From: Halorhodospira halophila
GTDB taxonomy: Bacteria; Pseudomonadota; Gammaproteobacteria; Nitrococcales; Halorhodospiraceae
NCBI RefSeq assembly: GCF_016653405.1
Contig: NZ_NHSN01000001.1
Span: 62,001 to 126,000 of the forward strand
Direction of reading: 5' to 3'
DNA length: 64,000 nucleotides
The translations under genes and the position numbers were made by a program. Position 1 is the stretch's first letter; every line of letters starts with the position of its first letter. Below, in pieces: positions 1 through 64,000 of the stretch. The notes beneath the pieces are model-generated. The model worked only from the letters and a program-made list of their open reading frames with translations, did no database searches and had not been told where the DNA came from.

Positions 1-66
1 GAAGCCGAAAAGATCACGACGGTCCAGCAGGCCGTGGACTACATCAAGAAGCACCTGGAGGGGTAA
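1..66 (+). CDS. acpP: Acyl carrier protein, C-terminal fragment
   Basis: Frame 1 is open from the first base and ends at TAA. It encodes the last 21 residues of a protein, including TVQQAVDYIKKHLEG, which matches the last helix of bacterial acyl carrier protein. ACP carries growing acyl chains on a phosphopantetheine arm, but the serine attachment site lies before the window. The position directly upstream of fabF is the usual acpP-fabF order and supports the call. Confidence 0.88.
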   Translation, partial: EAEKITTVQQAVDYIKKHLEG

Positions 67-96
67 CCCCCACGGGCCACAGTCTGAAGGCGCAGC

Positions 97-121
97 GGGG
101 CCGGTCCGGTGGACCGGCCCC
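97..121 (+). terminator. GC-rich hairpin between acpP and fabF
   Basis: A perfect 11-bp inverted repeat (GGGGCCGGTCC / GGACCGGCCCC) with a 3-nt loop lies 30 nt after the acpP stop. No T run follows, so it is more likely a partial terminator or an mRNA-stabilising stem than a full stop. It overlaps a possible upstream GTG (109), which argues against that start for fabF. Confidence 0.55.
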
Positions 122-153
122 GATACATTCTGCGCCCCGAAGGGCACAAGGGT

Positions 154-1398
154 ATGGATGATCGAGCCGTTGTCGTAACCGGGCTGGGGGTGGTCTCTCC
201 GGTCGGTCACTCCGCTGATGAAGCCTGGTCCGCGGTGACCGAGGGCCGCAGCGGGATCCGGACCATCACCGAGTTTGATACGTCCGCCTACGCGGTCCAG
301 TTCGGCGGGACGATCGAGGGCTTCGATGTGTCCCAGTATCTGCCGCGCAAAGAAGCACGGCGGATGGACCCGTTCATCCACTATGCCTTCGGCGCCTGTG
401 CCGAAGCCCTGGAGTCGAGCGGCCTGGAGATCCGCGAGGACAACGCGGACCGGATCGGGCTGTCCGTTGGCTCCGGCATCGGCGGTATCCTGGGGATCGA
501 GACGGGCCACCAGGCCCTGATGGAGGGTGGGCCACGCAAGGTCTCTCCCTTCCTGGTGCCGAGCAGCGTGATCAATATGGCGGCCGGGAACCTATCGATC
601 CACTACGGACTGCGCGGCCCCAATCTCTCAACCGTCACCGCCTGCGCGGCGGGCACCCACAACCTCGGTGTCTCCGCCCGCATGATTGCCGCCGGAGACG
701 CGGACGTCATGATCGCCGGCGGTGCGGAGAAGTGCATCACCCCGCTGGGACTGGCGGCGTTCTCGTCGGCGCGGGCGCTGTCGAGTCGCAACGATGATCC
801 CTCGACGGCCAGTCGCCCCTGGGATGTCGATCGCGATGGTTTCGTCCTGAGCGAAGGCGCGGCGGTCCTGGTGCTGGAGTCCTATGCCCATGCGCGAGCG
901 CGCGGGGCGACCATACTGGCCGAGCTGGCCGGGTTCGGCACCAGCTCGGATGCCCATCACATCACGCAGCCTGCCGAGAGCGGCGAGGGGGCGCAGCGCT
1001 GTATGGCGCGGGCCCTTGAAGACGCCGCCATGGCACCCGCGGATATCGATTACATCAACGCCCACGGTACATCGACCCAGATCGGCGACCTGGCCGAGGC
1101 GGCGGCCGTCAAGCGCCTGTTTGGCGATCGGGCCGGCGAGGTGGCCATGAGTTCCACCAAGTCGGTGACCGGGCATCTGCTCGGCGCCGCCGGCGGGCTG
1201 GAGGCGGTATTCAGCGTGTTGGCGCTGCGCGACGGGATCATTCCGCCGACCTGCAATCTCCATCACCTGGAGGCCGATTGCGCCGGTCTCGATCTGGTAC
1301 CCGGCGAGGCGCGGCAACAGCGGCTGCAGGCCGTACTCAGCAACTCCTTCGGATTCGGCGGGACGAACGCTTCCCTGATCTTTCGCAAGGCGAGCTGA
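154..1398 (+). CDS. fabF: 3-oxoacyl-ACP synthase II (KAS II)
   Basis: The 414-aa product catalyses condensation of acyl-ACP with malonyl-ACP in cytoplasmic type II fatty-acid elongation. The thiolase fold is complete. Nucleophile Cys164 is in TACAAGTHN, and the two histidines are in NAHGTST and TGHLLGA, spaced as in E. coli FabF. The ATG at 154 gives the standard N-terminus (DRAVVVTGLGVVSPVG); the GTG at 109 would start inside a stable hairpin. It follows acpP and leads into pabC-mltG-tmk-holB on the same strand, the order seen in many gammaproteobacteria. A second KAS (fabB, 16924) lies elsewhere in the window, so this is the KAS II copy. Confidence 0.96.
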   Translation: MDDRAVVVTGLGVVSPVGHSADEAWSAVTEGRSGIRTITEFDTSAYAVQFGGTIEGFDVSQYLPRKEARRMDPFIHYAFGACAEALESSGLEIREDNADRIGLSVGSGIGGILGIETGHQALMEGGPRKVSPFLVPSSVINMAAGNLSIHYGLRGPNLSTVTACAAGTHNLGVSARMIAAGDADVMIAGGAEKCITPLGLAAFSSARALSSRNDDPSTASRPWDVDRDGFVLSEGAAVLVLESYAHARARGATILAELAGFGTSSDAHHITQPAESGEGAQRCMARALEDAAMAPADIDYINAHGTSTQIGDLAEAAAVKRLFGDRAGEVAMSSTKSVTGHLLGAAGGLEAVFSVLALRDGIIPPTCNLHHLEADCAGLDLVPGEARQQRLQAVLSNSFGFGGTNASLIFRKAS

Positions 1399-1411
1399 GA
1401 AGTGGGGGCCC

Positions 1412-2278
1412 TTGAGCCGTAAGCAACTGGTCAACGGCAGAGCGGATACGGCCCTGGATGCCGAGGACCGTGGCCTGGCCTATGGCGACGGTCTGTTCGA
1501 AACCATAGCGGTGAATCGGGGGCGGCTGTGTCTATGGGACTACCATATGGACCGGCTGCTGGACGGGGCGCGGCAGCTGGGGCTCCCGGAGCCACCATTG
1601 GCGACCCTGCGAGAAGAGGCCCGCTTTCTTACCGAAAAGGTGGAGAGCGGGGTGCTCAAGGTGGTCTACACCCGGGGCAGCAGTGAAGGGCGCGGCTACC
1701 TGCCCCCGTCCCGGCCGATCCCCACCCGCATCCTGACGCTTCACAATCCGCCGGCGATCCCGCCGGAACGCTGGCAGGGGGTCGATGTCCGCCTCTGCCG
1801 GACGCGCATCAGTGCGCAGCCCCGGCTGGCCGGTATCAAGCACCTCAATCGCCTGGAGCAGGTGATGGCCCGTTCCGAGTGGCGGGATGCGGCCATCGCC
1901 GAGGGCTTGATGCTCGATGCCGACGGGCTCATCGTGGAGGGTACCGCGACCAACGTCTTCGCGGTCCGGAACCGGGTGTTGCTGACGCCGCCGCTGACCC
2001 ACTCGGGCGTGGCCGGCGTGATGCGCCGCTGGATCGTGGAGCAGGCCGAGGCGTTCGGCCTGCGGGTGGAGAAACGCGGTTTCTATCCGGGTGAATTCGC
2101 CGAGATGGACGAGGTTTTCCTGACCAACAGCCTGATCGGCCTCTGGCCGGTCCGCTCGGTGGCCGGGACCTGGGTCCCAGTCGGGAAGGTTAGTCGCGGC
2201 TATCTCGAGCAGATCGGCAGTCGCGGGCTCACGCCGCTGGTGGACCCGCCCGAGGTTGGCGGAGAAGGGCGTTGGTGA
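1412..2278 (+). CDS. pabC: Aminodeoxychorismate lyase
   Basis: The 288-aa fold-type IV PLP enzyme converts 4-amino-4-deoxychorismate to p-aminobenzoate and pyruvate for folate synthesis. The probable PLP lysine is Lys143 in GIKHLNRLEQ, and EGTATNVF is the typical phosphate-binding segment of the branched-chain aminotransferase/PabC family. Position between fabF and mltG favours PabC over D-amino-acid or branched-chain transaminases. The start is TTG at 1412, 13 nt after the fabF stop, behind a G-rich tract that can serve as ribosome-binding site. Its stop overlaps the GTG start of mltG. Confidence 0.93.
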   Translation: MSRKQLVNGRADTALDAEDRGLAYGDGLFETIAVNRGRLCLWDYHMDRLLDGARQLGLPEPPLATLREEARFLTEKVESGVLKVVYTRGSSEGRGYLPPSRPIPTRILTLHNPPAIPPERWQGVDVRLCRTRISAQPRLAGIKHLNRLEQVMARSEWRDAAIAEGLMLDADGLIVEGTATNVFAVRNRVLLTPPLTHSGVAGVMRRWIVEQAEAFGLRVEKRGFYPGEFAEMDEVFLTNSLIGLWPVRSVAGTWVPVGKVSRGYLEQIGSRGLTPLVDPPEVGGEGRW

Positions 2279-3294
2279 CGCGCGCATCCCGGCGGCGCTG
2301 GTGGATCCTCGCCCCGGTGCTTGTGCTTCTGCCGATCGTCGGCGGCGGCTGGCTGTTCTACGAGCTCGACCAGCGCCCTATGGCCGTTAGTGATCCGCCC
2401 GAGACCCTAGAGGTTCCGCGGGGCAGTTCGCTGCACGCCCTGGGGCGGGAACTGGAGGCGAGGGGCTGGATCTCCGGGGCGACGCGATTCGGGCTGCGGA
2501 TCTACGGGCGCCTGACCGGTATCTCCGCTGAGCTCAAAGCGGGCGAGTACGCGGTGGAGCAGGGCATGACCGTCCGTCAGCTCCTGGCGCGGGTGCGCGC
2601 CGGCCGGGTCAAGCTCCACCCGCTCACCGTGGTCGAGGGTTGGACGTTTGCACGCCTGCGCGAGGCCCTGGGCCGACACGATGCTGTAGAGCAGACGCTG
2701 GAGGGTATCCCCGATCATGAGATCATGGAGGAACTCGGCCTCGGGGAGCGACACCCCGAGGGGATGTTCTTCCCCACTACTTACCATTTCCCGCGCGGTA
2801 CCACGGATCGTGATCTGCTGCGCGTGGCGTTCGGGCAGATGCGTCAGGAACTGGCCCGCGTGTGGGCCGAGCGACGGCCGGAACTGCCCCTGGAAGATCC
2901 CTACGAGGTACTCACCCTCGCTTCGATCATCGAGCGCGAGACCGGCCGTGATGACGAGCGGCGGAAGGTGGCGGGGGTGTTCACGCGGCGGTTGGAGCAG
3001 GGCATGCGCCTGCAGACGGATCCAACCGTGATCTACGGCCTGGGCGAAGACTACGACGGGCGGCTGCGCCGATCCGATCTGCGCCGTGATACGCCTTACA
3101 ACACCTACACGCGCCACGGCCTGCCGCCGACCCCGATCGCCCTTCCCGGGCGGGCCTCTCTGAAAGCGGCTGTCGACCCGAAGCCGGGCAGTGCGCTCTA
3201 TTTCGTCTCCCGCGGCGACGGCAGCCACCATTTCTCGGACACGCTGGACGAGCACAACGAGGCCGTCCGACGCTACATCCTGGAGGAGGAGTGA
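2275..3294 (+). CDS. mltG: Endolytic murein transglycosylase
   Basis: This is a YceG/MltG family protein of about 339 aa. One N-terminal membrane helix (residues about 9-30) anchors it in the inner membrane with the catalytic domain in the periplasm, where the family cleaves nascent glycan strands. The catalytic Glu lies in TLASIIERETG (about residue 220). Family motifs TYHFPRGT, LQTDPTVIYG, PYNTY and PPTPI are all present. The GTG at 2275 overlaps the pabC stop (GTGA); a TTG one codon earlier is an alternative. The stop in turn overlaps the tmk GTG, so pabC, mltG and tmk are probably translationally coupled. Confidence 0.94.
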   Translation: MTRASRRRWWILAPVLVLLPIVGGGWLFYELDQRPMAVSDPPETLEVPRGSSLHALGRELEARGWISGATRFGLRIYGRLTGISAELKAGEYAVEQGMTVRQLLARVRAGRVKLHPLTVVEGWTFARLREALGRHDAVEQTLEGIPDHEIMEELGLGERHPEGMFFPTTYHFPRGTTDRDLLRVAFGQMRQELARVWAERRPELPLEDPYEVLTLASIIERETGRDDERRKVAGVFTRRLEQGMRLQTDPTVIYGLGEDYDGRLRRSDLRRDTPYNTYTRHGLPPTPIALPGRASLKAAVDPKPGSALYFVSRGDGSHHFSDTLDEHNEAVRRYILEEE

Positions 3295-3938
3295 CGGAGC
3301 GAGGCCGTTTCATCACCGTCGAAGGGCTGGAAGGGGCCGGCAAGACCACCTGTCTGCGGGCCATCGAGCAGATGCTGGAAGAGGCCGGCATCGAGCGGCC
3401 GCTGTTCACCCGCGAGCCTGGGGGCACGCCTTTCGGCGAGGCCCTGCGCGGCGCGCTCCTCGACCCGCAGTACAGCGGTCTCAGCGCAGAGGCCGAGGCG
3501 TTGACCGTCTTCGCCGCGCGGGCCGAGCACCTCGCGCAGGTCATCCATCCAGCCCTGGCCACGGGGCGCTGGGTGGTCAGCGACCGCTTTACCGACGCCA
3601 CCTACGCCTATCAGGGCGGCGGCCGCGGGCTCGGTGATGAACGGATCGCGGTACTGGAGCAGTGGGTCCACGGGGGCTTCGTGCCTGACCGGACGCTGCT
3701 GCTCGATGTGGATCCGTCGGTCGGACGCTCCCGGGTCGCCAGTCGGGGCAGCGGGGAGGATCGTTTCGAGCAGGAGCAGGACCCGTTCTTCCTTGCGGCG
3801 CGCGCCGCTTACGCCCGTCGTGCCGCAGCGGAACCAACGCGCTTCCGTTGCATTGACGCGAACCGGCCGGAAGACGACGTGGCCCGCCAGGCACGCGCCG
3901 CACTGGCCGACCTGCTCCCGGCGCGGAGTGCGTCATGA
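3291..3938 (+). CDS. tmk: Thymidylate kinase
   Basis: The 215-aa kinase phosphorylates dTMP to dTDP. The P-loop GLEGAGKTT is at residues 12-20. The DRFTDATYAYQGGGRG segment (about 100-115) is the DR[YF] nucleoside-binding motif, and SRGSGEDRFEQE is in the lid region. The GTG start overlaps the mltG stop (GTGA), and the TGA overlaps the holB ATG (ATGA). The mltG-tmk-holB order is conserved in proteobacteria. Confidence 0.96.
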   Translation: MTERGRFITVEGLEGAGKTTCLRAIEQMLEEAGIERPLFTREPGGTPFGEALRGALLDPQYSGLSAEAEALTVFAARAEHLAQVIHPALATGRWVVSDRFTDATYAYQGGGRGLGDERIAVLEQWVHGGFVPDRTLLLDVDPSVGRSRVASRGSGEDRFEQEQDPFFLAARAAYARRAAAEPTRFRCIDANRPEDDVARQARAALADLLPARSAS

Positions 3939-4990
3939 GCGAAGCACCCGAGCATCCGGACTGGGTGCCGCCGGGGCAGGGACGGGGCCAGCTCCCGCCC
4001 TGGCTGCTCCCGGAACTTGACCGGCTGCTCGCCCTGCACGACCAGGGTCGGTTGCATCACGCCCTGCTGCTGACTGGGCGAACCGGACTCGGAAAGAGGC
4101 TGCTGGCCGGCGTCCTGGCCCGGGCGCTGCTCTGTCAGGGGGGGGAGGAGGGCGGACAGCGGCCCTGCGGGGAATGCCGTGGCTGTCGTCTGACCGGTGG
4201 CGGGGCCCACCCCGATCTGCGCACCCTCAGCCCCAGCCGCGGTGGCGAGCGCGGCGAAATCGTGGTCGATAGCGTCCGCGGGCTGGTCGATTTCCTGCAT
4301 CTGAGCGCGCAGCTCAGCGGCAGCCGGGTCGCGGTGATTGTGCCGTGCGACCGGCTCAACCGCGCAGCGGCCAACAGCCTGCTCAAGACACTGGAGGAGC
4401 CGCCCGCAGGGGTGTTCCTCATCTTGGCTACCGGGCGACCGGGGCGGCTGCCACCGACCGTACGCAGCCGGTGCACGGTGCGCGGGTTGTCGCCACCGCC
4501 TTGGGGCACGGCACGGCAGTGGCTAATCGAGCGTGCCGCGGCCGGGGCTGAGCGGGCAGACAAGGCACTGGCGCTGGCCGGCGGCATGCCGCTGGCGGCC
4601 GAGCGCATCCTCCGCGAACAGGGCCTTGAGGGGTACGAGGCATTGCTCCAGCAGCTTCACCGGTTGAGTGCCGGTGGCGATCCGGTCAAAGAGGCAGAGA
4701 CCTGGGAACGGGCGCCGGAGGCGTTGGCCGACGCGGTTTCGGCGATCCTCGCGGATCTGCTGCGTCAGCGCCACGGCGCACCGGATCGCGGGCTGCTGCC
4801 CTCAACCCTGGCGCAACAGCTGATTCGGCAGGCATCGCCGGAGTCGCTGCACCAGACGTTCCTGCGCATCGGCGAGCACCGGCGCAGCCTGGAGCAACCC
4901 CTGAATGGACGTCTGGCCGCGGAGGCGATCCTCCTCGACCTGGCCGCAGCCCTGCGGCCCGTGGGTCACTCGGCCGCCAGGCAGGCCTGA
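3935..4990 (+). CDS. holB: DNA polymerase III subunit delta prime
   Basis: The 351-aa clamp-loader subunit belongs to the AAA+ fold. A P-loop-like TGRTGLGKR is at residues 48-56. Four zinc-ligand cysteines (67, 78, 81, 84; C..PCGECRGC) follow, as in E. coli delta prime. The sensor region NSLLKTLEEPP is present. The ATG overlaps the tmk stop. The 3' end overlaps the convergent aminotransferase gene by 25 bp, so no terminator fits between them. Confidence 0.93.
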   Translation: MSEAPEHPDWVPPGQGRGQLPPWLLPELDRLLALHDQGRLHHALLLTGRTGLGKRLLAGVLARALLCQGGEEGGQRPCGECRGCRLTGGGAHPDLRTLSPSRGGERGEIVVDSVRGLVDFLHLSAQLSGSRVAVIVPCDRLNRAAANSLLKTLEEPPAGVFLILATGRPGRLPPTVRSRCTVRGLSPPPWGTARQWLIERAAAGAERADKALALAGGMPLAAERILREQGLEGYEALLQQLHRLSAGGDPVKEAETWERAPEALADAVSAILADLLRQRHGAPDRGLLPSTLAQQLIRQASPESLHQTFLRIGEHRRSLEQPLNGRLAAEAILLDLAAALRPVGHSAARQA

Positions 4991-6117
4991 AGCCGCCGCC
5001 AGGCTTCCTCCAGGTCCTCGGCCGTGTTGTAGAAGTGCGCCGAGAAACGGATGCCGCCACAACGCGAGGCACAGGCAACATCGCGGGCGCGCAGAGCCGC
5101 CAGGAGGCGCTCCGGGTCGGCGCCCGGGACGCGGAAGGTGACAATACCGGCGTGGCGATCCGCTTCAGTCGGTGTCACCAGCTCGAAACCGTGGCGCCGG
5201 ACGCCTTCCATGGCCTCCCGGGCGTTCGTCAGGACGCGCCGCTCGACCTCCTTCAAGCCGACATCCTCGAGCACCGCCAGGCTCGCTTCGAGGGCGTGGC
5301 TGCCAAGCAGGTTCGGGCTACCGGGTTCCAAGCACCGGCCGGTGCCGGCGGGATCCCAGTCGGGTCGGTCGAAGGCGCCCAGATCTTCGGCCATATGCCA
5401 GCCGATCTGCCAGATCCGCAGCTCATCGCGCACCCGGGGATGGACGTACAGCCCGCCGATCCCCTCCGGGCCGAGCATCCACTTGTGTCCATCCGCGACA
5501 ATGAAATCGGCGTCCACGGCAAGCTGAAGGGCGCCCAGCGTCTGGATCGCATCGACGCAGAGCAGGACGCCGCGCTCGCGACAGGCGTTACTCAGCCGCT
5601 CCAGGTCCATGCGCAGTCCCGTGCCGTACTGGACACTGCTGATCGGAAGCAGCCGGGTGCGTGGCGTCAGGGCGTCGATGAGGGCGTCCTCCGGCGTGGC
5701 GCCGTCGCTCAGTCGCACCTGACGGACGTGGACGCCGTAGTGTCGGGCCAGGGATTGCCAGACCCAGCGATTGGAGGGGAATTCCTGGTCGTTGATGATC
5801 ACCTCGTCGCCGGGCTGCCAGGTCACCCCGTGGGCGACCATGGAGAGGCCCGCCGAGGTGTTCGGCACCAGGGCGATGTCCGACACGGCACCAGCGACAC
5901 CCATCAGTCGTGCCAGCCGGGCCCGTAGACGGTCTTCCGCCTCCAGCCAGTTGGGATAGTCCGCGGCTCCGCGATGGAGGCATTCGTCGGCAAATCGGTG
6001 GACGGCATCCCGAGTCCGCTGCGGCCAGGTGCCGACCCCGGCGTGGTTGAGATAGACCAGGTTCGGGTCGAGCGGGAACTCCGGGTGGGCCATTGCCGTT
6101 GCCTTTGTCGTTGCCAT
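4966..6117 (-). CDS. Class V PLP-dependent aminotransferase (cysteine desulfurase-like)
   Basis: The 383-aa protein has the fold-type I aminotransferase class V pattern. The N-terminus VYLNHAGVGTWP resembles isopenicillin-N epimerase and kynureninase-like members. VPNTSAGLSMVA is the PLP phosphate loop, VDAIQTLGA the pyridine-binding Asp, and Lys212 in ADGHKWMLGPEG the Schiff-base lysine. No active-site cysteine loop typical of IscS/SufS is obvious, so desulfurase activity is doubtful and the substrate is unknown. ATG at 6117 is used here; an in-frame ATG eight codons later is also possible. It is monocistronic and convergent with holB. Confidence 0.85.
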   Translation of the reverse strand: MATTKATAMAHPEFPLDPNLVYLNHAGVGTWPQRTRDAVHRFADECLHRGAADYPNWLEAEDRLRARLARLMGVAGAVSDIALVPNTSAGLSMVAHGVTWQPGDEVIINDQEFPSNRWVWQSLARHYGVHVRQVRLSDGATPEDALIDALTPRTRLLPISSVQYGTGLRMDLERLSNACRERGVLLCVDAIQTLGALQLAVDADFIVADGHKWMLGPEGIGGLYVHPRVRDELRIWQIGWHMAEDLGAFDRPDWDPAGTGRCLEPGSPNLLGSHALEASLAVLEDVGLKEVERRVLTNAREAMEGVRRHGFELVTPTEADRHAGIVTFRVPGADPERLLAALRARDVACASRCGGIRFSAHFYNTAEDLEEAWRRLQACLAAE

Positions 6118-6202
6118 CGGATCCGGGGGGCGAGTATACCGGCCCGTCGCCGGGCTGTCGGCAGGCTGGCCGCTCAGTCACCCGTGCGATCGGGGTCACC
6201 CG

Positions 6203-6260
6203 GAGAGCCGCGGAAGGTATATTATGTTAAATTATGTTAGACGCAAGCAGCGCGGCTCTC
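6203..6260. promoter_or_regulatory. Inverted repeat flanking AT-rich direct repeats
   Basis: Perfect 10-bp arms GAGAGCCGCG (6203-6212) and CGCGGCTCTC (6251-6260) enclose an unusually AT-rich island carrying two copies of ATTATGTTA (6221-6229, 6231-6239). It lies between the minus-strand cytochrome b561 end and the aminotransferase start. It may be an operator or promoter for the aminotransferase gene, or a terminator stem for the cytochrome gene. No known regulator motif was recognised. Confidence 0.4.
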
Positions 6261-6310
6261 CCGCCACGCTGCCATGGGCTTGTTTCGGCTTGTTTCCGTC
6301 TCTCTTCGCC

Positions 6311-6877
6311 TCAGCTACTCGGGCGCTTGTAACCATCGACCATACCAGCGGTCAGGTTCTGCTTCTCACGCCGACCGGAGAGCGTTACGCCGAGGATGTG
6401 CATGCCGACCAGGGCCAGCAGTGTATAAGAACTCACGATGTGCACATCCGAGATCAACTCCCCAGGCAGTTGCGCCCCGTATAGGAACCCAAGCGGACCC
6501 GCGCCGCGATCCAGCGCTGGCAGCATCATGCCTGATACGGACGCGATCACCAGTCCCAAGAGCAGGATCACTGCCATCACACCGCCCTGCGGCGGATGGC
6601 CCAAATAGCGACGGTCCTCTCCGGTGCTCATCGCACGCAGATGCGCCATCAACGCACGCGGCCCCGGCACGAAGTGCGAGAAACGCGCCTGTGGCGGCCC
6701 GACGAATCCCCAGACGATCCGCGCCAGCACGACCACGGTCAGCAAGTAACTGACCCACAGGTGGGCGGGCATCTCGCCGATCACAGCGGTAAAGAACGAG
6801 GCCGCAAACAGGAGCGTGATCAGCCAGTGACTGCCACGTACCACCGGGTCCCAGACATAGATGGTGCGCTGCTCCAT
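6311..6877 (-). CDS. Cytochrome b561 family membrane protein
   Basis: The 188-aa protein has four predicted membrane helices and the Ni,Fe-hydrogenase b-type/cytochrome b561 layout. WDPVVRGSHWLI at the N-terminus carries the first haem His. SDVHIVSSYTLLALVGMHI near the C-terminus carries two more, typical of di-haem b electron carriers that accept quinol electrons. The start at 6877 is set by GGAGG five nt upstream; the earlier ATG (6889) would place the SD inside the gene. No cytochrome c or hydrogenase subunit is adjacent, so its partner is unknown. Confidence 0.85.
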   Translation of the reverse strand: MEQRTIYVWDPVVRGSHWLITLLFAASFFTAVIGEMPAHLWVSYLLTVVVLARIVWGFVGPPQARFSHFVPGPRALMAHLRAMSTGEDRRYLGHPPQGGVMAVILLLGLVIASVSGMMLPALDRGAGPLGFLYGAQLPGELISDVHIVSSYTLLALVGMHILGVTLSGRREKQNLTAGMVDGYKRPSS

Positions 6878-7176
6878 GAGTCCTCCCATCGCTCGGATGC
6901 GCCGGCCTGCGGGCCTTTAGCCCTGGCCGGCCATTCACAGAGGTCTCCCGACCCAAACGCCGCAGCCGGGAGGCAGGGTGTGGCGAATTGTTTCAGCCAC
7001 TGCGCCCAAGCATAAAAGTACAACCTGTGTACAACAATGTCCCCGTAGACGGTTTCCCGCGGGGTCAACAAGCTAGGTGCACACCAGGTGGGACAACGAT
7101 AGCCTATGCTGTGATCCCTGACTCAGCCCTCATTAATGGAAAAAATATTCCATTGCCCTACAGGGTGTCGCTGTGC
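6878..7176. other. Non-coding stretch upstream of the cytochrome b561 gene
   Basis: About 300 bp without a credible gene, between the SDR stop and the cytochrome b start (both minus strand). It should hold the cytochrome b promoter. The only structure I see is a direct repeat GTACAAC at 7018-7024 and 7029-7035 (11-bp period, one helical turn), which also forms an imperfect dyad. It could be an activator or repressor site. An AT-rich patch near 7130-7155 could be the SDR gene's 3' end signal. Confidence 0.3.
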
Positions 7177-7950
7177 TCAGACCTGTCGGGTCTCACGCCA
7201 GCGCTGGGCGTGGTCCTCGTCGCTGATGTTCCATTCCTGCTCGATGAACTGCTTGTCGCCTGTCTCCAGCAGCGCCCACTGGACGAAGTCGGCGGCGTCC
7301 TCCGGAGTATGGAGCTGGCCGTTCTGCTTGAGCTTGATGAATCGGTCTACGGCCGGGAAGCGCTCCGGCGTCTGGGTCCGGATGTGATCCTGCATCGGGG
7401 TATCCACGACACCCGGGCGAACGGACCCCACCAGGATACCGTCCCGCCACAATTCGTCCCGGTAGACCTGATAGATCATGAACAGCGCGGCCTTGCTGGT
7501 GCAGTAGGCCCCCCACCCCATCGATGGCTTGTGTGCCGCTCCCGAGGAGATATGCAGGATACGGCTGCCCCGCTCCATGCGCGGCAACAGCCCCTGGGTG
7601 AGAAAGACCGGAGCCTCGACGTTAACGGCCATGGCCTGTCGCCAGGCCTCGAGGTCTACCTCTCTGAGCGGTCCCACCGGGTCTAGCAGACCGGCGTTGT
7701 GGACCACGGCGCGGACTCGCCACCCCTGAGCAGCATCAACAATGCGGGCGCGATCCTCCGGGTTGGCAATATCTGCACTCAACGTGCGGATGCGCTCAGG
7801 AGCGACACTGGCGGTCTCACCCAACGGCTCGGCACGCCGCCCTACCGTGAGCACTTGTGCCCCGTCCCGGGCGAGTCCGCGCACCAGGGCCCTGCCTAGG
7901 CCACTACCGCCACCGGTTACCAAGACCAGATCGTTGTCCTGCCACTTCAT
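7177..7950 (-). CDS. Short-chain dehydrogenase/reductase
   Basis: The 257-aa classical SDR has the nucleotide motif TGGGSGLGR (residues 12-20), NAG at 85-87, a catalytic Ser in HISSG (about 135) and Y149-x3-K153 (YCTSK). The cofactor is probably NADP(H), inferred from the basic residues after strand 2 (GRRAE). The substrate cannot be told from sequence. The start at 7950 is chosen from the SD (GGAG) just upstream; a further upstream ATG in frame gives a low-complexity extension. Confidence 0.88.
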   Translation of the reverse strand: MKWQDNDLVLVTGGGSGLGRALVRGLARDGAQVLTVGRRAEPLGETASVAPERIRTLSADIANPEDRARIVDAAQGWRVRAVVHNAGLLDPVGPLREVDLEAWRQAMAVNVEAPVFLTQGLLPRMERGSRILHISSGAAHKPSMGWGAYCTSKAALFMIYQVYRDELWRDGILVGSVRPGVVDTPMQDHIRTQTPERFPAVDRFIKLKQNGQLHTPEDAADFVQWALLETGDKQFIEQEWNISDEDHAQRWRETRQV

Positions 7951-8055
7951 CCTGCACTCCTTCACTCGATCCCAGCGACCCGTCCCCACCCGGGCGGGTG
8001 TGGACCGGGCCCCGCTCCGATTCAAGGAAAAAACCCAGTGTAACCAGTCAGCGCC

Positions 8056-9033
8056 TTACGGGTCGTTGTCCGGGCCGACGACCTGGTTCGGTGGCACTTC
8101 TCCGGCTGCAAAGGCCGCCAGGATGTCACGTAGTTGCCCCACAATGCGCTGTCGTGCCTCCAGCGCAGACCATGCGCTATGCGGAGTGACCGCCAGATTC
8201 GGTAGATCCGCAGCCAGTAGCGGATGCTCCGGTGGCGGTGGTTCCTTGGTCAAAACATCCAGTGCCGCTGCACCGATCTCCCCGTTACGCAGCGCCGCTG
8301 CCAGCGCCGGCTCATCGATCAGGCCCCCACGAGCGGTATTGACCAGTAAAGCATCGCGGCGCATCAGCCGCAGGGCCTGCGCGTCGATGACTCCGGCCGT
8401 CGTTTCCGTCAACGGGCAATGTAGACTCAGGACATCCACCTCGGGTAACAGGTCGTAGAACGGCACACGGCCACTGCGACAGGTCGCGGCTGCGGGCCGT
8501 TCCGCTACGCGGACCTTCATGCCCAGGGCCTCGGCATAAGCCGCCACCCGCTGACCCAGGGTGCCGTAGCCGAGAATGCCCAGGCACCGGCCGGATATTT
8601 CGCGCTGACCGGAGTCGATGAGGCTGAAATGGGCGCTGCTGCACCACTCCCCCGCCCGGACCCGCGCCGTGGCCGCGGGGATCCGCGTGAAGTGGTTGAG
8701 GATCATGGCCAGCGTGTGCTGCGCCACCGCAGTGGTCCCGTAGCCCCGGCAGTTCGCGACGGTGACCCCCCGTTCGCGGGCCGCGTCCAGGTCTACATTG
8801 TTGGTGCCCGTGGCCGCCACCGCGATCAGTCTCAGGTTAGGAAGACGGGCCAGGGCCTCAGCGTCGATGACGACCTTGTTGACGATCGCCGCCTCGGCGG
8901 GTTCGAGCCGGGGGAGCAGCGCCTCGGGACGGGTCCGGGGGTAGCACTCGAGTGGATCAGCCACCCGTTGCAGCGGGCCGAGATCGAGATCTCCAAGATC
9001 GAGGGATCCTGCATCGAGGAAGGCGGTGTGCAT
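8056..9033 (-). CDS. D-isomer-specific 2-hydroxyacid dehydrogenase
   Basis: The 325-aa NAD-dependent oxidoreductase belongs to the D-2-hydroxyacid dehydrogenase family (glycerate/hydroxypyruvate reductase-like). Rossmann GYGTLG is at residues 155-160. The catalytic Arg235 (NTARGG), Glu264 (TKEPP) and His285 (PHSAW) are all present. NCRGYGTTAVAQHTLAMIL is the family helix before the cofactor domain. The ATG at 9033 gives the normal N-terminus; the open frame runs 109 codons further upstream but that part has no family resemblance and overlaps mobB. The SD is weak. HprA-like glycerate metabolism is the likeliest role, by inference only. Confidence 0.88.
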   Translation of the reverse strand: MHTAFLDAGSLDLGDLDLGPLQRVADPLECYPRTRPEALLPRLEPAEAAIVNKVVIDAEALARLPNLRLIAVAATGTNNVDLDAARERGVTVANCRGYGTTAVAQHTLAMILNHFTRIPAATARVRAGEWCSSAHFSLIDSGQREISGRCLGILGYGTLGQRVAAYAEALGMKVRVAERPAAATCRSGRVPFYDLLPEVDVLSLHCPLTETTAGVIDAQALRLMRRDALLVNTARGGLIDEPALAAALRNGEIGAAALDVLTKEPPPPEHPLLAADLPNLAVTPHSAWSALEARQRIVGQLRDILAAFAAGEVPPNQVVGPDNDP

Positions 9034-9139
9034 AGCGTGGCCCTGGGTGTCAGTTAATAGACCACCTGGCGCGCGGTTGCGCGACAGCCTGTTCGTTATT
9101 CTATGATCTTTCAGCTCTTGAGACAGGAGGCGACAAAAT

Positions 9140-9763
9140 ATGCCGCCAGGCTGTGGACACTGCCCGCCCCCTCCGGAAGACGCCCTGCAGCAAGCGGCAC
9201 GCTTGCCGGCCCTCCGGCCGGTTATCGCCGTCACCGGGTACTCGGGGGCGGGCAAGACGACCCTGCTCACCGGGCTCGTGGCGCGGATGCGTCGCGGTGG
9301 CTGGTCCCCGGCCGTGGTCAAGCATGCCCACCACGGCTTTGACATGGATCGTCCGGGCAAGGACAGCTATCGGGCTCGGGAGGCCGGCGCCGAGCAGGTT
9401 CTGGTGGTCTCCGCTCGGCGCTGGGCGCTGTTGACCGAAACCCCGACTGCCGAGCGGGATGAGGATCTGCTCGTCAGGCGGCTTCAGGCCATCGACCCTG
9501 AACGGGCTGACGTCATCATCGCCGAGGGATTCCGCCACAGCGGTGCCGGGCAACTGCTGGTCCACAGCCAGCGCACCGGGACCGATCGCCCCGATTTCCG
9601 GGCACCCGGGATACTCGGTGTCGCCACCGATGAGCCACAGGCTGTGCCTTCGGGGCTGCCCTGCCTGGATCTCGATGACCAGGCCGCTATCGCAGCATTC
9701 GTCGAGCAATGCATCCACGGCATTATTGCGCGTACTGACGGCAATCCGGCACCTCACTATTAA
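9140..9763 (+). CDS. mobB: Molybdopterin-guanine dinucleotide biosynthesis adaptor
   Basis: The 207-aa P-loop GTPase (GYSGAGKTT, residues 33-41) has the MobB features: VVKHAHHGFDMDRPGKDS, a REAGAEQVLV region and DVIIAEGFRHS. MobB assists MobA in attaching GMP to molybdopterin for Mo-bis-MGD enzymes. AGGAGG precedes the ATG. It carries an N-terminal extension with CGHCPPPPE (Cys5, Cys8) not usual in MobB. No mobA or moe gene is adjacent. It is divergent from the hydroxyacid dehydrogenase. Confidence 0.88.
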   Translation: MPPGCGHCPPPPEDALQQAARLPALRPVIAVTGYSGAGKTTLLTGLVARMRRGGWSPAVVKHAHHGFDMDRPGKDSYRAREAGAEQVLVVSARRWALLTETPTAERDEDLLVRRLQAIDPERADVIIAEGFRHSGAGQLLVHSQRTGTDRPDFRAPGILGVATDEPQAVPSGLPCLDLDDQAAIAAFVEQCIHGIIARTDGNPAPHY

Positions 9764-9912
9764 CAAGTCGAATCAATAAGTTAAAAGCGTACTTGCCCTT
9801 CCCTGCAGCCTGGACCGGGGTTACATTGAGCGGACCGGCGCGGGCGTACGCGCGGGTCGATAACAAGCATAAGCCCGGGGACGGCGACACCCCCAACGGA
9901 GGGAGGGGAGCC

Positions 9913-11814
9913 ATGAGCTATCAGGAGACTTATCAGGAGTCGATCAACGATCCGGAGGGGTTCTGGTTACGCGAGGCGCGGCGCCTGGCGTGGATGACCG
10001 AGCCCCAAGCAGCCCTCGCGGAGGATGAACAGGGACGACAACGCTGGTTTCGCGGAGGACGCCTGAACGTCGCCCAGCTGGCGCTCGACGTGCATGTCGA
10101 TGCCGGCCGGGGCGATCAGCCCGCCCTCCTCTACGACTCACCGGTTAGCGGCGGTAAAGAACAGTACACCTACCGACAGCTTCGCGACGAGGTGGCGCGC
10201 GCCGCCGGGATGCTGAGCGATCTGGGGGTCGGCCGCGGTGATCGGGTGGTCATCTACATGCCGATGATCCCGGAGGCGGTCATCAGCATGCTCGCTTGTG
10301 CACGGCTCGGTGCCATCCACTCGGTGGTGTTCGGTGGGTTCGCCGCCAACGAGCTCGCCGTGCGGATCGACGATGCCAGCCCACGGGTGGTGCTCACCGC
10401 GAGCTGCGGAATCGAGGTCGACCGGGTTATCCCGTACCAGCCACTGGTCAACGAGGCCCTGCGCCGTGCGGAGCACAAGCCGGAGCGGGTGATCTACGTC
10501 AGTCGCCCGCAGGCCGGGGTGGAATGGGACGAGGAACGGGATCTGGACTGGCACACCGGCTTAGCGGGTGCCGCTCCGGCCGATCCGGTGCCTGTCGATG
10601 CCACCGATCCGCTCTACATCCTCTACACCTCGGGTACCACCGGGAAACCCAAGGGCGTCGTCCGGGACAGTGGCGGATACGCCGTGGCGCTGAACTGGAG
10701 TCTTGGAGCTGTTTACGACCTGCACCCGGGGGACGTCTTCTGGACTGCCTCCGACGTCGGCTGGGTCGTCGGCCACTCTTACATCGTCTACGGCCCCTTG
10801 ATTCGGGGCTGCACCACAGTGGTCTATGAGGGCAAGCCGGTGCGCACCCCCGACGCCGGTGCCTTCTGGCGGGTGATCTCGGAGTACCGCGCCAAGGCTT
10901 TCTTCACCGCTCCTACCGCCTTCCGCGCCATCAAGAAGGAGGATCCCGAGGCGCGCCATCTGCAGCGCTACGACATCTCCTGCCTGGAGAACGTCTTTGT
11001 TGCTGGTGAGCGACTCGACCCCCCTACCTACGAGTGGCTCTCACAGACCCTGCAACGGCCGGTGATCGATCACTGGTGGCAGACAGAGACGGGCTGGCCC
11101 ATCGTCGCCAACCCAATGGGTATTCAGCCCATGCCCGTCAAGAGCGGTTCCGCCACCGTACCCATGGCCGGTTACGATATCCGCGTACTGGACGACTCCG
11201 GCCGCGAATTACCGGCAGGTGAACAGGGCAACCTGGCCATCCGGCTCCCGCTCCCACCGGGCTGCCTGCCGACCCTCTGGAACGACGAGGCCCGCTTTCA
11301 GAAGTCGTATCTGGAGCGCTTTCCGGGGTTCTATGACACCTCGGATGGCGGGTTCATCGACGAGGACGGCTACGTCTACGTCATGGGCCGGGTGGATGAT
11401 GTGATCAACGTAGCCGGCCACCGCCTCTCCACCGGCGAGATGGAAGAGGTCATCGGCGATCACCCGGCAGTGGCCGAGTGCGCTGTGGTTGGTATCCACG
11501 ACGACACCAAGGGCGAGCTGCCGGTGGCCTTCGTGGTGCTCAAGGATGGCAGTGACATCGACCAAGAGCGCATCGAGTCGGATCTGACCGGCATGATCCG
11601 CAACGAGATTGGCGCCATTGCTTCCCTGCGCCGGGTCGCCGTAGTCCAGAAACTGCCCAAGACCCGTTCCGGGAAGATCCTGCGCAAGAGTATCCGGACG
11701 CTCGCGAAGGAGGCGCGCGAGCAGGTTCCCACTCCTTCGACCATCGACGACGTCTCGAGCCTGGACGAGATCGCGGACGCGATTCAGGCCTACAATTTGG
11801 GACGTCACACCTGA
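9913..11814 (+). CDS. prpE: Propionyl-CoA synthetase (acyl-CoA synthetase, AMP-forming)
   Basis: The 633-aa adenylate-forming enzyme activates a short-chain acid with ATP and CoA. Motif YTSGTTGKPKG is near residues 238-248. ETGWPIVANP and AGHRLSTGEMEEV are characteristic of the PrpE/acetyl-CoA synthetase branch. Lys588 in TRSGKILRK is the conserved lysine subject to acylation control. The ATG at 9913 lies just after a GGGAGGGGAG tract. PrpE versus Acs was judged on the N-terminus (YQESINDPEGFW) and the GHRLSTGEME signature. No prpBCD genes are nearby. Confidence 0.85.
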   Translation: MSYQETYQESINDPEGFWLREARRLAWMTEPQAALAEDEQGRQRWFRGGRLNVAQLALDVHVDAGRGDQPALLYDSPVSGGKEQYTYRQLRDEVARAAGMLSDLGVGRGDRVVIYMPMIPEAVISMLACARLGAIHSVVFGGFAANELAVRIDDASPRVVLTASCGIEVDRVIPYQPLVNEALRRAEHKPERVIYVSRPQAGVEWDEERDLDWHTGLAGAAPADPVPVDATDPLYILYTSGTTGKPKGVVRDSGGYAVALNWSLGAVYDLHPGDVFWTASDVGWVVGHSYIVYGPLIRGCTTVVYEGKPVRTPDAGAFWRVISEYRAKAFFTAPTAFRAIKKEDPEARHLQRYDISCLENVFVAGERLDPPTYEWLSQTLQRPVIDHWWQTETGWPIVANPMGIQPMPVKSGSATVPMAGYDIRVLDDSGRELPAGEQGNLAIRLPLPPGCLPTLWNDEARFQKSYLERFPGFYDTSDGGFIDEDGYVYVMGRVDDVINVAGHRLSTGEMEEVIGDHPAVAECAVVGIHDDTKGELPVAFVVLKDGSDIDQERIESDLTGMIRNEIGAIASLRRVAVVQKLPKTRSGKILRKSIRTLAKEAREQVPTPSTIDDVSSLDEIADAIQAYNLGRHT

Positions 11815-11826
11815 CGTCGCCGTGTC

Positions 11827-11850
11827 GGGCGCGGCCAAAGCGCCGCGCCC
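11827..11850. terminator. Bidirectional hairpin between prpE and mtfA
   Basis: Perfect 9-bp arms GGGCGCGGC / GCCGCGCCC with a 6-nt loop (CAAAGC) sit 12 nt after the prpE stop and before the convergent mtfA stop. Further GC-rich stems follow. No long T run, so factor-independent termination is uncertain. Confidence 0.5.
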
Positions 11851-11874
11851 CACGGGGCCCCCGCGCCGGGGCGC

Positions 11875-12627
11875 CTAGCCCAGTGACCAGCCATAGAACC
11901 GCTCAAGCTGCTCGTAAACCGCCGGGAAGGATCGGCGCAGCCGCCGCGGGTCGGCGAAGAAGGTCTCCGTGGCTACCGCGAAGAATTCACCGGGATCCTG
12001 CCCGGCGTAGGGGTCGAGTGGGGCCGCGTCGCTCCCCTCTTCCGCCGCGTAAGTCTCCATCGTGCTGAACGCCGGCAGGAAGGCCGCCGACCAGTCCTCG
12101 ACGGCCATCCCGCTCGGCAGCGCCGGCAGCCCGTTGACCGCGCCCTGACCCATATCCAGCTTGTGCGCGCACTCGTGGATGACCACGCTGCTACCCGGCT
12201 CCGGTTCCAGGGCGTCCTCAAGGGAGAGGACCAGCGGGCCCCCTTCCCACGCCTCGCCGATTAACGGTCCCTCCTCGATGTGCACGATGCCGTCTTCATC
12301 CTCGTACTCATGGGTGGCGATGAAGCCGGCTGGATACAGAAGGACGGTCGCCCAAGGCGCATACCAGTCCAGTCCCAGCTCCAAGACGGGCACAGCAGCT
12401 TGCAGTGCCACTGTGTCGATGGCTTGCGCATCGACTGTAACGCCGGCCAGGCCTTCGAAGCGCTTCTCGTGAACCAGCGCAGCCGCAACGGCTGCCAGGC
12501 GTTGCCGCTTGGCAGCATCCAGCCGGCGCAGCCCGGGCAGCGCTGCCTCGGCGCGGCTCCAGGCGCCGGGCGAGAGCCTGTAAGCGCGGGCAACACGGCG
12601 GCGGCGCCAATTACGCAGCCATCCCAC
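11875..12627 (-). CDS. mtfA: MtfA-family zinc peptidase
   Basis: The 250-aa product is a cytosolic zinc metallopeptidase family member. The HExxH motif VIHECAHKLDM is at about residues 151-155, and the downstream EFFAVATETFF Glu/Phe motif matches MtfA (Mlc titration factor). In E. coli MtfA binds the glucose repressor Mlc; whether Mlc exists here is unknown. GTG at 12627 is preferred because the GGGAGG SD is 7 nt upstream; an in-frame GTG two codons earlier would be too close. Confidence 0.87.
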   Translation of the reverse strand: MGWLRNWRRRRVARAYRLSPGAWSRAEAALPGLRRLDAAKRQRLAAVAAALVHEKRFEGLAGVTVDAQAIDTVALQAAVPVLELGLDWYAPWATVLLYPAGFIATHEYEDEDGIVHIEEGPLIGEAWEGGPLVLSLEDALEPEPGSSVVIHECAHKLDMGQGAVNGLPALPSGMAVEDWSAAFLPAFSTMETYAAEEGSDAAPLDPYAGQDPGEFFAVATETFFADPRRLRRSFPAVYEQLERFYGWSLG

Positions 12628-12699
12628 GTCCACGCCTCCCTTGGGATCTTGGGCTCGCCTGGGTCATAATCCACCACCGTTGCCACTGGAAAGCCGATC

Positions 12700-13899
12700 A
12701 TGCCAGAAACCACCCCCTGCGGTCCGCGCAAGCACATCAACGTTAACGGCACCGAGTTCGTACTCCTGGGCACGGCGCACATCTCCCGGGCCAGTACCGA
12801 AGAGGTCGAGCGTGAAGTGGCCGGCGGCGCCTACGACGCGGTGGCCATCGAGCTCTGCGAGAGCCGCCTGCGCGCCTTCCGCGAGCCCGACCACCTGGAG
12901 CGGATGGATCTTTTCCAGACACTCCGTGAGGGGCGTGGTGGGCTGGTCATGGCCAGTCTGGCCCTGGGGGCGTATCAACAGCGCCTGGCCGAGCAGCTCG
13001 GCGTGGACCCCGGGGCAGAGATGAAGGCAGCCGCCGCTGGGGCCGAACGCCAGGGCGCCGATCTGGTGCTGGTGGACCGGGAGGTCGGCGTTACCATGCG
13101 GCGGCTCTATCGCAACGTGCCCTGGTGGCAACGCTTTGGCCTGATCGGCGGCCTGATCGGCAGCCTCGCCTCCTCCCAGCGAATCAGTAGCGAGGAAGTG
13201 GAGCGGCTCAAGCAGGGGGACCTGCTGGAGTCGACATTCCGCGAGTTGGCCCAGAGCAGCCGGGCCCTGTACCAGCCACTGATCGATGAGCGGGATCGCT
13301 ATATGGCCGCGCGGTTGCTGGAGTCCGCGGCTGGGCGCTACAAGCGTGTCCTCGTCGTGCTCGGCGCCGGACACCTCGAGGGGGTGGCGCGGTACCTGGG
13401 GCAGGCCTGGGAGGATCCGGGGGTCGAGCGCGAGGCGCTGGAACGGGTGCCGCCGCCGGCACGCTGGCCACGCTACTTGGCCTACTTGGTGGCCATCGTG
13501 ATCATCTCCGGCTTCGTCATCGGATTTAGCCGCAGCCCGGAGCTGGGCTGGACTCTGGTTGCGACCTGGGTGCTGATCAATGGCGGCTTCTCGGCACTGG
13601 GAGCAGCCCTCGCCTACGGCCACCCGGTGACCGTGGCTGGCGCCTTCCTGGCCGCCCCCCTGACCTCGCTCAATCCGACCATCGGCGCCGGCTTCGTGGC
13701 TGCCGCCATCGAGCTGACCGTGCGGCGGCCTCGGGTCGGCGATTTCCGCGCCTTGCGTCAACATGTGGCCCACTGGCGCGGGTGGTGGACCAACCGGGTG
13801 GCCCGCACCCTGCTTGTATTCTTCTTTGCCTCACTGGGCTCGGCCATCGGCACCTATCTGGCCGGTGCACGCATCATCGAGCGGCTGATCGCCGCCTAG
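12700..13899 (+). CDS. TraB/PrgY family membrane protein
   Basis: The 399-aa protein has the TraB/PrgY (PF01963) core. [11 protein letters not shown] at the N-terminus provides the GxxH motif, AIELCESRL the conserved Glu, and VLGAGHLEG the second GxxH motif (residues about 225). At least four hydrophobic segments follow (about 260-400), so it is a polytopic membrane protein with the catalytic-like domain N-terminal. Family members are proposed proteases or pheromone regulators; the substrate is unknown here. Its TAG overlaps the convergent prfC stop. Confidence 0.85.
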
Positions 13900-15449
13900 C
13901 GGTCCCGCGTTGCGTGGAAGCCCAGGTCCGGCCAGCGCTCCTGGGTCAGCTCGAGGTTGGCCCGGGTCGGGGCGAGATACGCCAGCGCCCCGGTGCCGTC
14001 CCAGGCCAGCGCGGACTCGTTGCGCTCCCGGAAGCGTTCGAGCATCTTGGGATCGTCGCCGGTCACCCAGCGTGCGGTGTAGACCTGGACGCCCTCGAAG
14101 GTGCACTCGACGCCATACTCCTTGCGCAGGCGGTACGCAGCCACGTCGAACTGCAGGGTGCCGACAGCACCGACGATCCAGTCACTGCCGAGTAGCGGGC
14201 GGAATAGCTGGGTTGCCCCCTCTTCACACAGTTGTTCAAGTCCTTTTTGTAAGGCCTTCATTCGCATCGGATCCCGAAGAACGACGCGACGGAAGAGCTC
14301 CGGTGCAAAGTCGGGGATCCCCGTAAAATGCAGCGGCTCGCCCTCGGTGAAGGCATCGCCGATGATGATGGTGCCGTGGTTGTGGATACCGATGATATCC
14401 CCGGGAGCCGCCGTCTCGGCATGGGAGCGGTCACTGGCCATGAAGGTGGTGGCGCGGGGGATCTTCATGCTCTTGCCGGTGCGTACCTGGTAGAGCTTCA
14501 TGCCGGGCTCGAAACGACCTGAACAGACGCGCAGGAATGCAATGCGATCACGGTGCTGCGGGTCCATATTCGCCTGGATCTTGAAGACGAATCCGGTGAA
14601 ACGCCCCTCGTCGGCGTGGACCTCGCGGCCGGCATCGCGGCTGCGCGGCGCCGGGGCATGCTCAACAAAGTCGTCCAGCAGCTCGCGGATGCCGAAGTCG
14701 TTAACCGCCGAACCGAAATAGACCGGCGTCAGGCGCCCGGCGAGGTAAGCCTCAGGATCGAAGGAATCGCTGGCCTCGCGGACCAGCTCGATCTGCTCGC
14801 GCCACTCGTCCACCTCTCCCGGGAAGAGCTCGTCAAGGCGCGGGTTGTCCAGCCCCTGGATGACCTCGCCATCGGCGAACAGTCGCACCTGGTCCAGGTT
14901 GAGGTGGTAGACACCGCGAAAGCCCCGGCCCATCCCCAGCGGCCAGGTCACCGGCGCGCAGCGGATGCGCAGGACCGACTCCACCTCGTCGAGAACCTCG
15001 ACCGGGTCACGGCCTTCGCGGTCGAGCTTGTTGATGAACGTCGTAATGGGCGTATCCCGCATCCGGCAGACGTCCATCAGCTGCACGGTGCGCTCCTCGA
15101 CGCCCTTGGCGATATCGATGACCATCAGGGCCGAGTCGACCGCGGTCAGGGTGCGATAGGTGTCTTCGGAGAAGTCTCCGTGCCCCGGTGTGTCGAGCAG
15201 GTTCAGAATGCGCTCGCGATAGGGGAACTGCATGACCGAGGAGGTTACGGATATCCCCCGCTCCTGCTCCATCGCCATCCAGTCGGAGGTCGCGTGAAGC
15301 TTGGATTTGCGGCCCTTCACGGAGCCCGCCATCTGGATGGCGCCCCCGTAATAGAGCAATTTCTCGGTCAGTGTGGTCTTGCCGGCGTCGGGGTGCGAGA
15401 TGATGGCGAAGGTGCGTCGCTTCGCTGCCTCGGTGGCCACGTCTTGCAT
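13896..15449 (-). CDS. prfC: Peptide chain release factor 3
   Basis: The 517-aa translational GTPase recycles RF1/RF2 from the ribosome after termination. G1 [10 protein letters not shown]3 DTPGHGDF and G4 NKLDRE are in order, followed by the RF3 domains. The ATG at 15449 has GGAG upstream and gives the normal start ([20 protein letters not shown]). The open frame continues upstream into an unrelated glycine/cysteine-rich translation that is a shadow of the next gene. It is convergent with the TraB gene, with stops overlapping by 4 bp. Confidence 0.95.
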
Positions 15450-15567
15450 CGGGTCTCCTGAACGGGGGTGAATCCGCGCATCATGAAACCGTACGATTCT
15501 ACCCGAAGCCCGGCCGTTGCGTCGTCTCCTGAGGCTGGCACCGATGGCCGGGCGGGAACCTGAGCGG

Positions 15568-15589
15568 GCCTGGTGATGTCGCACCAGGC
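15568..15589. promoter_or_regulatory. Inverted repeat in the prfC-DUF4168 divergent region
   Basis: Perfect 8-bp arms GCCTGGTG (15568-15575) and CACCAGGC (15582-15589) with a 6-nt centre lie about 80 bp upstream of the DUF4168 start. A GGAAC element just before it (15555-15559) followed 18 nt later by GTC loosely resembles an ECF-sigma promoter, though the spacer is long. Candidate operator only. Confidence 0.3.
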
Positions 15590-15669
15590 AGCGCGCCGGG
15601 ACCGGACGGCAGACCGGCTGTGTCGCGGCGGCATGTACATTCGGTAATGGTGCAAGAGGAGTCCTCAGC

Positions 15670-16185
15670 ATGAAGAACCAACAGTGGATCAAGCTCCCTG
15701 CCACGGCAGCTGCCCTGGCGCTGGTGTTCAGCGTGAGCGCCCAGGCCCAGCAGGATCCGGGCATGGGGCAGCAGGATCCCGGTATGCAGCAGCAGGATCC
15801 GGGGATGGGGCAACAGGACCCCGGCATGCAGCAGCAGGAGCCGGGCATGGAGCAACAGGACCCCGGCATGCAGCAGCAGGACCCGGGCATGGCCCAGCCG
15901 GAGCCTGACCAGGCCACCTTCAGCAGCGACCAGATCGAGCGCTTTGTTGACGCTTATCTGGACATCATCGACATCCAAGAGCAGTACACCTCCGAGATCG
16001 AAGGCACCGATGGCGCCGAGGACGCTCGTGAGCTGCAGGAGCAGGCCAACGATGAGATGGTGGCGGCGATCGAGGACAACGGCCTGAGCGTTCCCGAGTA
16101 CTCTGAGATCGCCAATGCCATGGACATGGATCCGGAACTGCGCGACGAGGTCTCGTCCAAGATCCATGAGCGCGAAGGCGGCTGA
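15670..16185 (+). CDS. Exported DUF4168 protein with heptapeptide repeats
   Basis: The 171-aa product starts with a signal peptide (cleavage probably after AQA, residue 26). Seven copies of a QQDPGM-containing heptad follow (residues 27-74), then a helical DUF4168-like domain (about 82-168) that is strongly acidic. The gene has a GAGGAG SD and its own terminator, so it is monocistronic. Function is unknown; location is periplasmic or extracellular. The repeat is rich in Gln, Asp, Pro, Gly and Met, and may be a flexible spacer or a metal-binding segment; the latter is speculation. Confidence 0.82.
15748..15891 (+). repeat. 21-bp coding tandem repeat
   Basis: Seven near-identical 21-bp units encode x-QQ[DE]PGM directly after the signal peptide of the DUF4168 protein. 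Variation between units sits mostly in the first residue (G, Q or E) and at synonymous positions. In-frame 21-bp repeats of this kind can change copy number by slippage without breaking the frame. Confidence 0.9.
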
Positions 16186-16216
16186 ACGCTCGGCCCCTAG
16201 CCGCGCGCCGAACCAC

Positions 16217-16247
16217 CCCGGCCCCCACGCAGGGCCGGGTTTTTTTT
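16217..16247 (+). terminator. Rho-independent terminator after the DUF4168 gene
   Basis: An 8-bp stem CCCGGCCC / GGGCCGGG with a 7-nt loop is followed directly by eight T residues. This is the clearest intrinsic terminator on the plus strand and isolates the DUF4168 gene from fabA. Confidence 0.92.
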
Positions 16248-16360
16248 GCCCGAGTGCGGCAGCGGGTGCGTGGCTAGTTCAGACGGGAGTGTGTACGATA
16301 GCGGCCGCACCGGCGCAAAACCGCCCTCTCTTTCGACGCTGAACTCTCCAAGAAGGTCGC

Positions 16361-16885
16361 ATGGTCAAGCAACACAGCTACAACCGAGACGAACTCCTGC
16401 TCAGCGGTCATGGCCGGCTCTTCGGCCCGGGGAACCCCCAGCTCCCGAGCCCGAACATGCTCATGTTCGACCGCATCACCCGGATCAATGATGACGGCGG
16501 GACGTACGGCAAGGGTGAGGTGGTCGCTGAGCTGGACATCCATCCGGAACTCTGGTTTTTCCGCTGCCACTTCCCGGGCGATCCGGTGATGCCCGGCTGT
16601 CTGGGTCTCGATGCACTCTGGCAGATGGTCGGCTTCTACCTCGGCTGGATCGGAGGCAACGGGGCCGGTCGCGCGCTGGGTTGCGGCGAGGTGAAATTTA
16701 CCGGACAGATACTCCCGGACAATCGGCTGGTTACGTACAATGTGGCGCTGAAGCGCGTGATCAACCGCCGGCTGGTCATGGGGATCGCCGATGGCAGCGT
16801 GTCTGTCGACGGCGAGACGATCTACGAAGCTACTGATCTGAAAGTCGGGCTCTTCCAGAACACCGGCGAGCTGAACGGGGCATAG
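16361..16885 (+). CDS. fabA: 3-hydroxydecanoyl-ACP dehydratase/isomerase
   Basis: The 174-aa hot-dog fold enzyme dehydrates 3-hydroxydecanoyl-ACP and isomerises trans-2- to cis-3-decenoyl-ACP, the branch point of anaerobic unsaturated fatty-acid synthesis. Catalytic His70 and Asp84 are in [20 protein letters not shown]. Length equals E. coli FabA (172). It is followed 38 bp later by fabB, the matching KAS I; this pairing is the best evidence for FabA rather than FabZ. Confidence 0.96.
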
Positions 16886-16923
16886 GATCAGGCGCGGACG
16901 CCAGGAGTGACAGGAGGAATATC

Positions 16924-18141
16924 GTGCGTCGAGTGGTAATTACCGGTCTGGGCATCGTGTCGTGCATCGGCAACAGCCGCGATGAAGTCACGGCGTCTTT
17001 GCGGGCCGGCAGGTCCGGGATTCGTTACCAGCCCGAATACGAGGAGGTCGGCCTGCGCAGCCTCGTCGCCGGCAGCTGCGACATCGATCTCCAAGATCAC
17101 ATCCCCCGCAAATCCCTGCGTTTCATGGGCGATGCCGCCGCCTACAGCTACATCGCCATGGACCAGGCGATCGCCGATGCGGCCCTGGACTACGATTCCA
17201 TCTCGAGCCCGCGTGTTGGCCTGATCGCCGGTTCAGGCGGCGCGTCGACAGCGAATATCGTCAGCGCCACCGAGACCTTGCGCAGCCGTGGGGTCCGGAA
17301 GATCGGCCCTTACGGCGTCACGCGCACCATGGGGAGCACCGTCTCGGCCTGCCTGGCGACACCGTTCCGGATCAAGGGCCTCAATTACTCCATCACTTCT
17401 GCCTGTGCGACCAGTGCTCACTGCATCGGGGCGGCCATGGAGCAGATTCAGTTGGGCAAACAGGACCTGATCTTCGCCGGGGGCGGTGAAGAGGAGCACT
17501 GGTCGCTGACCCAGTTATTCGACGGCATGGGCGCGTTGTCGACCAAGTACAACGACACCCCCGAGCAGGCATCCCGCCCTTACGATGCCAGCCGCGACGG
17601 CTTCGTGATTGCCGGCGGGGGCGGTATGGTCGTGGTCGAGTCGCTTGAGCATGCCCAGGCGCGTGGCGCTCCGATCCTCGCCGAGTTGGTTGGCTTCGGA
17701 GCGACCTCCGATGGTTACGACATGGTCGCCCCGTCCGGAGAGGGGGCGGCGCGCTGCATGCGCCAGGCCCTCGAAGACGTCGAAGGGCCGGTCGACTACA
17801 TCAATACCCACGGCACCAGCACCCCGGCCGGCGATATCACCGAGCTCGAGGCCACGCGGGAGGTCTTCGGGGACAGCATGCCGCCGATGTCGTCGACTAA
17901 GTCGCTGACCGGCCACTCCTTGGGCGCCACCGGGGTCCAGGAAGTCATCTACTCGCTCCTGATGATGGAGCAAGGGTTTATCTCGCCCTCGATCAACATC
18001 GAGCAGCTCGACCCCGAGGCAGGTGACGTGCCCATCGTCACCGAGACGCGCGAGGGGGTTAAGCTGACTACCGTGCTCACCAACAGCTTCGGCTTCGGTG
18101 GTACGAACGCAACGCTGGCACTACGCCGTTTCGACGGCTGA
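16924..18141 (+). CDS. fabB: 3-oxoacyl-ACP synthase I (KAS I)
   Basis: The 405-aa condensing enzyme extends cis-3-decenoyl-ACP in unsaturated fatty-acid synthesis. Nucleophile Cys161 ([10 protein letters not shown]) and His residues in NTHGTST and TGHSLGATG are intact. The GTG at 16924 is preceded by a strong SD (CAGGAGG). It forms an operon with fabA. Confidence 0.96.
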
Positions 18142-18204
18142 ACGGGGCGGTGCCGGCACCCCGGCGCCGCTGGCCTCCAAGCGATTAGGGCGTAAAGGTC
18201 TCTT

Positions 18205-19599
18205 ATGGAACAACGGCTTGACTTCGATCGCGATTTGCTGCGCCGCTACGATGTAAGCGGACCGCGCTATACGTCGTACCCGACGGCGCCCCAATTCCAT
18301 GAAGGGTTTGACGCCCAGGCTTACGCCGCGGCAGCCCGGGCCACCAACGAGGCGGATCACCCCAACCCCCTGTCGGTCTATGTGCACGTGCCGTTCTGCC
18401 GCAATGTTTGCTTCTATTGCGCGTGCAACAAGATCGTGACGGCGAATTACGGCCGTGCCCAGGAGTACCTGGAGCACGTGTTCAGGGAGATCGAGCTCCA
18501 GGCACAACTTTTCGGAGACCACCGACGCGTTGAGCAACTGCACCTGGGAGGCGGCACCCCCAACTACCTCACGGTCGACGATCTGGGCCGCCTGGTCGAG
18601 AAGCTGCGCGAGCAGTTCACCCTCGACGACACCGATCACCGGGAGTTCTCCATCGAGATCGACCCGCGCGACGTGCAGCTCGAGGATATCGGTCGCCTCG
18701 CCGAGCTCGGTTTCAACCGCATGAGCGTAGGCGTTCAGGACTTCAACGAGGACGTGCAGGCAGCGGTCAACCGCGTACAGAGTGCCGAACTCTGCCGTTC
18801 GATCATCGAGGAAGGCCGGCGACACGGGTTCCGCTCGACCAACGTCGATCTCATCTACGGCCTCCCCAAGCAAACGGTGGAATCCTTCGAGGAGACCCTG
18901 GACGAGGTCATTGAACTGCGCCCTGAGCGCTTGGCGATCTACAACTACGCCCACCTGCCGCACCTGTTCAAGATCCAGCGGCAGATCAACGAGGACGAGC
19001 TGCCCGGTCCCGAGGACAAGCTGACCATCTTTGGGCGCACCATCGAGAAACTCACCGAGGCCGGTTACGTCTTTATCGGCATGGATCACTTCGCCCTGCC
19101 CGATGACGAACTGGCCGTGGCGCAGAAGAAAGGCACCCTGCACCGTAACTTCCAGGGGTACTCCACACGTGCCGAGTGCGACCTGATCGCCCTGGGGTCC
19201 ACTTCCATCGGCAAGATCGGCAACACCTACAGCCAGAACCTGCGGGATCCCGAGGAGTACCAGCAGCGCATCGCCAACGGCGACCTGGCGGTCTTCCGCG
19301 GCTACGAGCTGAACGAGGATGATCTGCTACGCCGGGAGGTGATCATCGAGGTCATGTGCCACTCCCGTCTCGATTACGCGGACATTGAGGCGCGGCACGG
19401 CATCAACTTCAACGAGTACTTCGCCGATGCCCTGGAACGGCTGCAGCCGCTGGTTGAAGACGGGCTGATGGAGATGGACGACCGCCACCTTCAGGTACTT
19501 CCAAGAGGGCGGTTAATGCTCCGCCACGTCGCCATGGCCTTCGATGCCTACCTGGAGCGCGAAGCCAATGAGGGCAAGCGCTATAGCCGCGTGCTGTAG
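18205..19599 (+). CDS. hemN: Oxygen-independent coproporphyrinogen III dehydrogenase
   Basis: The 464-aa radical-SAM enzyme decarboxylates coproporphyrinogen III to protoporphyrinogen IX without O2. The cluster ligands are Cys65, Cys69 and Cys72 (CRNVCFYC), with Cys74 following, as in E. coli HemN. GGGTPNY and the HemN C-terminal domain are present. An anaerobic haem/bacteriochlorophyll route fits a phototrophic or facultative lifestyle. No FNR-type box (TTGAT-N4-ATCAA) is visible upstream. Confidence 0.95.
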   Translation: MEQRLDFDRDLLRRYDVSGPRYTSYPTAPQFHEGFDAQAYAAAARATNEADHPNPLSVYVHVPFCRNVCFYCACNKIVTANYGRAQEYLEHVFREIELQAQLFGDHRRVEQLHLGGGTPNYLTVDDLGRLVEKLREQFTLDDTDHREFSIEIDPRDVQLEDIGRLAELGFNRMSVGVQDFNEDVQAAVNRVQSAELCRSIIEEGRRHGFRSTNVDLIYGLPKQTVESFEETLDEVIELRPERLAIYNYAHLPHLFKIQRQINEDELPGPEDKLTIFGRTIEKLTEAGYVFIGMDHFALPDDELAVAQKKGTLHRNFQGYSTRAECDLIALGSTSIGKIGNTYSQNLRDPEEYQQRIANGDLAVFRGYELNEDDLLRREVIIEVMCHSRLDYADIEARHGINFNEYFADALERLQPLVEDGLMEMDDRHLQVLPRGRLMLRHVAMAFDAYLEREANEGKRYSRVL

Positions 19600-20779
19600 G
19601 AGGCTCTGGCGAGGGGGCGTGGCCGCATCGGCCCTGGCCACGGCGGCAAGCGCCGTGGCCGGGCCGACCCTCCCCGATACGCAAGTTCTGGACCCCGGGC
19701 AAGTCGATGCACGCGGGACCCTGGGATTCAGCTATTTCGGCGCGGGCCAGGGCACGACCATGGATATCCTGCCCACGCTGCGCGCCGGTCTTCCGGGGCC
19801 TTTCGACGTCGCGATCACGGTTCCCTACCGGCACGACCTTGAAGAGGACGAGTACGCTCTGCGCAGCTCGTTCCGTACCGACTTCTCCTTCCGGATCCAC
19901 GACGACGGGCGTCGCCGGGCGGTGCTGCGGGGCTACACCACCTTCGACCCGGCAGACTCCGGGGAGCGAGTTGGGAGCGGATCGCACAACTACGGGGTCA
20001 GTGCCGATTTCCGGGGCGAGGACTGGCTGGTCCCCGGAGCCTTCTACCTCCGCGGCGCTCTCGAGCGCCACGACCACCGCCAAGATCCCGGCAGCGGCGA
20101 CCTCGACTATCGGCTGGCGAATCGGCTAACCGCCGAGGCCGGTGTGGGTCTGGATACCGACATCGATGCCGAGCCCTATCTCGGGATCCGCGGCACCCAG
20201 GGGCTGGGATCGACGACTCGGGATCAGCAGAGCCTGTCCTTCCGTCCGGGCATTCGGTTTCGCATCACGGGCAACTCCGAGCTCCAGTTCCTGGCTCAGT
20301 TCGATACCGTGCAGCGCAACGCTGAGCCCGAGCGGGCGATCTTCGCTACGTGGACGTACCGGCATCGCCCGCCGGATCGCGATCTGGATAGCCTCCGCGA
20401 GCGTATTGCCGCCAACGAGACAGCGATCGAGCGCCTGGATCGGCGGGTGGGGGATATTGAGCGCCGGCTGCTGACGCGTCCCGAGGTTCCCGAACCCGAG
20501 GCGACCGGAGGCGTTGTCGTGCTGAACCACTCCGGTATACCGGAACTGACAGCCCTGGTCGTCGATACCCTGGAGACCCTTGAGCTATCGGTTGCGGAAG
20601 CCCGTGAGGAGGACGACGTGGCCCGCCGGGACCGCACAAAGATCCTCTATCGGCCGGGGCATGCCGAACGGGCTCGGGAGATCGCCCGCGCCCTCCCGGG
20701 CAATCAGCTGATCGAGCAGCGGGAGGATCTGCCTGATCAGGCCGAAATCGCCGTGCTCGTCGGCTTCGACCTGGAGTAG
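19568..20779 (+). CDS. Predicted outer-membrane beta-barrel-like protein with LytR_C domain
   Basis: The 403-aa product begins with a signal-peptide-like segment (residues 1-32, basic then Ala-rich). Residues about 45-255 are alternating polar/aromatic strands with many Gly, Asp and Arg (FSYFGAGQGT, FDVAITVPYRHDL, LQFLAQFDTVQRN), which suggests a transmembrane beta-barrel. A short coiled coil (about 265-300) links to a C-terminal domain (about 313-402) that resembles LytR_C (PF13399): VVVLNHSGIPELTALVVD, ILYRPGHAERAREIA, EIAVLVGFDL. ATG at 19568 has GGAG 10 nt upstream and overlaps hemN by 32 bp, so the two may be co-transcribed. Function is unknown. Confidence 0.7.
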   Translation: MRASAIAACCRRLWRGGVAASALATAASAVAGPTLPDTQVLDPGQVDARGTLGFSYFGAGQGTTMDILPTLRAGLPGPFDVAITVPYRHDLEEDEYALRSSFRTDFSFRIHDDGRRRAVLRGYTTFDPADSGERVGSGSHNYGVSADFRGEDWLVPGAFYLRGALERHDHRQDPGSGDLDYRLANRLTAEAGVGLDTDIDAEPYLGIRGTQGLGSTTRDQQSLSFRPGIRFRITGNSELQFLAQFDTVQRNAEPERAIFATWTYRHRPPDRDLDSLRERIAANETAIERLDRRVGDIERRLLTRPEVPEPEATGGVVVLNHSGIPELTALVVDTLETLELSVAEAREEDDVARRDRTKILYRPGHAERAREIARALPGNQLIEQREDLPDQAEIAVLVGFDLE

Positions 20780-20823
20780 CCCCCTTGCCCTCGGAGCACT
20801 GTATCGCTATCATGCGACGCGCT

Positions 20824-20897
20824 GGCTAGGTGGCAGAGTGGTGATGCAGCGGCCTGCAAAGCCGTGTACGTGGGTTCGATTCCCGCCCTAGCCTCCA
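20824..20897 (+). tRNA. tRNA-Cys (GCA)
   Basis: A full cloverleaf can be drawn: acceptor GGCTAGG / CCTAGCC, D-arm GCAGAGTGGTGATGC, anticodon stem GCGGC / GCCGT with loop CTGCAAA (anticodon GCA at 20856-20858), T-arm GTGGG-TTCGATT-CCCGC, discriminator T and encoded CCA. The U73 discriminator is the cysteine identity element. Confidence 0.96.
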
Positions 20898-20958
20898 CCA
20901 CCTTTCCCCATCGGCTATCGCCCCCTCCAAATGTCATGGCGAAGTCGATCCCCCGCCT

Positions 20959-21043
20959 GCCCAGGTGGCGGAACTGGTAGACGCAGGCGACTTAAAATCG
21001 CCAGGCTTATGCCGTGCCGGTTCGAGTCCGGCCCTGGGCACCA
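20959..21043 (+). tRNA. tRNA-Leu (TAA)
   Basis: The acceptor GCCCAGG / CCTGGGC, anticodon stem GGCGA / TCGCC with anticodon TAA (20993-20995), a long type II variable arm, T-arm GCCGG-TTCGAGT-CCGGC, discriminator A and encoded CCA are all present. It lies 61 bp after tRNA-Cys on the same strand and is probably co-transcribed with it. Confidence 0.96.
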
Positions 21044-21061
21044 TGCCGGGCGCCTTGCCGC

Positions 21062-21092
21062 GCCTACGCGGCCTACGCGGCCTACGCGGCCT
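21062..21092. repeat. 9-bp tandem repeat downstream of tRNA-Leu
   Basis: Three perfect copies of GCCTACGCG (21062-21088) and a partial fourth (GCCT). The rest of the 183-bp gap to pgsA holds only short GC stems, the clearest being GCCGG / CCGGC at 21149-21164. I see no gene there. Confidence 0.85.
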
Positions 21093-21226
21093 CTACCCCG
21101 ATCCCGCAACTCGATGGCTGTCGGCACCAAACGATGCCCCCTCGAAGGGCCGGCTCAAACCGGCGGCGGGGTGCCGGCGGCCGAAGGCGGCCTAGTCGCC
21201 CGCGCCCTGCCCGTCCCATCCACGTG

Positions 21227-21778
21227 TCAGTCTAGGACCTCCATCGCCGCTCGCATGTAGACGTAGGCGGAGTAGAGGGTCAGAAGTGCCGCCATCCAGA
21301 CCAGAATGAATCCGATCTCGGGAATCGGTATCCCAAGGATGGGTTCGCGATAGAGCAGCATGAGGATGGCCGCCATCTGCGCGGCCGTCTTCAGCTTGCC
21401 CATCTGGTTCACCGCTACACTAGCCCGCTTGCCGATCTCCGCCATCCACTCGCGCAATGCCGAGACCGCGATTTCGCGACCAATGATCACCGCCGCCGGG
21501 ATCGCCATCCAGAGTCCGGGGTAGACCGCCACGAGGGCAACCAGCGCTACGGCCACCATAAGCTTGTCCGCCACCGGGTCCAGGAACGCGCCAAAATCCG
21601 ACGACTGGTTGAGTCGGCGGGCCAGGTACCCATCAAGCCAGTCGGTGATCGCCGCTAAGGCGAACACGGCCACGGTGAGCAGGTTGGTCCACGGCGGAGG
21701 CAGGAGGAAGCAGAGCCCGAAGACCGGGATCAGCACGATGCGGAACAGTGTGAGCGCGGTGGGCAGAGTCAGCGTCAT
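21227..21778 (-). CDS. pgsA: CDP-diacylglycerol-glycerol-3-phosphate 3-phosphatidyltransferase
   Basis: The 183-aa integral-membrane CDP-alcohol phosphotransferase makes phosphatidylglycerol phosphate. The signature D46-xx-D49-G-xx-A-R...G-xxx-D67-xxx-D71 is complete (DWLDGYLARR ... GAFLDPVADK), with about five membrane helices. The ATG is 9 nt after the uvrC stop, so uvrC-pgsA is an operon as in E. coli. The two downstream tRNAs point toward it rather than continuing the operon. Confidence 0.94.
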   Translation of the reverse strand: MTLTLPTALTLFRIVLIPVFGLCFLLPPPWTNLLTVAVFALAAITDWLDGYLARRLNQSSDFGAFLDPVADKLMVAVALVALVAVYPGLWMAIPAAVIIGREIAVSALREWMAEIGKRASVAVNQMGKLKTAAQMAAILMLLYREPILGIPIPEIGFILVWMAALLTLYSAYVYMRAAMEVLD

Positions 21779-21787
21779 GATGGTGTC

Positions 21788-23629
21788 CTAGCCGTGGAAC
21801 GTGTCGTAGATCCGTTGAGCGAGCGAGCGGTTGATGCCGGGCACGCAGGCCAGGTCCTCGACGCCCGCCTGGCGGATTCCCTGCATCCCCCCGAAGTGTT
21901 TCAGCAGGCTCTGGCGGCGTTTCGGCCCCAGTCCTGGGATCTCTTCCAGGATCGACTCCCGTCGTGCCTTGCCGCGGCGCTGGCGATGACCACTGACCGC
22001 AAAGCGGTGGGCTTCGTCACGCACTTGCTGCAACAGGTGAAGCGCCGGCGAATCCGCCGGCAACTCGAGTTCCCGCTCCCCGTCATCGAGCAGCAGGGTC
22101 TCCTCACCGGGGCGACGCTCCGGCCCCTTGGCGATCCCCATCAGGGCGACGCCGTCGATACCCAGTTGGTCGAGGACTTCCCGTGCCTGTGCAACTTGCC
22201 CCTTTCCTCCATCGATTAGCAAGAGGTCGGGCAGCGGTGCCTCGCCGCTCTGCACGCGCCGGTAGCGCCGCGTCAGCGCCTGGTGCATGGCCGCATAGTC
22301 GTCGCCGGCCGTTACATCGCGGATGTTGAAGCGACGATAGTCGCTCTTGACCGGCCCCTCCTGATTGAAGACCACGCAGGAGGCCACGGTTGCCTCGCCG
22401 CCGGTGTGGGAGATGTCGAAGCACTCGATCCGCTCCGGCGGCATGTCGCTGTCGATGATCTCGGCAAGCGCGCTGTAGCGCTTGCGTTGGCTGGACGTGG
22501 AGGCACTGCGTGCCGACAGGGCGTAGCGGGCATTCTCCTCGGCCATCTCGACCCAGCGGCGACGGTCGCCGCGCACACGATGGCGGATCGCCACCGCGCC
22601 GCCAGAGGGGGTGCGCAGGGTCTCTTCGAGCAGGCGTTGCTCGCGGACCGGGCGATTGATCACGACCTCTGGGGGGGCGGCACGGCCGATGTAGTGCTGA
22701 GCCAGAAAGCTTGCCAGGATATCGGTCTCGCGACTGCCTCCCGGCACGTTGGGGAAGTACGACTGGTTGCCCAGGCTGTTGCCGCCGCGAATGAAAAAAA
22801 CCTGAACGCAGGCCGTATCCCCCTCTGCCACGCAGGCAACCACATCCATGTCGTCGTCCCGGTCCTGCGCGACGTACTGCCGCTGCTGGATGTGCCGGAG
22901 ATTGGCAATGCGGTCACGCAGGCGCGCCGCCTGCTCGAACGCCAGGTTCTCCGCGGCCTCCTCCATGCGCTCGACCAGCTCGGCAATGACCTCGCCGGAG
23001 CGCCCTTCCAGGAAGAGCTCCACGTCCCGCACCTCGCGGCGATAGTCTTCCTCGCTGATGTACCCGACACAGGGCGCCGTGCAGCGTCGGATCTGGTATT
23101 GCAGGCAGGGGCGCGAGCGGTTCCGGAAGAACGTGTCCCGGCACTGCCGTATGGGGAAGACCTTCTGCAGATGACCGAGCGTCTCGCGCACGGCCGTGGA
23201 GTTCGGGTAAGGCCCGAAGAATCGGCCCGCCCCCTTCCGGCCGCCCCGGTGGTAGCCTAGCCGCGGAAACTGTTGATGACTGGAGAGGTAGATATACGGG
23301 TACGACTTGTCGTCCCGCAGCAGGACGTTATAGCGCGGCCGGTGCTCTTTGATCAGGTTGTTCTCCAGGATCAGCGCCTCGGCCTCGGTGTGCGTCACCG
23401 TGATCTGGATATCGGCAATGAGCTGGACGAGCCGCTCCGTCTTGGGCGTCTTGCGGGACGGCGTAAAGTAGCTGGAGACGCGCCGACGCAGATTGCGGGC
23501 CTTACCGACGTAAATGATGGTGCCTTCGGCGCTGAGCATGCGGTAAACGCCCGGCCGCTCCGGCAGGCTGCGGACCCGCTCGCGCAACGCCTCACGCCCG
23601 GAGATCTGCTCTGCCGAACCCTTGCTCAT
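21788..23629 (-). CDS. uvrC: Excinuclease ABC subunit C
   Basis: The 613-aa dual-incision nuclease acts in nucleotide excision repair. The N-terminal GIY-YIG nuclease (RPGVYRML ... IIYVGKA), the UVR motif for UvrB (about 205-240), the RNase H-like second nuclease domain (FDISHTGGEA, LLLIDGGKGQV) and tandem helix-hairpin-helix at the C-terminus (EIPGLGPKRRQ) are in the usual order. Length is typical (E. coli 610). Confidence 0.96.
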   Translation of the reverse strand: MSKGSAEQISGREALRERVRSLPERPGVYRMLSAEGTIIYVGKARNLRRRVSSYFTPSRKTPKTERLVQLIADIQITVTHTEAEALILENNLIKEHRPRYNVLLRDDKSYPYIYLSSHQQFPRLGYHRGGRKGAGRFFGPYPNSTAVRETLGHLQKVFPIRQCRDTFFRNRSRPCLQYQIRRCTAPCVGYISEEDYRREVRDVELFLEGRSGEVIAELVERMEEAAENLAFEQAARLRDRIANLRHIQQRQYVAQDRDDDMDVVACVAEGDTACVQVFFIRGGNSLGNQSYFPNVPGGSRETDILASFLAQHYIGRAAPPEVVINRPVREQRLLEETLRTPSGGAVAIRHRVRGDRRRWVEMAEENARYALSARSASTSSQRKRYSALAEIIDSDMPPERIECFDISHTGGEATVASCVVFNQEGPVKSDYRRFNIRDVTAGDDYAAMHQALTRRYRRVQSGEAPLPDLLLIDGGKGQVAQAREVLDQLGIDGVALMGIAKGPERRPGEETLLLDDGERELELPADSPALHLLQQVRDEAHRFAVSGHRQRRGKARRESILEEIPGLGPKRRQSLLKHFGGMQGIRQAGVEDLACVPGINRSLAQRIYDTFHG

Positions 23630-23850
23630 CCCGTTCCATGCCCTGCCCTGCTGTTGAGCCGGTCTGACCGCCTGCCGTCGCCCCCCGGAAACCCGGTTCT
23701 GGAGAGTCCGGGTGTTGTACCCGCTCCTTCAGCCACTGTCCACCGGAGCGGAACACAGTCGGAGTCATGGCGGCCGCGCCGGCACCAGGCGCGCGGGCAA
23801 CAGCCGCGGCCCGTGACACCCCCGACCGCCACCCGCAGGCGAGGAAACGC

Positions 23851-24501
23851 TCAGGACTCGGGGGGCTTGGAGTCAAGCAGACCGTAGTCGAGGGCAACCC
23901 GCGTCAACTGGGCATCGTTACGCACGCCCAGCCGTTCGTAGAGACGACCGCGGTAGGTGCTCACGGTCTTGGGGCTCAGGCACAGCTCCTTGGCGATGCT
24001 GGTCCCCCGCTGTCCGTTGAGGATGCGCATCAGCACCTCGAACTCGCGGGAAGTCAGACCATCGAACGGGCTCTCGCCGGTGCCGTCCAGGCTGACCAGG
24101 GCCACGTGCCGGGCGACCTCCGAACAGATATAACGGCGTCCGAGGTAGACCGAGCGGATAGCCTCGATCAACTCTTCCCGGTCCGCCCCCTTGTGCACAT
24201 ATCCCCTGGCGCCCGCCCGCAGCGCGTGGGCCGGATAGGGCCCCGAGTCATAAATGGTGACCGCGATCACGCCGACCTTCGGGTGGCTACGGGACAAGCG
24301 CCGTGTGGCCTCGATCCCCCCCATGCCTGGCATCTGAAGATCCATGAGAACCACATCGGGCTCATGCTCGCGCACTGCAGACAGGGCCTGCTCGCCGTTC
24401 TGTACCTGCTCAACGATCTGGAGGTCCGGGATATCCCGGAGCATTCCCTCGATGGCCTGCCGGACCAGGCGGTGATCGTCTGCCAGAACAATGCGAATCA
24501 T
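23851..24501 (-). CDS. uvrY: LuxR-type response regulator (GacA/UvrY)
   Basis: The 216-aa regulator has a receiver domain (Asp8, Asp9, phospho-acceptor Asp54 in VVLMDLQMPG, Lys in VHKGA) and a NarL/LuxR DNA-binding HTH (LTSREFEVLMRIL ... LSPKTVSTYRGRLYERLGV). Position upstream of uvrC identifies it as the GacA/UvrY/SirA orthologue, which with BarA/GacS controls CsrA-sequestering small RNAs. ATG at 24501 has GAGGTG upstream and matches the family start. A 221-bp gap separates it from uvrC, so uvrC probably has an additional promoter. Confidence 0.92.
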   Translation of the reverse strand: MIRIVLADDHRLVRQAIEGMLRDIPDLQIVEQVQNGEQALSAVREHEPDVVLMDLQMPGMGGIEATRRLSRSHPKVGVIAVTIYDSGPYPAHALRAGARGYVHKGADREELIEAIRSVYLGRRYICSEVARHVALVSLDGTGESPFDGLTSREFEVLMRILNGQRGTSIAKELCLSPKTVSTYRGRLYERLGVRNDAQLTRVALDYGLLDSKPPES

Positions 24502-24590
24502 CCACCCACCTCGAAACCGCTCGGGATACTCGGCTATTCTGTAGAGCGTGTTACATTCGGGCAACCCAAACTGATCAGGCCGTCACCTGC

Positions 24591-25433
24591 ATGGACCCTA
24601 CCCTACATCCCCGGCTTCAGCGATTGTATCCTTTGGAATCAACAGGTTCCGTCGACCTCGAAGGCCTCTACCTCGACACCCCTCTCCCGGAGGGGAGCGG
24701 CAATACGCCATGGGTCTACGCCAACTTTGTCACCAGCCTGGACGGGCGCATCAGCCTTGATGTCGGCCCCGGTTGCCGCGTGCCAGATACGGTGGCTAAT
24801 GCCCGTGACTGGCGACTCTTCCAGGAGCTCGCCGCGCGAGCGGACTGCCTGATCACCAGCGGGCGTTACCTGCGGGAACTCGAGGGGGGCTTTGCCCAGG
24901 ATATCCTTCCGGTGGGCCCGGCATTCAACGACCTGCAGCAGTGGCGGCGGGATCACGGGATGCAGCTGCAACCGGATGTGGCGGTTGTTTCCGGTTCAGC
25001 GGATTTTCGGATCCCGTCCCTGCTGCGCGAGCAGGGGCGACGGATCTGGCTGTTCGTCCCGGAAGATACAGCAGCGGAACGGCTGCAGTGTCATCGTGAG
25101 GTGGGAGCCGAGGTGGCGGCCCGGTTCCCCGGCGGGCGAGTGACGGGTCAGCAGGTGCGCGAGACGCTCGGCGCACTTGGGTATGCCCGGGTGTATTCGG
25201 TCGCCGGTCCTCAAGTAGCACATACTCTGGTCTCGGACGGGAGCCTCGATACACTCTTCAAAACCGTCCGCCACCGGATCATCGGCGGCAAGCCAGGTGC
25301 GTTCGAGACCATCATCGAAGGTGCAGGCCTTGAGCGCCCGGCCGACTTCCTGTTGCGCTGGATCTACCTCGACCCCGGTACCGCCCCGGGCGAGGAACAG
25401 CAACTGATGCGCCTGGACCGGGTCCGGGGGTAG
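24591..25433 (+). CDS. RibD C-terminal domain reductase (DHFR-like)
   Basis: The 280-aa protein is a stand-alone RibD_C domain (PF01872): WVYANFVTSLDGRIS near residue 42, DWRLFQELAARADCLITSGRYLR, and SVAGPQVAHTLVSDGSLDTLF near the C-terminus. Members reduce pyrimidine intermediates of riboflavin synthesis or other pterin/pyrimidine substrates with NADPH. There is no deaminase domain and no rib gene nearby, so riboflavin involvement is not shown. It is divergent from uvrY with an 89-bp gap. Confidence 0.83.
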   Translation: MDPTLHPRLQRLYPLESTGSVDLEGLYLDTPLPEGSGNTPWVYANFVTSLDGRISLDVGPGCRVPDTVANARDWRLFQELAARADCLITSGRYLRELEGGFAQDILPVGPAFNDLQQWRRDHGMQLQPDVAVVSGSADFRIPSLLREQGRRIWLFVPEDTAAERLQCHREVGAEVAARFPGGRVTGQQVRETLGALGYARVYSVAGPQVAHTLVSDGSLDTLFKTVRHRIIGGKPGAFETIIEGAGLERPADFLLRWIYLDPGTAPGEEQQLMRLDRVRG

Positions 25434-25467
25434 ACCGATCCAGGCGCCGGGCATCCCGGCCGGGCGG

Positions 25468-26865
25468 TTACTGTCCCTGGCCCGGGATGCCGCCGCGTGC
25501 CAGCTCCCGAGGGTCCAGCAGGCGCTGCAACTCTGCCTCCGAGAGGTCGGTCATCTCGCGGGCCACCTCGATCACCGGCCGCCCCTCCCGATACGCCTGC
25601 TTGGCGATCTCGGCGCCCTTCTCGTAACCGATCACGGCGTTCAGGGCCGTCACAAGAATCGGGTTGCGGTCCAGAGCGGCGCGCAGGTTGTCCTCGTTAA
25701 CGGTAAACCCGGCAATGGCGTCCTGCCCGAGGACCGTCGACGCGTTGGCGAGAAGATCGATGCTCTGCAGCACGTTGTAGCCGATCACGGGCAGCATGAC
25801 ATTAAGCTGGAAGTTCCCGGACTGGCCCGCCACCGAGACGGTGGTGTCGTTACCCATGACCTGTGCCGCGACCATAGCCACCGACTCCGGGATGACCGGA
25901 TTGACCTTGCCGGGCATGATGCTCGATCCGGGCTGCAGGGCCGGGAGGCTGATTTCGCCCAGCCCCGCCAACGGGCCGCTGTTCATCCAGCGCAGGTCAT
26001 TGGCGATCTTCATCAAAGAGACCGCCACGGTGCGCAATTGTCCGGATAGCTCCACCGCGGCATCCTGGCTCGACAGGGCCTCGAAGCGGTTCGGCGCCGG
26101 GGCGAAGGGTACGCCGCTGGCTTCGGCAAGCCGCCGACAGACCTGCTCACCCAGCTCTGCCGGGGCGTTGATGCCGGTGCCCACGGCGGTGCCCCCCTGG
26201 GCCAGGGCGTGCAGCCTCGGCAGGCCAGCCTCGATGCGGCTGACCCCGTTGCGGATCTGCGCGGCCCAGCCCGAGAGCTCCTGCCCCAGGGTCACCGGCA
26301 TGGCATCCATCAGGTGAGTCCGACCGGTGGTGGTGACATCCTCAAACTCGGTGGCGCGCTGCTCGATGGTGTCCGCCAGTCGGCGCAGTGCCGGCAGCAG
26401 CCGATCGTGAACCTCGAGGGCGGCGCTGACGTGGATTGCCGTCGGGATGACGTCGTTGGAACTCTGCCCCATGTTGACGTGATCGTTGGGGTGGACGGGG
26501 CAGCCCGCCCGGTCACTGGCCAGCCGGGCGATGACCTCGTTGGCGTTCATGTTGCTCGAGGTGCCCGAGCCGGTCTGGAAGACGTCGATGGGGAAATGGT
26601 CGTCGTACTCGCCCCTTGCGACGGCCTCGGCCGCCTCCGCAATGGCTTCGGCGACGGTCGGATCGAGGCCGGAGAGGTCGCGGTTGGCTCGCGCGCAGGC
26701 CGCCTTGATCAGCCCCAGCGCCTGGATGAAGGGCCGCGGCATGGGCTGCCCGCTGATCGGGAAGTTCTGCACCGCACGCTGCGTCTGCGCGCCGTACAGG
26801 GCGTCCGACGGGACCTGGAGTTCACCCATGCTGTCGCGTTCGATCCGGTAACCGTCTTGAGTCAT
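25468..26865 (-). CDS. fumC: Fumarate hydratase class II
   Basis: The 465-aa iron-independent fumarase interconverts fumarate and malate. The superfamily signature GSSIMPGKVNP and the TGRTHLMDA and QTGSGTSSNMN segments are present and full length (E. coli FumC 467). The start at 26865 is supported by GGAGAGAG upstream. The open frame extends 44 codons further but that part overlaps the purB promoter and start. It is divergent from purB, another member of the same superfamily. Confidence 0.95.
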   Translation of the reverse strand: MTQDGYRIERDSMGELQVPSDALYGAQTQRAVQNFPISGQPMPRPFIQALGLIKAACARANRDLSGLDPTVAEAIAEAAEAVARGEYDDHFPIDVFQTGSGTSSNMNANEVIARLASDRAGCPVHPNDHVNMGQSSNDVIPTAIHVSAALEVHDRLLPALRRLADTIEQRATEFEDVTTTGRTHLMDAMPVTLGQELSGWAAQIRNGVSRIEAGLPRLHALAQGGTAVGTGINAPAELGEQVCRRLAEASGVPFAPAPNRFEALSSQDAAVELSGQLRTVAVSLMKIANDLRWMNSGPLAGLGEISLPALQPGSSIMPGKVNPVIPESVAMVAAQVMGNDTTVSVAGQSGNFQLNVMLPVIGYNVLQSIDLLANASTVLGQDAIAGFTVNEDNLRAALDRNPILVTALNAVIGYEKGAEIAKQAYREGRPVIEVAREMTDLSEAELQRLLDPRELARGGIPGQGQ

Positions 26866-26867
26866 AG

Positions 26868-28340
<1,473 letters not shown>

Positions 28341-28366
28341 CCGCTCGCCGCCTCTGCGCCGGGTGC

Positions 28367-28387
28367 GCCGGGCCCTTGCGGCCCGGC
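28367..28387. terminator. Hairpin between purB and nudF
   Basis: An 8-bp perfect stem GCCGGGCC / GGCCCGGC with a 5-nt loop lies 26 nt past the purB stop, between convergent genes. It can act in both directions. There is no T tract on either side, so strength is uncertain. Confidence 0.5.
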
Positions 28388-28422
28388 CCCGGGTGGGCCC
28401 GGTGACGTTGCTGCTCCGGGCG

Positions 28423-29064
28423 CTAGTCGGGATCCTCAGCGGACCAGAGATGGTCCGACCAGGCCCCCTCGGTCCACTCCTCGCGCAGACGACGGCGGTT
28501 GAGAGCCAGCCACTGTAGCGCAATCACCGGCATGGCGGCCCGATAATGGCCCTCTGCCACCTGTCCGATGGCCTCGTCGGCCGGGAGCACATGGGTCCAG
28601 ATATCCTCGTGCTCCTCGTCGAGCCCGTGGACACCGCCGGCTTCACTGGTATCGCAGCGGGCACAGTAAAGCACGACCCGCTCCGTGCTGCCGCCGGGGC
28701 TGGGCAGGTAGTCCGCAATCGGGCGCAGGTCCTCAATGACCACGTTGGCCTCTTCCCGCGCCTCGCGGATGGCCACTGTGCGCGGATCTTCCCCAGGTTC
28801 CGCGATGCCGGCGATGGTCTCGGTGATCCAGGCGCCGCGATTGTCGTCGATGGCCCCGACCCGGAACTGCTCGACCAGGATGACCTCGTCGCGCTCGGGA
28901 TCATAAGGCAGGACGCCAACGGCCAAGCCACGGACCAGACACTCCCGCGTCAACTCGGGCGTCATGCCGCCCTCAAACCTGGCGTGACGCAGACGGATCC
29001 GGTCCAAACGGAGGAACCCCTCATGGCAGGGGTCACGACCGAGGATCTCGAAACGGTGGGCCAT
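28423..29064 (-). CDS. nudF: ADP-ribose pyrophosphatase (Nudix)
   Basis: The 213-aa Nudix hydrolase resembles E. coli NudF. The Nudix box is present as GIAEPGEDPRTVAIREAREE, with the ANVV ending where the consensus has a Gly. LASCL-like shadows in other frames were ignored. LVEQFRVGAID upstream and the APGGSTE-type loop (SPGGSTERV) after the box are typical of ADP-ribose pyrophosphatases. It ends the ten-gene lepA operon, 17 nt after rlmD. Confidence 0.88.
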   Translation of the reverse strand: MAHRFEILGRDPCHEGFLRLDRIRLRHARFEGGMTPELTRECLVRGLAVGVLPYDPERDEVILVEQFRVGAIDDNRGAWITETIAGIAEPGEDPRTVAIREAREEANVVIEDLRPIADYLPSPGGSTERVVLYCARCDTSEAGGVHGLDEEHEDIWTHVLPADEAIGQVAEGHYRAAMPVIALQWLALNRRRLREEWTEGAWSDHLWSAEDPD

Positions 29065-29081
29065 TCCTTTACTCCCTCGAT

Positions 29082-30404
29082 TCAGTCACGGTCGAAAACC
29101 GCGAAGCTCTCGACATGGGCGGTGTGCGGGAACATGTCCATAATACCCGCCGCCTTCAGCCGGAAGCCGTGCTCGGCGACAAGGATCCCGGCATCGCGGG
29201 CCAACGTTGCGGGGCCACAGGAGCAATAGACCACCCGGCTAGCGCCTGTGCCGGCAACCGCGGGAAGAACCTCCTGGGCACCAGAGCGTGGCGGGTCCAG
29301 CAGGACGGCGTCATAGTGTCCCGCCGCCTGTCGGGTGCCCTCCTCGCTGGCGAGATCGGCCACGGCGAAGGAGGCGTCCAGGCCGTTGGTGGCCGCATTC
29401 TCCTCGGCGCGGCGGACCAGTCCCGCCTCGCCCTCGATGCCGGTCACCGCGGCCCCTTCTCGCGCCAACGGCAGCGTGAAGTTGCCCACCCCGCAGAACA
29501 GGTCGAGGATGCGTCTGCCCGGCCGCGGCTGCAGCCATTCCAGAGCCTGCTCGACCATGGCCACGTTGATGGGGGCATTGACCTGCGTGAAGTCCGTGGG
29601 TAAGAACGCCACTTCGACATCGTAGGGCGGCAGGGCGTAGCTTAGGTCCAGCGCCGACTGCGGCGCCACCGGCGTCACCGTGGATTCATCCCCCGGCTGA
29701 CGGAGGATGGCCAGGCCGGTGGCTGCGGCAAACTCACTCAGCCGATCCAGATCGCTGTCTGTGAGCGGCGCCAGGTGGCGCAGCACCAGCGCCGCGCGCG
29801 CGTCCCCGCAGGCTACCTCGATCTGGGGAATGCGGTCCGGGATCGACAGGGAGCCGACCAGACTGGCCAGGTCCTGCATGCGCTCACCCACCCGCGGGTC
29901 GAGCACCGGACAACTGTCCACCGGCGCCACGAGCGGGCTGTGCTTCTCGCGGAAGCCGACTAGCACCCCACCCTTCTTAGGCACGTGCTTGACGGCTAGC
30001 CTCGCCTTGCGCCGGTACCCCCAGACCGGCCCGGTCAGCGGTGCCAGACGCTGCTCCGGTTCGACACCACCGATGCGCTGTAGCTGCTCGAGCAGGACCC
30101 GTTCCTTGTGGGCGATCTGCGCCTCCGGGGGAAGATGCTGCAGCGCGCACCCGCCGCAGGTGCCGAAATGGTCACAATGCGGTGCGATCCGCTCGGCCGC
30201 CGGCTCGAGAATCTCGATCGCCGTCGCCTCGGCCCGTTGACGGCGCAGCTTGGTATACCGGTAGCGAACCCGCTCGCCCGGCAGGGCGAAATCGACGAAA
30301 ACCGGCCGCCCCTGGGCATCGTGGGTGATCCCGCGCCCCTCGTGGGCCATGCCCTCGATACGGGCCTCCACCGGCTCGCGGGACATACGCCGTTTACGCC
30401 CCAC
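29082..30404 (-). CDS. rlmD: 23S rRNA (uracil-1939-C5) methyltransferase
   Basis: The 440-aa SAM-dependent RNA methyltransferase has an N-terminal TRAM domain (about 10-70). The [4Fe-4S] cysteines are 77, 83 and 86 (HCDHFGTCGGC) with a fourth near 165 (DSCPVLD). The C-terminal Rossmann domain includes LDLFCGVGNFTLPLA, LDPPRSG and the nucleophile motif VYCSCGP. The GTG at 30404 is chosen because GGAGG lies 6 nt upstream; an in-frame ATG six codons later lacks an SD. It overlaps the exonuclease gene by 11 bp. Confidence 0.92.
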   Translation of the reverse strand: MGRKRRMSREPVEARIEGMAHEGRGITHDAQGRPVFVDFALPGERVRYRYTKLRRQRAEATAIEILEPAAERIAPHCDHFGTCGGCALQHLPPEAQIAHKERVLLEQLQRIGGVEPEQRLAPLTGPVWGYRRKARLAVKHVPKKGGVLVGFREKHSPLVAPVDSCPVLDPRVGERMQDLASLVGSLSIPDRIPQIEVACGDARAALVLRHLAPLTDSDLDRLSEFAAATGLAILRQPGDESTVTPVAPQSALDLSYALPPYDVEVAFLPTDFTQVNAPINVAMVEQALEWLQPRPGRRILDLFCGVGNFTLPLAREGAAVTGIEGEAGLVRRAEENAATNGLDASFAVADLASEEGTRQAAGHYDAVLLDPPRSGAQEVLPAVAGTGASRVVYCSCGPATLARDAGILVAEHGFRLKAAGIMDMFPHTAHVESFAVFDRD

Positions 30405-31167
30405 GCCAGGCCTCCAGGAAGCTGCTCAGGTGGGGACGATCGGTGGCTTCCAACGCCGCAGCCACCCGGTCGGTCTCGCGCTGGTAGTCTTCGCGGTCCA
30501 GGGCGCCGCGGAAGTACTGGAAGCGCAGGTATAGCAAATAGGTATTGAGCACGTCGGTCTCGCAGTAGTTGCGCACCGCCTCGATCTCGCCCCGGGCGAC
30601 GGCATCGGCTACCGCGCCGCCGGTCATGCCCATCTTGCCGGGCAGACCGCAGAGCGTGGCCACCTCGTCCAGCGGTGCGGCACCCCGCATCTGGAACGAG
30701 GAGAGGACGTCCATCAGATCGAGGTGGCGATCATGATAGCGGTTGAGGTAGTTGTTGAAACGGAAGGCTCGATCGTTGTCGCCCGTCTCCCAGTAACGCG
30801 GCGCACTGACCCCATTGATCAGAGCGCGATGGTGCAGCACGGGGATATCGAAGCCATTGCCGTTCCAGGAGACCAGATTGGGCACATAGCGATCGAGTCC
30901 CTCGAAGAAGCGTTCGAGGAGTATCTGCTCGCCATCCTCCGGGGTGCCCAGTGACCAGACGCGAAAACGGCCCTCGACCAGACCGGCCAGCGAAATGGCC
31001 ACCACCCGGTGCAGGTGCAGTCGCGGGAACTCGTTTCCAGTCTCCTGGCGGCGTCGCGCCGCCATGGCCCGGGAGACATCCGTGTCCTCGAGGCCGTCCA
31101 GACCGTAGACGACCCGGCCGCCGGCCAGGTCGGGAACGGTCTCGATATCAAAGGCGAGCACGTTCAT
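30394..31167 (-). CDS. Predicted 3'-5' exonuclease, PolB-like (DEDD family)
   Basis: The 257-aa protein matches the predicted PolB-type exonuclease family (PF10108). Exo I is FDIETVPD (Asp7, Glu9), Exo II lies in SWNGNGFDIPVL, and Exo III-like YCETDVLNTYLLYL is near residue 187. No polymerase domain is present. Biological substrate is unknown; family members are found beside DNA/RNA metabolism genes. It is embedded in the lepA operon between acpS (18-bp gap) and rlmD (overlap), with a good SD (GGGAGA). Confidence 0.87.
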   Translation of the reverse strand: MNVLAFDIETVPDLAGGRVVYGLDGLEDTDVSRAMAARRRQETGNEFPRLHLHRVVAISLAGLVEGRFRVWSLGTPEDGEQILLERFFEGLDRYVPNLVSWNGNGFDIPVLHHRALINGVSAPRYWETGDNDRAFRFNNYLNRYHDRHLDLMDVLSSFQMRGAAPLDEVATLCGLPGKMGMTGGAVADAVARGEIEAVRNYCETDVLNTYLLYLRFQYFRGALDREDYQRETDRVAAALEATDRPHLSSFLEAWRGA

Positions 31168-31185
31168 CGTTTCTCTCCCTGTCGA

Positions 31186-31566
31186 TCAGCCGGTTACGAG
31201 GACCACGAAGGCAACGGCGTACTCCCGCTCGTCGCTGAGGCTCAGGGCTGCCTCATTCACCCGCAGGGCTGCGGCCCGCTCGGCGGCGGCGCCGTGGAAG
31301 CGCAGCGAGGGCTTGCCCCGGGCATCGTGGACCACCTCAAGATCGCGCAGCGTCACCCCATCGCTCAGCCCGGTGCCCAGGGCCTTGGAGGCAGCCTCCT
31401 TGGCAGCGAATCGGCGCGCCAGGAACGCCGCGGTACCGCCGGACTCTTGGAAGCCTTGCAGTTCGCCCGGCGCCAGAACACGCCGGGCGAGTCGCTCACC
31501 GTGGCGCTCCAGTGCACGCTCCAGTCGCACCACGGCCACAATGTCCGTACCAATGCCGGCAATCAT
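31186..31566 (-). CDS. acpS: Holo-ACP synthase
   Basis: The 126-aa enzyme transfers 4'-phosphopantetheine from CoA to apo-ACP. GIGTDIV (metal-binding Asp8) and [16 protein letters not shown] (Glu of the second metal motif) are intact. The ATG overlaps the pdxJ TGA (ATGA), the conserved pdxJ-acpS arrangement. Confidence 0.95.
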
Positions 31567-32300
31567 GCCGCCGCCGACCGCATGAGCCGCTTCATCTCCG
31601 CCACGGCCGGCGCCAGCCCCTCGAAGACCGCGCGGGCGACAATGGCATGGCCGATGTTCAGTTCGGCCATGGCCGGGAGTGCCGCTACCGGCTCCACGTT
31701 ATGGTAGTGCAGACCATGCCCGGCATTGACCTGCAGTCCGGCATCACGGGCCCGTAACGCCGCCGTCCGCAGGCGCTCGAGTTCGCGGCCCTGCGTAGCG
31801 GCATCCGGGGCATCGGCGTAAGCACCGGTGTGGAGTTCGATCACCGGGGCCCCGGCGGTCGCCGCGGCATCGATCTGGGCCGGATCGGGGTCGATGAACA
31901 GCGACACCCGGATGCCGGCCTCGCCCAGGCTGCGGCAAGCCTGCTCCAGGCGCTGCACATCCCCGGCAACGTCGAGGCCACCCTCGGTGGTCAACTCGGC
32001 GCGCCGTTCCGGCACCAGGCAGCAATCCGCCGGACCCAGCCGCGAGGCGATCCCGATCATCTCGTCGGTAACCGCCATTTCCAGGTTGACCCGGGTCTGC
32101 GTATGCCGCTGCAGCTCCTCCACGTCACGGTCCTGAATGTGCCGGCGATCCTCGCGCAGGTGGACCGTGATCGCATCCGCCCCTCCGCGCTCGGCCTCCG
32201 CCGCGGCGTGAAGGATGTCAGGGTAGCGTGTGCCGCGCGCCTGACGCAGCGTAGCCACATGATCGATATTGACACCGAGTTGAATTTGCCCCGTGGACAT
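31563..32300 (-). CDS. pdxJ: Pyridoxine 5'-phosphate synthase
   Basis: The 245-aa TIM-barrel enzyme condenses deoxyxylulose 5-phosphate with 3-amino-2-oxopropyl phosphate. [36 protein letters not shown] and [12 protein letters not shown] are family-diagnostic. ATG at 32300 with GGGAG upstream is preferred over an upstream in-frame ATG at 32327 that overlaps recO. Confidence 0.96.
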
Positions 32301-32323
32301 AGGTCTCCCAGAAAGCCGTCCCA

Positions 32324-33028
32324 TCAACCGCGCAGCGATCGGAACATCTCGCGACTGCGCAACCGGCGCCCACCCAGATGTCGATGGAGCACCGCCCGCA
32401 TCAGCCGCCGCGCCTCGCTGCGCACCGGTTCTTGCGACAAACCCTGCCCCTCCGTGGCTGCCAGTGCCAGCAGTGTAGCCCCCCGGACCTCCACGCCGCC
32501 CTCGCCCGTGCCCGCAGGCTCAGCGCCCCGCTCCGGGGTGTAGCGGTAGGCGGACTGCGGCACAACCGGCCGGCCGAGGACGTCCGTTTCCAGCTCCATG
32601 CCGTAGCCGCTCTCCTCCAGGAGCGCGAGCTCGAAGCGCCGCAGTGCGGGCTCCGCATCATCCCCAGCCAGACAATCGACGGCGATAGCGTAACGCTCCC
32701 AGGTCAGCGGGTGCGGGTCCTCCCGCCGGGTCAACGCCAGCAGGAGCTCAGCCATGTAAAACCCACACGCCAGCGCCCCACCACGCAACGCATAGCCGCG
32801 TCCGGCTTGCTCGACTTCGGTCAGGGTCTTGAGGTCGCCGCGGCCTTTCCAGACGACCTGAAGCGGGATAAAAGGCTCAAGCTGCCCGCTCCACCCCCGT
32901 CGCCGCACCCCGTTGGCAACTGCACCGATACGCCCGTGCTCGCGGCTGAACAGTTCGACCAGGGTGCTGCTCTCGCGGAAGGCTCGCCGATGAAGCACCC
33001 AGGCCGGCTGCCCCTGCGCGGTATCCAT
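32324..33028 (-). CDS. recO: DNA repair protein RecO
   Basis: The 234-aa RecF-pathway protein has the N-terminal OB fold ([21 protein letters not shown]) and a helical C-terminal domain. RecO loads RecA on SSB-coated gaps together with RecR. Its ATG abuts the era TGA (TGAATG), consistent with coupled translation. Confidence 0.93.
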
Positions 33029-33946
33029 TCAATCCGTGTAACCGAGCTCGTCGAGCGCCCGCCGATCGTTCGTCCACTGCTCCTTGACCTTGGTCCAGAG
33101 CTCCAGGTGGACCCGTTCGCCGAGCATATTCTCCATCTGCAACCGGGCGCTGCGACCGATTTTCTTGAGTCGTTCGCCCCCGCGTCCGATCACGATGGGT
33201 TTCTGCCCCTCGGTCTCGACCCAGATGACCGCCGATAGCCGGGTCATACCCTCCTCGCGATGGAGCTGCTCGATCTGCACCGTGGTGGTGTAGGGAAGTT
33301 CGTCGCCGAGATTGAGCATGAGCTGTTCGCGGACTAACTCACCGAGGCGAAAGCCGAGGTCCCGGTCGGTGATCTGGTCGGCCGGGAACAGGGGTGGCCC
33401 CGCCGGAAGCTGCTGGATGATCTCCTGCTCGAGGGCATCGAGATTCTCTTTCCGGGTAGCCGATACCGGCACCAGCGCCGCGAATTCCCGTTGCGCGGCC
33501 AACCACTCCAGATGTGGTAAAAGCAGCCGTTTGTCCTGGACCCGGTCAACCTGATTCACCGCCGCAATGACAGGGGCGTCGACCTCGGTGAGGCGTTCCA
33601 GGACCCTCTGGTCGTCATCCTTCCACTCTGTTCCGCGGACGACGAAGACGACCACATCGATATCTTCCAGCGCGCTGTGGGCGGCCCGGTTGAGCTGGCG
33701 ATTCAGGGCACGCTTGGCGGATTGGTGCATGCCCGGCGTATCGACCAGCACCGTCTGGGATCCGGGGCGATTGAGAACGCCCAGGATACGGTGCCGAGTG
33801 GTCTGTGGCTTGCGCGTGACGATGCTCACCTTCTCGCCGAGCAAGGCGTTGAGCAGCGTCGATTTACCGACATTGGGCCGACCGACCAGTGCGCACAGCC
33901 CGCTGTGCTCGAGCGTCGCAATCGCCTCGGTTGATCCATTACTCAT
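33029..33946 (-). CDS. era: GTPase Era
   Basis: The 305-aa GTPase assists 16S rRNA maturation and 30S assembly. G1 GRPNVGKST is at residues 22-30, G3 DTPG and G4 NQVD follow, and the C-terminal KH domain carries VIGRGGERLKKIG. ATG at 33946 lies inside the end of rnc (8-bp overlap) with GGAGG upstream. The long open frame upstream is an rnc shadow. Confidence 0.96.
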   Translation of the reverse strand: MSNGSTEAIATLEHSGLCALVGRPNVGKSTLLNALLGEKVSIVTRKPQTTRHRILGVLNRPGSQTVLVDTPGMHQSAKRALNRQLNRAAHSALEDIDVVVFVVRGTEWKDDDQRVLERLTEVDAPVIAAVNQVDRVQDKRLLLPHLEWLAAQREFAALVPVSATRKENLDALEQEIIQQLPAGPPLFPADQITDRDLGFRLGELVREQLMLNLGDELPYTTTVQIEQLHREEGMTRLSAVIWVETEGQKPIVIGRGGERLKKIGRSARLQMENMLGERVHLELWTKVKEQWTNDRRALDELGYTD

Positions 33947-34643
33947 GGCCGGAGCCTCCTCCTTCCGCCGACTCGGCGCCGATCTCGACGAGCATCGCCT
34001 CGGCGGCGCGCTGCTCGGCCTGCCTGCGGCTGCCGGCCTCACCGACCGTTTTCTGCTCGCTGTCGCTGAGTCGGCACTCGACCTGAAAGCGCTGATGGTG
34101 GGCTCGTCCGCGGACATCCAGCACCTGGTAGCCGGGCAGGGGACGGCGCGTCGACTGCAGAACCTCCTGCAGGCGAGTCTTGGGGTCCTTGAGCACCGCC
34201 TGCTCCGGCAAGCTCTCCAGTCGCGGACGATACAAGCCGATGATGACTTGCGACGCGGTCTCGAAGCCCGCGTCCAGGTAGACCGCGCCGAACACCGCCT
34301 CCAGGGCATCGGCCAGGATGGAGTCACGCCGGTGGCCGCCGCTCTTGAGTTCGCCGCCGCCCAGGCGAAGATGGTCACCCAGTTCTATGTCCCGCGCGAT
34401 GGCCGCTAGGCTGGAGCGATTGACCAGGCTCGCGCGCAACCGCGACAGCGTACCCTCGCTATCGCCCGGGCGCCGGTGGAATACCTCGTGGGCGATGACG
34501 AAGTTCAGCACCGAGTCGCCCAGGAATTCCAGGCGTTCATTGTGGCGGCCGCCGGCACTGCGGTGCGTGACCGCCTCCTGGAGGCGGTCAAGTTCCCGGA
34601 ACCGGTGATCGAGCCGCTGTTGCAGGCGTTCGAGATCGGACAT
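33939..34643 (-). CDS. rnc: Ribonuclease III
   Basis: The 234-aa double-strand-specific RNase processes rRNA precursors and mRNAs. The signature NERLEFLGDS includes catalytic Glu39 and Asp43; ILADALEAVFGA supplies the second acidic pair. A C-terminal dsRNA-binding domain (about 155-225) ends with AEQRAAEAML. It follows lepB by 3 nt. Confidence 0.96.
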   Translation of the reverse strand: MSDLERLQQRLDHRFRELDRLQEAVTHRSAGGRHNERLEFLGDSVLNFVIAHEVFHRRPGDSEGTLSRLRASLVNRSSLAAIARDIELGDHLRLGGGELKSGGHRRDSILADALEAVFGAVYLDAGFETASQVIIGLYRPRLESLPEQAVLKDPKTRLQEVLQSTRRPLPGYQVLDVRGRAHHQRFQVECRLSDSEQKTVGEAGSRRQAEQRAAEAMLVEIGAESAEGGGSGHE

Positions 34644-34646
34644 GGG

Positions 34647-35408
34647 TTATTCGATCCGCTGGCCAATGCGATCCCAGGCGATCCCGCCCTCCTCGCTGTC
34701 CCAACTCATCCAGATCAGGAACGCGCGCCCGGCCAGGTAGTCGTCCGACACCGGGCCCCACATCCGGCTGTCGGCACTGCGATCCCGGTTATCCCCGACA
34801 GTGAAGTACTTACCCTCGGGGACCGTGTACGTGAAATCCGCCGACTGGGAAGCCGGATGGTGGAGGATGGTGTATTCGCGACCGGAGACCCGCTCCGTGC
34901 GCAGGACCGAGGGTTGGTCCGGGTCAGCGCCTGGGCCGGCGTAGCGCTCCTGCCCTTCCTGCTCCAGGCGCTCACCGTTAACGTAGAACGTCCGATCCTG
35001 ATACCGAATCTCGTCCCCAGGCAGGCCGATGACTCGCTTGATGTAGTCCTGGCCCGGGTCAACGGGATAGCGGAACACGGCCACCTCGCCCCGCTCCGGC
35101 TCGCCATCCCCGAACAGGCGGCTGCGCAGGACGGGCAGACGGATGCCGTAGGAGGCCTTATTGACCAGGATGAAATCGCCGGCCTGCAGCGTGGGGAGCA
35201 TCGAACCGGAGGGGATGCGGAACGGCTCGGCCACGAACGAGCGAACCAGCAACACGATCAGGATGATCGGAAAAAGCGAGCGCGGCAGATCGATATACCA
35301 CGGGTCGCGGTCACGATCGATATTCTCGCGGTGACGCAGCCACCGATCCCAGCCCCACACCAGGCCGGTGAGCAGGGTCAGCACAACAAGGAGGATTTCA
35401 AAGTTCAT
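34647..35408 (-). CDS. lepB: Signal peptidase I
   Basis: The 253-aa inner-membrane protease removes signal peptides of Sec and Tat substrates. Two N-terminal membrane helices (about 3-20 and 43-60) are followed by the catalytic Ser69 in PSGSMLPTL and the general-base Lys124 in YIKRVIGLPGD. The GDNRDRSADSR box is present. It starts 9 nt after lepA. Confidence 0.96.
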   Translation of the reverse strand: MNFEILLVVLTLLTGLVWGWDRWLRHRENIDRDRDPWYIDLPRSLFPIILIVLLVRSFVAEPFRIPSGSMLPTLQAGDFILVNKASYGIRLPVLRSRLFGDGEPERGEVAVFRYPVDPGQDYIKRVIGLPGDEIRYQDRTFYVNGERLEQEGQERYAGPGADPDQPSVLRTERVSGREYTILHHPASQSADFTYTVPEGKYFTVGDNRDRSADSRMWGPVSDDYLAGRAFLIWMSWDSEEGGIAWDRIGQRIE

Positions 35409-35417
35409 GGGCGCCCA

Positions 35418-37217
35418 CTAATCCTTTGAGTCATCGACCCGCAGCACGGCAAGGAAGGCATCCTGCGGGATCTCCACCTTGCCGACCTGCTTCATGCGCT
35501 TCTTGCCCTCCTTCTGTTTCTCGAGGAGCTTGCGCTTGCGGCTCGCATCCCCGCCGTAGCACTTGGCGGTGACGTTCTTGCGCATCGCCTTGACGGTGCT
35601 GCGTGCAATGATCTGCCCGCCAATGGCCGCCTGTATGGCCACCTCGAACATCTGCCTCGGGATGATCTCCTTGAGCCGCTCCACCAGGGCCCGGCCGCGG
35701 TGGTAGGAGTGATCCCGGTGGACGATATTCGACAGCGCATCCACGCGGTCGCCGTTGATCAGGACATCGAGCTTGACCAGATCGTCGGCCTGAAAACGCT
35801 TGAGTTCGTAATCGAAGGAAGCGAAACCACGCGTCGCCGACTTGAGGCGGTCGAAGAAATCGAGGACCACCTCGCTGAGCGGCATCTCGTAGACTAGCGA
35901 GATCTGCTGGCCAACGTACTGCATCTCTTTCTGGACGCCCCGCTTCTCCTCGCAGAGGGCGAGGACGTTGCCGACGTACTCCTGGGGCACCAGGATGCTT
36001 GCCTCGATGATCGGCTCCTGGATCTCCTCGATCTCCGCGTTCGGCGGCAGATTCGCCGGGTTGTCGATCTCCAGCTCCTGCCCGTCGCGGGTGATCACGT
36101 GGTGGACCACGGTCGGTGCGGTCGTGACCAGGTCCAGATCGTACTCCCGCTCGAGCCTCTCCTGGATGATCTCCATGTGGAGCATGCCAAGGAACCCCAC
36201 GCGGAAACCGAAGCCCAGTGCCTGGGAGTTTTCGGGCTCGTAGTTCAATGCGGCGTCGTTGAGCCGTAGCTTGCCAAGGGCGGTGCGCAGCGCCTCGAAG
36301 TCGTCGGAGCTGGTGGGGAAGAGACCGGCGAATACACGCGGCTGGACCTGCTTGAAACCGGGCACCGGCGTTGCGGCTGGCTCCTGAGCGCGCGTGAGGG
36401 TGGCACCAACCGGCGCACCGTCGATGTCCTTGATGCCTGCGACCACATAGCCGACCTGCCCGGTACCGAGCCGGTCCTGCGGGGTGCGTTTAGGGGTGAA
36501 GATGCCCAGATCATCCACCTGAAATTCGCGGTCCGTGGCCATCACGCGGATCCGGTCCCCCTTGCGCAGTTCGCCGTCGAAGATCCGGGCCAGGCACACC
36601 ACGCCGAGGTAGTTATCGAACCAGGAGTCCATGATTAAGGCCTTGAGCGGCGCGTCGGCCTGCCCCTTCGGCGGCGGCACCCGTTGGACCAGGGCCTCGA
36701 GCAGATCCTCGACCCCCTCACCGGTCTTGGCGCTGACCATCAGCGCCTCGGCCCCGTCCAGCCCAATGATTTCCTCGATCTGCTCGAGCACCTCCTCAGG
36801 CTCCGCCGACGGCAGGTCGATCTTGTTGAGCACCGGGATGATCTCCAGGTCCTGCTCGAGGGCCGTATAGCAGTTGGCGACGCTCTGGGCCTCGACCCCC
36901 TGGGAGGCATCGACCACCAGCAGTGCTCCCTCGCACGCGGCCAGCGAACGAGATACCTCGTAGGAGAAGTCCACGTGGCCCGGGGTATCGATGAAGTTCA
37001 GCTCGTAGACCTGCCCGTCCCGCGCGTGGTACTTCAGCGACACGCTCTGCGCCTTGATAGTGATGCCTCGTTCGCGCTCAAGGTCCATGGAATCCAGGAC
37101 CTGGTCGCGGCTCTCGCGCTCGCTCAGCGTCCCGGCGACCTGAATGAATCGATCCGAGAGCGTGCTCTTGCCGTGATCGATGTGGGCGATGATCGAGAAG
37201 TTGCGGATATTCTCCAT
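35418..37217 (-). CDS. lepA: Elongation factor 4 (back-translocase)
   Basis: The 599-aa translational GTPase is the same length as E. coli LepA. G1 [11 protein letters not shown]3 DTPGHVDF and G4 NKIDLPSA are in order, followed by the LepA-specific C-terminal domain ending in [17 protein letters not shown] at 37217 matches the family start ([17 protein letters not shown]). It is the first gene of the tightly spaced run to nudF. Confidence 0.96.
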
Positions 37218-37253
37218 GCGTTGCTCGGTCCTGCCTTGTCGCCGGTTCCAACC

Positions 37254-37287
37254 AAAAAGAAAAGCGCCACCCGCGTGCGGGCGGCGC
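37254..37287 (-). terminator. Rho-independent terminator of the rpoE-mucD operon
   Basis: Read on the minus strand, an 11-bp imperfect stem (GCGCCGCCCGC / GCGGGTGGCGC, one mismatch) with a 2-nt centre is followed by a T-rich run (TTTTCTTTTT). It lies 25 nt after the mucD stop and separates it from lepA. Confidence 0.88.
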
Positions 37288-37311
37288 CCACATTCTACTC
37301 GTTTCGAGGCC

Positions 37312-38793
37312 TCAGGGCATTTGTAATGCCAGAAAACTCGGGTGTCCGTCACGGATCACCAGCACCGGCACGGTACTGCCGGGCTCCACGGCAGCCACGC
37401 CGTCGCTGAGGTCCTCCGCCGTGTGCACAGGCTCCCGATCGAAACTGACCAGCACGTCGCCCACCCGCAGCCCGGCCTCGGCGGCCGGCCCCTCTTCGAC
37501 GCCGGTGATGAGCACTCCGCCCTCATCCTCCAGTTCCAACTCCTGCCGGGTGGCATCGTCCACGGGCTCCACCCGCAGCCCCAGGTCGGCACCGCCCTTA
37601 CGGTCCGCAGGGTCCTGCTTCCCGGGCGAGGCGGCGAGTTCGTCCTCGCCCGGCAGGGCAGCCACTTCGACCTCCACGGTCTTGGTCTCGCCATCACGAA
37701 GGATCAGCAGTTCGACCCTGCGCCCGATACTGGTCCGCCCGACCATGGGCGGCAAGGCGGCGGAATTCTCCACCACCTCGCCGTCGAACTCCAGAATGAC
37801 GTCTCCGCTCTGAAGGCCGGCCTCAGCGGCGGGGCTGTCATCGAGCAGCTCCGAGACCAGGGCCCCACGGGGGCGCTCAAGGCCGAACCCCTCGGCCAGA
37901 TCACGCGTCAGGTCCTGGATCAGGACCCCGAGCCACCCGCGCTGCACCTCCCCGGTCTCACGGAGCTGATCGGCGACGTCCATCGCCAGCTCGATGGGGA
38001 TCGCGAATGACAGCCCCATGAAGCCGCCGGTACGGCTATAGATCTGCGAATTGATCCCGACAACCTCACCGTCGAGGTTGAACAGCGGCCCCCCGGAGTT
38101 CCCGGGGTTGATAGCCACATCAGTCTGGATGTAAGGCACATAGTTCCCGTGCGGCAGCGAACGGCCCTTGGCCGAAACGATCCCGGCGGTTACGGAGTGC
38201 TCGAATCCGAACGGCGAGCCGATGGCCAGGACCCACTCCCCGACCTCAAGTGCATCGGCGCTGCCCACCGAGACGGTGGGCAGCTCATCGTCGGTCTCAA
38301 TCTCGACGACGGCCAAATCGGTGCGCTCGTCGGAGCCGATCACCTCCGCGTCGTGCTCGCGACCATCGGCGAGTCGGACGATGACCTCCTCCGCCCGGGC
38401 GACGACGTGGTGATTGGTCAGGATGACTCCGTCCTCGCTGATCAAAAACCCCGAACCGAGTGATTGCCCATCCTCGCCGAAGGGACCCGGGCCAGGCTGC
38501 TCACCGGGATCGGGGAGATGCAGCTCGTCACCATGGGGCGTCGAGACCTGGCGCGCCCCGGTGGCCGGCGGCGCCGGACCCTGCTGGGGCTCAATGCCTT
38601 CGGGCGGCATTCCCTCCGGGGTCGGCTGTGCTGGCGCCTCCTGCCGGGTACTGATGTTCACCACCGCCGCACTGTTATCGCGGACGAGCTCGGTGAGATC
38701 CGGCAGCTCGAGGGCAGCCGCCGGGACACTGATACCCAGCCCCAAACCGACAGCCAGTGCGATCCGCACTGACTCACGTTTCGCCATACCCAT
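37312..38793 (-). CDS. mucD: Periplasmic serine protease, HtrA/MucD
   Basis: The 493-aa DegP-like protease/chaperone degrades misfolded envelope proteins. A signal peptide (about 1-27, ending AAALEL) precedes a trypsin-like domain with catalytic His129 (TNHHV), Asp159 (RTDLAVV) and Ser233 (NPGNSGGP), then two PDZ domains (about 285-380 and 400-490). An acidic, Pro-rich insertion (about 52-108) follows the first strand. Last in the rpoE operon. GAGG precedes the ATG at 38793; a second ATG two codons in is possible. Confidence 0.95.
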
Positions 38794-38850
38794 CGATCCT
38801 CACCCTGTTGCCCGGGGGCGCCTGGCCCGGTCCACTGTTCCCGAGATGTC

Positions 38851-39840
38851 TTAGCGTCGCTGCGTCCGAGTCGCGAAACGCTCGACGGTCTTGGCTGGTA
38901 CGTCGCCGATCGCCGTGACTTGATAGCCATCGACGGGGCGTTCGTGGGCATGCAGCGCCCCGGCCCGCGCCCGCCCCTCATCACCTTCCGGCTCCGGGGC
39001 GATATAGACGGACACAGTGGCCAGGCCGTCGCTGAACAGCAAGTGCTCGATGGGATCCTGCCCTTGCTCCTCCGACGGTATCCGGCCGTGGGCAATCCGG
39101 GAGAACCCCGCGGGCACGTCGATCACTTCCCAATCCGGTTCGGGGCCGTCTGCGGTCTTTGTAGCCGGGCGGCGCTCAACCCGCTGCTGCGCCTCGCCGC
39201 TGGGGGCCAACTCCTCGGTGCCGATGTCCTCGCGGAGGCGGAAGCTGGTAAACAGCAGGCGCTCGATGACCCGGCGCCCGTCCAGCAGTTGGGCCTGGAG
39301 CGGCAGCCCGCTCTCTTCATCGACCCAGAGACGATGACCGTAGCGCAGCTGATCCAACGGCTCGATGGAGATCACCTGGACCGGGCGTCCGGCGACCCGC
39401 CCTTCCCCACCGATGCGGATACGATAGAGTTCATCGGAGATGCTGTCAGCCCTGGGCCACCCTTCGCCCAAGGCGGTCGCCACGCCACTGCCGCGCAGTC
39501 GATCCCCCTCGGGGACAGGTCCAGCCAGCAGGGCACCCTCGGGCGTACGCACCAGCTCCCGGTGGGCTCCGGTGAGCATCTCCAGACGCTGGTGGCGACC
39601 AGCCTCGTCGGCGCGGTGCACGATGCGCACGGTCTCCACGACGCCGGCCCGGGCGTAGACGAAGATCCCTTCGTAGGAGCGCTGATCGAGGGCCTCGACC
39701 ATGCGGTTGAGCGCTTCGCGGCCATCATCGGCCGCGCGCTGGCCGCTGTCATCGGCCAGCGCGACCTGGCCGTGCGCGGCCCAGAGCAAACCGGCGCAGA
39801 GGAGCGCGCCGCGGAACCAGCCCCGATCAGGGATCCCCAT
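38851..39840 (-). CDS. mucB: Sigma-E regulatory protein MucB/RseB
   Basis: The 329-aa periplasmic protein has a signal peptide (cleavage near ALA, residue 29) and the MucB/RseB N- and C-terminal domains (ALNRMVEALDQRSYEGIFVYARAG; SYDGFSRI-like PAGFSRIAHGR). RseB binds RseA and shields it from proteolysis until lipopolysaccharide or lipoprotein signals arise. It overlaps mucA by 14 bp. Confidence 0.92.
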   Translation of the reverse strand: MGIPDRGWFRGALLCAGLLWAAHGQVALADDSGQRAADDGREALNRMVEALDQRSYEGIFVYARAGVVETVRIVHRADEAGRHQRLEMLTGAHRELVRTPEGALLAGPVPEGDRLRGSGVATALGEGWPRADSISDELYRIRIGGEGRVAGRPVQVISIEPLDQLRYGHRLWVDEESGLPLQAQLLDGRRVIERLLFTSFRLREDIGTEELAPSGEAQQRVERRPATKTADGPEPDWEVIDVPAGFSRIAHGRIPSEEQGQDPIEHLLFSDGLATVSVYIAPEPEGDEGRARAGALHAHERPVDGYQVTAIGDVPAKTVERFATRTQRR

Positions 39841-40504
39841 GCTGCGGAACCCGTACCTGATGAAGCATGCTGCCGGGGTAGTCGGACTCGGCCTGCTCGG
39901 CGTGATCGATCATGAAGCGATGCAAACGGGACGGCATGGCGTCTGGCACCGGATCAAAGGACTGTTCGCGGGTGGTTCCCGCTGTGCCCCGGTCGCTATC
40001 CGGCCAGGGCAGTCCGCCACTGTCGCCCAGGGTGACGGGACGAACCGTGGTGCCGCCTATGGATCGCTCACCGCCTGCCGGCGAGGCCACCTCGGTCGCC
40101 GGTTCGCCGCTGCCGGCCGTCGGCCCGGTGCCAGCATCGGGTGGCGCCCCACCCTGCCACCAGAGCACGGTCACCGCCGCCACACTAGCGGCGATCAGAC
40201 CGCCGAACGCCGGACGGCGCCAATCCCGCGCTGCGGGCTGCCGAGCCGCGCCGCGCTGAACATGGTGGACTGGCTCATCGGCCAGCCCCGCGCGCACCCG
40301 CTCGACCAGATCGGTACTGGGCTGCGGCGGCAGGTTGCGCTGCAGCGCATCACGCATCAGATAGTAGCGCGCCACCTGCAGGCGGGCATCGGCGTCATGG
40401 TCCAGACGCCGCATCAGGAACGCCCGTTGCTCGCGTGGCAACTCGTCATCCACCAGCGCGGAGAGTTGCTCTGCGAGTCGGTCCCGATGTTCTTCTTCCG
40501 ACAT
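39827..40504 (-). CDS. mucA: Anti-sigma-E factor MucA/RseA
   Basis: The 225-aa protein has an N-terminal anti-sigma domain (LAEQLSALVDDELPREQRAFLMRRL), one membrane helix (about 99-116) and a periplasmic tail. It holds RpoE inactive until regulated proteolysis. Identity rests on position, length and the ALVDDEL motif. It lies 28 bp after rpoE. Confidence 0.92.
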   Translation of the reverse strand: MSEEEHRDRLAEQLSALVDDELPREQRAFLMRRLDHDADARLQVARYYLMRDALQRNLPPQPSTDLVERVRAGLADEPVHHVQRGAARQPAARDWRRPAFGGLIAASVAAVTVLWWQGGAPPDAGTGPTAGSGEPATEVASPAGGERSIGGTTVRPVTLGDSGGLPWPDSDRGTAGTTREQSFDPVPDAMPSRLHRFMIDHAEQAESDYPGSMLHQVRVPQHGDP

Positions 40505-40532
40505 ACCCTTATCCCCCGAAAGCCACCATGCC

Positions 40533-41117
40533 CTATGTCTCTTCGCCGGTCAGCGGCCGCAGTCGCTTGTCGATCGCCTCTCGGGCCCGGAAGATGCGCG
40601 AGCGTACCGTCCCCACCGGGCACTCCATGACCTGAGCGATCTCCTGATAGCTCAGACCCTCGAGTTCCCGCAGCGTGACCGCGGTACGCAACTCCTCCGG
40701 CAGCTCGGCGATGGCCTCGACCACCGTGCGCTCGACTTCGTCCCGATAGGCTTCGGCCTCCGGCGTATCCTGCTCGCGGAGCATGGTGTCGATGTCAAAA
40801 CGCTCCGCGTCCTGCGCATCGACATCGGAGTCCGGTGGCCGGCGCCCCTGCGCAACCAGGTGGTTCTTGGCCGTGTTGACCCCGATCCGGTAGAGCCAGG
40901 TATAGAAGCTGCTCTCCCCCCGGAATCCGGGTATCGCCCGGTAGGCCTTGATAAAGGCCTCCTGAGCCACGTCCATCGCCTCCTGCGGATCGCGCACGTA
41001 ACGCGAGATGAGCTTGACCAGCTTCTGCTGATAGCGCAGCACGAGGAGGTCAAAGGCCTGCTTATCACCGGCCTGGACACGCTCCACGAGCTCACGGTCC
41101 GACTCCTCGGAGCTCAT
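40533..41117 (-). CDS. rpoE: RNA polymerase sigma-E factor (AlgU/RpoE)
   Basis: The 194-aa ECF sigma factor has region 2 (FDLLVLRYQQKLVKLISRYV ... DVAQEAFIKAY) and region 4 (LPEELRTAVTLRELEGLSYQEIA ... VGTVRSRIFRARE). It directs the envelope-stress regulon. ATG at 41117 gives the standard start (SSEESDRELVERVQAGD); the longer frame to 41213 runs across its own promoter. The rpoE-mucA-mucB-mucD order is conserved. Confidence 0.96.
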   Translation of the reverse strand: MSSEESDRELVERVQAGDKQAFDLLVLRYQQKLVKLISRYVRDPQEAMDVAQEAFIKAYRAIPGFRGESSFYTWLYRIGVNTAKNHLVAQGRRPPDSDVDAQDAERFDIDTMLREQDTPEAEAYRDEVERTVVEAIAELPEELRTAVTLRELEGLSYQEIAQVMECPVGTVRSRIFRAREAIDKRLRPLTGEET

Positions 41118-41161
41118 CGCCACCGGCGCCCTCCTGTGTCGGTGCGCCGGTACTTGCTGCT

Positions 41162-41188
41162 GTAGACACTCCGCTGGGGCGTGAGTTC
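41162..41188 (-). promoter_or_regulatory. Sigma-E-type promoter of rpoE
   Basis: On the minus strand GAACTC (41188-41183) and TCTAC (41166-41162) are separated by exactly 16 nt, against the sigma-E/AlgU consensus GAACTT-N16-TCTGA. Transcription would begin about 40 nt upstream of the rpoE ATG. It implies autoregulation, as known for rpoE/algU in other gammaproteobacteria. Confidence 0.72.
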
Positions 41189-41260
41189 GCGCACGGCTCC
41201 GGGAATCTGACAATCGTGGGTGGGTGATTTGCCGCGGGTGGCGCGGCGTGCGAAGCTTTG

Positions 41261-41279
41261 CAGCCTATCCGATAGGCTG
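41261..41279. promoter_or_regulatory. Perfect 19-bp palindrome upstream of nadB
   Basis: CAGCCTATC-C-GATAGGCTG has 9-bp arms around a single central base and ends 16 nt before the nadB ATG. It fits a dimeric repressor operator at the promoter or leader. NAD-pathway regulators with operators at nad genes are known (NrtR, NadQ); which one, if any, acts here is not known. Confidence 0.55.
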
Positions 41280-41295
41280 GCAAAAGCGCAACCAA

Positions 41296-42939
41296 ATGGC
41301 GGAACCAAGAACGGCTTACGATGTCCTGGTGATCGGTAGCGGACTGGCCGGGCTGACCGTGGCCCTGCAGCTCCCCCGCGAGCTTCGCGTGGCGGTCCTC
41401 TCCAAGGGAACCCTGACCGAGGGAGCCACCCCCTACGCGCAGGGCGGAGTCTCGGCAGCGCTGGATGCGGCCGACTCAGTGGATGCCCATGTTGCCGACA
41501 CCCTGGAAGCCGGAGCGGCCCTCAACGATTCGGATATTACGCGATTCGTGGCCGAGCGCGCACGCACGGCGATTGAATGGCTCGTCGACCAGGAAGTGCC
41601 CTTCTCGCGCATCACACCCGGGGCCGGCACCGACGGGTTGCATCTCCACCAGGAGGGCGGGCACAGCCACCGCCGTGTCGTACATGCCGAGGATGCCACC
41701 GGGGCGGCGATCTCAAGGAGCCTATCCGGGCTCGTAATCGAGCGGGACAATATCGATCTGCTCGAGGGCCGCTACGCGGTGGACCTGATCACCGGGGCGC
41801 GGCTCGGCGAGCCAGAGGACCGCTGCTATGGGGCCTACGTCTTCGACCAGGCCAGCGGTCGCGTAGAGTTGCTCAACGCACCCTATGTGGTGCTCGCCTG
41901 CGGCGGGGCCAGCAAGGTCTACCTCTACTCGACCAGCCCCTACGCCGCCACCGGTGACGGGATCGCCATGGCTTGGCGGGCCGGATGCCGGGTGGGTAAC
42001 CTGGAGTTCAACCAGTTCCACCCGACCTGCCTGTACCACCCGCAGGAGCGCTCCTTCCTGATCAGTGAGGCGGTACGCGGCGAGGGTGGGCACCTGCTCC
42101 TACCCAGTGGCGAACGCTTCATGCAACGCTTCGACCCCCGCGGCGAACTCGCCCCCCGGGACGTAGTGGCAAGGGCGATCGACTACGAGATGAAACGTCT
42201 CGGCGCAGACTGCCTCTATCTGGACATCAGCCACCAGCCGGACTCGCTCATCGAGGAGCACTTCCCGACCATCCTGAGGCGCTGCCAGGAGCTGGGTATC
42301 GACATGCGCCGCGAGCCACTGCCCGTGGTGCCCGCCGCCCACTACACCTGTGGCGGGGTGATCGCCGACAGACGCGGGCACACCGACGTCCCGGGGCTCT
42401 ACGCCGTCGGCGAGACAGCCTGCAGCGGGCTGCACGGAGCCAACCGCCTCGCGAGCAACTCGCTGCTTGAGTGCCTAGTCTTCGGCGCGGAGGCCGCCCG
42501 CGACATTGCGGCCAAGGCGCAGCAGCCGATCCCGGCACCCGAACTCCCGCCTTGGGACGAGAGCCGGGTTACCGACTCCGACGAACAGGTCGTGGTCAGC
42601 CACAACTGGGCCGAGCTACGCCGAGCGATGTGGAACTATGTGGGGATCGTCCGCAGCGACCGCCGGCTCGAACGCGCGGCAAGGCGCATCGACCTGCTAT
42701 CCCGCGAGGTCCACGAGTACTACAGCAACTTCCGCATCAGCGGTGATCTGATCGAGCTGCGCAACCTCATCGAGGTAGCCAATCTCACGGTGCGCTGCGC
42801 CGGCCGGCGCCGGGAGAGCCGCGGTCTACACTACACCCTGGACTTTCCGGAGCGCGACGATGAACAGAGCTCCACCACCGTCCTGCGCCCACCAAAACCC
42901 CGGCCTTTCGGCCACTTGCGCTCTTTCCGCGAGCGATGA
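41296..42939 (+). CDS. nadB: L-aspartate oxidase
   Basis: The 547-aa FAD enzyme oxidises aspartate to iminoaspartate for quinolinate/NAD synthesis. The FAD motif GSGLAGL is at residues 14-20; [16 protein letters not shown] and the ETACSGLHGANRLASNSLLEC segment distinguish NadB from SdhA. ATG at 41296 is chosen because the longer frame crosses the palindrome and promoter. It is divergent from rpoE and monocistronic; nadA/nadC are not adjacent. Confidence 0.94.
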   Translation: MAEPRTAYDVLVIGSGLAGLTVALQLPRELRVAVLSKGTLTEGATPYAQGGVSAALDAADSVDAHVADTLEAGAALNDSDITRFVAERARTAIEWLVDQEVPFSRITPGAGTDGLHLHQEGGHSHRRVVHAEDATGAAISRSLSGLVIERDNIDLLEGRYAVDLITGARLGEPEDRCYGAYVFDQASGRVELLNAPYVVLACGGASKVYLYSTSPYAATGDGIAMAWRAGCRVGNLEFNQFHPTCLYHPQERSFLISEAVRGEGGHLLLPSGERFMQRFDPRGELAPRDVVARAIDYEMKRLGADCLYLDISHQPDSLIEEHFPTILRRCQELGIDMRREPLPVVPAAHYTCGGVIADRRGHTDVPGLYAVGETACSGLHGANRLASNSLLECLVFGAEAARDIAAKAQQPIPAPELPPWDESRVTDSDEQVVVSHNWAELRRAMWNYVGIVRSDRRLERAARRIDLLSREVHEYYSNFRISGDLIELRNLIEVANLTVRCAGRRRESRGLHYTLDFPERDDEQSSTTVLRPPKPRPFGHLRSFRER

Positions 42940-43375
42940 CGCCCGCCGGCGGATCAATGGGCCGCGAGCGGGCCCAGACCCGCAGCCGCCGGTGGTGCTC
43001 AGTACCGAGCCGACCGCGCGGAATGAACAGATCGTAGCGCCGCCCGTCCACGGTCCGGACGGTGAGCGCGACCAACCATGGGTGGGCGAAACGGCTGACC
43101 ACCCGGGCGCCGCACCGGCGCCCGTCCCGCGACTGTAGGAAGATCCGCCCGTCGGGATGAAGATGACAGCGGCGCAGCCAGTGGAGACGGCGCTGGCTGC
43201 GCCAGGCGGCGATCAGCGCCGCGACCAGTCCGCCGCCCCAGAGCAAGAACAGCGCCACTGGCGGTGACCGCTCGGCAAGCACGAGCAGCCCCCCAACGGC
43301 CGCCGCCGCTAGGACAAGCAACCACGCGCTGCTAACGCGCGGGCGGAAACTCAGTGGTTCGGATAAGTTCGACAA
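42785..43375 (-). CDS. ygfX: YgfX/CptA-like membrane protein
   Basis: The frame encodes up to 196 aa. Two membrane helices (about 17-33 and 40-58) are followed by a small basic domain (WLRRCHLHPDGRIFLQSRDG ... DLFIPRGRLGTEHHRRLRVWARSR). The layout and position just after sdhE match YgfX (CptA), proposed in E. coli to act with YgfY/SdhE. The start is uncertain: TTG at 43375 overlaps sdhE by 44 bp. The last 50 or so residues overlap the end of nadB on the other strand and have no family resemblance. Confidence 0.62.
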   Translation of the reverse strand: MSNLSEPLSFRPRVSSAWLLVLAAAAVGGLLVLAERSPPVALFLLWGGGLVAALIAAWRSQRRLHWLRRCHLHPDGRIFLQSRDGRRCGARVVSRFAHPWLVALTVRTVDGRRYDLFIPRGRLGTEHHRRLRVWARSRPIDPPAGVIARGKSASGRKAGVLVGAGRWWSSVHRRAPESPGCSVDRGSPGAGRRSAP

Positions 43376-43613
43376 CCCGGTGCAGCTCCCCGTCCGTGGG
43401 TGATTGCCCGGCGATCAGCCAGTCCTGCAGGAAGTGGTCCTCAAGCCCGAGCAGCCGCTCGAAAGCCGCCTGGTCCTGCGCATCGAGATGCAGGAATTGA
43501 TCGTCCAAGAAGCGCTCCAGGAGCAGGTCCAGCTCCTTGGTGCCGCGACGGCAGCGCCAGCGCAACCGCTTACGCACCGCCACGGCCTCTGCATGGTGCT
43601 CGACCGGCGTCAC
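43332..43613 (-). CDS. sdhE: FAD assembly factor SdhE
   Basis: The 93-aa protein has the conserved RGTKELD motif (RGxxE) that contacts SdhA during covalent flavinylation. The GTG at 43613 overlaps the sdhB stop (GTGA). Placement in the sdh operon supports direct coupling of flavinylation to complex II supply. Confidence 0.92.
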
Positions 43614-44398
43614 GTCTCACGCTCGGCGATGAGCCGCTTGATGGCACCGATCGCCTTGCCCGGATTCAGCCCCTTCGGGCAGGTCGCCGTGCAGTTCATG
43701 ATGGTGTGGCACCGGTACAGCTTGAAGGAATCGTCGAGGTCGTCGAGGCGTTCCCCGGTGCCCTCATCACGGCTGTCGGCAATCCAACGATAAGCCTGAA
43801 GCAGCGCTGCCGGGCCCAGGTAGCGATCGCCGTTCCACCAGTAGCTCGGGCAGGAGGTCGAGCAGCAGGCGCATAGGATGCACTCGTAGAGCCCATCGAG
43901 GGCCTCGCGCTCCTCCTTCGACTGCAGGCGCTCCTTGTCCGGCGGTGTCGGGGTTTCGGTCTTGATCCACGGCTCCAGCGAGGCGTACTGGGCGTAGAAG
44001 TGATTCAGGTCGGGGACCAGGTCCTTGATCACGTCCGTGTGTGGCAGGGGGTAGACCTTCACGTCGCCCTTGATCTCATCCATGCCCTTGGTACACGCGA
44101 GCGTGTTGGTCCCGTCGATGTTCATCGCACAGGAGCCGCAGATCCCCTCCCGGCAGGAACGCCGGAAGGTGAGTGTCGGATCGACCTCGTCCTTGATCTT
44201 GATCAGCGCATCGAGAACCATCGGTCCGGCGCTGTCGGCGTCGATCTCGTAGGTATCCATGCGCGGGGTGGCGCCGCCCTCCGGGTCGTAACGATAGACC
44301 CGGATGCGCCGGATGTTCTCGCTCTTTTCCGCGTCGGGGGCACGGTAGGTGTAGCCCTTCCGGATGCGGGAGTTGGCGGGAAGCCTGAACTCTGCCAT
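43610..44398 (-). CDS. sdhB: Succinate dehydrogenase iron-sulfur subunit
   Basis: The 262-aa subunit carries the [2Fe-2S] ligands Cys82, Cys87, Cys90 and Cys102 ([10 protein letters not shown] ... LAC) and the [4Fe-4S]/[3Fe-4S] motifs [12 protein letters not shown] and [12 protein letters not shown]. The N-terminus is about 20 residues longer than in E. coli SdhB and basic ([13 protein letters not shown]). It follows sdhA by 19 bp. Confidence 0.96.
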
Positions 44399-44417
44399 GT
44401 CTGTCTCCCTGGAGTCT

Positions 44418-46208
44418 TTAGTACACCCGGGCCTTGGGAGGGATCGCCTCCACGTCGTCGCTCAGGGTATGGAGATGGACGGGGCGGTAGTCGATGTCCA
44501 CCGTACCGTCACTGCGCAGCGTCGCCAGCGTGTGCTTGAGCCAGTTCTCGTCATCACGCTCCGAGTAGTCCTCCCGGGCGTGGGCACCGCGGCTCTCCAA
44601 GCGGTTGCGCGCCGAATGGATGGTGGTCACCGCGCTGCCAAGGAGGTTCTCCAGCTCCAGCGTCTCGATCAGATCCGAGTTCCAGATCAGCGAACGGTCG
44701 GTTACCCCGACGTCGGCGAAGCCCCGGAAGACATCGTCCATCCGGTTGCAGCCCTGCTCCAACACATCACCCGTGCGGAAGACCGCGGCGTAGTTCTGCA
44801 TGGTGTTCTGCATCTCGGCCCGCAGTTGCGCCGTCGGCTTGCTGCCATTGGCCCGACGCAGCCGATCCAGCCTTTGCAGCGCCAGATCCGGCGCCCCCTC
44901 TGGCAGGGGTGCATGGGGTTTGCCGCGGCCGCCGATGACTTCGGCGGCACGGTGGGCGGCGGCTCGGCCGAAGACCACCAGATCAAGCAGCGAGTTCGAC
45001 CCGAGCCGGTTGGCGCCGTGCACCGAGACGCAGGCAGCTTCGCCGATGGCCATAAGCCCCGGAACCACCGCATCGGGGTCACCACCCTTGAGATGAACCA
45101 CCTCACCCATGTGGTTGGTCGGGATCCCGCCCATGTTGTAGTGGACCGTGGGCAGGACCGGGATCGGCTCCTTGGTCACATCGACACCGGCAAAGATCTG
45201 GGCCGACTCGGCAATACCTGGCAGCCGTTCATGGATCACCTCCGGCCCGAGATGCTCCAGATGCAGGTGGATATGGTCGCCGTGCTCGCCGACCCCCCGC
45301 CCCTCGCGGATCTCGATGGTCATCGAGCGGGAGACCACGTCGCGCGAGGCCAGATCCTTGGCGTTCGGGGCGTAACGTTCCATGAACCGCTCGCCCTGGG
45401 CGTTGGTCAAGTAACCGCCCTCGCCCCGGACCCCCTCGGTGATCAGGCAGCCCGCGCCATAGATCCCGGTCGGGTGGAACTGCACGAACTCCATGTCCTG
45501 GAGCGGCAGACCGGCACGCAGGACCATGCCGTTGCCATCCCCGGTGCAGGTGTGGGCCGAGGTGCAGGAGAAGTAGCTCCGCCCGTAGCCGCCAGTGGCC
45601 AGCACCACCTGATGGGCCCGGAAGATATGCACCGTGCCGGTCTCCATGTCGAGCGTGACCACGCCCCGGCAAACCCCGTTGTCCATCATCAGGTCGATGG
45701 CGAAGTGTTCGATGTAGAACTCCGCCTTGTGCTTGAGCGCCTGCTGGTAGAGCGTGTGCAGGATGGCATGCCCGGTTCGGTCCGCGGCCGCGCAGGTCCG
45801 CTGGGCCGTTCCCTCACCGAAGTGGGTGGTCATGCCGCCGAACGGGCGCTGATAGATCTTGCCGTCCTCGGTGCGCGAGAAGGGCACGCCGTAGTGCTCC
45901 AGCTCCACGATGGCCGGCACCGCCTCGCGGCACATGTATTCGATGGCGTCCTGGTCACCCAGCCAGTCCGACCCCTTGATGGTGTCGTACATATGCCAGC
46001 GCCAGTCGTCCTCGCCCATGTTGCCGAGCGCCGCCGAGACGCCGCCCTGGGCCGCCACGGTGTGGCTGCGCGTGGGGAACACCTTGGTGACACAGGCGGT
46101 GTTCAGCCCCTGTTCGGCCATGCCGAAGGTCGCCCGGAGCCCGGCCCCACCGGCACCGACAACGACGACATCGTACTGGTGTTCGACCGTCTTGATCGGT
46201 TCTGTCAT
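44418..46208 (-). CDS. sdhA: Succinate dehydrogenase flavoprotein subunit
   Basis: The 596-aa catalytic subunit has the Rossmann motif VVGAGGAGL (17-25), the covalent FAD His49 in [10 protein letters not shown], and the substrate-site HPTGIYGAG and RGEGG segments. C-terminal [10 protein letters not shown](S/P)ERDD is typical of SdhA. It is the third gene of sdhCDAB. Confidence 0.97.
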
Positions 46209-46215
46209 CTGCGCC

Positions 46216-46599
46216 TCAGCCCCCCAGAACGATTTGGATGACCGCCAGGATCCCGGCGACGGCCACCAGGAAACATGCGAAGTAGACGGCGAGGTTGCCG
46301 AACCACTTCAGCCCCTCGAGGTGGACGTAGTCCTCGATGACCACCTGAACGCCGAGCGCCCCGTGATAGAACAACATGATGATCGCGGCGATCAGCAGCG
46401 TCGCGTTGAACGGGTTCGCCACCCACGCCCGGGCCGCCTCGAAATCGGCGCCGGCCTGCAGGGCCAGGCCGATCCCCAGCCACATCATCAGCGGAACCAG
46501 CACCACCGCGGTCAGGCGCTGATGCCACCAGTGGTGGAAGCCGTTCTTGGCCGAGCCGAGGCCGCGGGCCCGGGAGACGGCGGTCTCGTACTTACGCAT
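46216..46599 (-). CDS. sdhD: Succinate dehydrogenase membrane anchor subunit D
   Basis: The 127-aa protein has three membrane helices. [17 protein letters not shown] opens helix 1, and a His in [17 protein letters not shown] probably contributes to haem b/quinone binding. ATG at 46599 has GGGAG upstream and follows the sdhC stop by 2 nt. Confidence 0.93.
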
Positions 46600-46601
46600 G
46601 A

Positions 46602-46991
46602 TCAAAACTCCCCTGCGTAGGCGATCACCCAGACCAGGGCGGTCAACAGGACGCTCGCGGCGAGCACCATGTAACCGCCGCGATAGACCGCCTTGAGCTC
46701 GAAGGCGCGCACGGTGTCCCAAACCAGGTGCCGAACGCCATTGCAAAGGTGGTAGGCCAGGCTGAACGTGATACCCAGCAGCACCAGCTGCCCGAACCAG
46801 TGGCCGAGCACCCGCGTCAGCAGTTCGTAGTATTCGGGTCCGGCGGCCAAGGCCATCACCCAGGCGACCAGCAGGACCGCAGCCATGGTGACGAACACCC
46901 CGGTGCCGCGGTGGAGCACCGAGAGCAGCGAGGTCAACTGCGGCCGGTAGATGGTCAGGTGCGGAGAGAGCGGACGATTCGGATTTCTCAT
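46602..46991 (-). CDS. sdhC: Succinate dehydrogenase cytochrome b556 subunit C
   Basis: The 129-aa three-helix subunit has the N-terminal RPLSPHLTIYRPQLTS and SVLHRGTGV motifs and the haem-ligand helix YHLCNGVRHLVWD (His81 equivalent to E. coli His84). It is the first gene of sdhCDAB-sdhE-ygfX. Confidence 0.95.
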   Translation of the reverse strand: MRNPNRPLSPHLTIYRPQLTSLLSVLHRGTGVFVTMAAVLLVAWVMALAAGPEYYELLTRVLGHWFGQLVLLGITFSLAYHLCNGVRHLVWDTVRAFELKAVYRGGYMVLAASVLLTALVWVIAYAGEF

Positions 46992-47264
46992 GGATTTTTG
47001 CTCCGCTGAGCCGAGTCAGAACCTGCGGCGCACGATAAGAGTGAGGAAACGGGACGATAAGCTATATTGCGGACAATCGTAATGCAAGCATTAACAAATG
47101 GGAATACTGATGCTGACGGAAGATTAACATTCTGCCCCGGTCTAAGGCTGGCTGCCCCGGCGATGATCACCCACAATGAATACGATGTCAGTATACGGAT
47201 CCCGCCCCTAGAGTGGCACGAGATGCAGCAAGCCGCCGATGCAGCAAGCCACCGAGGAGAGGTT
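46992..47264. promoter_or_regulatory. Divergent sdhC-ygfZ control region
   Basis: A 273-bp non-coding gap carries the promoters of both operons. The most AT-rich patch (about 47055-47105) reads TTGCAT then TATAGC 15 nt later on the minus strand, a candidate sdh promoter. Two copies of GATGCAGCAAGCC (47222-47234, 47238-47250; 16-bp period) lie just before the ygfZ SD. No FNR or ArcA-like box was recognised. Confidence 0.4.
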
Positions 47265-48230
47265 ATGCGAGAAGAGTTCCCGACCGTACCGGTAGATGCG
47301 CCCGAAGACGGCGCCGGTGCCTCTCAGCCGGAGTGCCTCGAGACCGGCACCGGCTACAGCGTGGTGGCGGTTACCGGCGAGGAAGCCGGGGATTTCTTGC
47401 AACGCATCCTGACCGCGGACATCCCGGCTGCAGACGACGCACGCAGCGTGCTGGCCGGGTTGTGCACGCCCAAGGGGCGGCTGCTTGCCCTGGCGCGAGT
47501 CATCCCCTGGGACGACGGCTACCGGCTCGTCCTCCCGGAGGACACCGCGGCCGAGACCGTCGCCCGGCTGCAGATGTATGTACTGCGCTCGAGGGTGACG
47601 GTGCACGCCCCCGACATGCAGTGGCGCCTGCTCCGGGCGGCCGGCCCGACCGCCCGGAGCCTGCTGGCCCGATGGAGTGAGCGCCCTATGCCAGAGGCCG
47701 AAGGCGTTGTGCGCAGCGGCGAGGTGGCGATCATCCGGCTACCCGGTGCGCCGGAGCGCTACTGGGTGGTCGGACCGGCGGCCCCGGTGGCCGCGGTAGA
47801 GGGCGTGCTTGCCGAACACCTGCCGCCGACCGACGAAGAGACCTGGCGGGCGTTGGAAATCCTTGCCGGACAGCCCGAGATCCGCGCCCCGGGCCGGGAA
47901 CTGTTCATCCCGCAGATGGTGAATCTCGATCGCCTTGGTGGCGTGAGCTTCAGCAAGGGATGCTTCCCGGGGCAGGAGGTGGTGGCGCGGGCGCACTACC
48001 GCGGCAAGGTCAAGCAGCGCATGTTCCGCGCCCGGGGCACCGGAGATGCGCCGGCGGACGGCAGCGAGGTCCGTGATGCCGACAACCAGCTGGCCGGCCA
48101 CGTCGTCTGCGCAGCGGGTGCGCCGCAGGGGTTCACGGCCCTCGTTTCGCTGCGCGAGGCACAGCTGGCCGGCCCCGCATCGCTGAGCGTGAACGGACAG
48201 CCGTTGCACCTCCGCGAGGCCGGCACCTGA
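47265..48230 (+). CDS. ygfZ: Folate-binding YgfZ, Fe-S cluster maintenance protein
   Basis: The 321-aa protein is related to the aminomethyltransferase GcvT and helps maintain Fe-S enzymes in a folate-dependent way. The hallmark SKGCFPGQEVVAR includes Cys233 (E. coli Cys228). ATG at 47265 with GAGGAGAGG is used; the long upstream frame is non-coding leader. It is divergent from sdhCDAB, whose SdhB has three Fe-S clusters. Confidence 0.92.
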   Translation: MREEFPTVPVDAPEDGAGASQPECLETGTGYSVVAVTGEEAGDFLQRILTADIPAADDARSVLAGLCTPKGRLLALARVIPWDDGYRLVLPEDTAAETVARLQMYVLRSRVTVHAPDMQWRLLRAAGPTARSLLARWSERPMPEAEGVVRSGEVAIIRLPGAPERYWVVGPAAPVAAVEGVLAEHLPPTDEETWRALEILAGQPEIRAPGRELFIPQMVNLDRLGGVSFSKGCFPGQEVVARAHYRGKVKQRMFRARGTGDAPADGSEVRDADNQLAGHVVCAAGAPQGFTALVSLREAQLAGPASLSVNGQPLHLREAGT

Positions 48231-48239
48231 ACCGCCGCC

Positions 48240-49727
48240 CTACGACTCCGGGCGCATGGCGGGGAATAGAAGGACGTCGCGGATCGAATCGCAGTCAGCG
48301 AGCAGCATGACCAGGCGGTCGATCCCGATGCCCTCCCCGGCAGTCGGCGGCAGCCCGTACTCCAGGGCACGGATATAGTCGCCGTCGTAGTGCATCGCCT
48401 CCTGATCCCCGGCATCCCGCTCCGCCGCCTGGGCACGGAAGCGATCCGCTTGGTCCTCGGCGTCGTTAAGCTCCGAGAAACCGTTGGCGATCTCGCGACC
48501 ACCGACGATCAACTCAAAACGCTCAGTGTAGAAGGGTTCGTCGTCCCGCGGGCGAGCCAAGGGGGATACCTCCTTGGGGTAATCGGTTACAAAGACCGGG
48601 CCGTGGAGCCGAGGCTCAGCCGTCTCCTCGAACAGGGCCGCCTGGATCCTGCCCAGCCCGTCGCCGGAGCTCACCTCGATCCCGCGCGCCTCGGCCGCCC
48701 GGGCCGCCTGCTCGCGATCCGCGAGTTCCTCGGCCGTGAGGTCAGGATTGTACCGAAGGACCGCTTCAGTCAGAGAGATACGCTCGAATGTTGAAGTGAA
48801 ATCATAAGTCTCGCCCTGCCAGGTTACCTGTCCGCTTCCGAGCGCCTGTTCAGCCAGATGCCGGAGCATTTCCTCGGTAAGGTCCATCAGGTCGTGGTAG
48901 TCGGCAAAGGCCTGATAGAACTCCAGCATGGTGAATTCCGGGTTGTGGCGGGTCGAAACCCCCTCGTTCCGGAAGTTTCGGTTGACTTCGTAGACACGCT
49001 CGAAGCCCCCCACGACGAGCCGCTTGAGGTAGAGCTCCGGCGCGATGCGCAGATAGAGATCCCGGCCGAGGGCGTTGTGGTGGGTCACGAAAGGTCGCGC
49101 CGCGGCTCCGCCGGGGATCGGCTGCATCATCGGTGTCTCCACCTCCATGAAACCGCGGCCATCCAGGAAACGGCGCAGGGCAGCGAGTACGCGGGTGCGC
49201 AGGGCAAAGACGCGCCGACTCTCCTGGTTGACGATTAGATCCAGGTAGCGCTGGCGATAGCGGATCTCGTGATCGGTCAGCCCGTGCCACTTCTCCGGCA
49301 GCGGCCGCAGCGATTTCGTTAGGAGCCGGACCTGATCGCAATGGATGGAAAGCTCCCCCTTGTTCGTCCGGAACAACGTCCCGGTCGCGCCGACGATATC
49401 GCCCACGTCCCAGCTCTTGAACGCGGCGTAGACCCCCTCGGGCAGGTCATCCCGGCGCAGATAGAGCTGGATCCGCCCCGAGCTGTCCTGGAGCTGCGCG
49501 AAGCTCGCCTTGCCCATGACCCGTTTGGCCATCATGCGCCCGCCGACCGTGACTCGAGCGCCCTCCTGCTCCAGGGCCTCCTCGTCCAGCGGGCCGTAGC
49601 GCTCGTGAAGGTCGGCGGCCAGCGCGTCACGGCGGAAATCGTTGGGGAAGGCTTGGCCCGCATCGCGCAGACCCTGCAGCTTCTCGCGGCGCTGGGCGAT
49701 GAGCTTGTTCTCGTCGCTTTCGGACAT
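48240..49727 (-). CDS. lysS: Lysyl-tRNA synthetase (class II)
   Basis: The 495-aa enzyme has an N-terminal OB-fold anticodon domain (about 60-150) and the class II catalytic domain. Motif 2 is [19 protein letters not shown], motif 3 [12 protein letters not shown]. It lies 32 bp after prfB, the conserved prfB-lysS pair. Confidence 0.96.
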
Positions 49728-49759
49728 CCGTTGACTCCGGGCAGTGTCAGGGGCGAGCG

Positions 49760-50858
49760 TCAGAGGCCGGCCTTGAGGCTCGCCTGTATGAACGGGTCGA
49801 GGTGGCCGTCGAGCACGGCCTGCGTGTTGCCGATCTCGATTCCCGTCCGCAGATCCTTGATCCGGGACTGATCGAGGACGTAGGAGCGGATCTGGTTCCC
49901 CCACCCGATATCGGACTTGGTCTCTTCCTGGGCTTCGGCCTCGGCACGGCGGCGCTGCATCTCCAGCTCGTAGAGTTTGGCGCGCAGCTGACTCATCGCC
50001 GTGGCACGGTTCTTGTGCTGCGATCGATCGTTCTGCGACTGCACCACGACGCCGGTGGGTTCGTGGGTGATGCGGACCGCCGACTCGGTGGTATTGACGT
50101 GCTGGCCACCTGCGCCGGAAGCGCGGAAGACGTCCACGCGCAGATCCGACGGGTCGATCTCGATATCGACATTCTCGTCGTCGATCTCCGGCGACACGAA
50201 CACCGAGGAGAACGAGGTGTGGCGGCGACCGCCGGAGTCAAAGGGCGACTTGCGCACCAGACGGTGAACCCCGGTCTCCGTGCGCAGCCAGCCGAAGGCG
50301 TACTCGCCGGTAACCTTGATCGTGGCGCTCTTGACCCCCGCCTCCTGGCCGGCCGTCACCTCGATGACCTCGGTGTCGAAGCCGCGGGCCTCGGCCCAGC
50401 GCAGATACATCCGCAGCAGCATCTCGGCCCAGTCCTGGGCCTCCGTTCCGCCTGACCCCGCCTGGATATCGAGGAACGCATTGGACGCGTCCATCTCTCC
50501 GGAGAACATGCGTCGGAACTCCAGGGTCTCGATGTGCGTGGCGACGCGCTGGACATCCGCCTGGACCGCCTCAAGAGTTTCCTCGTCGCCCTCCTCCCGG
50601 GCCATGGCGACCATCTCGCCGGCGTCATCGAGCACCCCGCCGATCTCCTCGAGGGTGCTCAGGACGGACTGCAGCTGAGAGCGCTCGCGGCTCAGCCCCT
50701 GGGCCCGCTCCGGGTCGCTCCAGACGTCGGGGTTCTCCAGCTCACGCAGGACTTCCTCAAGCTGTTCGCGTTTGCCGGCTTCGTCAAAGATACCCCCTCA
50801 GGGCCTCGAAACGCCCTTGCAGGTCTTCGATTTGTTCAAGCAGCGGGTTGATCTCCAT
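49760..50858 (-). CDS. prfB: Peptide chain release factor 2 (programmed +1 frameshift)
   Basis: RF2 recognises UGA and UAA. The gene starts at ATG 50858 (GGAGG upstream), reads 24 codons to an in-frame TGA (50786-50784), then shifts +1 and continues to 49760, giving 365 aa, the same as E. coli RF2. The SPF codon-recognition motif (RKSPFDSGG) and the GGQ motif (GAGGQHVN) are intact. Reading only the second frame would give a truncated 291-aa protein. It is followed by lysS. Confidence 0.96.
50783..50798 (-). promoter_or_regulatory. RF2 autoregulatory frameshift site
   Basis: On the minus strand the site reads AGGGGGTATCTTTGAC: an SD-like AGGGGG three nt before CUU-UGA-C. This is the classic prfB +1 shift signal; low RF2 favours slippage at CUU U and restores RF2 synthesis. 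Confidence 0.95.
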
Positions 50859-50898
50859 GAGCACCTCCGGATACTAAGGGCGCGAATCGTACTATATT

Positions 50899-50994
50899 CA
50901 CCCGTCGTTCAGCAGCCTCGAACTTCAGCGCCGGCGTCCAAGCCGTGCGCATCGACGGGTGTCTGCGCCGCCGCCGCGGCGCGCCATCCACCCG
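50899..50994 (+). promoter_or_regulatory. Structured leader of the AHCY-like gene with alternative stems
   Basis: A 9-bp perfect stem joins CACCCGTCG (50899-50907) to CGACGGGTG (50953-50961). The same CGGGTG (50956-50961) can instead pair with CACCCG (50989-50994), enclosing a 7-bp stem GCGCCGC / GCGGCGC (50965-50982). The two folds exclude each other. TATATT at 50893-50898 could be a -10 on the plus strand, or part of the divergent prfB promoter. I could not fit the SAH-riboswitch core. Confidence 0.4.
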
Positions 50995-51015
50995 CTGATC
51001 AGGATTGAGGTTCCC

Positions 51016-52281
51016 ATGACCACGACGACCAGTGCCGAGCCTGGCCATCAGAAGCTTGCCTGGGCCCGCGCCCATATGCCGGTCCACAAAGCCCTGCGCG
51101 AGCGCTACCGCGAGACGCGCCCCTTCGAAGGCCTATGCATCGCGGTCTGTTCCCACATCGAGGCGAAAACCGGCGTCTTTCTGGAGACACTCGCCGCAGC
51201 CGGCGCCGAAGTCGTATTCACCGGCAGTGAACCCGGTTCCAGCCAGGACGATGTGGTCGCGGCACTCAATGAGCAACCCGGGATCAGCGGCTACGCCCGG
51301 CGCGGTGTCAGCGAGGCGGAGCTGGCCCGGCTCCACGGCCGCGCCCTGGATCACCAGCCCAACCTGATCCTGGATGACGCCGCCGAACTCACCGCACGAC
51401 TCGTTCACCAGCGCCCCGAGCTGCTGGACGGGCTGCGTGGGGTCTGCGAGCAGACCACCACCGGTGTGCAGCGGATCCAGGCCATGACGGCCGAGGGCGC
51501 TCTGCATTTCCCGGCTTACGCCGTCAACCACACACCGATGAAGCACGAGTTTGACAATATCCACGGCACCGGCGAGTCGGCACTAACCAACCTGATGCTG
51601 ACAACCAACCTGCTGCTCGCCGGAAAGCAGGTCGTGATCTGCGGCTACGGTGACTGCGGCGTGGGGATCGCCCACAAGGCCCGCGCCTGGGGGGCGCAGG
51701 TGACGATCACGGAGGTCGAACCACGCCGGGCGCTACGTGCCCACATGAACGGTTTCGCCGTGCGCCCCATGGAGGAGGCCGCCGGCGTCGGTGATTTCTT
51801 CATCACCGCCACGGGCAACCGGGATGTCATCCGCGCCGAGCACGTTGCGCGCATGCGCGACGGCGCGATCCTGGCCAACGCCGGGCACTTCAACGTGGAG
51901 ATCGACGCCGCGGGCTTGGCCCAGCAGGCCGAATCCCGCTATCCGGCGCGACCGGGTATCGAGGCCTTCCGCATGAGCGACGGCCGCGAGATCCACTTGG
52001 TCTGCGAAGGTCGCCTGGTGAACCTGGCCGCCCCGACGGCCATGGGTCACCCGGCCGAGGTCATGGACCAGACCTTCGCGATGCAATTCATGGCCGCGGA
52101 CGACCTGTTGCGCCACCGCGACCAGCTCCGCGCCGGCGTGCATCCGGTTCCCGACGAGGTCGACGCCGAGGTGGCCCGCCTCAAGCTGGAAACGCTGGGG
52201 GTCGGCATCGACGCCCTGACCGACAGCCAGCGCCGGTTTCTCGAGGCTTGGCGGGCCGATGACATCCTTGAAGCGCCCTGA
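51016..52281 (+). CDS. Archaeal-type S-adenosylhomocysteine hydrolase family protein
   Basis: The 421-aa protein has the AHCY fold with NAD site GYGDCG (210-215). It is the short archaeal/Thermotoga form: it lacks the insertion and the YRY tail of the bacterial/eukaryotic enzyme. Active-site equivalents seen are His47, Asp120/121, Lys176, Asp180 and His291 (NAGHFNVEID). The residue matching human Glu156 is Gln146 (CEQTTTG instead of EETTTG). The role could be SAH hydrolysis in the methyl cycle, or hydrolysis of S-inosylhomocysteine as shown for an archaeal relative. ATG at 51016 with GAGG. Monocistronic. Confidence 0.8.
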   Translation: MTTTTSAEPGHQKLAWARAHMPVHKALRERYRETRPFEGLCIAVCSHIEAKTGVFLETLAAAGAEVVFTGSEPGSSQDDVVAALNEQPGISGYARRGVSEAELARLHGRALDHQPNLILDDAAELTARLVHQRPELLDGLRGVCEQTTTGVQRIQAMTAEGALHFPAYAVNHTPMKHEFDNIHGTGESALTNLMLTTNLLLAGKQVVICGYGDCGVGIAHKARAWGAQVTITEVEPRRALRAHMNGFAVRPMEEAAGVGDFFITATGNRDVIRAEHVARMRDGAILANAGHFNVEIDAAGLAQQAESRYPARPGIEAFRMSDGREIHLVCEGRLVNLAAPTAMGHPAEVMDQTFAMQFMAADDLLRHRDQLRAGVHPVPDEVDAEVARLKLETLGVGIDALTDSQRRFLEAWRADDILEAP

Positions 52282-52383
52282 GCGCCACCCCATGCACCGG
52301 GCGGGCGGCGAAGCCTCGGCGGAGCGCCGCCCACCCCCCGGCTACTTGCCTGAGGCGAAAACGCGCACTAGGGTATACACGCT

Positions 52384-52884
52384 ATGGCAGATTACAAACG
52401 CGACGACAATCCGGACCGTCACGAAGGGCACAGCCGGACTTCCCCCTATCCGGTCAGCCGGCTATCCGCGCCCATCGACCTTGTCGACACCGCCCGCGAG
52501 ATCCAGGAGGCGGATCAGGCGATCAACAACCGCACCAGCTCAAAGCTGACGGTGATCGCGGATCAGATTCGCGCCCTCCAGGAGCAGGCACGGGAGGTGC
52601 TCGAGGAAAGTCAGCGTGACATGGACCTGCACCGGGCCAAGTGCAACTTCACCCGGCGCCCGGGCAGCATCTACCACCTCTACGAGCGCGAGGACGGCGA
52701 ACTCTACTTCTCCATGCTCGCTCCCGAGGATTGGCGCAACGGCCCGCCCCATACCTACAAGGGGTCCTACCGCCTGGAAGCCGACCTCTCCTGGACACCA
52801 TTCGACGAGATGGATCAGCCCGATGCCACCCGGGACATGGTGCAGCGCCTGATTGCCGATCACCGCAGCGGCGGCGCCGGCTGA
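52384..52884 (+). CDS. DUF2452 domain protein
   Basis: The 166-aa protein matches DUF2452 (PF10504): YPVSRLSAPIDLVDTAREIQEAD, then a short coiled coil (about 40-85, LTVIADQIRALQEQAREVL) and the C-terminal FTRRPGSIYHLYERE ... YFSMLAPEDW segment that is the conserved core. It has no signal peptide or membrane helix, so it is cytoplasmic. Function is unknown. It ends in a hairpin shared with the convergent ligase gene. Confidence 0.82.
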   Translation: MADYKRDDNPDRHEGHSRTSPYPVSRLSAPIDLVDTAREIQEADQAINNRTSSKLTVIADQIRALQEQAREVLEESQRDMDLHRAKCNFTRRPGSIYHLYEREDGELYFSMLAPEDWRNGPPHTYKGSYRLEADLSWTPFDEMDQPDATRDMVQRLIADHRSGGAG

Positions 52885-52897
52885 ACCAGCCGGCGCC
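52873..52897. terminator. Bidirectional hairpin, DUF2452/ligase fusion
   Basis: Perfect 11-bp arms GGCGCCGGCTG / CAGCCGGCGCC with a 3-nt loop overlap the DUF2452 stop codon and lie 21 nt past the stop of the convergent gene. No T run. Confidence 0.6.
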
Positions 52898-52917
52898 CGC
52901 CCTGTCTCCTCCGGGCG

Positions 52918-55620
52918 CTACTCCGCCTGCCCGGGCTCGGCCTGGCCGAGCCGGCGCACCCGCTGCTCGAGTGCCGCGGCGATGCGCAGCTCGGGCGTCT
53001 CTCCCTCGCCTTCGGCATCCAGCGTCTCCGCTGATACGGGCTCTCCGAGGCGGATCGTGATCCGCCCGGGCCTGAGCAGCCGGGTGCCGATGGGCATGAC
53101 CCGATCGGTTCCCTCGATCCAGACCGGGATGGCCGGTACCGACTGCGCCTGGAGCAGAAGACCCACGCCCGGCTGAAACGCCTGCAGGCTGCCATCGGCC
53201 GAGCGCCGCCCCTCCGGGAACCAGACCAGCCCGTAGCCATCCCGTAGGGCTTTCGCACCGAGCGCCAGGCTGCCGCGTGGGCCGGTGTGCGGATCGATGG
53301 GCAGCACCAGGCAGGCCCGGCTGACCAGCCGCACCAGACGGTTGGAGAACAGCAGCCCGGTCCAACCACCCCAGCGCATGCGCACGATCCGGGCGTAGCG
53401 CATGATCGACCCCAGCGCCGGTGGATCCACGGCGCTCAGATGGTTGGGGACGAGCAAGACCGGGTCGCGCTCCGGCAGGTTCTCCAGGCCTTCCACGCGC
53501 ACCGGCGCATAGGCCCGGAACAGAACCTGGTCGATGCCGTAGAAGATCGCCCCGAGCAGGCGCTCGAACCGCGTACGCGGCAGCATCCAGCGTAGTTGCT
53601 GGTCGCTGAGCATGGCCTCCGGGTCGCGCAGCTGTTCCACCAGGCCCGGCCCGCGGCTCTCATCGGGAGAGATCTCCGCGGCTTCGGCCGCCTCGCGCAG
53701 CAGGTCGCGGACGGTCTCGATCCGCCCCAAGGCCTCCTCCTCCAAGGCCACGCCGACGCTACCGCGTAGCTCCAGGGTCAGATCCACCCACCCCAGCGAG
53801 TCGAGCCCGAGGTCGAGACGCAGATTGCTGTCCGGGGTCAAGCGCACCCGCGGATAGCGGCGGACGAGCCCCTCCCAGACCCGGCGGGCAGTGGGGATCT
53901 GCAGCAGCTGCTGATCCTCCACCGCCATCCGCTCCTCGGGCATGGGACCGGTCTCGGCCGCCTTGGCGCCCTCGCCGAGCATTTCGAACAGCTCTCGCAG
54001 CTTGTGGCGGCGCAGCTTGCCCAGGCGCGTCCTGGGCAGCGGATCGGAGCTGACCCGATAGGTGCTGATCTGATGATGGCTCGGCAGGACCCCAGCCGCT
54101 TCGTGCAGGGCCTGGTTCAGCCGCTGGCGTACCTGCTCGTCGTCGAGATCCCGGACGGCCTGCGGGTCAGGGAACAGCACCGCCGCCAGGCGCCCCTCAT
54201 GCTCGAGCACTCCGGCGTCGCGGACGGCCTCGGCAGCGGAGAGCGCGCCCTCGACCCGCTCTGGGTCGACATTCTCGCCGCCGGCGAGGACGATCATCTC
54301 GGAGGCTCGGCCCTCCAGGTGCAGGTACCCCTCCTCGTCGAACCAGCCCAGATCCCCGGTGCGGTAAAAGCCGTCCGGGGTGAACACCTCGGCACTCTTT
54401 TCAGGTAGGTGCCAGTACCCCTGGAAGACATTCTGGCCGCGAGCGAGCACCTCGCCGGTGCGCGCCCCCTCCTCGACAGGATCGATGCGCAGCTCCACAC
54501 CCGGTAGCGGCAGGCCGGCCGCCTTCAGGCGCAGCCGATCCGGCGGGTTATAGGTCAGGATCGGCGAGGTCTCCGTGAGGCCGTAACCGGTCGCCACCTC
54601 CCAGCCCAGATCCCGCAGTCGCTCGCCGATCTCTGGATTCAGCGGGGCACCTCCGGCGACAACCATGCGCACCGAAGGGGCCATGCGCTGATGCAGGCTA
54701 CGGAACAGGCGCCGTCCCAAGGGCCAGCCCAACCGGTGACGTGCCGCCCGGGACAGCCGGAGCATGCCCTCGAACAGGCGCTCGGCGCGCGCCCCCCGCT
54801 CGGCGACGCGGCCGCGGATAGCACCATCAAGGGCCTCGTAGAGCCGTGGCACGCCGAGGATGATGGTGGCATCCCCCTCGCGCAGCGCGCGCACGATCTG
54901 CGGACCGAGGACTGAGTACGGCAGCACGATGCTCGCACCCAACGCCAGGGGGGTGATCAGCCCGAGCGTAAAGGGGTAGACATGGTGGTACGGAAGCGGG
55001 ACGAAGATCCGGTCGTCCCTCTGGGCTAGCTCCTGGCCGAGAAGCGCATTGAGGTTGGCGGTGATGTTGCCGTGGGTCAGCGGCACCCCCTTGGGCATCC
55101 CGGTGGTCCCCGAGGTGTAGAACAGCGTGGCCGGATCCGCCGGGGTGATTTCCGGCGCCGCCGGGCCGTCTTCGCGCAACCAGTCCCGCCAGCTTCGTCC
55201 GCTCCCCGCCGGTTCGTCGAGACGGATCATCTCCAGCGACTGCTCGAGTTCCAACCCCTCAAGCCGGCGCGCCGCTTCGCCGCCGGTAAAGATCCGCCGC
55301 GCACCGCTGTCAGCGAGGGCGTGGGTGAGCTCCGCACGCGGCATCTGGGTATCCAGCGGCGTGACTACCGCGCCGGCATCGAGGATCGCCAGACAGGCAA
55401 CCACCCATTCGGCGCTGTTCGGCGCGAACAGCGCCACCCGTTCGCCGCGGTCCACACCGGCCTCCACCAGCCCGGCGCTCAGCTGCTGAGCGAGCTCGGC
55501 CACGGCCTGGTAATCCCAGCGGTGAAGATCATCCCGATCCAGCGCCCGGACGGCATCACGCTGCCCGCCCTCCTTAAGCCGGCGCACCAGCATCTGAACG
55601 GTCTGCAGTTCTTCGCTCAC
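52918..55620 (-). CDS. AMP-dependent acyl ligase - ACP - PlsC acyltransferase fusion
   Basis: The 900-aa protein joins three modules. Residues about 1-540 are an AMP-forming acyl-CoA/acyl-ACP synthetase (FYTSGTTGMPKG near 168-179, GYGLTETSP, RTRLGKLRR). Residues about 565-650 are an acyl carrier domain with phosphopantetheine site Ser608 (DSLGW). The C-terminus (about 700-870) is a PlsC acyltransferase with His727-x4-Asp732 (NHLSAVDPP) and FPEGRRS. It may activate free fatty acids, hold them on its own ACP and pass them to lysophospholipid or glycerol phosphate, as in Aas. GTG at 55620 is set by GGAGGG. Cytoplasmic membrane face is likely. Confidence 0.87.
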   Translation of the reverse strand: MSEELQTVQMLVRRLKEGGQRDAVRALDRDDLHRWDYQAVAELAQQLSAGLVEAGVDRGERVALFAPNSAEWVVACLAILDAGAVVTPLDTQMPRAELTHALADSGARRIFTGGEAARRLEGLELEQSLEMIRLDEPAGSGRSWRDWLREDGPAAPEITPADPATLFYTSGTTGMPKGVPLTHGNITANLNALLGQELAQRDDRIFVPLPYHHVYPFTLGLITPLALGASIVLPYSVLGPQIVRALREGDATIILGVPRLYEALDGAIRGRVAERGARAERLFEGMLRLSRAARHRLGWPLGRRLFRSLHQRMAPSVRMVVAGGAPLNPEIGERLRDLGWEVATGYGLTETSPILTYNPPDRLRLKAAGLPLPGVELRIDPVEEGARTGEVLARGQNVFQGYWHLPEKSAEVFTPDGFYRTGDLGWFDEEGYLHLEGRASEMIVLAGGENVDPERVEGALSAAEAVRDAGVLEHEGRLAAVLFPDPQAVRDLDDEQVRQRLNQALHEAAGVLPSHHQISTYRVSSDPLPRTRLGKLRRHKLRELFEMLGEGAKAAETGPMPEERMAVEDQQLLQIPTARRVWEGLVRRYPRVRLTPDSNLRLDLGLDSLGWVDLTLELRGSVGVALEEEALGRIETVRDLLREAAEAAEISPDESRGPGLVEQLRDPEAMLSDQQLRWMLPRTRFERLLGAIFYGIDQVLFRAYAPVRVEGLENLPERDPVLLVPNHLSAVDPPALGSIMRYARIVRMRWGGWTGLLFSNRLVRLVSRACLVLPIDPHTGPRGSLALGAKALRDGYGLVWFPEGRRSADGSLQAFQPGVGLLLQAQSVPAIPVWIEGTDRVMPIGTRLLRPGRITIRLGEPVSAETLDAEGEGETPELRIAAALEQRVRRLGQAEPGQAE

Positions 55621-55716
55621 GTTCCCTCCTGTCTTGCGTCGGCAAGGCGTTCGGTCGAGTCGCGGCCCCGAGCCTGATACCATGTTCAGCTTCGATGGCA
55701 ACCCTGACCGTTGAGA

Positions 55717-58700
55717 ATGGCCGCAAATACGCAGGAACCGACCCGTATCCGAGAGATTCCCTATAACTATACGTCCTTCTCCGACCGAGAGATCGTGGTC
55801 CGTTTCCTCGGCGAGCAGACCTGGGACCTGCTCAACGAACTCCGGGGCGAGCGGCGCACTGGGATCTCAGCCCGCATGCTCTTCGAGGTCCTCGGCGATC
55901 TCTGGGTTGTCTCCCGTAATCCTTACATCCAGGACGACCTGATCAATACCCCAAGGCGGCTGCGCGCGCTGGTCAGCTCCATGCACCACCGCGTCGACCA
56001 GATCTTCGCGCGCGCCGATGGCAACCAGAAAGGCATCGACCTGGGCGAACGGGCTCGCCGCGCGGTCCGCGATTTCGAGCAGCACTATCGCCGTCAACGT
56101 CAACGCCGACAGCGCATCAAGCGGCGGCTCGCGCGCCACACGCGCAGCGACAACATCTGCTTCGACGGCCTCTCGCGGGTTTCCCACGCCACCGACGCCA
56201 CGGACTGGCGCGTCGAGATCCCGTTCCTCGTCCTCACCCCGGATACCGAGGCGGAGATCGCCCCGCTGGTGGCGACCTGCATCGAGGAGGGGCTGACCAT
56301 CATCCCCCGTGGTGGCGGCACCGGCTACACCGGCGGTGCCGTGCCGCTGGACGGCGACTCGGCGGTCATCAACACCGAGAAGCTTGATGCGATCGCTCCC
56401 GTCGAGGAAGTCGACCTCCCCGGGGTCGACGGACCGGTGAGCACCATCCATGTCGGTGCCGGCGCCGTCACCCGCCGGGTCAGTGAGCGCGCCGAGGCCC
56501 ACGGTCGCGTCTTTGCCGTCGACCCCACCTCCCAGGACGCCTCGACCATCGGCGGCAACATCTCCATGAACGCCGGTGGCAAAAAGGCCGTCCTCTGGGG
56601 AACGACACTCGATAACATCGTCTCGTTCCGCATGATCACCTCCGAGGCCAAGTGGATTGAGGTCGAGCGCCTGGACCACAACCTCGGCAAGCTTGACGAG
56701 CTCGACACGGTGCGCTTTCGGGTCACGCACTACGCCCGGGACGGGCGCACCCAGGAGGGCGAGCCGCAGATCCTCAGTTTCTCGGGCACCTCGTTCCGCA
56801 AGCCGGGTCTCGGCAAGGACGTCACCGACAAGTTCCTCGGCGGCCTCCCCGGCGTCCAGAAGGAGGGCTGCGACGGACTGATCACCTCTGCGCGCATGCT
56901 CGTCCACCGCATGCCCGAGCACGAGCGCACCGTCTGCCTCGAGTTCTACGGCCACGACCTCCACGAGGCCGTGCCGGCGATCACGGAGATCCGTGACGAC
57001 CTGCTCGCTGACGAGAAGGTGGCGCTGGCCGGTCTGGAGCACCTGGACGAGCGTTACATCCAGGCGGTGGATTACTCGCCCAAGGCCAACCGCAGCGAGA
57101 TCCCCAAGATGATCCTTCTCGCCGATCTGGCCAGCGACGACCCCGACGCCGTCGCCGAAGCGTCATCGCGCATCGTGCGGCTGGCCAATGCGCGCAACGG
57201 CGAAGGCTTCATCGCGGTCTCGGCGGAGGCGCGGCGGCGCTTCTGGGCGGAGCGTTCCCGGACAGCCGCCATTGCCTCGCACACCAACGCGTTCAAGATC
57301 AATGAGGATGTCGTCATCCCGCTGGAGCGCCTGGCCGAGTACACCGAGGGCGTCGAGCGGATCAACGTCGAGCAGTCCATGCGCAACAAGCTCGCTATGC
57401 TCGACGAGCTGCTCGACTACCTGAACGGCGACATGCCCGAGGTCCGTCAGGTCAAGGACTTCGAGGACAGTGAGGAAGGCGACCGGATCCTCGCCGACAA
57501 GAAGGCAACCGCCCGTGAGCACCTGAGCCGCATCCGCGAGCGTTGGCAACGGATCCTGGAGGCCTTCGACGACCGCGCCGCCGAGCGTGATGACCTCCTC
57601 GATGAGACGGCCCGCGCCGACTGCCGCCCGGAGGACCGGATCATCGATCTGCTCCTGCGGCGCAGCCTGCGCATCTCTTACCGCCGGGAGGTCGAGCGAC
57701 CGCTGGAGGAGTTCTTCAAAGGCCGCGACTTGCAGCCGGTGCGTGCCCGCTTCACCGAGATCCACGACCGGGTTTTGCGCAGCCGCCTGTTCGTCGCCCT
57801 GCACATGCACGCCGGTGACGGCAACGTGCACACCAACATCCCGGTGAACTCCGGCGACTACGGCATGATGCGCGAGGCCGAGCGGATTGTGGACCGCATC
57901 ATGGAGCTTGCGCAGTCCCTGGGCGGCGTGATCACCGGCGAGCACGGCGTCGGCCTGACCAAGATGCAGTACCTGGATCCGGAGCAGGTGCAGCGCTTCG
58001 CCGAGTTCATCGACCGCGTCGACCCGGAGGGCCGTTTCAACCGGGGTAAGCTCATGCCCGGTTCCGGTCTCGAGAATGCCTACACGCCCTCGCTCTTCCT
58101 CGTCGAGGAAGAGGCGCTGATCCTCGAGGAGAGCGAGCTCGGCGAGCTTAACCGCGATATCAAGGACTGCCTGCGCTGCGGCAAGTGCAAACCGGTGTGC
58201 AGCACCCACGTACCGCGGGCCAACCTGCTCTACTCACCGCGCAACAAGATCCTGGCCGCGGGGCTGATCATCGAGGCCTTCCTCTACGAGGAGCAGACCC
58301 GGCGCGGGCTGTCGCTGCGCCACTTCGACGTCATGAACGACGTGGCGGATCACTGCACCATCTGCCACAAGTGCCTCAAGCCCTGCCCGGTGAATATCGA
58401 CTTCGGTGACGTCACCATCCGGCTGCGGGATATCCTGCAGCGGCGCAAGCAGCGGCGTACGCGCCTGCAGACCCGGGTGGCCATGGGCTTCCTGAACCTC
58501 ACCGACCCGCGCCTGATCAAGGCCCTGCGCCTGGGCATGGCGCGCTTCGGTTTCGCGGCACAGCGCCAAGTATCGCAGACCCTGCGGCGACTCGGCGTCT
58601 TCCCGCTCAAGCGCCGCCCCGGCAGCACGACCGAGCGTTCCAGCATCCCCGCCCAGGCGGTGCACTTCCTCGAGAAGCCGATGCCGTCCAACGTGCCGCC

Positions 58701-59577
58701 TCAGGGCATGCGTCAGATCCTCGGTGCCGAGGAGTCGGACCATATCCCGATCATCCGCGACCCGCAGAAGACCGACGAGAACAGCGAGGCGGTCTTCTAC
58801 TTTCCCGGGTGCGGCCCGGAGCGACTGTTCAGCCAGGTGGGCATGGCCACCCTGGCCATGCTCCATGACGCCGGGGTGAAGACCGTTCTCCCTCCGGGGT
58901 ACCTCTGCTGTGGCTACCCGCAACACGCCGGCGGCTACATCGATCGTGCCAAGCAGATCACTACCGCCAACCGGGTGCTCCTCCACCGGGTGGCCAACAC
59001 CCTGAACTACATGGACATCCAGACGGTGGTCGTCTCCTGCGGCACCTGCATCAGCCAACTGGAACTCTACGAGTTCAACCGGATCTTCCCGGGGTGCCGC
59101 CTGATCGACATCCACGAGTTCCTGCTCGAGAAGGGCTATCGGCTGGAGGGCAGCGAGGCCACGCAGTACCTCTACCACGACCCCTGCCACCCGTCGATCA
59201 AGACGCAGAACCCGACGAGCGTGGCCACGGAGCTCATGGGCCAGCCCGTGCAGCTCTCCGATCGCTGCTGTGGTGAGTCGGGGGTCTTTGCCGTCTCCCG
59301 TCCGGATATCTCCAGTCAGGTGCGTCATCGCAAGCAGGAGGAGATCCGCCAAGGTGTCGAGTCGCTGACCGGGGCCGAGCGCGCCGAAGACGGCAACGTG
59401 CGGATGCTGACCACCTGCCCATCGTGCCTGCAGGGTCTGTCGCGCTATCGCGAGGACACGGGCGTCGAAACCGACTACATCGTCACCGAGATGGCCCGCG
59501 AACTCCTCGGCCAGGACTGGCAGGAGCGCTTCACGGAGCAGGCCCGGAAAGGCAGCCTGGAGAAGGTCCTGCTGTGA
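55717..59577 (+). CDS. DUF3683 FAD-linked oxidase / Fe-S / CCG-domain oxidoreductase
   Basis: The 1286-aa protein has an N-terminal DUF3683 (about 1-130), a PCMH-type FAD domain ([16 protein letters not shown] near 195, [13 protein letters not shown] near 285), and an FAD-oxidase C-terminal domain ([16 protein letters not shown] near 695; [11 protein letters not shown]). Two ferredoxin-type motifs follow ([11 protein letters not shown] near 817; [12 protein letters not shown] near 880), then two CCG cysteine-rich domains (GCG...CCGYP near 1031; CH...CCGESG near 1160-1185). This is a self-contained D-lactate/2-hydroxyacid dehydrogenase-like electron-transfer protein; the substrate is unproven. 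ATG at 55717 is preferred over TTG at 55711. SD is weak. Confidence 0.88.
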
Positions 59578-59597
59578 CAACCGTAGGGTAGGCGACG

Positions 59598-59933
59598 GTG
59601 AGCGAGTTGATCGACGAGTTGCTGTGGCGATCCGGCACCTGGGTCCATGGGCATGTCCACGACATCGCCCTGGCCCTGGTGGCCACGCTGCTGGTGGTCT
59701 ACGGGGGCAGCATCAACCGCTTCGTCGCCCGCCCCCTGCGGCCCTATCCGTGGCTGATGCGCGTGGGTGCCTTTGTCCTGATGTGCGCCTTCGGCTACGG
59801 TCTGGTCACGGTCTGGATCACGCCCCTGCTTGCCGAGGCCCTGCTGTATATCGAAACGCGCTACCTGGGCGTCGCGGTCATCGGCGCCTTCCTGGTCATC
59901 GGCTGGCTCGCCGAGCGCCGCAACCAGATCTGA
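59598..59933 (+). CDS. DUF3392 small membrane protein
   Basis: The 111-aa protein has three membrane helices (about 22-40, 54-78, 86-104) and the DUF3392 pattern (GGSINRFVARPLRPYPWLMRVGAFVLMCAFGYGL). GTG at 59598 follows a TAGGGTAGG tract, 20 nt after the DUF3683 gene, so co-transcription is likely. Function is unknown. Confidence 0.8.
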   Translation: MSELIDELLWRSGTWVHGHVHDIALALVATLLVVYGGSINRFVARPLRPYPWLMRVGAFVLMCAFGYGLVTVWITPLLAEALLYIETRYLGVAVIGAFLVIGWLAERRNQI

Positions 59934-59971
59934 CGGCACCGTGTAGCGACCTCACCACAAGGAGTTCCACC

Positions 59972-60550
59972 ATGCTGATCCTGCTGCTGGGCCTGATCCT
60001 GTTCCTCGGCACCCACTCGATCCGGGTTGTCGCCGACGATTGGCGGGCCAACCAGATCGCCGCCTACGGCGAGATTCCTTGGAAGGCCGCCTACTCGGTG
60101 CTCTCGCTACTGGGGCTGGTTATCGCCATTTACGGCTACGGGCTGACCCGGGTCGATGCCATCTGGGTGTGGACGCCCCCCACCTGGACCGCGCACCTGA
60201 TGGCGCTAGTGATGATTCCGGCCTTCATCCTGCTCTTCGCCGCCTACGGGCCAGCCAACCGCATTCGCAACGCCATCGGCCACCCGATGTTGCTGGCGGT
60301 AGCACTGTGGGCCCTGGCCCACCTGATGGCCAACGGGCGCCTCGGTGACCTGGTCTTCTTCGGCGCCTTCCTGGCCTGGGCCGGCGTGACCTTCGTCTCG
60401 GCGCGGGAACGGGATCGCCGTCAGGCCACGACCCCGGCCGAACCGAAACGATTGGGGGATGCTTGGGCCATCGTCGGTGGGCTGATCGGCTACATCGTCT
60501 TCGCCCTGTTTCTGCACGTACCGATCACCGGCGTCCCGGCCCACTTGTAG
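59972..60550 (+). CDS. NnrU family membrane protein
   Basis: The 192-aa protein has about five membrane helices with conserved GTHSIR at the N-terminus and GHPMLLAVALWALAHL in the middle, diagnostic of NnrU (PF07298). NnrU is linked with denitrification in some bacteria and has relatives in carotenoid isomerase partners, but no nitrogen-oxide gene is present here. AAGGAG lies 7 nt before the ATG. Confidence 0.88.
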   Translation: MLILLLGLILFLGTHSIRVVADDWRANQIAAYGEIPWKAAYSVLSLLGLVIAIYGYGLTRVDAIWVWTPPTWTAHLMALVMIPAFILLFAAYGPANRIRNAIGHPMLLAVALWALAHLMANGRLGDLVFFGAFLAWAGVTFVSARERDRRQATTPAEPKRLGDAWAIVGGLIGYIVFALFLHVPITGVPAHL

Positions 60551-60566
60551 GGACCCGGCACCCGAT

Positions 60567-60592
60567 GGCGGGTCCCGCCAACGGGACCCGCC
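60567..60592. terminator. Hairpin between nnrU and rsmF
   Basis: Perfect 11-bp arms GGCGGGTCCCG / CGGGACCCGCC with a 4-nt loop, between convergent genes. Its right arm contains the first of three GACCCGCC copies in the adjoining tandem repeat, so alternative stems are possible. Confidence 0.6.
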
Positions 60593-60636
60593 GGCTATCC
60601 TCCCGACCCGCCGGCTATCCTCCCGACCCGCCGGCT
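60585..60636. repeat. 20-bp tandem repeat spanning the rsmF stop codon
   Basis: Two perfect copies of GACCCGCCGGCTATCCTCCC (60585-60604, 60605-60624) and 12 bp of a third. On the minus strand each full copy contains a TAG; the copy at 60617-60615 is the rsmF stop. Confidence 0.9.
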
Positions 60637-62078
60637 GCACGCGACCAGGCCTTGGGGAATAGGCTGACCACGGCACCGCCGCGGTACATGCCGATACCGA
60701 CGGTATGGCCGTGATGGCGCAATACGCTGTGTCCTCCCTCGGCCAGGCCGACGCAACGCTCCGGCCCGGGGAACAGCGGCTCGCGGCGGAAAAAGGCGTG
60801 GACCTCGTCCCGGTCCAGCTCCAGCACGGGCCCCCGGGCACAATGGCCCAGGGCCATGACCCCGGCCGTGGAGGGCTTGGGCGGCCGGGTCTGCGCCCGC
60901 ACTGCCGGAATCCCGCTGCGCACGACCGGCACCCCTCCCGCCGCGACATGGCCGGAGGCGACCACCTTGGCGTACTTGCTGCCCTCGAAGAAGGCCGTCA
61001 GCCCATCCAGAACATCCTCCGGCACTCCGAGTTCGTCCTTGAAGGTCTGCAGCAGAACCCGGGCGCGTGGCTCCTCCTGCACGGCAGGCAGGTCATCCGC
61101 TGGGTTCTCGCGCTCACCGCTGCCCACACGACGCAACACCGCCACGAAAAAGCCCCCGGTGTCGTTGTGGTGGGGCCACAGGCGTCCGCAGGACTCCATC
61201 TCGGCGCCGTAATGGGCCCCGTCCCATGCCTCCAGGCCTGGGCTCAAGTGCAGCCCCGACACCCTTGCAGGTACCAACTCGAACGCGCCCGGAGCTCGCT
61301 CGAGCGCGGCAGCGACCACCGCCTCGTTCTCTTCCGGGGCAAACGTGCAGGTCGAATAGACCACCGTCCCCCCGGGCCGCGTCAGCGCCATCCCGCGCAG
61401 CAGCAACCGCTTCTGCCGCTGAACGAGCCGCTCGCGGAACGTCGGTGATGTCGGCTCGGCGGCCGTCGCGGTCTTGCGAAAGGTGCCCTCGCAGCTGCAC
61501 GGGGCATCGACAACGACCTTGTCGAAACGACCCGCAGCCCAGGGCATGCCCTGCCCGTCGCGAACGGTCTGGGAGACATTGAACAGCCCGTGCCGTTTGA
61601 CCGCCTGACCGAGAGCTCCCAGGCGGCCGGCACTGGCGTCGTTCGCGACCACGGTGCCCCGATTGGCCAGGGCATCTGCAATCTGGACCGTTTTGTTCCC
61701 CGGGGCGGCACAGAGATCGAGGACCCGTTCGCCGGGTCGCGGATCGAGCAGTTGCACGGGCAACAGCGAGGCAGCTTCCTGGATCTGGTAGAGACCGGCG
61801 ATGGCGCCCCAGTGGTGGCCAGGCCGGAATCCGCCTTCAACCAGTAGAGCATCCCCCTGCCAGCCCAGCGGCTGCGGATCCCACCCCTCGTCCCGCAAAA
61901 GGCTGGCCAGCTCATCTCTGGAAAGCCGCGTCGTATTGGCGCGCAGACACGGGGTTAGTGGCCGCTGAAGGGTGCCGCAGAAAGCCTCCCAGTCGTCAAT
62001 CAGGGGTCGGTAGCGGGTATAGGCGCTCTCACCCCGGGCCAGATCCTCGGGCGGCTGGTATCGCTCTCTTCGGGCCAC
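60615..62078 (-). CDS. rsmF: RsmF-type RNA (cytosine-C5) methyltransferase
   Basis: The 487-aa NOL1/NOP2/Sun-family enzyme has an N-terminal RNA-binding region (about 20-100), SAM motif I LDLCAAPGNKT (near 120), motif IV DAPCSCEGTFRK and motif VI YSTCTFAPEENE with the two catalytic cysteines, and a C-terminal RsmF-like domain (about 320-487). The target is probably 16S rRNA C1407 by analogy to E. coli; a tRNA target cannot be excluded. GTG at 62078 has GGAGGGAGC directly upstream. A TACAAT (minus strand, near 62105) could be its -10. Confidence 0.86.
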   Translation of the reverse strand: MARRERYQPPEDLARGESAYTRYRPLIDDWEAFCGTLQRPLTPCLRANTTRLSRDELASLLRDEGWDPQPLGWQGDALLVEGGFRPGHHWGAIAGLYQIQEAASLLPVQLLDPRPGERVLDLCAAPGNKTVQIADALANRGTVVANDASAGRLGALGQAVKRHGLFNVSQTVRDGQGMPWAAGRFDKVVVDAPCSCEGTFRKTATAAEPTSPTFRERLVQRQKRLLLRGMALTRPGGTVVYSTCTFAPEENEAVVAAALERAPGAFELVPARVSGLHLSPGLEAWDGAHYGAEMESCGRLWPHHNDTGGFFVAVLRRVGSGERENPADDLPAVQEEPRARVLLQTFKDELGVPEDVLDGLTAFFEGSKYAKVVASGHVAAGGVPVVRSGIPAVRAQTRPPKPSTAGVMALGHCARGPVLELDRDEVHAFFRREPLFPGPERCVGLAEGGHSVLRHHGHTVGIGMYRGGAVVSLFPKAWSRAAGGSGG

Positions 62079-62258
62079 GCTCCCTCCGGGTCAAAACCGT
62101 TTATTGTAACCGGCCGCGAATCCTTCGGGCACGATGGAAGCTGCACAGCGCCCGCGTCCTTCCCAATAACCCTGCAGTCTGTGCGAAACTGCCCCGAAGA
62201 AAACCGCCCTTGTGCGGGCCCGGTCCGGGGGTGTGCCGGACGATCCGGGAGGAGACCG

Positions 62259-64000
62259 ATGCAGCAAAGGGGCGATGCCGGCAAACGCTCCGGGGCTTTC
62301 ACCACCGCCGGTCCGGGCAACGCCCCCGTGGGGGTTCAGACCTGGCTGGCAGCGCTGGATGCCATCGAGGTTCCAATCTTTATCCACGATGCCGAGCACC
62401 GGATCGTCGAGGCTAACCGGGCCTACTACGAGCAGGTCGGCCTACACCCTGAAGACGTGCTTGGGCGCCCCTACTACGAGATCTTCCCCCGACGCGACGG
62501 CCCCCTGCCCGGCTGCCGCCACGGACTCCAAGCAGCACAATCCGGGCACGGCAAGAACGATCCGACCGGGGACGCGGCGCTGGAAGAACGCTTCACCGTG
62601 GATACCGGCGAAACCTTCCTGTCGCGCTCCTTCGCCGTACACGACGAGGAGGGCACCTACCGGCACTCGGTGCACATCCTGGAGGACATCACCGAGCGCA
62701 GCCGTGCGGAACGGGAACAGACCCGGATCCACCAGGCCTTGCGCGAGCGCGAGGAGCAACTCCACCGACTGTTCGAGAACATGACCGAGGGCGTGCTGGT
62801 GGTCACCCCGGACGGTACCGTGCGTTACGCCAACCCGAGTGCGGCACGGCTCTTCGCGCGCGACAGCGCAACCCTGATCGGGGCCGTGATCGGCCTGCCC
62901 ATCGGCGGACCCGATGCCCAGGAAATCGAGCTGCGCAGTCCCGGCGGGGAGTTGCGGACGGTCGAGATGCGCGTGCGTGAGATCCACTGGCAGGACCAGC
63001 CAGCCCACCTGCTCAACCTGCGCGACGTGACCGAGCGCAAGCGCATCGAGACCGAACTGCGCCAGGCCGCTATCGTCTTCGAAGAGGCCCGGGAAGCCAT
63101 CCTGGTCACCGATGCCGAACAGCGCGTGGTCGCGGTCAATCCGGCTTTCACCGAGATCACCGGGTATGCCGAGCAGGAAGTCCTCGGCAAGGACCCGGCG
63201 CTGCTCTACTCCGGTTTCCACGATGAGGGCTTCTACGAGGCCATCCACCGGGCCCTGGCCGAGCGCGGCTACTGGACCGGGGAGATGTGGAACCGGTGCC
63301 GGGATGGCACCACCTTCGCCAGCCTGGTTACGATCCGCGCGGTCTATGACAGTACCGGGCAGCTGACCCATTACATGGCGGTGCTCGCCGATATCTCCCG
63401 GCTCAAGGAGTATCAGAGCCAGCTGGAGCGGATCATGCACTCAGATCCGCTCACCGGCCTGCCCAATCGCCTCGTGTTCCAGGATCGCCTCCATCAGGCC
63501 CTGGTGACCACGCAGCATCACACCGGCTGTTTCGCCGTTCTCTCCCTGGATCTCAACGATCTCAAGGCGATCAACTACAGCCTCGGCCACGCGGTGGGCG
63601 ATGCCATCTTGCAGCAGCTCGCCGAGCGGCTGCGCGCCACCCTACGCGAGGAGGACACCGTAGCCAGGCTGGGCGGCGACGAGTTCGGTGTACTGCTCCT
63701 CGGCGTCCGGGACGCTAGCGAGGTGGCAACAATCACCGAGGGATTGAGCCGGGCGTTGGATGCCCCCTTCCAGATCGCCGACCGGAGCATTCCCATCGCC
63801 GCGAGCATCGGCATCGCCGTCTATCCCGAACAGGAAGCCGGTGCGGCCGACCTCTTCCAGCAGGCGAATGCTGCCATGCATCAGGCCAAGCGCGAGGGCA
63901 TCAACTACCGCTTCTTCAGCGAGGAACTCACCGAGCAGGCCCGCGAACGGGTTCAGCTGGGCAGCGAGCTGCGCCAGGCCCTCGACGAGGGCGGGTTGGA
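62259..64000 (+). CDS. PAS-PAS-PAS-GGDEF signalling protein, C-terminus beyond window
   Basis: The frame is open from ATG 62259 (GGGAGGAG upstream) to the end, 580 codons with no stop. Three PAS domains (about 28-140, 175-270 and 278-390) are separated by ITERSRAER and VTERKRIE linkers. A GGDEF domain (about 405-560) has SDPLTGLPNR and an intact GGDEF active site at residues 472-476, so diguanylate cyclase activity is likely. The last residues (ELTEQARERVQLGSELRQAL) look like the lead-in to an EAL domain, which would make it a dual c-di-GMP protein. No signal peptide or membrane helix is visible, so it is cytoplasmic. Confidence 0.9.
   Translation, partial: MQQRGDAGKRSGAFTTAGPGNAPVGVQTWLAALDAIEVPIFIHDAEHRIVEANRAYYEQVGLHPEDVLGRPYYEIFPRRDGPLPGCRHGLQAAQSGHGKNDPTGDAALEERFTVDTGETFLSRSFAVHDEEGTYRHSVHILEDITERSRAEREQTRIHQALREREEQLHRLFENMTEGVLVVTPDGTVRYANPSAARLFARDSATLIGAVIGLPIGGPDAQEIELRSPGGELRTVEMRVREIHWQDQPAHLLNLRDVTERKRIETELRQAAIVFEEAREAILVTDAEQRVVAVNPAFTEITGYAEQEVLGKDPALLYSGFHDEGFYEAIHRALAERGYWTGEMWNRCRDGTTFASLVTIRAVYDSTGQLTHYMAVLADISRLKEYQSQLERIMHSDPLTGLPNRLVFQDRLHQALVTTQHHTGCFAVLSLDLNDLKAINYSLGHAVGDAILQQLAERLRATLREEDTVARLGGDEFGVLLLGVRDASEVATITEGLSRALDAPFQIADRSIPIAASIGIAVYPEQEAGAADLFQQANAAMHQAKREGINYRFFSEELTEQARERVQLGSELRQALDEGGL

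Follow-up and report, generated by a model that had tools for sequence, protein, structure and literature searches.

A predicted outer-membrane barrel with a coiled-coil stalk and a LytR_C tail in Halorhodospira halophila, a possible tie between outer membrane and wall

Apart from the proteins described here, the LytR_C domain is familiar in mycobacteria and Gram-positive bacteria, where it forms part of proteins of the cell wall. Typically it accompanies LCP ligase domains, according to excerpts of two recent papers (PMC11832169, PMC11481543). A comparable overall design is described, in the available text of PMC10628300, for OmpM, in which a coiled-coil stalk joins an outer-membrane barrel to a wall-binding domain at the periplasmic tip. 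Among barrels themselves, the COG4313 family comprises outer-membrane channels for the uptake of hydrophobic molecules, of which Pput2725 is 12-stranded (PMC9581022, consulted as an excerpt).

The window, i.e., the whole stretch of DNA analysed here, comprises 64,000 nucleotides of a Halorhodospira halophila contig. This organism is a purple bacterium of salt lakes. The gene of interest, encoding a protein that we call P0001, is an uninterrupted open reading frame whose parts are collected in Table 1. An alternative start at an upstream ATG (position 19544) is possible. The first 32 bases of the signal peptide region overlap the 3′ end of a hemN-type gene, and the other neighbours in the window are two tRNA genes and pgsA. 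Scans of the window stretch for promoters and terminators, and of the related locus L017 for a ribosome-site pattern, returned nothing specific to the gene.

Table 1 Positions of the gene, its predicted parts and its upstream neighbour in the window
Feature	Positions	Strand	Basis and remarks
Barrel - coiled coil - LytR_C gene (P0001)	19568..20779	+	403 aa + stop; orthologues with full or near-full-length match in 8 further family genomes
Signal peptide region, residues 1-32	19568..19663	+	Basic start, hydrophobic run, AVA-G; by eye, cleavage site included
Predicted 12-stranded outer-membrane beta-barrel, residues 33-270	19664..20377	+	Strand alternation, profile hits, hhalign to PF13557-type barrels
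Coiled-coil stalk, about residues 271-302 (heptads L276 to L301)	20378..20473	+	Heptad shuffle test; model helix
LytR_C domain PF13399, residues 316-400	20513..20767	+	Pfam search; profile match to 2m5y; tail model
hemN-type gene, conserved upstream neighbour	18205..19599	+	Gene name read from protein sequence; not claimed as functional partner

The initial annotation had read the C-terminus as LytR_C-type, and a Pfam search bore this out, with the tail matching PF13399 at 32.8 bits (E 1.4e-7) against a curated cut-off of 22.2; this was the sole Pfam match in P0001 at E up to 1, and the paralogue in the same genome matched the family at 39.1 bits. A profile built from 24 LytR_C tails and compared with the PDB recovered one solved LytR_C structure, 2m5y (E 2e-6), deposited as ‘Putative tuberculin related peptide’ and identified as Rv0431/VirR in the available part of PMC6151718; the next matches were to Tet4 Variant (E 0.0026 and 0.0033), in neither of which did a single stretch pass alone. 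Structurally, the tail was modelled as five strands and two helices at a mean pLDDT of 70.3. With this model Foldseek gave no match at E ≤ 0.001, and the best VIA-align match, to periplasmic XcpY (Z 4.8), is left uninterpreted, 2m5y being absent among the matches listed. Evolutionarily, two of the six invariant positions in an alignment of 22 proteins, N320 and G323, fall inside LytR_C, so the domain is not a loose appendage.

The beta-rich domain ahead of the stalk (residues 33-268) is a probable outer-membrane barrel, an assignment that is supported but not proven. The strand alternation, with 12 peaks, gave a z of 5.3 for P0001 and, for the family-averaged profile, a z of 7.4 that none of 2000 shuffles attained, while eight soluble proteins of the window, scored as a control, had a median of −0.13 and a highest value of 1.95. 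By hhalign, the barrel aligned with eight relatives, seven of them with PF13557, at 97.5% probability (E 8.6e-12, 214 columns), these relatives having been chosen by the barrel profile itself; five PF13557 proteins gathered without that profile (two of them near-copies) were not matched, which counts against the barrel-tether reading. Neither P0001 nor P0002 matched PF13557 at E up to 1 in Pfam, and the barrel alignment showed no relation to TraF_2 barrels or, as a control, to the LytR_C tails. Against the PDB, the barrel profile retrieved only the opacity protein Opa60 (E 0.28 and 0.31, not significant); with the relatives’ profile, SH2 domains of phospholipase C alone came up, at E 0.024 or higher, and were put down to chance. 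Neither profile found a PF13557 structure there. The P0001 barrel is probably a distant relative of the Phenol_MetA_deg/COG4313 barrels. An AlphaFold2 model of full-length P0001, made from a two-sequence input, had a mean pLDDT of 34.6 and was not used; within this otherwise unusable model, the helix at residues 273-302 reached a block pLDDT of 62-74. The earlier description of a beta-rich, probably outer-membrane domain is thus supported by alternation and profile homology, with the model unusable and the barrel as such unproven.

A coiled coil between the beta-rich domain and LytR_C, also anticipated by the initial annotation, was confirmed by regular heptads (in P0001 the core is L276, I280, N283, I287, L290, V294, I297 and L301), the heptad score being unmatched by any of 500 shuffles in all nine proteins of group A, i.e., P0001 and its eight orthologues. 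Across the 22 relatives, 18 scored at ≤25 of 500 shuffles; the test failed in the paralogue from the same genome, both G282 proteins and one of the three from G085, in which the linker is no clear coiled coil. A coiled coil would imply oligomers.

Genomically, hemN adjoins the gene in all eight group-A loci with a visible upstream neighbour, and fabA and fabB are found there too, so the adjacency is read as a shared neighbourhood, with a functional link unsupported; the proposal that the function of P0001 is tied to hemN was accordingly not adopted. The paralogue has surroundings of its own, with a TraF_2 barrel gene coming next in all three loci scanned and, by eye from shared sequence, in the other three of the six. 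In the H. halophila genome the overlap between these two genes amounts to 4 bases, provided that the start given for the second is right. The paralogue operon also includes a lipoprotein beside the TraF_2-type barrel.

The barrel-LytR_C build occurs in nine of the 12 genomes of the taxonomic family, in one or two copies each (the P0001 genome holds the paralogue, of the same build, as its second copy), and in four other gammaproteobacterial families; 42 further genomes from the order were without LytR_C. The fused barrels cluster on a single side of the tree (support 84/87), and the architecture has therefore been kept despite divergence down to 15% barrel identity. LytR_C was absent from the barrel-only relatives (18 loci, 10 of them scanned with Pfam). 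Three family genomes are without the gene (G010, 99% complete, and G013 and G015, only 77-83% complete), which is therefore not essential throughout the family. Beyond the order, coverage extended to 10 class genomes with LytR_C (G344 and G154 read by eye alone, G173 unread) and nine phylum genomes with LytR_C (G485, G501 and G569 left out, G455 without a Pfam scan). One locus links two forms of the protein: just ahead of a row of CYTH, intervening, glycosyl hydrolase 3 (nagZ-type) and MscS genes, G085 carries two barrel-LytR_C genes and G256 a short lipoprotein-like LytR_C gene, so that place and LytR_C are shared and the membrane anchor differs. Neither of the two genomes that carry the lipoprotein-like version showed a barrel of the P0001 family at E ≤ 0.01. 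In other Pseudomonadota, LytR_C is carried by TPR proteins (three of three scanned) with lipoprotein-like starts by eye, two of which sit among Tad-type genes, again an outer-membrane setting. Among the literature matches listed, no publication on the barrel-LytR_C architecture was found.

With regard to the envelope, no LCP protein (PF03816) was found in the 12 genomes searched, 10 of them from the same family, in a search that was positive in seven of 14 control genomes, and Pfam found no LCP domain in P0001; LytR_C therefore works here without its usual partner. Lpp was likewise not found in any of six genomes searched. The family does have Pal-like and inner-membrane OmpA-domain proteins and is thus not short of wall anchors, which argues against a tether. 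P0001 itself has no PF00691 match at E up to 1 in Pfam. We also considered whether barrel-LytR_C replaces a missing barrel-OmpA protein. Read by eye, none of 48 OmpA-domain proteins, taken from 66 found and representing eight of the 12 genomes, including G010, G013 and G015, has a barrel ahead of the OmpA domain (L137 of G008 was seen partially, and for L150, L151 and L157 only the last 330 residues of the N-terminal part were viewed). Among the proteins read, barrel-OmpA was thus equally missing where barrel-LytR_C is, the gap is not a special one, and the replacement idea is weakened.

Functionally, domain order, LytR_C, heptads and conservation are observed, as is the failure to find an LCP ligase in the searched genomes. 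From the predicted barrel, the stalk and LytR_C it follows that P0001 may be a previously undescribed outer membrane-wall strap, and we give about an even chance to the reading that it is an outer-membrane barrel whose stalk positions LytR_C at or near peptidoglycan. In its favour speak the LytR_C, barrel and heptad evidence, the retention of the architecture, the differing membrane anchors at the G085 and G256 locus, the setting of the TPR proteins and the failure to find LCP or Lpp in the genomes searched. The signal peptide would route the protein through Sec, BAM would insert the N-terminal barrel of about 12 strands, and the short coiled coil (~30 residues, roughly 45 Å if helical) would extend into the periplasm and probably oligomerise the protein. 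At the stalk tip, LytR_C could then bind peptidoglycan or a peptidoglycan-bound partner, non-covalently, and P0001 would fasten the outer membrane to the wall, a task that OmpA, Pal and OmpM perform via other domains. A more tentative idea, less likely than not, is that Proteobacteria use LytR_C to anchor the wall independently of OmpA, as a second such module mounted on interchangeable anchors (12-strand barrel with stalk, lipoprotein, TPR pilotin-like lipoprotein), with the barrel form an OmpM-like tether of independent origin in Gammaproteobacteria.

Two published statements, each available as an excerpt, count against wall tethering: the function of LytR_C is called ‘yet unknown’ in a 2024 paper (PMC11481543), and VirR, the best-studied LytR_C-only protein, is proposed to be a scaffold acting via protein contacts (PMC11832169). 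The lack of the gene in three family genomes is a further point against it. LytR_C might instead be a protein-protein docking or self-association domain, and the barrel a platform keeping some other periplasmic component near the outer membrane without peptidoglycan contact; such a partner might be an envelope enzyme or, in the paralogue operon, the lipoprotein and the TraF_2-type barrel. We regard this as possible but on the doubtful side: VirR self-association and contact with LCP proteins reportedly run through LytR_C (same excerpt of PMC11832169), the TraF_2 barrel gene recurs behind the paralogue and oligomers are already implied by the coiled coil, but the LCP proteins that are the reported contacts were not found in the 12 genomes, and the P0001 gene, with hemN, two tRNA genes and pgsA as its neighbours, has no such operon partner.

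That the main role of P0001 is to let hydrophobic molecules diffuse through its barrel, which stalk and LytR_C merely stabilise or position, seems unlikely; the profile relationship to PF13557-type barrels and the known role of COG4313 channels speak for it, but the relationship is distant, with the Pfam, independent-set and PDB comparisons all negative for PF13557, and the invariant N320 and G323 lie within LytR_C. Even given that LytR_C usually accompanies the LCP ligase domain, a part for P0001 in glycopolymer attachment, the work of LCP-LytR_C ligases at the wall, is highly improbable: the ligase domain is absent from the protein, and LCP was not found in any of the 12 genomes although half of the controls were positive; LCP-type ligation by P0001 was rejected on this ground. 

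As for the strap, LytR_C is seen here in Gram-negative cells, with no LCP ligase found, as the end piece of a probable outer-membrane barrel protein, and the anchor that it has at one conserved locus is a barrel in G085 but lipoprotein-like in G256. This poses a clean question, namely whether LytR_C alone binds peptidoglycan. If it does, Proteobacteria would gain one more outer membrane-wall tie, and mycobacterial LytR_C proteins a likely mechanism.

Among known systems, P0001 shares LytR_C with VirR/Rv0431, Cei/Rv2700 and the LCP-LytR_C ligases, and its tail profile matches 2m5y; VirR and Cei, as far as the available excerpts go, have one predicted transmembrane segment and LCP proteins alongside, whereas P0001 has a predicted outer-membrane barrel as its anchor and LCP was not found. 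With the Phenol_MetA_deg/COG4313 (PF13557) channels it shares a probable distant barrel homology and shows 12 strand-like peaks. The barrel-only relatives have no LytR_C, and P0001 itself has no PF13557 match. OmpA and Pal, too, combine a barrel or lipid anchor with a small periplasmic domain, just as LytR_C follows a predicted barrel or is borne by a protein resembling a lipoprotein, but theirs is PF00691 and LytR_C is a separate family without a proven wall ligand. Relative to OmpM, which is stated to be absent from Gracilicutes in the available text of PMC10628300, P0001 belongs to a gammaproteobacterium and has the domain order reversed, since OmpM carries SLH at the N-terminus and the barrel at the C-terminus (same source) whereas the tip of P0001 is LytR_C, with no SLH domain in Pfam at E up to 1. 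Unrelated as they are, OmpM/SlpA of diderm Terrabacteria, on the excerpts available, and P0001, as predicted, have the same layout of barrel, stalk and tip.

Structurally, P0001, the window's barrel-LytR_C protein, begins with a putative signal peptide, read by eye in the sequence, and its sole Pfam domain at E-values up to 1 is LytR_C (PF13399, residues 316–400), while no domain was found against NCBIfam. The initial annotation had claimed a LytR_C-type tail preceded by a coiled coil, and both claims held, with the tail scoring 32.8 bits where the cut-off is 22.2, and heptads running through L276, I280, N283, I287, L290, V294, I297 and L301 at a score that 0 of 500 shuffles reached. The same 0/500 was obtained for 9/9 proteins of group A (P0001 and its orthologues), nine results that are not independent since these proteins are akin, and at most 25 of 500 shuffles reached the score in 18 of all 22 relatives, the exceptions being the own-genome paralogue P0002, both proteins of genome G282 and one of genome G085. 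The spacer between barrel and LytR_C measures 41 residues in P0001 and 38 to 91 across the 22 relatives (first alignment); in one G085 protein the linker takes 212 residues in all, including a Pro/Gln-rich stretch. A profile of 24 tails matched the solved structure 2m5y at E 2e-6, in which Rv0431/VirR is described as a five-stranded sheet with helices in the available part of the source (PMC6151718). The tail of P0001 was modelled with five strands and two helices at pLDDT 70.3, and a fold search with this model gave no clear match. All 24 tails keep the N and G of an N-x-S-G turn, and almost all keep S, Y, L-P, G and D.

The barrel stood in part. Strand alternation (beta-periodicity) reached z 5.3 in P0001 and a median of 3.04 across the 22 relatives (lowest 0.80), against −0.13 for eight soluble window proteins (highest 1.95) and −0.25 for the 24 LytR_C tails, and the family-averaged profile gave z 7.4, equalled by 0 of 2000 shuffles. 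Its 16 best ten-residue windows comprise 12 at ≥0.41 and four at ≤0.34, a count of 12 strand peaks that hangs on a cut chosen after the values were seen. Sets of PF13557-like (Phenol_MetA_deg, eight proteins) and TraF_2 (four) barrels had lower medians, 1.81 and 1.44, so this periodicity test cannot count as calibrated for detecting barrels. Several outgroup proteins, and less clearly P0001, end their last barrel strand by eye in G-x-x-aromatic-x-hydrophobic, which we take to be a known motif. The barrel profile (A4) matched 22 of 369 genomes, five with barrel-LytR_C and 17 with barrel-only proteins (18 loci), and eight of the ten barrel-only loci scanned passed PF13557. Profile-profile comparison with eight of these ten (seven with PF13557), themselves picked by the same barrel profile, gave 97.5% at E 8.6e-12 over 214 columns. 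This link and the alternation favour the outer-membrane barrel claimed initially; against it, the AlphaFold2 whole-protein model, built with two sequences, was unusable, and the barrel alignment gave no match to a set of five PF13557 proteins (two of them 94% identical) taken from the seven loci of an independent search of ten genomes, although one of the five, a 369-residue ORF of G010 (PF13557 E 4e-7), was weakly hit by the barrel profile (E 8.8e-4). COG4313/Phenol_MetA_deg proteins are reported as outer-membrane channels, and Pput2725 as a 12-stranded barrel, in the part of the OMPdb paper available (PMC9581022).

Concerning spread, which the initial annotation had left to a survey, a full-length profile found 15 loci in 9/12 genomes of the Halorhodospiraceae and none in G001 (83% complete), G005 (77%) or G010 (99%). 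Those nine are also the only genomes with LytR_C among 54 of the order, the domain being found in none of the 42 searched outside the family. One locus, L003, holds an 81% identical relative on contig PULM01000043.1 of Ectothiorhodospiraceae bacterium isolate B1Sed10_46R1. P0002, which with its orthologues forms group B, is 26% identical to P0001 across 359 aligned columns, and its LytR_C scores 39.1 bits. Of 369 evenly sampled gammaproteobacterial genomes, ten carry LytR_C, own included (G344 read by eye only, G173 left out of the reading), in five of them behind a related barrel: the own genome, G085 (three copies), G168, G282 (two copies) and G412. All 22 fused barrels lie on one side of the barrel tree (support 84/87), with G412 joining group B (99/97), a topology that allows a single fusion of barrel and LytR_C without demonstrating it. 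In G351 and G256 the carrier of LytR_C is, by eye, a short protein bearing a lipoprotein signal, and in G154 it is one with TPR-like repeats. Among 397 sampled genomes of the phylum, nine, own included, carry LytR_C; the scan covered G427, G670 and G612, leaving out G485, G501 and G569, and 3/3 proteins proved to be TPR plus LytR_C with lipoprotein-like starts by eye, in one case with two copies of LytR_C. Both surroundings scanned (G427 and G670) are Tad-type, with T2SSE and T2SSF in each, TadB_TadC_N in one and a secretin in the other, which suggests a role at an outer-membrane secretin or pilotin.

Coordinates and gene order of the features discussed
Feature	Location	Strand	Remark
Barrel-LytR_C gene (P0001)	window 19568-20779	+	ORF, 403 residues
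hemN-type gene	window 18205-19599	+	3' end shares 32 bases with barrel-LytR_C ORF
tRNA-Cys	window 20824-20897		downstream of barrel-LytR_C gene
tRNA-Leu	window 20959-21043		downstream of barrel-LytR_C gene, after tRNA-Cys
pgsA-type gene	window	opposite	beyond the two tRNA genes
Group-B locus	L001:170-2682	-	
Group-B locus	L018:5844-8442	-	
Group-B locus	L019:4819-9171	-	
Group-B loci	L023, L027, L029		
TPR-LytR_C, lipoprotein-like	L102:8908-10710	-	in Tad-type gene row
TPR-LytR_C, lipoprotein-like	L103:8296-9405	-	in Tad-type gene row
G085 row			ACPS - barrel-LytR_C - barrel-LytR_C - CYTH - MFS/Acatn - unscanned ORF - glycosyl hydrolase 3 - MscS
G256 row			PALP - methyltransferase - lipoprotein-like LytR_C - CYTH - unscanned ORF - glycosyl hydrolase 3 - MscS

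The suspected hemN link holds for group A as a conserved neighbourhood, with no support for a shared function: group A directly follows hemN in 8/8 loci with a visible upstream gene, own window counted (the ninth begins at a contig end). A hemN-type gene also stands one gene away from barrel-LytR_C in G282, a genome of another family (L058:8778-12833, minus strand), an echo that may be coincidence. The sole promoter-like match in 19300-21200 (20785-20813, plus strand) directly precedes tRNA-Cys, so the tRNA genes are probably its targets. Elsewhere in the window, upstream of fabA, 15670-16185 (plus strand) encodes a small secreted-looking protein with QQDPGM-type repeats, and a similar ORF occupies the same place in G006. 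A TraF_2 barrel gene follows group B in 3/3 scanned loci and, judged by eye from shared sequence, in the other three, followed in L019, L023 and L029 by a lipoprotein-like gene (by eye). Group B is thus apparently the first gene of an operon with the TraF_2 gene and, in those three loci, the lipoprotein-like gene. In the own genome the group-B and TraF_2 genes overlap by four bases, provided the listed GTG start is correct, and upstream of them, in the same orientation, are another TraF_2 gene and one for a small lipoprotein-like protein.

The G085 and G256 rows look like a swap of anchors, with LytR_C directly before CYTH on a barrel in the one and on a lipoprotein-like protein in the other. 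In these rows, the glycosyl hydrolase 3 gene is presumably nagZ and the G085 MFS gene presumably ampG, both of peptidoglycan recycling. Neither G256 nor G351 has a P0001-type barrel at E ≤ 0.01 with the barrel profile, and the tail tree places lipoprotein tails in one half with G085 tails and group A, at a weak fork (30/87). OmpA domains occur in 12/12 genomes, so the cell possesses other wall anchors; Lpp was found in 0/6 (E. coli control positive). The own genome and G006 have, by eye, five OmpA-domain proteins: a lipoprotein resembling Pal, three that open with a transmembrane segment and that we take to be MotB-like, and one other, presumably MotY-like. Of 66 OmpA-domain proteins, 48 were read, from eight genomes that include three without barrel-LytR_C, and by eye none of the 48 has a barrel ahead of the OmpA domain (one partly seen, three long ones by their last 330 N-terminal residues only), so the absence is not specific.

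We consider the chances evenly balanced that the barrel-LytR_C protein is a tether from outer membrane to wall, with LytR_C, we infer, binding the wall. The barrel would be inserted by BAM, several copies would join through their coiled coils to form a stalk, which would keep LytR_C some tens of angstroms under the membrane, at peptidoglycan level. LytR_C could instead dock onto a partner protein, a reading we find less probable: VirR is reported, in the parts of the sources available, to use LytR_C for binding both to itself and to LCP proteins (PMC11832169), and a review links the LytR_C of LcpA to oligomers (PMC7831098). The LCP domain was found in 0/12 genomes searched (ten of the family; 7/14 controls positive), so any contact partner would need to be something else.

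Barrel and LytR_C are each known families; neither their combination nor a function for it was found in the literature searched, outside which most subscription papers fall, which agrees with the initial annotation. Matches to "LytR_C domain" were all mycobacterial or Gram-positive by title; searches with outer membrane, Gammaproteobacteria, lipoprotein, Tad or Halorhodospira gave no mention of LytR_C among the matches listed, TPR with outer membrane gave none, and the sole match with beta-barrel concerns, in its available part, an LCP domain name. The nearest known layout to that predicted for P0001 (barrel, coiled-coil stalk, periplasmic tip) is OmpM, described in the available part of its source as a trimeric barrel whose coiled-coil stalk ends in an SLH tip that binds the wall, both tether and channel (PMC10628300). 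The same part says that OmpM is absent from Gracilicutes, and its tip is SLH whereas that of P0001 is LytR_C, which in the proposed tether would play the part of SLH.
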